From positions 1 through 33,535 of the forward strand of contig NZ_JAENYR010000014.1 of NCBI RefSeq assembly GCF_016841685.1: DNA of 33,535 nt, written 5' to 3'. The notes beneath the pieces were generated by a model. The model was given only the letters and a program-made list of their open reading frames with translations. It had not been told where the DNA came from and did no database searches. Position 1 is the first letter of the stretch. Each line of letters opens with the position of its first letter. Shown piece by piece: positions 1 through 33,535 of this stretch. Both the position numbers and the translations under genes were made by a program. This DNA is from Thiohalomonas denitrificans. Lineage in GTDB: Bacteria; Pseudomonadota; Gammaproteobacteria; Thiohalomonadales; Thiohalomonadaceae.

Positions 1-369
1 TCACTGATTCGGGCCTGCGCAGCAGGGGGTACGGCTCGCAATGACGGCTAAAGGTTCGTCACCGATTCGGGCCTGCGCAGCAGGGGGTACGGCTCGCAAT
101 GACGGCTAAATGTTCGTTACTGATTCGGGCTGCGGAGCGGCGGGTATGCTCCTGAAGAACTTTCCCCGCTGTCATTACGAGGAGCCACAGCGACGAAGTA
201 ATCTCCTGCTCCCCACCCCCGGATTGCCGCGTCGCTTGGGGCTCCTCCTGATGACGGATAAGAGTTCGTCATCGATTCGGGGCAGCGCAGCGGCGGGTAG
301 TGCTCGCAATGACGGCTGAACGTTCGTCACTGATTCGGGGCTGCGGAGCGGCCGGTGGGGCTCGCAATG
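1..369. repeat. 58-bp tandem repeat array, interrupted
   Basis: Units beginning with a TCACTGATTCGGG-type sequence start at 1, 59, 117, 269 and 327. The spacing is exactly 58 bp between the first three and between the last two. The third unit is stretched to 152 bp by a palindromic insertion. The last unit is partial and ends in GGGGCTCGCAATGG near 369. Each unit carries CTCGCAATGACGG, which resembles one arm of a widespread bacterial palindrome (CGTCATTGCGAG...). The array is probably cut by the left window edge. No coding sequence is supported here. From 370 to 547 I see only AT-richer intergenic DNA leading to the GTPase gene. Confidence 0.85.
171..255. repeat. Palindromic REP/MITE-like element inside the tandem array
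   Basis: The left arm begins GTCATTACGAGGAGCC at 171 and the right arm ends GGGGCTCCTCCTGATGAC at 255. The arms are imperfect inverted repeats (CGACGAAGTAATC against GATTGCCGCGTCG). This matches a palindrome type commonly scattered between genes in Proteobacteria. About 94 extra bases, including this element, lie inside the third 58-bp unit. Confidence 0.75.
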
Positions 370-547
370 GATAGCGCGCCGAGCATCTCCCAAAGTCTCC
401 CGATTTTTCCCTTTTGATTTACTTCATCGTAATTGTACTCGTCTGCAGGTTCTACTTGATCTACAACTTAATCCATATTACCGGCAATATGTGCGGGTTC
501 CGGGTGCGGGACGGCCGGTTACGACTCATCGATGACGGAGAATAACA

Positions 548-2053
548 TTGCGCGCCGATCCGGTAATTGAGAAGCGACTGCAGAGCCTCGAATCCCATCT
601 CACACATGAAAATCCGGTCTTGCTTTCCGCGGTCAAGAGCTTCAGGGAACTCGACCGTGTCGCCTATCGGATGGGGCTCCTCAAACGCACGCAGTCCTAC
701 GCGACCCTGATTCCCTGGTGGCCGCTGATTTCTGTTCTCGGGACCTTCTCTTCAGGAAAGTCCACGTTTATCAACTATTACCTGGATTACCCTCTCCAGC
801 TCACAGGCAATCAGGCGGTCGATGACAAGTTCACCGTCGTGTGTCACGGCCGCGAAGGGGAGGTGCACACGCTGCCAGGATTGGCCCTGGATGCGGACCC
901 TCGTTTCCCCTTCTATCAGATCGGTGAAGAGATCGACAAAGTCGCAGAGGGGGAGGGGCGGCGCATCGATGCCTACCTCCAGCTCAAAACCTGCCCTTCC
1001 GAGGTGTTGCGGGGCAAGATCCTCATCGATTCGCCCGGCTTCGATGCGGACGAACAGCGCACCTCGATTCTGCGCATTACCGAACACATTGTGGACCTGT
1101 CGGACCTGGTGCTGGTGTTCTTCGATGCCCGCCATCCCGAACCGGGCGCGATGCACGATACCCTGGAGTACCTGGTGGCGGACACCATCCGCCGGCCCGA
1201 CTCGAGTAAATTTCTCTATATCCTCAATCAGATTGACACCGCCGCCCGTGAAGACAATCCCGAGGAGGTCTTCGGAGCCTGGCAGCGGGCCCTGTCGCAA
1301 AAGGGACTGACCGCCGGTCGTTTTTACACCATCTATAACCCGGAAGCGGCCAACCCGATCGACGACGAAAGCCTGCAGCGTCGTTTCGAGAGCAAGCGCG
1401 ATCGTGATCTCGAAGAGATCCGTAGTCGAATGGAACAGGTCACCATCGAGCGGGCCTACCGGATAGTCGGTGCCCTGGAGTCCAAGGCACGGGATATCGA
1501 GGAGCGGGTGGTTCCGCTGCTGTCCGAAGCAATCGGTCGCTGGCGGCGGCTGACACTCGGGCTCGATGCCGTGCTGCTTCTGGTCGTGCTAACGGCCTTT
1601 CTGGTGATAACGATTCAGGCCGGCTACTGGGAGGGCCTACGTTTTACCGCTCCCTGGTTCCAGAGCCTGATGGAGAACGCCAACCTGGGCATTGCCGTTG
1701 CAGTGGTTTTGGTCGCCCTCCTGGCTTATCTGCATCACATCATGCGTAATATCGCCGGTCGCCGCGTCCTCAAGTGGCTCACGGCGCAAGCCGAGAGCAG
1801 TCTGGATCGGGCCAGTCTGGCCGGTGCCTTCCGCAAAAGCACCCGCTTCTGGCACCGCCCATTCAGTCAGACCCCGATTGGCTGGGGTCGCCGGGCCCGT
1901 AAACGCATCGCCCGCGTGGTTGCCGATACCGATCGCTTCGTGCAGAGCCTGAATGACCGGTTTGCAGACCCCACCGGCAAACCGAAGGGTACCGCGGAGG
2001 ACAGCAAATCCGGATCGGTGGCGACAGTCCGCTCTGACAGCGAGATACAGTAA
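548..2053 (+). CDS. Membrane-anchored dynamin-like GTPase
   Basis: A 501-residue protein with a G1/P-loop GTFSSGKST at residues 65-73, a G3 motif DSPG at 161-164 and a G4-like NQID at 227-230. Two hydrophobic segments lie at about 337-360 and 376-398, followed by a basic C-terminal region. This layout (N-terminal GTPase, helical middle, paired membrane helices) is typical of bacterial dynamin-like or mitofusin-like GTPases that act at the inner membrane; the exact role is unknown. The start is TTG, supported by GGAG at 537-540 with a 7-base spacer. The gene ends 66 bp before gacA and has a hairpin after it. NQID instead of N/TKxD is a mild departure from the consensus. A family assignment beyond dynamin-like is not possible by eye. 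Confidence 0.8.
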   Translation: MRADPVIEKRLQSLESHLTHENPVLLSAVKSFRELDRVAYRMGLLKRTQSYATLIPWWPLISVLGTFSSGKSTFINYYLDYPLQLTGNQAVDDKFTVVCHGREGEVHTLPGLALDADPRFPFYQIGEEIDKVAEGEGRRIDAYLQLKTCPSEVLRGKILIDSPGFDADEQRTSILRITEHIVDLSDLVLVFFDARHPEPGAMHDTLEYLVADTIRRPDSSKFLYILNQIDTAAREDNPEEVFGAWQRALSQKGLTAGRFYTIYNPEAANPIDDESLQRRFESKRDRDLEEIRSRMEQVTIERAYRIVGALESKARDIEERVVPLLSEAIGRWRRLTLGLDAVLLLVVLTAFLVITIQAGYWEGLRFTAPWFQSLMENANLGIAVAVVLVALLAYLHHIMRNIAGRRVLKWLTAQAESSLDRASLAGAFRKSTRFWHRPFSQTPIGWGRRARKRIARVVADTDRFVQSLNDRFADPTGKPKGTAEDSKSGSVATVRSDSEIQ

Positions 2054-2063
2054 AGGCTATAAT
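2034..2063 (+). promoter_or_regulatory. Sigma-70 type promoter for gacA
   Basis: CTGACA at 2034-2039 (5/6 to the -35 consensus), an 18-base spacer, and a perfect TATAAT at 2058-2063 overlapping the GTPase stop codon. Transcription would start at about 2070, just at the hairpin described next. Confidence 0.5.
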
Positions 2064-2065
2064 TG

Positions 2066-2098
2066 CCGTTGGCCGCCTCGGGGAGCGGCCGGTTTTTC
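2066..2098 (+). terminator. Hairpin plus T-run after the GTPase gene / in the gacA leader
   Basis: GGCCGC (2071-2076) pairs with GCGGCC (2085-2090) around an 8-base loop, extended by G-U pairs, and is followed by TTTTT at 2093-2097. It fits a rho-independent terminator for the GTPase gene. Because the promoter at 2034-2063 fires just before it, it could instead be a leader hairpin of the gacA transcript. Confidence 0.6.
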
Positions 2099-2119
2099 CT
2101 TCAAAGGTCCAAAGCAAAA

Positions 2120-2770
2120 ATGATAAAGGTCCTGCTTGTCGACGATCATGAACTGGTCCGCACCGGTATCCGCCGGCTGCTGGAAGATATAGAGGACATT
2201 GAAGTCTGTAGTGAAGCCTCCAGTGGTGAAGAGGCGCTGAACAGGGTCGCTGAATGCCATCCGGATGTGGTGCTGATGGACCTCAGCATGCCTGGGATCG
2301 GTGGACTGGAAACCACCCGGAAACTCTCACTGAATAGCCCGGATGTGGCCGTAATCATTGTTACCGTGCATACCGACGCCCCTTTCCCTAGCCGCCTGAT
2401 GCAAGCCGGGGCGATGGGCTATCTCTCCAAGGGGGGGAGTCTCGACGAAATGCTGCAGGCCATTCGCGAGGTGAAGAACGGGGGGCGCTATATCAGTCCC
2501 AATATCGCCCAAAACCTTGCACTCTCGCTGATGGATGAAAAGGAGTCGCCGTTCTCGGTGCTCTCGGAAAGGGAACTGCAGGTCATGTTCATGCTGATCC
2601 AGGGTCAAAAGGTCGCGAGCATTTCCGAAAAACTGAATCTCAGTCCCAAGACCATCAGTACCTACCGCCATCGCGTATTCGAAAAGCTTAAGGTCCAGAA
2701 CGATGCGGGGCTCACTCGCCTGGCTATGTGTCACGGGCTCCTGGATGGCTATTTATCTTCTAATCAGTAA
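2120..2770 (+). CDS. gacA: Response regulator GacA/UvrY (LuxR-type)
   Basis: A 216-residue two-component response regulator. The N-terminal receiver domain has acidic residues D8-D9, phospho-acceptor D54 in LMDLSMPG, and a conserved Lys in GYLSKG. The C-terminal LuxR/FixJ helix-turn-helix is seen as LSERELQV...SPKTISTYRHRVFEKL. The gacA-uvrC-pgsA order is the classic gammaproteobacterial arrangement and identifies it as GacA/UvrY, which in relatives is phosphorylated by the hybrid kinase GacS/BarA and turns on Csr/Rsm small RNAs. The start at ATG 2120 begins exactly at the receiver domain; the in-frame extension upstream runs through the hairpin and is unlikely. No partner kinase is in the window, but a lone HPt protein is (13616-13966). 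Confidence 0.93.
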   Translation: MIKVLLVDDHELVRTGIRRLLEDIEDIEVCSEASSGEEALNRVAECHPDVVLMDLSMPGIGGLETTRKLSLNSPDVAVIIVTVHTDAPFPSRLMQAGAMGYLSKGGSLDEMLQAIREVKNGGRYISPNIAQNLALSLMDEKESPFSVLSERELQVMFMLIQGQKVASISEKLNLSPKTISTYRHRVFEKLKVQNDAGLTRLAMCHGLLDGYLSSNQ

Positions 2771-2961
2771 GTTACGCGTGTTTTTTCAACAAAAAGTGAA
2801 GTCTGGGTTTTCTCCGTTTTCAGGGCAAATTGGTAGATAATCAGCACCATACAGGCGTCTCTTCATCTCATCTGTGAAGTGTTTGCGCCCTCCCTTCGCA
2901 TTCCCAGGGAACCGCCGACCGGTATCGGCTTCCAACCCCCGAATGAGTACCTGAAAATCCA

Positions 2962-4806
2962 ATGAACCCCGATAACCAGGAAACCTTCGATATCCAGGGT
3001 TTTCTCCAGACCTTGACCACCCGGCCGGGTGTCTACCGTATGCTCGACGGGGAGGGCAGGATCATCTACGTCGGTAAGGCACGAAGCCTTAAACGGCGTG
3101 TCTCCAGCTATTTCCAGCGCCGGGACGACTCCCCAAAAACCCGCAGCCTGGTCGCACAGATTCGCAGCATCGAAGTCACGGTAACCCAGACCGAGGGCGA
3201 GGCGCTGCTGCTCGAAAACAACCTGATAAAAAAGCACCGACCACGCTACAACGTGCTGCTGCGGGACGATAAGAGTTACCCGTACATCTTCCTCTCCGAG
3301 GGACCGTTTCCGCGCCTCGGGTTTCACCGTGGCCGCCGCCGGACCAAAGGGCGCTACTTCGGGCCGTTTCCCAACGCTTCGGCGGTTCGCGAGAGCCTGA
3401 GCTTGCTGCAGAAAATCTTTCCGGTGCGCCAATGCGAGGACAGCTACTACGCCAACCGGCACCGGCCCTGCCTGCAATACCAGATAAAACGCTGCACCGG
3501 CCCCTGTGTCGATCGGGTGGATGAGGCCAGCTACCAGGAGGACGTGCGCCACTCGGTCATGTTTCTGGAGGGCAAGAGCAGTCAGGTCATCGACGAACTG
3601 GTACAGCGCATGGAGCAAGCATCGGAAAAGCTGGAGTTCGAGCAAGCCGCCCGCTACCGGGACCAAATCGTCAACCTGCGACGCGTCCAGGAAAAACAGT
3701 ACGTCAGTGGAGAACGGGGCGACCTGGACGTCCTCGCGGTGCACCAGCAGGCCGGCATCAGTTGCGTCGAGGTCTTTTTCATTCGTGGCGGCCGGAATCT
3801 GGGCAATCGTATCTACTACCCCCGGCACACGACCCATGCCCAGCCGGACGAGGTAATCGGTGCCTTCATTGCCCAATACTACCTGGCTAACCGCACCGAC
3901 CGTCCGGTGCCTCCCGAGCTGCTGCTGAACCTCGAACCGGAAGACCGCGAACTGCTGGAGCAGGTCCTGGGGGAGCGGGCCGGGCGCAAGGTTGCAGTCA
4001 CAGCCAAGGTGCGCGGCGATCGGGCACGCTGGGTGGAGATGGCAGTACGGAATGCGGAGCACGCCCTTAAAGCCCACCTGGCTACCCGAAGTAGTCAGCA
4101 AAAGCGTTTCGAAGCCCTGCAGGAGGAGCTCGGGCTGAGCGAACTGCCGCGCCGTATCGAATGCTTCGACATTAGCCATACGCAGGGTGAAGCCACCGTC
4201 GCCTCCTGCGTGGTGTTCGATAACAACGGACCGCTCAAATCGGATTACCGCCGCTTCAATATCGAAAACATCACCCCCGGCGATGATTACGCCGCGATGC
4301 ATCAGGCGTTGACTCGACGTTTTCGACGCCTCAAGGAGGAAGACGGCAAGCTGCCCGACCTACTGCTCATCGACGGCGGCAAAGGGCAAATCACCCAGGC
4401 CGAAGCGGTGCTTGGTGATCTCCAGGTCGCGGGCGTGACCCTGGTCGGCGTGGCCAAGGGAGCGAGCCGTCGACCCGGACTGGAGCAGTTGATTATTTCC
4501 GGGCACAATGGCGCTGTCTCGCTGCCGCCCGATTCGCCGGCACTGCACCTGATTCAGCATGTCCGCGATGAAGCGCATCGTTTCGCCATCGCGGGCCATC
4601 GGCAACGGCGTGCCAAAAGCCGCCGCAGCTCACCGCTGGAGGCCATCGACGGGCTTGGGCCAAAGCGGCGACAGCAGCTCTTGCGCCAGTTCGGCGGGCT
4701 TCAGGAGGTAGTGCGGGCAGGGGTCGAAGACCTGAGTTCCGTGCACGGCATCAGCCGACAGTTGGCACAACGTATTTATGACACGCTGCATCCGGATGAG
4801 AAATAG
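2962..4806 (+). CDS. uvrC: UvrABC nucleotide excision repair subunit UvrC
   Basis: A 614-residue protein, normal length for UvrC. UvrC makes the 3' and 5' incisions around bulky DNA lesions after UvrA2B loads UvrB. The GIY-YIG nuclease domain is at the N-terminus (GVY at 23-25, YVG at 36-38), and a UVR domain that binds UvrB is near 208-243 (FEQAARYRDQI). The RNase H-like nuclease domain carries ECFDISHTQGE and LLIDGGKGQ, and the C-terminus has helix-hairpin-helix repeats (IDGLGPKRRQQLL, VHGISRQLAQRI). The ATG at 2962 gives the standard N-terminus. It lies 191 bp after gacA and its stop directly abuts pgsA (TAG then ATG), so uvrC and pgsA are cotranscribed. Confidence 0.97.
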   Translation: MNPDNQETFDIQGFLQTLTTRPGVYRMLDGEGRIIYVGKARSLKRRVSSYFQRRDDSPKTRSLVAQIRSIEVTVTQTEGEALLLENNLIKKHRPRYNVLLRDDKSYPYIFLSEGPFPRLGFHRGRRRTKGRYFGPFPNASAVRESLSLLQKIFPVRQCEDSYYANRHRPCLQYQIKRCTGPCVDRVDEASYQEDVRHSVMFLEGKSSQVIDELVQRMEQASEKLEFEQAARYRDQIVNLRRVQEKQYVSGERGDLDVLAVHQQAGISCVEVFFIRGGRNLGNRIYYPRHTTHAQPDEVIGAFIAQYYLANRTDRPVPPELLLNLEPEDRELLEQVLGERAGRKVAVTAKVRGDRARWVEMAVRNAEHALKAHLATRSSQQKRFEALQEELGLSELPRRIECFDISHTQGEATVASCVVFDNNGPLKSDYRRFNIENITPGDDYAAMHQALTRRFRRLKEEDGKLPDLLLIDGGKGQITQAEAVLGDLQVAGVTLVGVAKGASRRPGLEQLIISGHNGAVSLPPDSPALHLIQHVRDEAHRFAIAGHRQRRAKSRRSSPLEAIDGLGPKRRQQLLRQFGGLQEVVRAGVEDLSSVHGISRQLAQRIYDTLHPDEK

Positions 4807-5391
4807 ATGAGATTCACCATACCCACAATCCTGACGCTCTTGCGCATCGTACTGATCCCGGTATTTGTGGTTTTCTATTACCTTCCGGTTGAATGGGCGC
4901 ACTTGGCGACCACCGTCATTTTTGCCTCTGCCGCGGTGACCGATTGGCTCGACGGCTATCTCGCCCGCCGGCTGCAGGCGCATTCACCATTCGGTGCATT
5001 TCTGGACCCGGTGGCGGACAAGTTGATGGTGACCACTGCGCTGGTGTTCATCGTTGACAGCAATCCCACCGCATTCAACGGATTCTGGATGGCACTGCCG
5101 GCGGCCATTATTATTGGTCGCGAGATCACCATCTCGGCGCTTCGTGAGTGGATGGCCGAACTGGGGGCCACCGCAGCCGTGGCGGTAAGCATGCTCGGCA
5201 AGATAAAAACCACCGCGCAGATGGCGGCCCTGTTGCTGCTCATCTACCAAGAGCCCCTTGCGGGTTTGCCGACCGCTCTGGTAGGATTCGCGCTTCTTTA
5301 CGTCGCCGCCGTACTGACGCTCTGGTCGATGGTGAGGTACATGAGGGCGGCCTGGCCGGTGCTTCTGGTGCGGGAAAGTTCGGAGCTTTAG
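4807..5391 (+). CDS. pgsA: CDP-diacylglycerol--glycerol-3-phosphate 3-phosphatidyltransferase
   Basis: A 194-residue integral membrane enzyme that makes phosphatidylglycerophosphate from CDP-diacylglycerol and glycerol-3-phosphate, the committed step to phosphatidylglycerol and cardiolipin. The CDP-alcohol phosphatidyltransferase signature is complete: D46, D49-G50, A53-R54, G63, D67 and D71 with canonical spacing. Several hydrophobic helices surround it (for example residues 8-25 and the C-terminal third). The ATG follows the uvrC stop codon with no gap, indicating translational coupling. Length and context are typical of PgsA. The stop at 5391 is followed by a hairpin that overlaps the tRNA promoter. 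Confidence 0.96.
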   Translation: MRFTIPTILTLLRIVLIPVFVVFYYLPVEWAHLATTVIFASAAVTDWLDGYLARRLQAHSPFGAFLDPVADKLMVTTALVFIVDSNPTAFNGFWMALPAAIIIGREITISALREWMAELGATAAVAVSMLGKIKTTAQMAALLLLIYQEPLAGLPTALVGFALLYVAAVLTLWSMVRYMRAAWPVLLVRESSEL

Positions 5392-5395
5392 CTGC

Positions 5396-5418
5396 GAGAG
5401 CTTGACACCGAAGCTCTC
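5396..5418 (+). repeat. Perfect 8-bp inverted repeat over the tRNA -35 box
   Basis: GAGAGCTT at 5396-5403 and AAGCTCTC at 5411-5418 flank a 7-base loop. The repeat begins 5 bp after the pgsA stop and contains the -35 hexamer TTGACA in its centre. It could act as the pgsA transcript end or as an operator; no T-run follows. Confidence 0.6.
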
Positions 5419-5429
5419 CTGAATACAAT
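5402..5429 (+). promoter_or_regulatory. Strong sigma-70 promoter of the tRNA cluster
   Basis: A perfect TTGACA at 5402-5407, a 16-base spacer and TACAAT at 5424-5429 (5/6). The predicted start near 5436 is preceded by a GC-rich discriminator (GAGCGTCGC), as in stringently controlled stable-RNA promoters. Confidence 0.75.
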
Positions 5430-5448
5430 GAGCGTCGCTTTGAATTAT

Positions 5449-5524
5449 GCGGGAATAGCTCAGCTGGTAGAGCACAACCTTGCCAAGGTTGGGGTCGCGA
5501 GTTCGAATCTCGTTTCCCGCTCCA
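5449..5524 (+). tRNA. tRNA-Gly (GCC), copy 1
   Basis: A 76-nt cloverleaf with acceptor GCGGGAA/TTCCCGC, a D-arm with AGCTCAGCTGGTAGAGC, anticodon GCC in CCTTGCCAAGG, a T-loop GTTCGAATC and an encoded CCA end. It is identical to the copy at 5662-5737. Confidence 0.97.
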
Positions 5525-5534
5525 AACGCCGAAA

Positions 5535-5566
5535 CCTCGGCCGATAAGCCGGGGTTTTTTGTTTTT
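5535..5566 (+). terminator. Intrinsic terminator between tRNA-Gly and tRNA-Cys
   Basis: CCTCGGC (5535-5541) pairs with GCCGGGG (5548-5554) around a 6-base loop, followed by T6-G-T5. The T-run ends directly at the first base of tRNA-Cys. Confidence 0.8.
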
Positions 5567-5640
5567 GGCTGGGTGGCAGAGTGGTTATGCAGCGGCCTGC
5601 AAAGCCGTGTACAGCGGTTCGATTCCGCTCCCAGCCTCCA
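5567..5640 (+). tRNA. tRNA-Cys (GCA)
   Basis: A 74-nt cloverleaf with acceptor GGCTGGG/CCCAGCC, anticodon GCA in GGCCTGCAAAGCC, a T-loop GTTCGATTC and an encoded CCA end. It starts immediately after a terminator T-run and has no clear promoter of its own, so it may depend on readthrough. Confidence 0.96.
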
Positions 5641-5661
5641 TATAAGAGTAAATGATAAAAA

Positions 5662-5737
5662 GCGGGAATAGCTCAGCTGGTAGAGCACAACCTTGCCAAG
5701 GTTGGGGTCGCGAGTTCGAATCTCGTTTCCCGCTCCA
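5662..5737 (+). tRNA. tRNA-Gly (GCC), copy 2
   Basis: It is identical over all 76 nt to the copy at 5449-5524, including the encoded CCA. It follows tRNA-Cys by 21 bp and is followed by its own terminator, so the two Gly genes bracket the Cys gene. Confidence 0.97.
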
Positions 5738-5742
5738 AATCG

Positions 5743-5774
5743 AAAAAAACCCCGGCCCTCGTGCCGGGGTTTTT
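5743..5774 (+). terminator. Intrinsic terminator after tRNA-Gly copy 2
   Basis: CCCCGGC (5750-5756) and GCCGGGG (5763-5769) form a perfect 7-bp stem with a 6-base loop. It is preceded by a run of A and followed by TTTTT, so it could work in both directions. Confidence 0.88.
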
Positions 5775-5838
5775 GTTTAAGGTCAGCGAAGACCTCCCTT
5801 TTTGACCTACCGTTGGGTAGAATCGCAGCGATTCCACC

Positions 5839-5925
5839 GCCCGGGTGGCGAAATTGGTAGACGCAAGGGACTTAAAATCCCTCGGGGGCAACCCCGTACC
5901 GGTTCGAGTCCGGTCCCGGGCACCA
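5839..5925 (+). tRNA. tRNA-Leu (TAA)
   Basis: An 87-nt class II tRNA with acceptor GCCCGGG/CCCGGGC, anticodon TAA in GGGACTTAAAATCCC, a long variable arm (CGGGGGCAACCCCG), a T-loop GTTCGAGTC and an encoded CCA end. Confidence 0.96.
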
Positions 5926-5969
5926 TTTATCTGACCAGCAAATCCCAAGTTCCTTCTGGCTTTTGTAGC

Positions 5970-6200
5970 TTAAGCTGAACCGGGTGGATTCTCTTCGAGG
6001 TCCTTGCGATAGGCCTCGACCGCCTGAATCTCCTCCTTCAGAGCTTCGAGGTATTCGTCCAGTGCCAATTTTTCATCCTCTTGCGAGGGCCGGCGCCAAC
6101 AGCAGGGACCCGCTCCCCATGGTGGCGGTCCGTAGCTCGGATAGCCGTGAGGCCAAGGCCCCCAATGATGCCCGAAATAGCCACATCTTCCCTTCGGCAT
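5970..6200 (-). CDS. Small Gly/Pro/Trp-rich protein with acidic helical tail
   Basis: A 76-residue protein. The first ~38 residues are rich in G, P, W, Y, H and C (MPKGRCGYFGHHWGPWPHGY, then a CCW pair). The remainder is a charged amphipathic helix (EYLEALKEEIQAVEAYRKDL) that could form a coiled coil. The start at ATG 6200 is set by AGGGAGGG on the minus strand with a 7-base spacer. It resembles in style the small DUF5320-like proteins with a glycine-rich head and coiled-coil tail, but I cannot confirm the family. The Cys and His residues in the head could bind metal; that is inference. No partner is evident: it lies alone between tRNA-Leu and the broken methyltransferase. Confidence 0.7.
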   Translation of the reverse strand: MPKGRCGYFGHHWGPWPHGYPSYGPPPWGAGPCCWRRPSQEDEKLALDEYLEALKEEIQAVEAYRKDLEENPPGSA

Positions 6201-6279
6201 TGTGAATCCCTCCCTTTCGGATCTTTCAATCAATATAGTGGTCCATGCGGCAAATAGACCACTAGCAGCAGCGTGCCGA

Positions 6280-6342
6280 TGAGGTGACAACTCACCTCAG
6301 CGATCCTCCGGCGATGACAGTAGTGCATATGCCGCCGGGCGG
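6280..6342. repeat. Two small hairpins in the intergenic region
   Basis: GAGGTGA...TCACCTC with a 4-base loop lies near 6280-6297, and a GCCGCCGGGCGGC palindrome lies near 6331-6343. The surrounding 6201-6451 has no supported gene. No T-run follows either hairpin on the plus strand, so they are not clear terminators. Confidence 0.5.
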
Positions 6343-6451
6343 CGAATGCTTTGGAGGGCAGTTGGCTACCCTTACGCTGATATTTTGTCGCTCCGGAATG
6401 GGGCGGGAGGCTCGGCGACATGCGAGAAAAAGGGGGCGGCCCCAAGTGTGA

Positions 6452-7073
6452 ACCATTGTTTCTCACCATCGGCGCTACGAGGAGTGGTTTGAGCATCACC
6501 AAGCAGCTCTTTCCGAACTACTTGCGGTACGCGTCTTGCTGCCCTGGGACGGTCGGGGACTCGAAATCGGGGTCGGCAGCGGGCGTTTCGTCGGTCCTCT
6601 GGGTGTTGGGTTCGGCATCGATCCAGCCGCCGAGATGTTCGTTTACGCCCGAATGCGGGGCATAAATGTCGCAGGCGGGGTCGCCGAAGCACTTCCTTTC
6701 GGGAACGCCACGTTCGATTACGCCCATTATCGTGACCACCATCTGCTTCGTCGACGATGCCGCAGCGATGCTGCGTAAGGCGGCACGGGTACTCAAGCGG
6801 GACGGAGTGCTCGTCATCGGCCTGATCGATAGGGAAAGTCCGTTGGGACAGGAGTATCTCGCCCACCAGAGCGAAAACGTCTTCTACCGTGAGGCGACCT
6901 TCTTTTCCGCCGCCGAGGTCGACGCCTTGCTCAGAAAAGCGGGCTTCACCGACTTCGCATGGCTGCAGACACTCACCACTCCTCTTTCGCAAGTCCGGGA
7001 AATTGAGCCAGTTCGTGCGGGCACGGGCCGCGGTGCCTTTCTAGCGGTCCGTGCCCGTGCCGGTACGCCATAA
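6452..7073 (+). pseudogene. Frameshifted class I SAM-dependent methyltransferase
   Basis: One reading frame from 6452 gives YEEWFEHHQAALSELL, then a SAM-binding motif I (GLEIGVGSG), an acidic motif II (GIDPAAEM) and AEALPFGNATFDY. At about 6722-6728 the homology moves to another frame that continues VTTICFVDDAAAMLRKAARV, then VLVIGLIDRESPLGQEYL and ends at 7073. A single extra C near 6725 explains the shift. There is also an in-frame TGA at 6449, and no good start codon is seen upstream in the first frame, so the 5' end is damaged or wrongly read. The domains match small Methyltransf_11 enzymes; the substrate is unknown. It may be a true pseudogene or a sequence error. Confidence 0.75.
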
Positions 7074-7238
7074 GAGACGCATCGCTCTTGGTGCGCAGCT
7101 GTAATCCTGTGTTGTCACTGTATCGTGCGTCACCACCCCCTGACGTTCCTCTTGCTAGTTTTGCAGGAGAAGAGGATGTAGCAGTGCTTGCCATGGGGCG
7201 AGCTACCGCAAGTGTGCGAGGTTCTCGAAGGAATATTC

Positions 7239-7967
7239 ATGGGAAACACTTTTTGGATGGCATTCGGGGCCAGCTCGTTGGCCGCATTGGTGACCGCGAC
7301 GGGCATTTATGCGATCCGTCACTTCGAGGGATGGGGCCGAAAATACAGTATCTATTTTGTCTGCTTTGCCGCCGGTGTGCTCATTTCCGTTTCCTTTCTG
7401 CATATCGTTCCGAAGTCTCTCGAAATGAATGCGAGCGCTCCTGCCTACTTGCTGATTGGCTTTCTCCTGCTCCATCTGCTCAATCGGTTCGTCACTGTTT
7501 TCGTCTGCGAACGCAATCCCGATTCCCACTATGGCATCGGCTTGATACCGATGTTCGGCATTGGCCTCCACTCTTTTATTGACGGCTTCGTCTACTCGGT
7601 CACCTTCACCGTCAGTATCTTTACGGGAACGGTAGCCGCCATCGGCATGGTGTTGCACGAATTTCCGGAAGGAATCATCACCTATCTGCTGCTCTTGCGA
7701 GGGGGCTTCAGAGAGAAAACGGCTCTCGTGCTGGCGTTACTGGCCGCCTCACTCTCCACTCCGCTGGGTATGCTGGTCTCCTATCCTTTCATCAGCGCGA
7801 TCGATCCGCCATTGCTGGGCAGCATGCTATCGCTCTCGGCGGGTGCGCTCATCTATGTGGGGGCGACCCATCTTTTGCCCCAGGCCGAGAAGGAAAAGGC
7901 GAAATACAGTTTCTTGGCCCTCGGAGCCGGCATCCTGGTCGCAGTGGCAATCGTGCTCTCCCATTAA
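7239..7967 (+). CDS. ZIP family metal transporter
   Basis: A 242-residue polytopic membrane protein with about eight hydrophobic helices. The ZIP metal-site signatures are present: HSFIDGFVY in the fourth helix and HEFPEGI in the fifth. ZIP proteins bring divalent metals such as zinc or iron toward the cytoplasm; the metal here cannot be told. The start ATG 7239 is preceded by AAGGA with a 6-base spacer, better than the in-frame ATG at 7188-7196. The His-rich loop between helices 3 and 4, common in ZIPs, is short (ERNPDSHYG). It stands alone, 165 bp after the broken methyltransferase and 222 bp before the phosphoketolase gene. Confidence 0.88.
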   Translation: MGNTFWMAFGASSLAALVTATGIYAIRHFEGWGRKYSIYFVCFAAGVLISVSFLHIVPKSLEMNASAPAYLLIGFLLLHLLNRFVTVFVCERNPDSHYGIGLIPMFGIGLHSFIDGFVYSVTFTVSIFTGTVAAIGMVLHEFPEGIITYLLLLRGGFREKTALVLALLAASLSTPLGMLVSYPFISAIDPPLLGSMLSLSAGALIYVGATHLLPQAEKEKAKYSFLALGAGILVAVAIVLSH

Positions 7968-8189
7968 TGGCATCGATTTCGGTGTATTCACCAACACGAT
8001 AGCATTGTCGATGCTTGCAGCGATGCCCCCGAAACGGTCCAGGATGACACGGTGCGGTTCGCACTGCGTTCCTTGTGGTTCATCACCATCCCCGGTTGCA
8101 ATGTACCCGCCCTCTGCTAATGCCTATAGGGAGCTGTCGTCCTGAATCAGGGCGCGCCTTTTCATCTGGAGTGCCCGGAGGCGGATTCC

Positions 8190-10580
8190 ATGAACGATGT
8201 GTCGACCCGAGCCATTTCCGAGACCCCTCTCGCCGAGGAGGAATTGAACCGGATCCATGCCTATTGGCGTGCGGCCAATTACCTTTCAGTGGGCCAGATC
8301 TATCTGCTCGACAATCCGTTGCTGCGCGAAGCTCTCAAGCCGGAGCACGTCAAGACGCGCCTGCTCGGACACTGGGGCACCACGCCGGGACTCAATTTTA
8401 TCTATGCACATCTGAATCGGGTCATCAGGGACCGCGATCTGGATATGATTTATATCTGCGGTCCCGGACACGGTGGGCCGGCGATGGTGGCCAATACCTA
8501 CCTGGAGGGGACCTATAGCGAGCTCTATCCCAATGTGCCGCAGAGCACCGAGGGTCTTCAACAGCTGTTCAAGCAGTTCTCCTTTCCCGGAGGTATTCCC
8601 AGTCATGCGGCTCCGGAGACACCCGGGTCTATAAATGAAGGTGGCGAACTCGGCTATTCGGTCGCCCACGCCTACGGGGCGGTATTCGACAATCCGGACC
8701 TGATTGCCGTCTGCGTGGTCGGCGACGGTGAAGCGGAGACCGGGCCGCTGGCCACCGCATGGCACTCCAACAAGTTTATTAATTCCGTCCGAGACGGGGC
8801 GGTACTGCCCATTTTGCACCTGAACGGCTACAAGATCGCCGGTCCCACGGTGCTGGCCCGAATGGCGAAGTCGGAGCTTGAAGCTCTCTTCATCGGTTAT
8901 GGCTACAAGCCCTATTTTGTAGAGGGCTCTGAACCGGAAGCGATGCACCAGCAGATGGCGGGTACGCTGGATGCGGTGCTGGACGAGATCCGCGAAATCC
9001 AGGAACACGCCCGCACCACGGGTGAGGCCCGGCGGCCCCGCTGGCCGCTAATCATCCTCCGCAGTCCCAAGGGGTGGACGGGTCCGAAAGAGGTGGACGG
9101 CCGCAAAATGGAAGGTTTCTGGCGCTCCCACCAGGTGCCGTTTTCGGACATGCTCAAGAATCCGGAGCATCTGCAGCTGCTCGAGGACTGGTTGAAGAGT
9201 TACCGTCCTGAGGAGCTGTTCGACGAAAAGGGGCGATTGCATCCGGAACTCGCAGCGCTTGCCCCCCGTGGCGATCGGCGTATGGGAGCGAATCCCCACG
9301 CCAACGGTGGTCTTCTCCTCAAAGACTTGCGGTTACCGGATTTTCGTCTATCGGCCGTGGAGGTGCTGAAGCCGGGGAATACGATCGCGGAAGCGACCCG
9401 CGTGCTGGGCACCTGGTTGCGCGACGTCATGAAGTACAATGCCAAGGCCGCCAACTTCCGCGTCATGGGCCCCGACGAGACCGCATCGAACCGGCTAAAC
9501 GCGCTTTTCGAGGTAACGGATCGGGTCTGGATGGATGACATCCTGCCGGAGGACGAAAACCTCTCTCCGGATGGACGGGTCATGGAGATCCTTTCGGAGC
9601 ACACCTGCCAGGGTTGGCTGGAGGGCTACTTGCTCACCGGGCGCCACGGTCTCTTCTCTTGCTATGAAGCCTTCATCCACATCGTCGATTCGATGTTCAA
9701 CCAGCATGCCAAATGGCTGAAGGTGACTCAACGCGAGATCCCCTGGCGGCGCCCTATCGCCTCGCTGAACTATCTGCTGACCTCGCACGTGTGGCGCCAG
9801 GACCATAACGGCTTCTCACATCAGGATCCGGGCTTTATCGACCACGTAGTCAACAAGAAGGCTGACGTAATCCGGGTCTACCTGCCGCCCGATGCCAACT
9901 CGCTCCTTTGCGTGGCGGACAAATGCCTGCGAAGCCGCAATTTCATCAACGTGATTGTTGCCGGCAAGCAGGCCCAGCCCCAGTGGCTGGATATGGATTC
10001 GGCGGTGAAGCACTGCACGGCCGGTATTGGTATCTGGGAGTGGGCGAGCAACGACCGCGGCACAGAGCCGGATGTGATCCTTGCCTGTGCGGGCGATGTG
10101 CCCACCCTGGAGACCCTCGCCGCCGTGGACTTGCTGGACCGGCTGGTTCCCGACCTCAAGGTGCGGGTGGTGAATGTGGTGGACCTGATGACCCTGCAGC
10201 CCAAGGAGGAGCATCCCCACGGGTTATCGGACCGGGATTTCGATACCCTGTTCACCACCAATAAGCCGATCATCTTCGCCTATCACGGCTATCCCTGGCT
10301 AATCCACCGGCTCACCTACCGGCGCACCAATCACAACAACCTGCATGTGCGCGGCTACAAGGAGGAGGGCACCACCACCACGCCGTTCGATATGGTGGTA
10401 CGCAACGACCTCGACCGCTTTCATTTGGTCAGCGATGTCATCGAGCGGGTTCCGCAGCTGGGCTACCTGGCGGCCTACGCCAAGCAGGTGGTGCGGGATA
10501 AGCTGATCGAACACAAGGACTACATCGCCAGGCACGGCGAGGACATGCCGGAAGTGCGCAACTGGAAATGGGTGCGCTAA
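8190..10580 (+). CDS. xfp: Xylulose-5-phosphate/fructose-6-phosphate phosphoketolase
   Basis: A 796-residue thiamine-diphosphate enzyme of the usual phosphoketolase length. It cleaves xylulose-5-P (or fructose-6-P) with phosphate into acetyl phosphate and glyceraldehyde-3-P (or erythrose-4-P). Family hallmarks are [11 protein letters not shown] near the N-terminus, GPGHGGPA, the ThDP-binding stretch [30 protein letters not shown], and the later [18 protein letters not shown] and [17 protein letters not shown] 8190 is preceded by CCGGAGG. No acetate kinase or phosphotransacetylase is next to it, so the fate of acetyl phosphate must be set elsewhere. Glycogen phosphorylase about 5 kb downstream suggests a shared carbon-storage theme, but the genes are not one operon. 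Confidence 0.96.
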
Positions 10581-10587
10581 GGGTGTT

Positions 10588-10605
10588 CACCGCAGAGACA
10601 CAGAG
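10588..10605. repeat. CACCGCAGAGACACAGAG intergenic motif
   Basis: This motif, just after the phosphoketolase stop, matches a short sequence type (CACCGCAGAGACGCAGAG-like) seen scattered between genes in many bacterial genomes. The recognition comes from general memory and its function is unknown. Confidence 0.45.
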
Positions 10606-10631
10606 TGCAGGAACCTCTAAAAATCCATTTT

Positions 10632-10700
10632 TCGTCACTTCCGCAAAAGCGGGAGCCCGGCAAAATCAACGCTGGATTCCCGCTTTCGCGGGAATGACGA
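10632..10700. repeat. REP-like palindrome 1
   Basis: The left arm TCGTCACTTCCGCAAAAGCG and the right arm ending CGCTTTCGCGGGAATGACGA form an inverted repeat of about 23 bp with few mismatches. This belongs to the GTCATTCCCGCG..GCGGGAATCCA class found between genes in Proteobacteria. The 10581-10960 gap between convergent genes holds only such repeats. Confidence 0.85.
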
Positions 10701-10778
10701 TTTATAGAAGTGCCCTATACGGAGAACTGCTTCCCGAAGACTCGAGCTTTAATCTTTATTCGTGACTACTCGCCCCCT

Positions 10779-10845
10779 CCGTCATTCCCGCGAAGGCGGG
10801 AATCCAGGAGCGGCACATGGATCCCCGCCTTCGCGGGGATGACGG
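10779..10845. repeat. REP-like palindrome 2
   Basis: CCGTCATTCCCGCGAAGGCG... at 10779 is mirrored by ...CGCCTTCGCGGGGATGACGG ending at 10845, with arms of about 28 bp. It is the same class as the element at 10632-10700. It lies between the ends of xfp and the MscS gene and could end transcription from both sides. Confidence 0.88.
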
Positions 10846-10960
10846 ATGCTCTGTATCGTGCTGGGTCTCGAGAGTGGACCTGCGCGAGTAGTTACCGTTA
10901 TTCCTTTGATTGCCATAAACATAGCCTTCCCGGGTCGGGTGCAACGGCCATCAATCGCCC

Positions 10961-11878
10961 CTATTCTTTCGACAGTGCAGCCGTTTCGGCCTCCACGCGG
11001 GTAACGAACGGTTTGCTGGCCTCCCCGAAATAGATCGAGCGGTGGGGGAAGGGGATCTCAATCCCTTCTTTGTCAAAGGTCTGTTTTACCCTGCGTTTGA
11101 ACTCCCGGCCCACTTCCCACTGCTTTATCGGTCGGGTTTTGATCCGGCCCTTGAACACCAGCGCCGAGTCGGCGAATTGATCCAATCCGAACACCTCGAT
11201 GTCTTCGATGATAAGGGGCCCGAAATAGTCGTCCTCCCGCAGTGTCGCACCGACGCCCTTGAGCAACTCGATGACCCGATCCACATCCTCTTTGTAGGCG
11301 ACGCCGATATCAAAAATATGGGCAGACCAGTCATGGGTCATGTTCGACAGGGTGGTGATGGTCCCGTTGGGAAAGATATGCACCACCCCCGAGAGGTCGC
11401 GCAATACCGTGGTTCGGAAATTCATGCTCTCCACCAGCCCGCCGGTGCCGTTGATGATGGCGATATCGCCCACCCGAATCTGGTCCTCGATAATCAGAAA
11501 GAAACCGGAAATGACATCCCGTACCAGGTTCTGGGCGCCGAAGCCGACGGCGAGGCCGACGATACCCGCGCTGGCGAGAAGCGGTCCGATCTCCACCCCG
11601 ACGTCGCGGAGGACCACCAGCGCCACGACCACCCAAATCAGGATAACCACGCCCTGTCGCAATAACCGGGCGACCGTATAGGTACGCTTTTCAAACTCTT
11701 CCACCGCCTCGCCCCGTGCCTTGCTTCGCTCCACAAGATGCCGTTCGAGACGATTGATAAAACGCCGTGCAACGGCGATTCCGACCAGTGCGAGCCCTAT
11801 CACCAGGCCGATTCGAAGCATGGTAATGACAAGGGCCTTCCACTGAAACAGCGCTAAAAATTCGTTGACGCCTTCCAT
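10961..11878 (-). CDS. MscS-family small-conductance mechanosensitive channel
   Basis: A 305-residue membrane protein with about three transmembrane helices: residues 14-40, a helix near 70-92 and the pore helix region. The MscS pore helix and the following beta-domain are seen as GIVGLAVGFGAQNLVRDVI and SGFFLIIEDQIRVGD, then the FPNGTI segment. These proteins open under membrane tension to release solutes after osmotic downshock. ATG 11878 is preceded by AGGAG with about 6 bases of spacer on the minus strand; a TTG one codon upstream is a weaker choice. The protein is a single-module channel, without the large periplasmic domain of MscK-type members. It converges with xfp. Confidence 0.93.
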   Translation of the reverse strand: MEGVNEFLALFQWKALVITMLRIGLVIGLALVGIAVARRFINRLERHLVERSKARGEAVEEFEKRTYTVARLLRQGVVILIWVVVALVVLRDVGVEIGPLLASAGIVGLAVGFGAQNLVRDVISGFFLIIEDQIRVGDIAIINGTGGLVESMNFRTTVLRDLSGVVHIFPNGTITTLSNMTHDWSAHIFDIGVAYKEDVDRVIELLKGVGATLREDDYFGPLIIEDIEVFGLDQFADSALVFKGRIKTRPIKQWEVGREFKRRVKQTFDKEGIEIPFPHRSIYFGEASKPFVTRVEAETAALSKE

Positions 11879-12048
11879 CAAGTCTCCTTTCGTGGCGACC
11901 GGACCTCGCTCCGGAAATCTTCCGGACTAACCAGAAGATAGACCCACCAGCCCTTTGTGAATACCTTCCGTTGGGCTATCGAATGGCTAACACGGTGTCC
12001 CGGACACTTCCTTTTCTGCCCCAGCGAAGCAGTGCCTTGGGTAGCCGG

Positions 12049-12118
12049 GGGCAACCGCATACTTGTGCCGCTCGCCGGCTCGAGCAATATGAGTATGCGT
12101 TTACCCTGCATCGAGTAG
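12049..12118. repeat. Dispersed hairpin repeat, copy A
   Basis: It begins GGGCAACCGCATAC and contains CCGGCTCGAG and GAGTATGCGTTTACCCTG. The segment is about three-quarters identical to one at 22992-23065. The outer parts pair (AACCGCATACTT with GAGTATGCGTTT, 11 of 12 positions counting a G-T pair), so the element can form a hairpin. It sits in the 347-bp gap 11879-12225 between divergent genes, where no gene is supported. Confidence 0.7.
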
Positions 12119-12225
12119 CCATCCCTCACGGCGATGCGAGTGCCCACCTCGTTTTGCGGTGAAAATCAGGACTGCTACCCTTTATTGGAAGCACCTCCCA
12201 ATTCCGAATACTACTGGAGGTCGAA

Positions 12226-12597
12226 ATGAGTGATATCGGCAAGAGTATCCTTGACGGGCAAGAGAGACCCGAGGACCCCGAGAGGGAAGCGCGCCTTCAG
12301 GACCTGGGGCCGTGGGACGAGGCGTCCGTACGTGAGCGCGCGGAAACGGAGCAGATCGACCTTACGCCCACGCACTGGGAAGTGCTCGGATTTCTCCGTG
12401 AGTATTACCTCGAGCATGGCCGGGCCAAAAGTGGCCGCGAATTGGTCTATGCGCTCGATGACCGGTATGAAAAGCAGGGCGGTCGCCGTTTTCTTTACCA
12501 GCTCTTTCCGCGCGGACCGGTGACCCAGGGCTGCCACATCGCCGGAGTGCCCGTTCCCGCCTATACGACAGACCCCTCGTTCGGTTCGGTCGAGTAA
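12226..12597 (+). CDS. DsrC/TusE-family sulfur-relay-like protein lacking the terminal Cys
   Basis: A 123-residue protein with the DsrC/TusE fold signature: WDEASVRERAETE, LTPTHWEVLGFLREYY and the C-terminal GGRRFLYQLFPRGPVTQGC. In DsrC two cysteines near the C-terminus (CysB, and the penultimate CysA about 11 residues later) carry sulfur as a trisulfide; TusE keeps only CysA for tRNA thiolation. Here CysB is present (C103 in VTQGCHIAG), but the expected CysA position near 113-114 is Y-T and the tail reads PVPAYTTDPSFGSVE. The persulfide-carrying arm is therefore absent, as in some regulatory DsrC paralogues. ATG 12226 is preceded by GGAGG at 12216-12220. It is directly upstream of rsmJ. Sulfur transfer by this protein is doubtful. 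Confidence 0.88.
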   Translation: MSDIGKSILDGQERPEDPEREARLQDLGPWDEASVRERAETEQIDLTPTHWEVLGFLREYYLEHGRAKSGRELVYALDDRYEKQGGRRFLYQLFPRGPVTQGCHIAGVPVPAYTTDPSFGSVE

Positions 12598-12634
12598 AGC
12601 CACCAGCAGGCTTTTGCAGTTCGCCAATTGCTAT

Positions 12635-12666
12635 ACCGAGGCAGCGAGGCCCTGAGGTGCCTCGGT
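12635..12666 (+). terminator. Stem-loop between the DsrC-like gene and rsmJ
   Basis: ACCGAGGCA (12635-12643) and TGCCTCGGT (12658-12666) form a perfect 9-bp stem with a 14-base loop, followed by GTTTGGG. The weak T-run makes it an uncertain terminator. It argues against an rsmJ start upstream of 12676. Confidence 0.55.
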
Positions 12667-12675
12667 GTTTGGGTT

Positions 12676-13509
12676 ATGCGATCATATCGGTCGTTGCAAT
12701 ACCACGGTAATCGATTTTTGGACAAAGCAGGCCTCTCCGATATTCCCCTCGTATGCGAAACGGCGGAGCAGTGCGAAGAGGCTGATAAAGTGGCCCGGCG
12801 CTGGGGCCTGCGCCGGGCCGAGACCGACGGTGAGCCGCTGAAACTTTACCTCACTGGCGAACGCCTGGAGCTTCGACAGTCAGGGCCGAGGGCGCCGGGC
12901 CCTGTGTTCGTGGATTTTGTCGGCGGAGCCGTGGGACATCGGCGGCGATTCGGCGGTGGCCGGGGTCAACCTATCGCCAAGGCGATCGGGCTGAAGAAAG
13001 GCCGCACACCGAGTGTCATTGATGCAACCGCGGGACTCGGCCGGGATGCCTTCGTTTTGGCAAGTCTGGGTTGTCCGGTCCGATTGATAGAACGATCAGC
13101 CGCTGTAGCCGCTCTTTTGGAGGATGGGCTTCGGCGAGCCAGACAGGATTCCGAAGTAGGGCCGATAGCAGAGCGCATGTCGCTTATCCGGGCGGACGCC
13201 AGCGACTATCTGCGCGGTCTCCCGGCTCACGAATGCCCCGATGTGGTCTATCTCGATCCCATGTATCCGGGACGGCGGAGTCGTGCCCTGGTGAAGAAGG
13301 AGATGCAACTCTTCCATCGTTTGATCGGCACCGATCCGAATGCACAGGGACTGCTTCCTGCGGCGCTGGAGTGTGCCCGCGAGCGAGTGGTTGTGAAGCG
13401 GCCCGATTACGCCCCGCCATTGGCGGACCGACCCGCCACACTGGCGTTCGAGACCAGGCGCAACCGATTCGATGTCTACATTATCAGGGCGATGAAAGCA
13501 TCACCCTGA
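12676..13509 (+). CDS. rsmJ: 16S rRNA (guanine1516-N2)-methyltransferase RsmJ
   Basis: A 277-residue SAM-dependent methyltransferase. RsmJ methylates G1516 in 16S rRNA. The family signatures are clear: VDFVGGAVGHRRRFGGGRGQ, VIDATAGLGRDAFVLASLG (SAM motif I), LIERSAAVAALLEDGL, VYLDPMYPGRRSRALVKKEM, and VVVKRPDYAPPLA followed by RFDVYI. The N-terminus is about 25-30 residues longer than E. coli RsmJ if ATG 12676 is used; a TTG at 12718 would give a more standard length. A start at 12628 would place a hairpin inside the coding region and is disfavoured. It converges with the HPt gene. Confidence 0.92.
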   Translation: MRSYRSLQYHGNRFLDKAGLSDIPLVCETAEQCEEADKVARRWGLRRAETDGEPLKLYLTGERLELRQSGPRAPGPVFVDFVGGAVGHRRRFGGGRGQPIAKAIGLKKGRTPSVIDATAGLGRDAFVLASLGCPVRLIERSAAVAALLEDGLRRARQDSEVGPIAERMSLIRADASDYLRGLPAHECPDVVYLDPMYPGRRSRALVKKEMQLFHRLIGTDPNAQGLLPAALECARERVVVKRPDYAPPLADRPATLAFETRRNRFDVYIIRAMKASP

Positions 13510-13615
13510 AACCATTTGCGTCGGTTTGGAAGGGCTTGTTGACCGAAGCCGCGGCCAGCCTGGATGCCGATCTCACCAGGAGATCACTCTTGCCGGGTGG
13601 CGGCCGCACAGCCCC

Positions 13616-13966
13616 TCACCCGAGCCGCAAATGGGCGTATTCCTGAACCCGACGGATTTCTTTCAGCAGGTGTTCAACGTCCGTGTCCACATCGTCGATG
13701 AGCCCGCGCTTGAGTTTCCTGTCCAGTCTCTCCGACGAGAACTTCAAGGCGGGTACCCCGCAGTAAATGGCCGCGCCGGTCAATTTATGGACACTCTGTT
13801 GCAGCCTTGCCCATTCGCGGCTCTGGAATTTCGCCCGGATGCCGCACTCGAATTGCGGCAACTCCTTGAGCAGCATGGCGAACAGTTCGCGGGCCAGTTC
13901 AAGACTGCCCCCTGCCTGCTCCAGGGCCAATTCGTTATCAATGACTTGGGGTGCTAAGTCAATCAT
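13616..13966 (-). CDS. Stand-alone HPt (histidine phosphotransfer) protein, GacS/BarA-like
   Basis: A 116-residue protein consisting of a single HPt four-helix domain. The phosphorylatable His60 sits in SVHKLTGAAIYCGVPALK, which closely resembles the HPt end of GacS/BarA hybrid kinases (H-x-L-x-G-A-x-x-Y-C-G-V-P). HPt domains pass phosphate from a kinase's receiver to a response regulator. ATG 13966 is preceded by AAGGA on the minus strand. In some gammaproteobacteria gacS lies divergent from cysM, which is exactly where this gene lies, so it may be the detached or residual HPt part of such a kinase and could serve GacA (2120-2770). No kinase or receiver domain is found in the flanking sequence. 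Confidence 0.85.
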   Translation of the reverse strand: MIDLAPQVIDNELALEQAGGSLELARELFAMLLKELPQFECGIRAKFQSREWARLQQSVHKLTGAAIYCGVPALKFSSERLDRKLKRGLIDDVDTDVEHLLKEIRRVQEYAHLRLG

Positions 13967-13980
13967 CCCTGTAATTCCTT

Positions 13981-14016
13981 TAAGTTCTTGCGCCCTTGTA
14001 AGTTCTTGCGCCCTTG
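13981..14016. repeat. Two perfect 18-bp tandem copies in the HPt leader
   Basis: TAAGTTCTTGCGCCCTTG occurs at 13981-13998 and again at 13999-14016, followed by CGTCTTTGTGATG. The minus-strand form (CACAAAGACGCAAGGGCGC) belongs to a short repeat style often scattered between bacterial genes. It lies just upstream of the HPt ribosome binding site. Confidence 0.85.
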
Positions 14017-14198
14017 CGTCTTTGTGATGAGCTTGTGAAATCTTCCAAATAGAGGCCGGAAATGATTTCAGTGTACCGAAATCGGCATCGCGGGCAACCA
14101 TGTCTTGCACGGCGAACGAATGCTCACTCGCTTCAAAGTATGAGGTTGCCCTGCCATGTCTTATAATCATGTTCCGTTTCAAGACTTCGGAGTGGGAC

Positions 14199-15095
14199 AT
14201 GGAGTACGCCACCATCGAATCACTGGTTGGCAATACACCGCTGGTGAAGCTACAGCGCCTTCCAACCGGCAGCAACGGCAATACCATACTGGTCAAACTG
14301 GAAGGTAATAATCCCGCCGGCTCCGTGAAGGATCGGCCCGCATTGAGCATGATCCGCCATGCCGAAGAGCGGGGTGATATCCGGCCGGGCGATACGCTCA
14401 TCGAGGCGACCTCCGGCAATACCGGCATCGCGCTGGCGATGGTGGCGGCCGTCAAAGGCTATCGTATGCTCCTTCTCATGCCTGAAAACATGAGCATCGA
14501 ACGCCGGGCGGTGATGAAGGCTTACGGTGCGGACATCGTGCTGGTAAGCAAGGTGGAGGGCATGGAGGGGGCCCGGGATCTGGCTGATCGAATGCAGGCC
14601 GAAGGCAAGGGTAAAGTTCTCGACCAGTTCTCCAACATGGACAATCCCATAGCCCACTACGAGACCACCGGGCCCGAGATCTGGCGTGACACCGGTGGTG
14701 AGATTACCCACTTCGTTAGTGCCATGGGCACCACAGGGACCATCATGGGTGTCTCCCGTTACCTGAAGGAACAGAAGCCAGAGGTCGAGGTGGTCGGTGT
14801 CCAGCCCGCCGCAGGAGCCAGTATCCCCGGCATCCGTCGCTGGCCGCCGGAATATCTCCCGAAGATCTTCGACGCCTCCAGAGTCAACCGTACGATGGAT
14901 ATTTCCCAGGAGGATGCGGAGCGCATCACCCACGATCTTGCTGCGAAGGAAGGTATCTTCTCGGGAATCTCATCCGGGGGCGCGGTAGCCGCCGCACTCC
15001 AACTCTCGGAACAGGTGGAGAACGCCACTATCGTCGCCATCATCTGCGACCGTGGCGACCGCTACATTTCGACAGGCGTATTCCCGGCCGAGTGA
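14199..15095 (+). CDS. cysM: Cysteine synthase B (O-acetylserine/thiosulfate sulfhydrylase)
   Basis: A 298-residue PLP enzyme of the CysK/CysM family. CysM makes cysteine or S-sulfocysteine from O-acetylserine and sulfide or thiosulfate. The PLP lysine is in NPAGSVKDRPALSM, the substrate loop is EATSGNTGIALAM, the PLP phosphate site is GTTGTIMGVSRYL, and GIFSGISSGGAVAA is near the C-terminus. The RRWPPEYLPKIFD segment and 298-residue length favour CysM over CysK. ATG 14199 fits the family N-terminus (MEYATIESLVGNTPLVKL) and follows a GGAG. A TATAAT at 14162-14167 may be its -10 box, but no good -35 is seen. It is divergent from the HPt gene. Confidence 0.95.
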   Translation: MEYATIESLVGNTPLVKLQRLPTGSNGNTILVKLEGNNPAGSVKDRPALSMIRHAEERGDIRPGDTLIEATSGNTGIALAMVAAVKGYRMLLLMPENMSIERRAVMKAYGADIVLVSKVEGMEGARDLADRMQAEGKGKVLDQFSNMDNPIAHYETTGPEIWRDTGGEITHFVSAMGTTGTIMGVSRYLKEQKPEVEVVGVQPAAGASIPGIRRWPPEYLPKIFDASRVNRTMDISQEDAERITHDLAAKEGIFSGISSGGAVAAALQLSEQVENATIVAIICDRGDRYISTGVFPAE

Positions 15096-15479
15096 TTGCT
15101 TCGAACAGGAAGTCCCCCTCTTCCTCGAGATCAACGAGGCCGTAGTAACTTTTCGCCTTCCAAACCCGCGAGCGCAGGATGCGCCGCGGGAGCGGCCCCG
15201 CCGCAGACCGGCCCGAAGGGCGTACTTCAGGGAAGGAGTCCGCAATTCCGTGAACTACTTTGCTCATCAATTCCCGCGGTCGGACTTCACATCGGTCCTG
15301 ACGCCAATCAGCGACCGCGGTTCCACGCGCGTTTCCAGCAAGTCTTCGATCCAGCGCGTCTTCATGGGCACGACCGGCTTGCTGCCGCCGCGTTTTCGCT
15401 AAGCCGTGAGGACGATGGCGTAATGATCGGCTATAGGTGGCAGGGATAGCAGACAATCAAACAAAACGAGGATGAGTTC
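15096..15479. other. Gap between cysM and glgP without a convincing gene
   Basis: Several short open frames exist on both strands. On the minus strand one contains RRILRSRVWKAKSYYGLVDL and another frame starts MKTRWIEDLLETRVEPRSLI before a stop. Both read like coding sequence, and together they might be a decayed gene, but I do not recognise a family. No terminator or RNA is evident. Confidence 0.4.
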
Positions 15480-17975
15480 ATGAATGACCGATCCCTACCT
15501 CTGGAGCAGATTCGGGTCGAAGACGACCGAACCGGGATGGAAATCGAGACCATCGAGCGGGCTTTCGCCGACAACCTGTTCTATCTGCAGGCAAAGTTTC
15601 CGCGTATCGCCACGCGAAACGATTACTACATGGCGCTGGCCTATACAGTGCGTGACCGTATGCTGCATCGTTTTATTAATACAGTGCAGACCTATATCGA
15701 GCAGGACGTGCGTGTCGTCGCCTATTTTTCGGCGGAGTTTCTGGTCGGACCGCATCTCGGCAATAACCTGATGAATCTCGGGATTTCCGATCAGGTCCGC
15801 CAGGCGGTAGAGGCCGCCGGGCTGGATCTGGAGAAACTGCTCGATCAGGAGGAGGAACCGGGGCTGGGTAACGGCGGTCTTGGCCGTCTCGCGGCCTGCT
15901 ATCTCGACTCGGCCGCGACATTGCAGATCCCCGTCGTGGGCTACGGAATCCGTTACGAATTCGGGATCTTCGATCAGGAGATCCGTGACGGCTGGCAGGT
16001 GGAGATTACCGACAAATGGCTGCGATTCGGCAATCCATGGGAGATTCCCAGGCCGGAAGCGGCACAGTATGTGAAGTTCGGCGGCCACACGGAGCCTTAC
16101 GTGGACGAGGAGGGTGTGTATCGCGTCAAATGGATTCCGGCACAAATGGTGAAGGGCGTTCCCTATGACACGCCTATCACCGGTTATCGGGTAAACACGG
16201 TGAACCCCTTGCGATTGTGGAAGGCGGAGGCCGTGGAATCCTTTGACTTCGAGGCATTCAATGTCGGCGATTATTACGGCGCAGTCGACGAAAAGGTGAT
16301 TTCCGAAACGCTCACCAAGATGCTGTATCCCAATGACGAGCCGGAGAAGGGAAAGAGACTCCGGCTGCAGCAACAATACTTCTTTGTCTCCTGCGCACTG
16401 CAGGACATGCTCAGCATGCACCTGTTCCGCAACGGGCGTCTGGAGGATTTTTCGGACAAGTGGTCCGTGCAACTCAACGACACGCACCCCTCTATCGCGG
16501 TTGCGGAACTCATGCGTCTGCTGGTGGACGACCACCATATGGGCTGGGAAAGGGCATGGGGCATCACCACCCGCACCTTCGCTTACACCAACCATACGCT
16601 TTTGCCGGAGGCGTTGGAAAAATGGCCGGTTCCGCTGTTCGCCGAACTCCTGCCACGTCACCTGGAGATTATCTACGAGATCAACCATCACTTCCTGGAG
16701 GAGGTGCGCCAACGCTTTCCCGGCGATGAGGAACGCGTCGCCCGAATGTCGCTGATCGACGAAAGCGGAGTGCGCTACGTGCGCATGGCGCATCTCGCCG
16801 TCGTTGGAAGCCATACCGTAAACGGAGTGGCTGAGCTGCATACCGAACTGTTGCGGTCTGACGTACTGCGGGACTTCAATGAATTCGAACCGAAAAAGCT
16901 CACGAACAAGACCAACGGGATCACGCCGAGGCGCTTCCTGCTATTCAGCAACCCCGGACTCGCGGCGCTGATTACGGAATACATCGGTGACCATTGGGTA
17001 ACCGATCTCGATGTACTGCGGGAACTCGAACCCTACGCCGACGATCAGGACTTTCAGTTGCGATGGCGCGATGCGAAGGGGGAGAACAAGGCCAATCTCG
17101 CCGCGTATCTCGACCACACCACCGGCATCCGGGTCGAGCCTGACAATCTTTTCGACATTCAGGTCAAGCGCCTGCACGAATACAAGCGTCAGCATCTGAA
17201 TATCCTGCATGTCATTAGCCTGTACAATCGCATCAAACAAAATCCCGAAATCGCCATGACGTCGCGGACGGTCATCTTCGGCGGCAAGGCGGCACCCGGA
17301 TATTACCAGGCAAAGCTCATCATTCGTCTGATTAACGGCGTGGGTGAAGTGGTGAACAACGACCACGATGTTGCCGGTCGGCTCAAGGTCGTGTTTCTGC
17401 CGAATTTCAACGTCAAAAACAGTCGCCACGTGTTTCCGGCTGCGGATCTTTCGGAACAAATCTCCATGGCCGGGAAGGAAGCCTCGGGCACGGGGAATAT
17501 GAAGTTCGCACTGAACGGCGCACTGACCATCGGCACTCTCGATGGGGCCAACATCGAGATCCGGGAGGAGGTGGGTGAGGAGAATTTCTTTCTGTTCGGC
17601 CTGACCGCTGCAGAAGTGCGTGAGACGAAGCAACAGGGCTATGATCCGCGAACCTATTACCGATCCGACACCGAGTTGCGCGAGGCCATTGACCGGATTG
17701 CCTCCGGTCATTTTTCCCGCGGCGATCCCCATCTGTTTCGACCGCTTGTCGACAATTTGCTGGGCCACGGCCCTTATCTGCTGCTGGCCGATTACCGCTC
17801 CTATATCGATTGCCAGGACCGCGTGGCCGAAGCCTGGCGCGATCCTGCCCGTTGGACCCGGATGTCCATCCTGAACGTTGCCCGCATGGGCCGCTTCTCG
17901 TCGGACCGGGCAGTACGGGAGTATCGTGACGACATTTGGCGCGTCAAACCCGTTCCGATTTCCCTGAACAGGTGA
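15480..17975 (+). CDS. glgP: Glycogen/maltodextrin phosphorylase
   Basis: An 831-residue GT35 phosphorylase of full length. It releases glucose-1-phosphate from the non-reducing ends of alpha-1,4-glucans. Key motifs are VAYFSAEFLVG near residue 80, EEPGLGNGGLGRLAACYLDS, QLNDTHPSIAVAELMR, the catalytic KTNGITPRRFL, DNLFDIQVKRLHEYKRQHLN, and the PLP site EASGTGNMKFALNG with the Schiff-base Lys at 675. The start ATG 15480 is preceded by CGAGGATGAG. The GH13 enzyme at 18995-20992 on the other strand and the phosphoketolase upstream fit a glycogen breakdown role. It follows cysM by 384 bp, so it is probably transcribed on its own. Confidence 0.97.
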   Translation: MNDRSLPLEQIRVEDDRTGMEIETIERAFADNLFYLQAKFPRIATRNDYYMALAYTVRDRMLHRFINTVQTYIEQDVRVVAYFSAEFLVGPHLGNNLMNLGISDQVRQAVEAAGLDLEKLLDQEEEPGLGNGGLGRLAACYLDSAATLQIPVVGYGIRYEFGIFDQEIRDGWQVEITDKWLRFGNPWEIPRPEAAQYVKFGGHTEPYVDEEGVYRVKWIPAQMVKGVPYDTPITGYRVNTVNPLRLWKAEAVESFDFEAFNVGDYYGAVDEKVISETLTKMLYPNDEPEKGKRLRLQQQYFFVSCALQDMLSMHLFRNGRLEDFSDKWSVQLNDTHPSIAVAELMRLLVDDHHMGWERAWGITTRTFAYTNHTLLPEALEKWPVPLFAELLPRHLEIIYEINHHFLEEVRQRFPGDEERVARMSLIDESGVRYVRMAHLAVVGSHTVNGVAELHTELLRSDVLRDFNEFEPKKLTNKTNGITPRRFLLFSNPGLAALITEYIGDHWVTDLDVLRELEPYADDQDFQLRWRDAKGENKANLAAYLDHTTGIRVEPDNLFDIQVKRLHEYKRQHLNILHVISLYNRIKQNPEIAMTSRTVIFGGKAAPGYYQAKLIIRLINGVGEVVNNDHDVAGRLKVVFLPNFNVKNSRHVFPAADLSEQISMAGKEASGTGNMKFALNGALTIGTLDGANIEIREEVGEENFFLFGLTAAEVRETKQQGYDPRTYYRSDTELREAIDRIASGHFSRGDPHLFRPLVDNLLGHGPYLLLADYRSYIDCQDRVAEAWRDPARWTRMSILNVARMGRFSSDRAVREYRDDIWRVKPVPISLNR

Positions 17976-18172
17976 AGGTGCAGCGGGTCGAAGAGCTCAC
18001 CCGGTGGCATAGCCAGTTTTGTGCTGACGCTGACGCTGCCGGTGCCGCGGGTGCGTCCGGCTCTGCTGGGGCCATGTGCAGAACGACTCCACGGAAGACA
18101 TCAGTTGTGTACTTGAAAACGATCTGAGTGGCGCTCTTCATCTCATTCCCATGGGGTCCCGCTCAGTCAGTG

Positions 18173-18535
18173 CTATACGTTCTCGTCCGCCTTGGAGTGC
18201 TGGATGGTGCCGTCCGGATGTTCGGGCGGGCTATAGAGCGTATAGAGGCGAAGCAACGAATCGGGCGAGGCTGTAACATTGTGTCTGGCGCCAGCGGGGA
18301 TTACCACCGCGTCGCCATCTCCTACGGTATGCTCTTCACCGTCCAGGATCACCATACCCGCTCCCGATTCCACGCGGATGAACTGATCATGCTCTGGATG
18401 AACCTCCATTCCGATTTCCTCCCCGGGCTGTAGTGTCATAATGACGAGCTGAATATTCCGGCCCGTGAAAAGCACACGACGGTAATCCTGGCTTGCGAGT
18501 GTGTCCTTTTCGATGTTGGTAACGAATCCGATCAT
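18173..18535 (-). CDS. Cupin-domain protein
   Basis: A 120-residue single-domain cupin. The metal-site motif 1 is seen as PGEEIGMEVHPEHDQFIRVESG, and motif 2 as GDAVVIPAGARHNVTA, with the three expected metal ligands (H46, H48 and the later H). Such small cupins are often mannose-6-phosphate isomerase-like or unknown metal-dependent enzymes or sensors; the substrate is unclear. ATG 18535 is preceded by GGAGG with a 6-base spacer. It lies between glgP and the GH13 enzyme, so a link with sugar metabolism is possible but not shown. From 17976 to 18172 there is no other feature. Confidence 0.87.
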   Translation of the reverse strand: MIGFVTNIEKDTLASQDYRRVLFTGRNIQLVIMTLQPGEEIGMEVHPEHDQFIRVESGAGMVILDGEEHTVGDGDAVVIPAGARHNVTASPDSLLRLYTLYSPPEHPDGTIQHSKADENV

Positions 18536-18779
18536 GAGATGCCTCCATGGTGAACCGGTCGCATTGCGGTCTCGTCAACAAAGATAGCGCGTAAACGCGC
18601 ATCGGCCAGCTGTTAAACGGGCTGTCCATTTGGGGGGCGGTAGCTGCGGTCGAGACAGTGGAAGCCATTGAGCGAGGGAGCTCGGGATCCGTTCCAACAG
18701 ACCAGCATTGTGCCCACTCGACTGTCCCCGGAATCTCCGGACTATCCTTGTAGTCAGCATTGGAGGAGGGGATGGGGAT

Positions 18780-18960
18780 ATGGCTGAGATCGTCTTCGAG
18801 TGCCGTTACGACACGCGGAGTTTCTCAATCCGCTCAGAAAATTTGTCAGAGAGCGGCAGCGGCTGGAAATGCGCTGGGACCCGCTGCTACATCACAGCAG
18901 CGTCCATCTACCACGCCGTGATCTGCGTAGGCGGGAAAGCAGGCGAGGTGCAAGGGTAAC
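18780..18960 (+). pseudogene. Degraded 5' fragment, possibly GalT-like uridylyltransferase
   Basis: A good Shine-Dalgarno (GGAGGAGG at 18762-18769) precedes ATG 18780. The frame gives MAEIVFECRYDT, then the plausible protein moves one frame at about 18817 to EFLNPLRKFVRERQRLEMRW followed by DPLLHHSSVHLPRRDL. The pattern of an early NPL segment then R-x-DPL-x-x-(H)-S resembles the N-terminus of galactose-1-phosphate uridylyltransferase-like proteins, but this is recognition by eye. The reading frame then runs into the 3' end of the opposing GH13 gene and no later GalT motif (HPH or HxHxQ) follows. The rest of 18536-18779 shows nothing. Confidence 0.35.
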
Positions 18961-18994
18961 GGGTGAGACCGACCTTGAAGGCGTAGAGTCCCGT

Positions 18995-20992
18995 TCAGGT
19001 GGAGAATACCCGCACCTGAAAGGGCGCCAGCGAGAATGTTGCCTCCCGTCGATCGGGGCGGAAGTGGGGAAGATCACCTGTTGGCGGCACGCCGTGTTCT
19101 TGGATGCGCCCCGGTTCGGTCCATGGCCAGGGTACCTTGAACTGTGGAAAGTGGTGCGGGCCGCCGTTGGCCAGCACGACCACCTGCTCATGACTGCCAA
19201 GCGTTCGGCCTCCTGTGCGGCAATAGGCAAAGACGCGTATGCCATGATCATCGTCCATCGAAGGATGGTAATAGAAGAATTCGATCTCGTTGCGCTGCAG
19301 CGCCGGTGCAGTGGTCCGCAGTTTGATGAGCTCCTTGATGCGTTCACGGAGCGCGTGGTGCCCCGGCTTTGCGGCGCGTCGCCAGTCGATGGGGTCCGAC
19401 ATTTTCAGCCGCCAGTCCTGGTGTTCAAGATCGTGGACATCGGCAAACTCCTCGCCCGCCAGAAACATCGGGATACCCACGGCTGTCATAATCAGTGCAA
19501 AGCCACTGCCCACACGGTCGAGCGCCTCTTCGTGAGCTTCGCGCACCGCGGGCGGTGCTGAGCTGAGGTCGTTGAGCAGCGCGCGTACATTGTCGACCGA
19601 TCCGGACCCCAGCCAGCGCAGACGCAGCAGGTCACCGAAGATATCGTTCATGAAGCGCTGCTCGTCTTCCTCCTCCACATCGTGCGAGGTGGTGTAGTTG
19701 ACGGCCTGGATCATGTCGGTAATGCCGCTTCTGAAGCGCCGGTCCCAGTCGTCCCATAACCGCTCGCCCGAAAGGGCGGCGCGGATACGCTCGCTTCGGG
19801 AAGGCTGATGCCATTCGGTGTGGATCTGATTACGCAATATCCGGCGACATTCGTCGCGGAATGAGAAATTCCAGATCGAATCGACCACCTTACGACCGTT
19901 GGGACTTTCCGGTCGATCCTGGGTAGTTTCAATGCGACACCATGAATCCTCCGCCACGACGAGGAAAGGCCGATCCGGGAACCGGGACCGATACGCCTCC
20001 CATGCCCGGTCACGGAAGGTCTGAATGAACTCCCAGTGATCGATCCCCTTGAATTCGTCGATGCGGAAGCCATCGATGTGGTACTCATTGATCCAGAAAG
20101 CGGCCATTCGATAGTGAAACTCGCGCGCCGGAAAGCTACCGTCAGAAGCGGGACGTCGATAGCGAAAGATGCGCCCGCCCCAGTCGGGACGTCCACCCTC
20201 TTCGCTTCCGTCCTTCAGGAAGTACCGATCGTCGGCGAGCAGCTCAAGTGGGCATTTGCGCGCGTGATTCATCACCAGATCCAGGATGATACGGATACCG
20301 CGCTGGTGGCACTGCTTCACAAAGAACTTCGTATCCACTGCCGACCCAAGGTCGATATCCGGGGAAAAGAAAAAACGGGTGCCATAGCCCCAGTTCAATG
20401 TATCCGGTGAATCCTGTATCGGGAGCAGTTCGATGGCATTGATCCCGAGTTCGGCAAGTTGGTCCAGGTGTTCGAAAATGAGGTGATCAAAATCACCGAG
20501 ACCGATCTGCCTGGCGTAGTCGGGGGAGGCGGCTCCAACCCAACGCAACGGCAGTTCATAGATGACCAGTGCGTTGTTCTGCGGTAGCGTCACGCCTTCC
20601 GGCAGTTCGTCTTCCCAGGCAAACGGCCGTACCGTCCGTTTGCCGTTGACGATGTGAAACACCCCCCGGTAGCCGCCGAACCGGACAATCTCAACCGCAT
20701 ACGGGTCCGGCACCGGCGCATCACCACGGTCATCGAGTATGAACTCGTATTCGTAACTGCCATCCGGCAGCGAAAGGGTGTTCAGATCAACCTGGAAAAA
20801 GAGGTGATCGCCGGAAACGGGGGTCAGCCCGACATGGCGCCACTGCAAAGGATCAAATCGATCCCGATCGGCAAGCGGCGCCAGTCGCATCTCGACTTTT
20901 CGCGCGCCGTGTACCGGTATCCGTAGCACGTGGTCAACCGCGGTCTCAGATCCGGTTATTACCGACATGCCGGATTCTTCGAGTTTCCACAT
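18995..20992 (-). CDS. GH13 alpha-amylase family glycosyl hydrolase
   Basis: A 665-residue enzyme with an N-terminal carbohydrate-binding (CBM48-like) beta domain (SYEYEFILDDRGDAPVPDPY) and a GH13 barrel. The catalytic set is complete: nucleophile D312 in GFRIDEFKG, acid/base E348 in LVVAEDSW and transition-state D438 in YTTSHDVEEED, with region I at ILDLVMNHA. It acts on alpha-1,4 or alpha-1,6 glucans; branching enzyme, trehalohydrolase or amylase activity cannot be separated by eye. ATG 20992 is preceded by GGAGG with a 7-base spacer. It is cytoplasmic (no signal peptide) and next to glycogen phosphorylase, consistent with glycogen or maltodextrin processing. Confidence 0.9.
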   Translation of the reverse strand: MWKLEESGMSVITGSETAVDHVLRIPVHGARKVEMRLAPLADRDRFDPLQWRHVGLTPVSGDHLFFQVDLNTLSLPDGSYEYEFILDDRGDAPVPDPYAVEIVRFGGYRGVFHIVNGKRTVRPFAWEDELPEGVTLPQNNALVIYELPLRWVGAASPDYARQIGLGDFDHLIFEHLDQLAELGINAIELLPIQDSPDTLNWGYGTRFFFSPDIDLGSAVDTKFFVKQCHQRGIRIILDLVMNHARKCPLELLADDRYFLKDGSEEGGRPDWGGRIFRYRRPASDGSFPAREFHYRMAAFWINEYHIDGFRIDEFKGIDHWEFIQTFRDRAWEAYRSRFPDRPFLVVAEDSWCRIETTQDRPESPNGRKVVDSIWNFSFRDECRRILRNQIHTEWHQPSRSERIRAALSGERLWDDWDRRFRSGITDMIQAVNYTTSHDVEEEDEQRFMNDIFGDLLRLRWLGSGSVDNVRALLNDLSSAPPAVREAHEEALDRVGSGFALIMTAVGIPMFLAGEEFADVHDLEHQDWRLKMSDPIDWRRAAKPGHHALRERIKELIKLRTTAPALQRNEIEFFYYHPSMDDDHGIRVFAYCRTGGRTLGSHEQVVVLANGGPHHFPQFKVPWPWTEPGRIQEHGVPPTGDLPHFRPDRREATFSLAPFQVRVFST

Positions 20993-21328
20993 GTGAGTAC
21001 CTCCGCATCGGATGCGCTGTGCCGCCTGGACGCTGCGCTGCCAGTCTGTTCAAGACAGTGCTTGCCTTTCCCTGCTTTCGGGCGACTACGCTTGTGCTCA
21101 TCATGGTTCAGGTTTCTGATATCGTCTACGGGTCCATTGAGTCCCTTTCTGTCTTTTCGGGGACGAGGTCTATGCGCCCGGGGGGCTGGTTTCCTGACGG
21201 TGATTGGGTTGAACACTACTCCAATCGCCGGCCTTTCTGGCCGCAATGGTCCGCCCTTGTCGCGCTGTAGTATTAGGTTGGCCACTTGTTACGGGTGATG
21301 ATTGCCGCGACAAAGAGCCGGTGACGAA

Positions 21329-21388
21329 ATAACGAGAAAACGACGGACGTTTAGCGCGGAATTCAAGCTTGAAGCCGCGCAGCTGGTG
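21329..21388 (+). pseudogene. Fragment of IS3-family transposase OrfA
   Basis: Twenty codons read ITRKRRTFSAEFKLEAAQLV, matching the N-terminal helix-turn-helix of IS3-type OrfA proteins, then the similarity stops. No OrfB or intact inverted repeats are visible. The surrounding gap 20993-21482 otherwise holds only small hairpins, for example GATTGGG...CTCCAATC near 21202-21226. Confidence 0.65.
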
Positions 21389-21482
21389 GAGTGCTGTCTC
21401 CGTCTGCGTTCTGACTTCGATCAACCGGACGCGCGGCGGTTGTGCGCTGCTTTTCATAGAGGAAAGAGGGATGCGTTCGGTA

Positions 21483-22631
21483 TCAGTACCGGGTTACCAA
21501 CGCTCGCAATTGCACCGCAAACAGCCCGAGGCCCATGGCAGCCGGGTACGCACCCCAACCGATTCCCCACAAACCCGTTATCAGCCCTGCACCGATAAAC
21601 AGCGCCACCCGCAGTGCGCTAAAGCGCGACAGGCGCTGCCGTGTCTGCGTATGCCAGGCGGTGGGCATACCCGGTCGTATCCACAACGGCAATAGATAAC
21701 TCGCCGCGCCGGTTACCAGCGGAAACAGGAAGGCGGTCACATAGGCGCCGCTGGCATGGGACGGAGGAAGGTAACCGTTCGCGTGACCGGCACCGTGTGT
21801 AAGCACGATAAAAAACCCGAGCAGTGTGCCGGCAAGAGATGTGGCGGTACCATTCCACGAGTTCGGATCGTTGCGATAGAGTACCCACCACGCGGCCGCG
21901 AGTCGCAGTAACGGAGCGAGCCACAACAGCAGGCCGGGCCACACCAGGAGCGGTTGCCAGGCGGCTCCCGTGGCAACCAGCAGTGCGCCGGTGAAGACCC
22001 ACTTCAAGTCCTCACGAAGACGTTGACCGACCCGGTTGTCGGGACGGCTGATGGCGGTCGGAAGCAATACTTGCAAGGTTCCGAGCGCCGTGATGCCGAT
22101 AAAGCCCAGTGCGTTGAGGTGCAAATGAAAGCGTCGCAGTGCGAGATATTGTGTCGGCCACACATGCATCAGCAATACCGCTGCCAACCCCATCAATAGA
22201 CAAAGCAGAGCGGCGAGATACCAATAGGTTCCGGGATGCGGCGCACCCAGGCTTTTGCGGGCCCGACGCGCAATCCACCACGCTAGTATTCCGGCGCCGA
22301 GAATCCCGAGTGTCGCGGCGGTGTCGCGCAGGACCAATCCGGATGCAGGGAGCGCAAACGAGCCGAAGACCAGTAATCCCGCGACAAGCATCAGCACCGG
22401 TAGTGCTCGCAGCCTGCCACCGGGTGCGGGACCGCGTGTCAGTACCGGCACAAAATGCAGCATTGCAGCGGTGATGAGCGGCATGGCTCCAGCCGCCAGG
22501 GCGAGGTGAACAGCCAGGAGGGTGGAGAAATCCGCCGACAGGAAGAGGATTATCGCCCCGGCGAAGGCCGCCAGGGCGAGCAGGACCAACGAGACCAGCA
22601 GCGGTGGTACTCTCCGCAGGAGAATGATCAA
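21483..22631 (-). CDS. NnrS-like 12-helix membrane protein
   Basis: A 382-residue protein with about twelve transmembrane helices and no soluble domain. Conserved-looking histidines lie in membrane segments: AMLHFVPVL, LLMHVWPTQY, RRFHLHLNALGFIGITALGT and THGAGHANG. The HLHLNALGF pattern recalls NnrS and the heme-copper oxidase-like fold, suggesting a heme or copper protein involved in nitric oxide or nitrosative stress; that is inference. The TTG start overlaps the stop of the upstream DUF2249 gene (TTGA), so the two are translationally coupled. An IS3 fragment lies just past the 3' end. Confidence 0.75.
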   Translation of the reverse strand: MIILLRRVPPLLVSLVLLALAAFAGAIILFLSADFSTLLAVHLALAAGAMPLITAAMLHFVPVLTRGPAPGGRLRALPVLMLVAGLLVFGSFALPASGLVLRDTAATLGILGAGILAWWIARRARKSLGAPHPGTYWYLAALLCLLMGLAAVLLMHVWPTQYLALRRFHLHLNALGFIGITALGTLQVLLPTAISRPDNRVGQRLREDLKWVFTGALLVATGAAWQPLLVWPGLLLWLAPLLRLAAAWWVLYRNDPNSWNGTATSLAGTLLGFFIVLTHGAGHANGYLPPSHASGAYVTAFLFPLVTGAASYLLPLWIRPGMPTAWHTQTRQRLSRFSALRVALFIGAGLITGLWGIGWGAYPAAMGLGLFAVQLRALVTRY

Positions 22632-22891
22632 GCCTCGCGAACGAAATCGATCACGATCTGCCCGGGTTCACGCTGGACGTAGTTAATGGAAACCGCCTCG
22701 TCATAGCGTTGGCGAAGTTGATCGAGAAGTGGCAAAGGGTCGTGATCATTCACGAATCGCATGGTCTCGCCCGGCACGAGCGCGTCCAAAGCCCCGAAAA
22801 TGGCGGCATGGCGGAAGCGCTTGGCGATGCCGCGCGCGTCGAAAGGGTAAAGCTGATCCGGTTGCAGGTGAAGGTGGGGGTGATTAGCCAT
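22628..22891 (-). CDS. DUF2249-domain protein
   Basis: An 87-residue protein matching the DUF2249 pattern: an aspartate-containing start (LYPFDARGIAKRF), FGALDALVPGETMRFVNDHDPLPL and a C-terminal PGQIVIDFV strand. DUF2249 proteins are small, TusA-like in fold, and often sit beside NO-detoxification or hemerythrin genes. ATG 22891 is preceded by GAGGAG on the minus strand at a somewhat long distance. It is the first gene of a two-gene operon with the NnrS-like protein. The function is unknown; a redox or NO-sensing accessory role is likely from context only. Confidence 0.85.
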   Translation of the reverse strand: MANHPHLHLQPDQLYPFDARGIAKRFRHAAIFGALDALVPGETMRFVNDHDPLPLLDQLRQRYDEAVSINYVQREPGQIVIDFVREA

Positions 22892-22991
22892 AAAGGGTCT
22901 ACTCCTCGTGGTTGGCTTTTGACGGGCAATAACTTACTGCTTTTGTATACCATTTGTGTGTTTCATAAGCAATATTTTCGATGCCTCTTTA

Positions 22992-23065
22992 GGGCAACCG
23001 CATACCCATGTCGCCTGCCCGGCTCGAGTAATTGGAGTATGGGTTTATCCTGGATGCATCTACGG
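22992..23065. repeat. Dispersed hairpin repeat, copy B
   Basis: It begins GGGCAACCGCATAC, exactly as copy A at 12049, and shares CGGCTCGAG and a GAGTATGGGTTTATCCTG block in the same order. The outer arms can pair (AACCGCATACCC with GAGTATGGGTTT, about 9 of 12). It lies in the 324-bp gap 22892-23215 between divergent genes; no gene is supported there. Confidence 0.7.
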
Positions 23066-23215
23066 CTCGAAACAGAGGCGGTAACCCTGCTGTAGGGCTG
23101 TATTTCAGGCGTGTTACGATATGCAGGGGGCTTTGGTCCACCGGACTGCGTGTGGGGGATACGAGTTTCGGCCCGATGTACTTCAATCATCATACTTTCA
23201 AAGAGTTACCAAGCC

Positions 23216-24001
23216 GTGAACGTACTGGTATTTGATATTGAAACCGTTCCCGATGTCGATGGCGGGCGAAGGCTATACGACCTCGACGGGCTCAGCGATA
23301 AAGAGGTCGCAAACATTCTGTTCCATAAACGGCGCCAGCAGACCGGCAACGAGTTTCTGCGCCTGCATCTGCATCGGGTGGTGGCGATCTCCGCCGTCCT
23401 GCGCCATGGCGAGGACCAGTTCAAGGTATGGTCTCTGGGCGATCCGGATGCGTCGGAAAGAGAACTGGTGCAGCGTTTCTACGACGGACTCGATCGGTTT
23501 ACGCCCACTCTGGTCTCCTGGAACGGCAGTGGTTTCGACCTTCCGGTCCTGCATTACCGCGCCCTGGTGCACGGCATCCAGGCACCGCGCTACTGGGATT
23601 CCGGGGACGAAGATCGGGAATTCCGCTGGAACAACTATCTGAACCGGTATCACAGCCGCCATTTGGATCTGATGGATGTGCTGGCCGCCTATCAGCCCCG
23701 GGCCAACGCCCCGCTGGACGAGATCGCGACCCTGCTGGGCTTTCCCGGCAAGATGGGAATGAGCGGTGCCAAGGTCTGGGACACCTTCCAGGCTGGAGGA
23801 ATCGAGGACATCCGGAACTATTGCGAAACGGATGTTCTCAATACCTATCTGGTCTATCTCCGCTTTGAACTGATGCGGGGACAGCTGATGCCGGAGGCCT
23901 ACGAGGCCGAATGCCGGCGGTTACGGGAGAAGCTGGAAGAGGAGGGTAAGCCCCATTTCCGCGAGTTCCTCGCCCACTGGAAAAGCTCTCCAGAAACGTA
24001 A
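23216..24001 (+). CDS. PolB-like 3'-5' exonuclease
   Basis: A 261-residue DEDDy-type exonuclease related to the exonuclease domain of family B DNA polymerases. The three motifs are visible: VFDIETVPD (Exo I) at the N-terminus, SWNGSGFDLPVLHYRA (Exo II) and NYCETDVLNTYLVYLRF (Exo III, YxxxD). There is no polymerase domain. These enzymes degrade single-stranded DNA or RNA ends in a metal-dependent way; the biological role is unknown. The GTG start at 23216 begins right at the domain (MNVLVFDIE); there is only a weak ribosome binding site (AAGAG). It is followed 172 bp later by rlmD on the same strand. Confidence 0.9.
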   Translation: MNVLVFDIETVPDVDGGRRLYDLDGLSDKEVANILFHKRRQQTGNEFLRLHLHRVVAISAVLRHGEDQFKVWSLGDPDASERELVQRFYDGLDRFTPTLVSWNGSGFDLPVLHYRALVHGIQAPRYWDSGDEDREFRWNNYLNRYHSRHLDLMDVLAAYQPRANAPLDEIATLLGFPGKMGMSGAKVWDTFQAGGIEDIRNYCETDVLNTYLVYLRFELMRGQLMPEAYEAECRRLREKLEEEGKPHFREFLAHWKSSPET

Positions 24002-24038
24002 CTGCTCGCCCGGGTGATCACGCACGGCCCGGGAAATC

Positions 24039-24065
24039 CGTCATCCCCGCGTAGGCGGGGATCCA
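24039..24065. repeat. Single REP-like arm
   Basis: CCGTCATCCCCGCGTAGGCG followed by GGGATCC matches one arm of the palindromes at 10632-10700 and 10779-10845. The second arm is not present, but the sequence is itself a short hairpin (CCCCGCGTAGGCGGGG). Confidence 0.8.
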
Positions 24066-24172
24066 TTTTGAGCCATGCTTCTGTCCTCTGGATGAGTCGA
24101 AATCAGGTGGTTAGCCTTCTGACTATCTTTCATCACTCCCGCGATTTAACTTCTCCCGGTACCTATCTGAAA

Positions 24173-25501
24173 ATGGCAAGACGCAGACATAAAAAGCTTC
24201 CCACCGAGCCGGCGCAGGCCACGATCGAAAGCATGTCCCACGACGGGCGTGGTGTCGCCCATGTGGAGGACAAGGCCGTATTCATCGACGGTGCGCTTCC
24301 GGGCGAGACGGTGCTGTTCCTCTACACAGACCGTCGTCGCAAGTTCGACGAAGGCACGACCAGCGAAGTCATCGAGGCATCACCGCACCGGGTCGAACCC
24401 AGGTGCGCCCACTTCGGGCTTTGCGGCGGTTGCAGCCTTCAGCACCTTGAACCGGTGGAGCAGATCCACGCCAAGCAGCAGATCCTGCTCGACAACTTCC
24501 ATCATCTGGGGAAAGTGAAACCCGACGAGGTGCTCGAACCACTCACCGGACCCTTGTGGGGCTATCGGCGCAAGGCACGCCTGGGCGTTAAGTACGTCAT
24601 CAAAAAACAGAAGCTGCTGGTTGGCTTCCGTGAAAAGCACAGCCCCTATATCGCTCAACTCTCCCGCTGCGAGGTGTTGCATCCCAGTGTAGGGGAGCGG
24701 CTGACCGACCTGGCGGAGCTGATCGCCGGACTGGAAGCCTACAATCGCATCGCGCAGATCGAGGTGGCGGTGGACGACTCCCAGACGGCTCTGGTATTGC
24801 GTAATCTCGATGAGCTCTCCGCGGCGGACCAGGAAAAGCTGATTGCCTTCGCCCACACCAACGACCTGCGCCTGTTTTTGCAGCCCAAGGGACCAGACAG
24901 TGTGACGCCCCTATGGCCCGAATCGATTCAATTGCACTACGCGCTACCGGCCCACGGGGTGGATTACCATTTTCGTCCTACCGATTTCACGCAGGTAAAC
25001 AGCGATATCAATCGGGCGATGGTAGAGCGTGCATTGGAACTGCTGGCGCCGCAGGCGGATGAGCGCGTAATCGACCTTTTCTGCGGACTGGGCAATTTCA
25101 CTTTACCGATTGCCAGGCGGGCACAGGCGGTGGTCGGTATCGAGGGGGATCCCGGGCTGATCGAACGGGCCCGTGAGAACGCCGAGCGTAACGGCATCGA
25201 AAACGCGACCTTTCATACCGCCGATCTCATGGCGGACCCGGGTGAGGTGCCCTGGTGGAGGGAGGCCTTCGACAAGGTCCTGCTGGATCCGCCGCGCAGC
25301 GGTGCTCAGGAAACGCTTCCCCACATCGCCCGACTCGGGATAAAACGGTTGGTCTATATCTCCTGCAACCCGGCTACGCTGGCTCGTGATGCCGGCATCC
25401 TGGTCAATGAGTACGGCTATCGACTGGAGAAGGCCGGGGTCATGGACATGTTCCCGCACACCGCCCATGTGGAGTCCATCGCGCTGTTTACGAAGGGCTG
25501 A
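24173..25501 (+). CDS. rlmD: 23S rRNA (uracil1939-C5)-methyltransferase RlmD
   Basis: A 442-residue SAM-dependent enzyme that makes m5U1939 in 23S rRNA. An N-terminal TRAM domain (ATIESMSHDGRGVAHVEDK) is followed by four cysteines for a 4Fe-4S cluster (C in EPRCAHFGLCGGCSLQHL plus the Cys in LSRCEVL). The methyltransferase part has DLFCGLGNFTLPIA (SAM site), LLDPPRSGA, and the catalytic Cys398 in YISCNPATLARD. ATG 24173 gives the standard N-terminus MARRRHKKL; upstream in-frame starts would read through a REP-like repeat. In relatives rlmD is close to cysM/gacS; here it is about 9 kb from cysM. Confidence 0.95.
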   Translation: MARRRHKKLPTEPAQATIESMSHDGRGVAHVEDKAVFIDGALPGETVLFLYTDRRRKFDEGTTSEVIEASPHRVEPRCAHFGLCGGCSLQHLEPVEQIHAKQQILLDNFHHLGKVKPDEVLEPLTGPLWGYRRKARLGVKYVIKKQKLLVGFREKHSPYIAQLSRCEVLHPSVGERLTDLAELIAGLEAYNRIAQIEVAVDDSQTALVLRNLDELSAADQEKLIAFAHTNDLRLFLQPKGPDSVTPLWPESIQLHYALPAHGVDYHFRPTDFTQVNSDINRAMVERALELLAPQADERVIDLFCGLGNFTLPIARRAQAVVGIEGDPGLIERARENAERNGIENATFHTADLMADPGEVPWWREAFDKVLLDPPRSGAQETLPHIARLGIKRLVYISCNPATLARDAGILVNEYGYRLEKAGVMDMFPHTAHVESIALFTKG

Positions 25502-25504
25502 CCC

Positions 25505-25876
25505 TCACTCCAGCAACTCCGTATCTCCGTGAGAGTAGGGTGGAGAACAGCAACACAGGACCCGGAGAGGTTCAGTGCCGCTGTTTTCCAGTCCGTGGGC
25601 GGTGCCGGGCGGGATACAGATCGTGTCGCCGGGACCGATAGCGATGCGATCACCACCCAACCGTAGCCACCCCTCGCCAGCGGTTACGTGGTACAACTCC
25701 TCGGAACGGTTGTGAAAGTGCTGCAGGGTTTTTCCACCCATCGGTAGCGTCGCCTCGGCGAGGCTTTGTTCGTTATTGCCCTGCACGTCAGGGTGCATCA
25801 ACTCCCGGATTTCAGAGCCGTCTTTGGTTCGATAGGGAGTTACCTCCGAGTAGCGGGTGTGGCGTATAGGAGTCAC
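25505..25876 (-). CDS. Cupin-domain protein at the end of the copper operon
   Basis: A 123-residue cupin with motif 1 (LQHFHNRSEELYHVTAGEG) and motif 2 (GDTICIPPGTAHGLEN), giving a His2-Glu-His metal site. The C-terminus has a CCC run (RVLCCCSPPYSHGD), which might also bind metal. The start is GTG 25876, with GAGAGG upstream on the minus strand. It lies 117 bp downstream of copB in the same direction, with a 7-bp GC hairpin (25904-25920) between, so it may or may not be cotranscribed. It is unrelated in sequence to the cupin at 18173. The substrate is unknown. Confidence 0.85.
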   Translation of the reverse strand: MTPIRHTRYSEVTPYRTKDGSEIRELMHPDVQGNNEQSLAEATLPMGGKTLQHFHNRSEELYHVTAGEGWLRLGGDRIAIGPGDTICIPPGTAHGLENSGTEPLRVLCCCSPPYSHGDTELLE

Positions 25877-25903
25877 AAATCGCCTCTCATCTTCACTCTA
25901 TAG

Positions 25904-25920
25904 GGCGGCCCGAGGCCGCC
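25904..25920 (-). terminator. GC-rich hairpin between copB and the cupin gene
   Basis: GGCGGCC (25904-25910) and GGCCGCC (25914-25920) pair perfectly around a 3-base loop. No T-run follows on the minus strand, so it is only a possible terminator or processing site. Confidence 0.4.
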
Positions 25921-25993
25921 GCTGGTGCGGGCCTGTTGGCGGGCACGGCCCCCCTTGGCCCCCACCGGCGACGTGTGCCGTTACACAGCAGTC

Positions 25994-26755
25994 CTAAAAC
26001 CACATCCGGATGCCGGCGACCATCGAGGTATGTTCGACGTCTTCTCCTTCGGCTTCGATGAAATCGGCCGTATCCCCCAGGCTTTTACGCCATGATACGC
26101 CGATATACGGCGCGAATTCCCTTGCGAATTCGTAGCGCAAACGCAGGCCGGCCTGCACGAAAGTGAAGCCTTTGCCGACACTGAATTCTTCCACCTCATC
26201 CACCGCATAGGCGGTGGCGAAGCGTGGCTGCAGGATCAGGCGCTGTGTAAACAGCAGTTCATATTCGGCTTCAAGACTGGCCGATACATCGCCCTCTTCG
26301 CTGACCCGCAGAGAGGGGTCCATTTCGAAGTAGTAGGGCGCCAACCCCTGGAGCCCGACGGTTGCATAGGTGCGATCGTGATCCGGCCCCGGACCGTAGA
26401 TCCTCTGTTGTCCGAGGCCGGCCTGGAGATCCCAGAAAGGGGAGATCATGCGGCTGTAGAGGAGTTCAAGCTCCGCTTCGCCGCCATCACCGCCGGATCG
26501 GACATCTTCACCTTCCGTTTTTACCCACAGGCGGTTGTAGTCACCGCCGTACCAGCCCTGGACATCCCAGTTGATGGCGTCTTCATCATCGCCCCAGGCG
26601 TATTCGAGGCGATCGAAAAGGACCGAACCAACCGCGATATCGTCATGAACCGGGGAGGGCCATCCCTCTTTATCGCGCTCCTGATCGGCAGCGGCACTCA
26701 AAAACGGAAACAGCAGCAGAGCCCCTGCGAGCCTTGTCATCCAATTATTATTCAC
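25994..26755 (-). CDS. copB: Copper resistance outer-membrane protein CopB
   Basis: A 253-residue exported beta-barrel. A signal peptide (about residues 1-22, ending LSAAADQ) is followed by the CopB pattern VGSVLFDRLEYAWGDDEDAI, WDVQGWYGGDYNRLWVK, EAELELLYSRMISPFWDLQ, APYIGVSWRKSLGDTADF and the terminal aromatic IRMWF. CopB sits in the outer membrane and helps sequester or export copper. The long Met/His-rich N-terminal tail of many CopB proteins is missing. GTG 26755 is chosen because GGGAGG lies 6 bases upstream; ATG 26740 is an alternative. It starts 14 bp after the copA stop, typical of a copAB operon. Confidence 0.93.
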   Translation of the reverse strand: MNNNWMTRLAGALLLFPFLSAAADQERDKEGWPSPVHDDIAVGSVLFDRLEYAWGDDEDAINWDVQGWYGGDYNRLWVKTEGEDVRSGGDGGEAELELLYSRMISPFWDLQAGLGQQRIYGPGPDHDRTYATVGLQGLAPYYFEMDPSLRVSEEGDVSASLEAEYELLFTQRLILQPRFATAYAVDEVEEFSVGKGFTFVQAGLRLRYEFAREFAPYIGVSWRKSLGDTADFIEAEGEDVEHTSMVAGIRMWF

Positions 26756-26768
26756 ACTATACCTCCCG

Positions 26769-28709
26769 TTAAGCGACCGAGACGACACGGAACATGCCGG
26801 CTTTCATGTGGTAGAGCAGGTGGCAGTGGAAAGCCCAGTCACCCGGCGCATCCGCGGTGATTTCGGCGGAGACCTTCTCCCCCGGCTTCACGCTGATGGT
26901 GTGCTTGCGCGGCTTTAGTGGCCCCGCCCCGGTATCCAGCTCCATCCACATTCCATGCAGGTGGATGGGGTGATCCATCATGGTGTCGTTCACCAGGGTG
27001 AGCCGCAGCCGTTCTCCATGGTGAAACCTGACCGGCCCATCCACTTCCGAGAATTTCTTGCCGTCGAACGACCACATGTAACGTTCCATATTGCCGGTCA
27101 GATGCAGTTCGATCTCCCGGCCGGGTTTTCGCTGGTCCGGCCAGGGGTGGAGGCTTCGCAGGTCGGAGTAGACCAACACACGGTGTGAATCGCTGCTCTC
27201 CAGTCCGACACCGGGCTCGTCGAGACGGCTGCGGGGGTTCATGGCCACCATGGCGGCTCCGGGTCCGTGATTGTTCGGTCCGTGCTCCACGGATTGAGAG
27301 CTATCCCCGACCATGCCGTCCATTGTGGCGTGTTGGTTCGCCTGCCCCTCTTTTGTGGCGAGGCCATCCATGTTCATCGATTTGCCTTGGTTTTCCATGG
27401 AAGTCATGTTCCTGGAAGGATTCATTTCATCCATCGAGTTCCCCATGTCCATCTTCATGTCCATCGACTGACCCGACTCTCCCATGGAGCCCATACCCCC
27501 GGATGAATCCATGTTACCCATCGACCCGGAGCCCTCCATGTCCATATCCATATCCATATCCATGTCCATATCCATGTCCATATCCATTCCCATACTGTCC
27601 ATGCCACGCATCGGGGCCGGGCGCCGTTCGGGGATCGCTGCGGAGTCGCCATCCCGGGTCGACAGGGTGCCGCGGGCAAAGCCGCTACGATCCATCGACT
27701 CGGCGAACAGGGTGTAGGCGCGATCGTTGTCCGGCTCAACAATCACATCGTAGGTTTCGGCGATACCAATCCGGAATTCGTCGACCGGCACGGGCTGGAT
27801 GTTCTGTCCATCGGCCTGAACGACGGTCATTTTGAGACCGGGGATGCGGACATCGAAATAGCTCATGGCCGAACCGTTGATGAAACGCAGCCGAACCTTT
27901 TCCCCCGGGTGGAAGAGGGCGGTCCAGTTCTCCTCCGGAGCCATACCATTGAGGAGAAACGTATAGGTGGAACCGGTGACGTCGGCGATATCGGTCGGGC
28001 TCATGCGCATGTTGCCCCACATGCGCCGATCCCGCATCGTTGGCCCCCAACCCTTCTCCTCGACATCACGGAAGAAGTCGGCCACGGTCCGTTTTTGGTA
28101 GTTGTAATAGCCTTCCGCCTTTTTGAGGTTCTTCAGAACCTCCATGGGATCCTCGAAGGTCCAGTCGGAGAGCATCACCACATAGTCGCGGTCGAACTCG
28201 AAAGGCTCCGGTTCTGCCGGATCAATGACCAACGGGCCGTAATGGCCCAACTGTTCCTGCAGACCGGAATGACTGTGATACCAGTAGGTGCCGCTCTGGA
28301 TCAGCGGATAACGATAGGTGAACGTTTCACCGGCAGGGATACCCGCGAAGCTGACGCCGGGCACACCGTCCATTTGAAACGGAAGAAGGATCCCGTGCCA
28401 ATGGATTGATGTGGCCTCCTCAAGCCGGTTGGTGACGCGTAGCGCCGCTGTCGTCCCCTCCTTTAGTCGAATCAGAGGCCCGGGCGTAGTGCCGTTAATA
28501 GTTATCGGCCGTGCCTGCTCTCCTGCGATGTGGCCTGCGGTGCGTTCGATGGTGAGGTCGACCGTACCGTCGTGACCCAGCCCGCTCGTCGGACTCAACC
28601 CTTTTTTTTGTGAGGCGTAGGTCGGAATCCAACCGTTGAGTCCTGCCAGGACGCCCACGCTTACCGCGCTTTTCAGAAAGCGTCGGCGAGAAAACCCTTG
28701 TTTCTGCAT
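26769..28709 (-). CDS. copA: Copper-resistance multicopper oxidase CopA with Met-Asp repeat insert
   Basis: A 646-residue periplasmic multicopper oxidase. A twin-arginine signal (SRRRFLKSAVSVGVLAG) at residues 7-23 means it is exported folded. The copper-binding motifs are complete: HWHGILLP, WYHSHSG, HPIHLHGMW and HCHLLYHMKAGM. Between the second and third cupredoxin domains is a long methionine-rich insert that includes eight Met-Asp pairs at residues 375-391 (DNA 27537-27587), followed by many M-G-S/N-M segments. Such Met clusters bind Cu(I) in the family, but an alternating MD tract is unusual. ATG 28709 follows GGGAG on the minus strand. copB follows after 14 bp. Confidence 0.95.
   Translation of the reverse strand: MQKQGFSRRRFLKSAVSVGVLAGLNGWIPTYASQKKGLSPTSGLGHDGTVDLTIERTAGHIAGEQARPITINGTTPGPLIRLKEGTTAALRVTNRLEEATSIHWHGILLPFQMDGVPGVSFAGIPAGETFTYRYPLIQSGTYWYHSHSGLQEQLGHYGPLVIDPAEPEPFEFDRDYVVMLSDWTFEDPMEVLKNLKKAEGYYNYQKRTVADFFRDVEEKGWGPTMRDRRMWGNMRMSPTDIADVTGSTYTFLLNGMAPEENWTALFHPGEKVRLRFINGSAMSYFDVRIPGLKMTVVQADGQNIQPVPVDEFRIGIAETYDVIVEPDNDRAYTLFAESMDRSGFARGTLSTRDGDSAAIPERRPAPMRGMDSMGMDMDMDMDMDMDMDMDMEGSGSMGNMDSSGGMGSMGESGQSMDMKMDMGNSMDEMNPSRNMTSMENQGKSMNMDGLATKEGQANQHATMDGMVGDSSQSVEHGPNNHGPGAAMVAMNPRSRLDEPGVGLESSDSHRVLVYSDLRSLHPWPDQRKPGREIELHLTGNMERYMWSFDGKKFSEVDGPVRFHHGERLRLTLVNDTMMDHPIHLHGMWMELDTGAGPLKPRKHTISVKPGEKVSAEITADAPGDWAFHCHLLYHMKAGMFRVVSVA
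27537..27587 (-). repeat. Hexamer microsatellite encoding (Met-Asp)8
   Basis: Plus-strand CATGTC/CATATC hexamers repeat eight times, with mixed Asp codons (GAC and GAT), plus a final CAT. Changes of unit number would keep the frame of copA. Confidence 0.9.
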
Positions 28710-28835
28710 GCTCTTTCTCCCGTTGATCCAGGGATTCGGGTGCACAACCGCATTCGCCCTCTATTAGCTTACGTGCGAAGCGGCCGAGTTGGTTTGGAAA
28801 AAAACAGGGGAGTTGCCGCAGTGCGGCAAGGGCTT

Positions 28836-29219
28836 TCAGAGCCTCAGACGGCGGGTGACCAGATAGACGGGATGGGTGGCTGCAGAAGAAGCTGGCGGAA
28901 AGGAGGTTCTTGTCGGCTCGACCGGAAACGGCACAAGAGAGGATCGCAACACCGCTTCCGGAAGCGGTGTCGGCCCGGAAGGCAGGACCTTGTCACTGTT
29001 TCCCGCAACAGGAACCGAAAACAGATGGCAATCGTCGCCTGCCATGCATGGATGAGACGTACCCGTCTCATTATTCATGCTGCTGTCCATGGCCATGGCA
29101 CACGGACCCATAAGAATCGAGATCACCAACAGCGCCAGTAGAACCCCGGTTTCCCGCAGGGGCCTGATCGAAGTCCGGCCGGCACCGGTCAGTTTTGCAG
29201 AATGGGTCAAGATGGCCAA
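28836..29219 (-). CDS. Small exported protein upstream of copA (CopL-like?)
   Basis: A 127-residue protein with a hydrophobic export segment at about 22-42 (GVLLALLVISILMGPCAMAM) and a short Met/Cys/His region right after it (MDSSMNNETG, then SHPCMAGDDCHLF). The rest is Pro/Ser-rich and of low complexity. It precedes copA by 126 bp on the same strand, the place where small copper-related proteins such as CopL occur in other bacteria. The Cys-x5-Cys-His and Met residues could bind copper. The start is TTG 29219 with a poor ribosome binding site, so the N-terminus is uncertain; no family can be named firmly. Confidence 0.6.
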   Translation of the reverse strand: MAILTHSAKLTGAGRTSIRPLRETGVLLALLVISILMGPCAMAMDSSMNNETGTSHPCMAGDDCHLFSVPVAGNSDKVLPSGPTPLPEAVLRSSLVPFPVEPTRTSFPPASSAATHPVYLVTRRLRL

Positions 29220-29270
29220 ATTGGTTTCCGGGTTGTTATCCGACTAAAACTGTCGACTTTCTAGTCTAGC

Positions 29271-29298
29271 ACCTGAATAGTCCAAGTGCACTACCTGA
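29271..29298. promoter_or_regulatory. Direct repeat pair ACCTGA, candidate operator of the copper region
   Basis: ACCTGA at 29271-29276 and at 29293-29298 are 22 bp apart, two turns of the helix. They lie between the divergent copper operon (minus) and VWA gene (plus). The spacing suits a dimeric response regulator. No clear MerR/CueR-type operator is seen. Confidence 0.3.
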
Positions 29299-29383
29299 CC
29301 GATCCGCGCCGGCCCAGTCAGGATAGCCGGAGTTCACGCCGACGCTTCCCGTCGAACACTGCATTCATTTGGCATCAACATAC

Positions 29384-29412
29384 TTGCTGTTTTGCATAGC
29401 AGCAACTAATAG
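29384..29412 (+). promoter_or_regulatory. Weak promoter candidate for the VWA gene
   Basis: TTGCTG at 29384-29389 and TAATAG at 29407-29412 are separated by 17 bases. Both boxes match the consensus poorly. A TTGCTG/CAGCAA inverted repeat covers the -35 region. Confidence 0.25.
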
Positions 29413-29447
29413 TTCAATACCAATGACGACTTACAAGGAGGTAGGTG

Positions 29448-30773
29448 ATGTACCTATTCAGGTTAGTACGCGAACCATTGGCCAAGGCTTGGCCAATCAT
29501 CCTGTTTTCTCTGCTTCTCAGTATCTCCCTCCTGCCGGCCGTGACCGAGGCAGCGGTGGAGATGCGCGTCAATGCTCAGGCCGATCCGGTCGAAGTGCAT
29601 GCAACCGTAACGGACGCAGATGGCCATTTTGTAACCGGCTTGAATCAAGCCGATTTTGAAATCTTCGAAAACGAAACGCCGATGTCGATAACGAGCTTCC
29701 GGCAGCCGGCCATCACGAGTGAACAGGATGACGTGGCGCTCTCGGTGGTATTTGTCATCGACAACAGCGGTAGCCTGGATGATCTCAACAAGCAGGTCGA
29801 GGATTCGGTGGTCAGTTTCGTAAGGAACATGCAACTCGGCGATTATGTCGGGCTGGTGAAGTTTCGCGCCGCGGATTTTTTCATCAGAGACTTCACGATG
29901 GTCGATCCCTCGGGTACCACAGCCATCGAGGAGGCGATCCATCAGCCACTGAACCCGGATGAATCAACGTCTCAAATCTTTGATGCCATGATGGAAGCCC
30001 TCATGATGGCAGAGAACGGGCCGGTGGGTGTCGACGGCCCAAAAGCCATCGTGCTGCTGTCGGACGGATGGGACCATTATTCCGAAACGACACTTGAGGA
30101 ACTCCTCGGGGCGATCGATTCAAGCGGCATACCCGTCTTTACCATTGGCTTCGGCTCCAACGTCGAGATTGATACGATGACGCAAATCGCCCAAGTGGGT
30201 GGTACCGATTACGTCGCGGCCGATGATGGACAGGCGTTGGAGGCCGTACAGCTGGAAATGGCCAAACTACTCCAGAATGGCTACTTGCTGACCTATCAAT
30301 CCGCTCTCGCTCCTGATGAATGCGGCGAGGTCAAGTTGTTGCTGAGCGTCACGGGCCAGCCATCCCAGGAAACGACCTTCGACCGCTGCGGAAGCAACAA
30401 TTTCGCCCCCCATATCAACACGGTAAAGAAGAGGACCTTCGACGTTGGAGCACCGGTATCACTGGCCATAGAGGCATCCGATCCCGAAGGTGATCCGCTG
30501 GAGTTCAGTGCGGAGGGACTTCCTCCCGGTCTTTCCATCGATACCTCGACGGGGGTTATCTCCGGTACACCGACTACCGTCGGAAACTACGATGTCCAGG
30601 TCGCGGTGACTGACGGCCAGGCGACCAGTCGTATCGCTTTCACCACGGACATTGTGGCGGCAGGGACGACCAGTGATAGCGGCGGTGGTGGCTCGTTTGG
30701 CCCATCCGGCCTGGGTCTGCTGTTGCTGCTGTGGGGTCTATCCATCGTCGCAACCAGAAAGCACGCCGTGTAG
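29448..30773 (+). CDS. Exported VWA-domain protein with Ig-like domain and GlyGly-CTERM tail
   Basis: A 441-residue secreted or surface protein. It has a signal peptide at about 12-36, a short beta-domain (PVEVHATVTDADGHFV...FEIFEN), a von Willebrand A domain with an intact MIDAS start D105-N-S-G-S109, and a cadherin-like putative Ig domain (DPEGDPLEFSAEGLPPGLSI...GVISGTPTTVGNY). The C-terminus has SGGGGSFGPSGLG, a hydrophobic helix and a basic end (ATRKHAV), the layout of GlyGly-CTERM proteins processed by rhombosortase. ATG 29448 follows AAGGAGG with a 6-base spacer. It sits between copper genes in divergent orientation. VWA domains bind metal and partner proteins; a copper link is unproven. 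Confidence 0.88.
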   Translation: MYLFRLVREPLAKAWPIILFSLLLSISLLPAVTEAAVEMRVNAQADPVEVHATVTDADGHFVTGLNQADFEIFENETPMSITSFRQPAITSEQDDVALSVVFVIDNSGSLDDLNKQVEDSVVSFVRNMQLGDYVGLVKFRAADFFIRDFTMVDPSGTTAIEEAIHQPLNPDESTSQIFDAMMEALMMAENGPVGVDGPKAIVLLSDGWDHYSETTLEELLGAIDSSGIPVFTIGFGSNVEIDTMTQIAQVGGTDYVAADDGQALEAVQLEMAKLLQNGYLLTYQSALAPDECGEVKLLLSVTGQPSQETTFDRCGSNNFAPHINTVKKRTFDVGAPVSLAIEASDPEGDPLEFSAEGLPPGLSIDTSTGVISGTPTTVGNYDVQVAVTDGQATSRIAFTTDIVAAGTTSDSGGGGSFGPSGLGLLLLLWGLSIVATRKHAV

Positions 30774-30825
30774 AAGCCCTTTGAAGCGTCGAGTGTACCC
30801 GGCGGGTACCGCCGCAGGGTTCAGG

Positions 30826-30878
30826 AACGGCAGATTCCCATCGCACGCTCTAACAGCAGGCGCCACGAATCTGCCGTT
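30826..30878 (+). terminator. Perfect 12-bp inverted repeat after the VWA gene
   Basis: AACGGCAGATTC (30826-30837) and GAATCTGCCGTT (30867-30878) are perfectly complementary, with a 29-base loop, followed by TTCCATTTT. It could end the VWA transcript, or be an operator for the copper ATPase gene that starts 119 bp later. Confidence 0.55.
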
Positions 30879-30996
30879 TTCCATTTTCCCGTTTGCGCAG
30901 GTTCAGGCGCTTCAAACCGGCACGAAACCGAAAGCACTCACCGTTTCCGCAAACTATCATCAAGGAGCGGCATCCCAAAAATCCAAAGGTCACATC

Positions 30997-33051
30997 ATGC
31001 AGCACGCCGGCCATTCCGGCCCAGCGGGGAAGCAGGACAAACATACGGCTCACCAGCAGCAACAGGGCGGACACCAGGCGCACCATGCGGTCATGATTGC
31101 CGATTATCGGCGGCGCTTCTGGCTCTCTCTGGCGCTGACCGTGCCGATTCTGGCGCTATCGCCCATGATTCGGTCGTTTCTCGGCCTTGAAGACCTGCTC
31201 AGCTTCCCGGGAGACGCACTGGTTCTGTTCCTGCTCGCCACCGGCGTTTACTTCTATGGCGGCTGGCCATTTTTGCACGGGCTCTACGACGACCTAAGCC
31301 GGCGCGAGCCGGGAATGATGACTTTGATCGGGCTGGCCATCACGGTCGCCTATGGCTACTCCAGTGCCGTTGTCTTCGGTCTGGAGGGTGAGGTCTTCTT
31401 CTGGGAACTGGCTACGCTCATCGACGTCATGCTGCTTGGCCACTGGGTTGAGATGCGTTCGGTGATGGGGGCCTCGGGTGCCCTGGAGGCTCTGGTCAGA
31501 CTGTTGCCTACCGAAGCTCACCGCCTCAGGGAAGATGGCAGCGTAGAAGAGGTTTCAGCATCGGATCTGGCCGTTGGAGACAAGATCCTGGTCAAGCCGG
31601 GGGAGAAGGTCCCCACCGATGGTGTGATCGTGAAAGGCGAGAGCAGCTTTGACGAATCGATGCTCACCGGCGAATCCGTACCGGTTTACAAGAATGAAGG
31701 AACACAGGTAATCGGCGGCTCGGTGAACGGCGAGAACAGTGTCACCGTCGAGATCCGGAAGACCGGCCGGGACACCTATCTCTCGCAGGTCATCGATATG
31801 GTTCAGCAGGCCCAGAGCTCGCGCTCGCGCAGCCAGAACCTGGCCGACCGTGCCGGTGGATGGTTGACCTATATTGCTATCAGCGTGGGTGTGCTGACGC
31901 TGGTGACCTGGCTCACGTTCGGTGCCGATTTCGAGTTTTCTCTGGAGCGCATGGTGACCGTGATGGTGATCACCTGTCCTCACGCGCTTGGTCTAGCCGT
32001 TCCCCTGGTGGTGGCGATGAGTACCAGCATGGGCGCGTCGAACGGGCTTCTGATCCGCAATCGGGCCGCCTTCGAACAGTCGCGGGACCTCGGCGCTGTG
32101 GTATTCGACAAGACCGGCACCCTCACCGAAGGCCATTTCGGTGTGCGTGAAACCATCGCCTTTGGAGAGTGGGACGAAACCGAGGTCCTGCGCATCGCCG
32201 CTGCCCTGGAAAGTCAGTCTGAACATCCTATCGCCCGCGGCGTCACCGATGCCGCCACGAAAAAGGACCTCAAGCTGGCGAGTGTCAGCCATTTCCATAA
32301 CCTGACCGGGCGGGGCGCTGAAGCCGAGATCGAGGGGCGCCGGGTTCAGGTGATCAGCCCGGGCTACGCTCGAGAGGAGGGATACCGTGTCGACGAGGAA
32401 GCCGTCGGCCGCCTGTCGGAGGGTGGTAACACGGTCATCCTTGTCATCGTGGCGGACGAAGTCGCCGGGGCCATCGCCCTGGCAGACGTCGTCCGGGACT
32501 CCTCCAAAGCGGCCGTCGCCCGGCTGAAGGCCATGGGAATACAGTGCATCATGCTGACCGGCGATACGGAAGCCGTGGCACGCAGCGTTGCTGCCGAGCT
32601 GGGACTCGATGACTACTTTGCGGGCGTATTGCCGGATCAGAAAGCCGCCAGGATTCGCGAGGTAAAGCAGCGGGGACTGCGGGTCGCGATGGTGGGCGAT
32701 GGCGTCAACGATGCCCCCGCCCTGGTGGAATCGGACCTCGGCATCGCCATCGGCGCCGGGACCGATGTGGCCATCGAATCGGCCGACGTCGTTCTGGTGA
32801 AGAATGATCCCGAAAAGGTGGCGGCTATCCTTGCGCTTTCACGTGCCACCTACCGGAAAATGCTGCAGAACCTGGGTTGGGCGACCGGTTATAACGTGGT
32901 GGCCATTCCACTGGCGGCCGGGGTCGCAGCCGGTGCAGGAATCATTCTTTCACCAGCGATTGGTGCGGCCTTGATGTCCATCTCCACCGTCATTGTCGCA
33001 ATCAATGCCCGATTACTGAAGCGGGCGGATATTCTCCGGCCCACCGAATGA
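30997..33051 (+). CDS. Copper-translocating P-type ATPase (CPH type, CopB-like)
   Basis: A 684-residue P1B-type ATPase that pumps copper out of the cytoplasm. The N-terminus is a short His/Gln-rich metal tail (MQHAGHSGPAGKQDKHTAHQ...HQAHH) instead of CxxC domains. The membrane metal site is C327-P-H, typical of P1B-3 (CopB) pumps for Cu(II)/Cu(I)/Ag. The actuator TGES lies near residue 222, the phosphorylated aspartate is D371 in DKTGTLTE, the nucleotide domain has SEHPIARGV, and the hinge GDGVNDAP begins at 567. ATG 30997 matches the family N-terminus and follows AAAGG; upstream in-frame sequence is intergenic. The enzyme is complete. Confidence 0.95.
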   Translation: MQHAGHSGPAGKQDKHTAHQQQQGGHQAHHAVMIADYRRRFWLSLALTVPILALSPMIRSFLGLEDLLSFPGDALVLFLLATGVYFYGGWPFLHGLYDDLSRREPGMMTLIGLAITVAYGYSSAVVFGLEGEVFFWELATLIDVMLLGHWVEMRSVMGASGALEALVRLLPTEAHRLREDGSVEEVSASDLAVGDKILVKPGEKVPTDGVIVKGESSFDESMLTGESVPVYKNEGTQVIGGSVNGENSVTVEIRKTGRDTYLSQVIDMVQQAQSSRSRSQNLADRAGGWLTYIAISVGVLTLVTWLTFGADFEFSLERMVTVMVITCPHALGLAVPLVVAMSTSMGASNGLLIRNRAAFEQSRDLGAVVFDKTGTLTEGHFGVRETIAFGEWDETEVLRIAAALESQSEHPIARGVTDAATKKDLKLASVSHFHNLTGRGAEAEIEGRRVQVISPGYAREEGYRVDEEAVGRLSEGGNTVILVIVADEVAGAIALADVVRDSSKAAVARLKAMGIQCIMLTGDTEAVARSVAAELGLDDYFAGVLPDQKAARIREVKQRGLRVAMVGDGVNDAPALVESDLGIAIGAGTDVAIESADVVLVKNDPEKVAAILALSRATYRKMLQNLGWATGYNVVAIPLAAGVAAGAGIILSPAIGAALMSISTVIVAINARLLKRADILRPTE

Positions 33052-33149
33052 AGGCTTCCCGGCCAACCCGGGTCCCGGGGTCGGGGTATCAGTGCCACGA
33101 AGGGAGGATGATCCCACTGTGGCGAAACACAGCAACGGAGGATGCACAT

Positions 33150-33535
33150 ATGAGATTCAAATGGATGGCGATGGCAACGGTACTGAGTGCCATGACCGCA
33201 ACGGGTAGTGTTTGGGCGCAAGGTGCGACTTCGCCCTGTCCCTACGGAAGCGGGTGCCCTTACGGTTATCAAGGCCAAGGGCCGATGGGCCAAGGCATGC
33301 AGACGAGTCCGGGCATGGGCCCCGGCATGGGAATGGGACCCGGCATGGGGATGGGATCCGGCATGGGGATGGGGCCCGGCATGGGCATGGGCCCCGGCAT
33401 GGGCATGGGCCCCGGCATGGGAATGGGTCCCGGCATGGGAATGGGCCCCGGCATGGGAATGGGTCCCGGCATGGGCATGGGCCCCGGCATGGGAATGGGT
33501 CCCGGCATGGGAATGGGCCCCGGCATGGGAATGGG
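33150..33535 (+). CDS. Exported methionine-rich (GPGMGM)n repeat protein, partial
   Basis: The gene is cut by the window end after 128 codons. A signal peptide (MRFKWMAMATVLSAMTATGSVWAQG) is followed by a Cys-containing linker (CPYGSGCPYGY) and Gly/Gln/Met-rich sequence. From 33318 to 33533 there are twelve hexapeptides G-P-G-M-G-M (one has S for P), encoded by 18-bp units with varying third bases. ATG 33150 follows GGAGG with an 8-base spacer. It is the next gene after the copper ATPase (98 bp gap), so a periplasmic Cu(I)-binding role through the methionines is a reasonable guess. Its C-terminus and total repeat count are unknown. Confidence 0.88.
   Translation, partial: MRFKWMAMATVLSAMTATGSVWAQGATSPCPYGSGCPYGYQGQGPMGQGMQTSPGMGPGMGMGPGMGMGSGMGMGPGMGMGPGMGMGPGMGMGPGMGMGPGMGMGPGMGMGPGMGMGPGMGMGPGMGM
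33318..33533 (+). repeat. Twelve tandem 18-bp units encoding GPGMGM
   Basis: The units are GGN-CCC-GGC-ATG-GGN-ATG, almost identical, with the first base of the second codon changed in unit 3 (TCC). The array continues to the window edge and probably beyond. Third-base differences show that selection or age has kept the protein while the DNA drifted. Confidence 0.95.

Follow-up and report, generated by a model that had tools for sequence, protein, structure and literature searches.

The 33,535-nucleotide window (the whole stretch of DNA analysed here, contig positions 1-33535 of a Thiohalomonas denitrificans genome of 3.79 Mb in 160 contigs) ends inside a gene whose product we read, with a probability of roughly 0.6, as an exported, disordered methionine/glycine/proline polymer that would buffer Cu(I) outside the cytoplasmic membrane. 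This reading, drawn from sequence comparison, is suggested by the Met density of the protein, its Met-x-Met (MxM) pairs, the gene order, the conservation within the genus and the recurrence of Met-rich neighbours beside other P1B-3-type ATPases.

The 5' part of the gene occupies 33150-33535 on the plus strand, and the gene runs on beyond the window, through an assembly gap. Its ATG at 33150 is preceded, 8 nt upstream, by a Shine-Dalgarno sequence found by eye (GGAGG, 33137-33141, plus strand). The reading frame starts with MRFKWMAMATVLSAMTATGSVWAQGATSPCPYGSGCPYGYQGQGPMGQGMQTSPGM, continues into the repeat array and stays open up to the window end. A signal-like N-terminus, MRFKWMAMATVLSAMTATGSVWA (33150-33218), with cleavage after VWA, can be recognised by eye, as the signal peptide of the initial annotation had implied; signal peptides elsewhere in this work were likewise assigned by inspection or with simple rules. 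The mature N-terminus carries a Cys pair, CPYGSGC (C30 and C36, 33237-33254), that is kept in both species known to have the gene order described below, and the array of 12 hexapeptide units follows at 33318-33533 (216 nt). Eleven of the units are identical GPGMGM and one is GSGMGM, i.e. the earlier count of at least twelve GPGMGM repeats holds if the Ser variant is included, and the regular MxM repeat in a Gly/Pro backbone is plain to see. The known mature protein has 222 residues, among them 49 Met (22%), 92 Gly (41%) and 33 Pro (15%), with 2 Cys, no His and 17 MxM pairs within the known sequence; the product, predicted to be exported, is probably floppy.

Through the array (33297-33535), none of the six frames contains a stop codon, therefore the openness of the plus frame is in itself no proof of coding. 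On the minus strand, the frames translate into His-Ala, Pro-Met or Pro-Cys repeats, by which gene callers could be misled. Support for the plus frame comes from the ribosome-binding site, the signal-like N-terminus and the pattern of differences between our genome and a genome of the same genus: within the first 52 codons, there are 2, 1 and 7 differences at codon positions 1, 2 and 3, respectively, falling into 6 synonymous and 4 nonsynonymous codons.

Directly after the last base of the window there is a gap of 10 Ns (contig 33536-33545, L003 2537-2546). Beyond it we find PGMGM, two more GPGMGM, two GPGMM and seven GPGYG[GQR]QM units, before a short tail leads to the stop codon. Taken literally, the 10 Ns shift the repeat frame, which would be preserved if the real gap measured 18k-1 bases; we assume that the length of 10 is arbitrary and read the array across the gap as one protein, as the same kind of protein appears to resume behind it. 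The proposal to read on beyond the window was thus rewarded with the type of protein, its tail and its stop, but the full length is blocked by the assembly gap, and all unit counts given here refer to the known sequence, since the array is interrupted by a gap in both our genome and the same-genus genome.

The gene lies in a copper island. It starts 98 bp after an ATPase gene (30997-33051, plus strand), the neighbour that had already been taken for a copper pump, which has CPH at residue 327 and no CPC, GYNVVAIP, MSIST and 7 His among its first 33 residues. These features correspond to the P1B-3 signature, i.e. CPH in TM6, GYN(X)4P in TM7, MSXST in TM8 and a His-rich, metal-binding N-terminus (PMC5552934), so that the ATPase is of P1B-3 type and copper transport is predicted for it. 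Our scan of the interval between the ATPase and the repeat gene detected neither a terminator-like nor a promoter-like site. A gene for a 73-residue SHOCT membrane protein follows 74 bp 3' of the repeat gene (C-terminal PF09851, E 9.8e-11, 41.5 bits versus a cut-off of 27), and 3' of it there is a hairpin of 9 pairs with a T run. The scanned stretch contains a second, 5-pair terminator-like site inside the SHOCT gene; two such sites versus 1.1 in shuffled sequences is a weak excess. A SHOCT membrane protein is silver-induced in a haloarchaeon, as reported in PMC10694973. Upstream of the ATPase we find a protein with a VWA and a putative Ig domain (29445-30773, plus strand), whose membership in the operon is uncertain.

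On the minus strand, the island contains copA, a multicopper oxidase with a Met-Asp tract (26769-28745, TIGR01480, E 4.8e-252), and the outer-membrane copper resistance gene copB (25994-26788, PF05275, E 1.1e-83), which bears out the earlier description of a copper island with the Met-Asp tract of CopA. This tract is longer in the window than in the same-genus genome, i.e. its copy number varies too. A short ORF (28836-29219, minus strand) is found ahead of copA in the position of copL/cutF. Its C-terminal end, PVYLVTRRLRL, is similar to the ends of other short copper-locus ORFs (PVYLLTQRLRL in L041, PLYLLTQRLRP in L047 and PLYLITRRLRL in the same-genus locus L017), and BLASTP against the L041 ORF paired 11 residues and no more. 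CutF-type proteins are described as controlling a downstream copper oxidase through the nascent chain (PMC9973294) and have a proline motif, but the end of the short ORF lacks that motif. Downstream of the copper genes, genes that look by eye like multihaem cytochrome, NHL-repeat and PQQ-like genes are present (L003 6059-13111 and L018 268-8375).

The same-genus genome (G019) keeps the gene order and the N-terminus, its ATPase is 96% identical, and the signal-like N-terminus differs at 2 residues. Its array has a 135-N gap of its own, with 3 GPGMGM units before it and 14 GPGMM (longest run 11) and 10 GPGYGxQM units after it. Across the 19 full units of the two species, the nucleotide sequence varies only at the third base of codons 1 and 5 (both Gly) and through one Pro-to-Ser change. 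The double-unit repeat pattern was found in 2 of the 20 genomes that represent the order, all from one family, and both belong to this genus. A search with the N-terminus in 369 genomes of the class returned, besides the protein itself, five weak matches, none longer than 46 residues (39-45% identity, E 0.001-0.007), and we rejected homology with them as they cover mostly the signal region.

The second half of the protein, with its GPGYGGQM-type units, raises the question of a structural role. The repeat protein may resemble sulfur globule proteins, and it might be a matrix protein, for instance of a sulfur-globule envelope, in which Gly/Tyr/Pro-rich repeats assemble outside the membrane. From one species to the other, the share of Tyr is as constant as that of Met (10 of 222 known mature residues versus 13 of 283), and two dsrA genes over the family cut-off (C108:4960-6174 and C160:45572-46774) make a sulfur-metabolising life style likely for our organism. 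However, in both species the gene is placed between a copper ATPase and a SHOCT gene with copA and copB nearby, and elsewhere this slot is used by Met-rich proteins, so that we regard a matrix role as very unlikely. Nothing on point about the likeness to sulfur globule proteins was found in the literature among the matches listed.

Two other genera of the family and 18 of 368 other genomes of the class have relatives of the P1B-3 pump (52-70% identity, E up to 1e-200). They give a set of 20 loci in 18 genera besides our own, each taken with flanks of up to 5 kb, some of which stop at contig ends; orthology was inferred from similarity. All 20 pumps have CPH and MSxST. By eye, a short Met-rich ORF lies within 5 kb of the pump in 11 of the 20 loci and 9 of the 18 genera (L138-L144, L148, L149, L151 and L154, where L141, L143 and L144 represent one genus). 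The ORF of L148 has about 9% Met and is near 4 kb from the pump, and that of L154 has its start cut off, so its export signal is not visible. The other nine loci have no Met-rich neighbour by eye, including the closest relative, G009 (70%, L137), and two or more of these nine are shortened by contig ends. A SHOCT gene is near the pump in 7 of the 20 loci (tblastn) and copA together with copB in 4 of the 20. The order is ATPase, Met-rich gene, SHOCT in L140 and copA, copB, ATPase, Met-rich gene, SHOCT in L151, while in L154, 14 GPGYGM units stand ahead of a sub-cut-off Metal_resist match, followed by SHOCT and then the ATPase.

Two controls were compared with this set: the surroundings of 20 more distantly related P1B ATPases of our own family (CPC in 19 of the 20; in the L174 pump the motif was not found by the script), and 20 arbitrary stretches, i.e. 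two fixed positions in each of ten one-contig genomes. Our first filter, which required a signal peptide and kept antisense ORFs, gave 8/20, 8/20 and 2/20 for the P1B-3 loci, the distant P1B loci and the arbitrary stretches, respectively, and thus did not separate the two pump groups. The control matches look antisense, and an overlap rule was added after seeing this result; the resulting filter (at least 9% Met, at most 350 aa, and no longer, Met-poorer ORF covering most of the same stretch) gave 8/20 versus 0/20 versus 0/20, where the control pumps come from our own family and the P1B-3 set mostly from others, i.e. the groups differ in taxonomy too. It misses the by-eye positives L143, L148 and L149, and also the window's own locus (L003), because the gap breaks its ORF. 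Inspection by eye of the Met-rich ORFs listed at 8.5% Met for the 40 control loci left one genuine-looking gene, encoding a 69-residue membrane protein in L170; the remaining ones read as antisense frames.

The SHOCT gene gives a further view of the neighbourhood. Twelve of the 29 loci of SHOCT relatives (our own not counted; 73 genomes had a match) carry an ORF of at least 80 aa with at least 8% Met, 17 ORFs altogether, several of them plainly antisense, and the comparison rate is 0.22 per 3.2 kb in the loci of the tract scan described below with the GPGMGM ORFs left out. Four of 1113 matched plasmid records were inspected around their ATPases: three list no Met-rich repeat gene, and their downstream genes are metabolic or unrelated, in gene tables that are incomplete; the fourth record is unannotated there. 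Altogether, Met-rich short proteins recur beside P1B-3 pumps in about half of the loci examined, often with a folded domain. The repeat gene had been called the most system-like novelty of the window, and a Met-rich protein together with a copper pump is indeed present, but it fits a recurring slot better than a stand-alone novelty.

Ten of the 11 by-eye slot-mates (L139 was left out) were scanned for domains. Six match LTXXQ or Metal_resist with E up to 0.01, of which L138, L141, L148 and L151 are over the curated cut-off and L143 and L154 below it; four match nothing. Spy/CpxP/ZraP proteins with LTXXQ and Metal_resist domains (PF07813, PF13801) are thus similar to the repeat protein in being short and Met-rich, in having, in several cases, a Met/Gly/Pro tract, and in their location near P1B-3 pumps, but the known sequence of the repeat protein has no match to PF07813 or PF13801 with E up to 1. 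None of the Pfam and NCBIfam models fits it above cut-off, and BLASTP against the L154 protein gave nothing meaningful (E 8.2), so that any homology with the slot-mates is conjectural. Our genome also encodes a Spy-like Metal_resist protein with a Met/Gly/Pro tract (L198 1261-1866, 42 bits for PF13801, over the cut-off), whose contig also carries a CPC-type P1B ATPase at a distance of about 10 kb, and this protein is a possible source of the repeat.

The presence of such domains in some slot-mates and in the L198 protein, together with the ease with which tandem arrays expand, is also compatible with a relic, in which a Spy/ZraP-like chaperone would have lost its domain and the tract would drift as a functionless tandem repeat. 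This we consider very improbable, since the two species keep the signal-like N-terminus, the Cys pair and a similar tail, and the 19 units show only synonymous changes and the one Ser, even though a recent duplication could explain the uniformity of the units too. With respect to its origin, the repeat protein could either derive from the slot-mate type by domain loss or have been built anew.

Is the GPGMGM tract a copper marker by itself? DNA coding for GPGMGMGPGM was sought across 84,980 species genomes, and 68 stretches were found in 65 genomes. The host proteins are of many kinds, including some that we take to be members of the CotD-like or EF-hand families. A P1B ATPase (E up to 1e-80) lies within 5 kb of the tract in at least 4 of the 50 genomes in which the distance was measured (L041, L047, L050 and L065), a lower bound because many contigs are short. 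Two further tracts, in L070 and the second one in the genome of L065, are about 19 kb from a P1B ATPase, and L081, from one of the 15 of 65 genomes without a distance measurement, has an ATPase within its 8-kb stretch. The window ATPase itself, compared with all 68 stretches, gave 5 matches, with L031 at 28% only. The tracts with most units, L041 (10) and L081 (9), are both near a P1B ATPase, and both proteins are over the cut-off for LTXXQ. Short GPGMGM tracts are thus ordinary, while a link to copper is seen for the two longest of this small sample. We reject the idea that the repeat alone is specific for copper, as most genomes with the short version carry the tract elsewhere. The suggestion to look for similar tracts near copper genes therefore yielded little for the tract alone but succeeded for Met-rich short proteins beside P1B-3 pumps. 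One tract protein deserves mention in its own right: in Desulforamulus aeronauticus, a Cys-rich protein with a GPGMGM tail (L065 1855-2436) adjoins a P1B ATPase (2486-4915, minus strand). It has no Pfam match over the cut-off, and our guess is that it might store copper through its Cys residues, with the Met tail as an addition. The literature on the literal repeat motif yielded only a cone-snail paper among the matches listed.

It is instructive to compare the repeat protein with known metal-binding proteins. SilE/PcoE-type metal sponges have His together with Met in repeated motifs, but the repeat protein has no His in its 222 known mature residues. CopM of Synechocystis is an exported Met-rich protein of a copper operon that binds Cu(I) (PMC4335983), but it contains DUF305 domains and 8 His, whereas the repeat protein shows no DUF305 match with E up to 1. 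Met-rich domains were proposed to act as a "Cu sponge", in which many weak sites coordinate copper with several Met in a statistical and dynamic manner (PMC11840665). Here the likeness is that in the Met-rich domains of CueO-type multicopper oxidases, too, many flexible Met are expected to bind Cu(I) collectively; however, such a domain is part of an enzyme while the repeat protein is a free-standing polymer. The N-terminal region of PcoB, described as disordered, Met/His-rich, needed for function and stabilising PcoA (PMC12509749), is similar in Met content and presumably in disorder and copper operon context, but it is attached to a beta-barrel, and the repeat protein has neither a barrel nor His. 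Alignments with the PDB chains 5vj4 and 7ung match the Gly/Pro periodicity only, and a relation to them was rejected.

The PcoB region also provides the analogy for a further possibility, namely that the repeat protein docks onto the pump, CopA or CopB and passes copper along instead of keeping it in store. PcoB's disordered region supports both PcoB and PcoA (PMC12509749), and the presumed operon position of the repeat gene would suit such a delivery strap, but the long, uniform array and a known sequence without a recognisable docking part make it highly improbable.

As a Cu(I) buffer, the repeat protein would work as follows. The P1B-3 ATPase, by family resemblance, would export copper into the periplasm, where the repeat protein would catch Cu(I) weakly and exchangeably on MxM pairs spaced by Gly/Pro; by the chemistry of Met-rich domains, the many weak sites would act jointly. 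CopA might then receive the copper and oxidise it, or CopB might take it over for efflux. The protein would thus fill the slot of Met-rich short proteins, several of them of Spy/LTXXQ type, with a tract that has no folded domain. Several points stand against this. P1B-3 pumps are described as Cu2+ exporters, with one Cu+-transporting exception (PMC5552934), while Met ligands suit Cu(I) better; 9 of the 20 P1B-3 loci lack the neighbour, the repeat is present in 2 of 20 family genomes, and the tract alone is linked weakly to copper, in at least 4 of 50 genomes measured.

A dense Met array could also serve without holding any copper, i.e. as a sacrificial antioxidant that absorbs the reactive oxygen or chlorine species which copper generates and is recycled by methionine sulfoxide reductases. 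The Met-dense, signal-like and copper-associated character of the protein would fit, and oxidation and repair of periplasmic Met under stress are described in E. coli (PMC9302797, PMC12503329). We find this quite unlikely, because an oxidant sink needs no regular MxM spacing and the gene sits among copper genes.

A broader and bolder version of the Cu(I) buffer would be that the P1B-3 pump, the Met-rich partner and the SHOCT protein form an uncharacterised copper module with the tract as its working part. In this genus, the partner would be reduced to the tract alone, a nearly uniform copper-responsive polymer whose copy number would set the buffering capacity; its chains might condense or become cross-linked once MxM pairs are joined by Cu(I). 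This idea is speculative and, in our view, unlikely. We point to the recurring trio of P1B-3 pump, Met-rich short protein and SHOCT protein, which no title or abstract start describes among the literature matches listed, a partial coverage. The repeat protein itself is of interest because its sequence is nearly uniform: it is a natural case for asking if a disordered Gly/Pro chain with Met-x-Met can, without any fold, suffice to protect a cell from copper.
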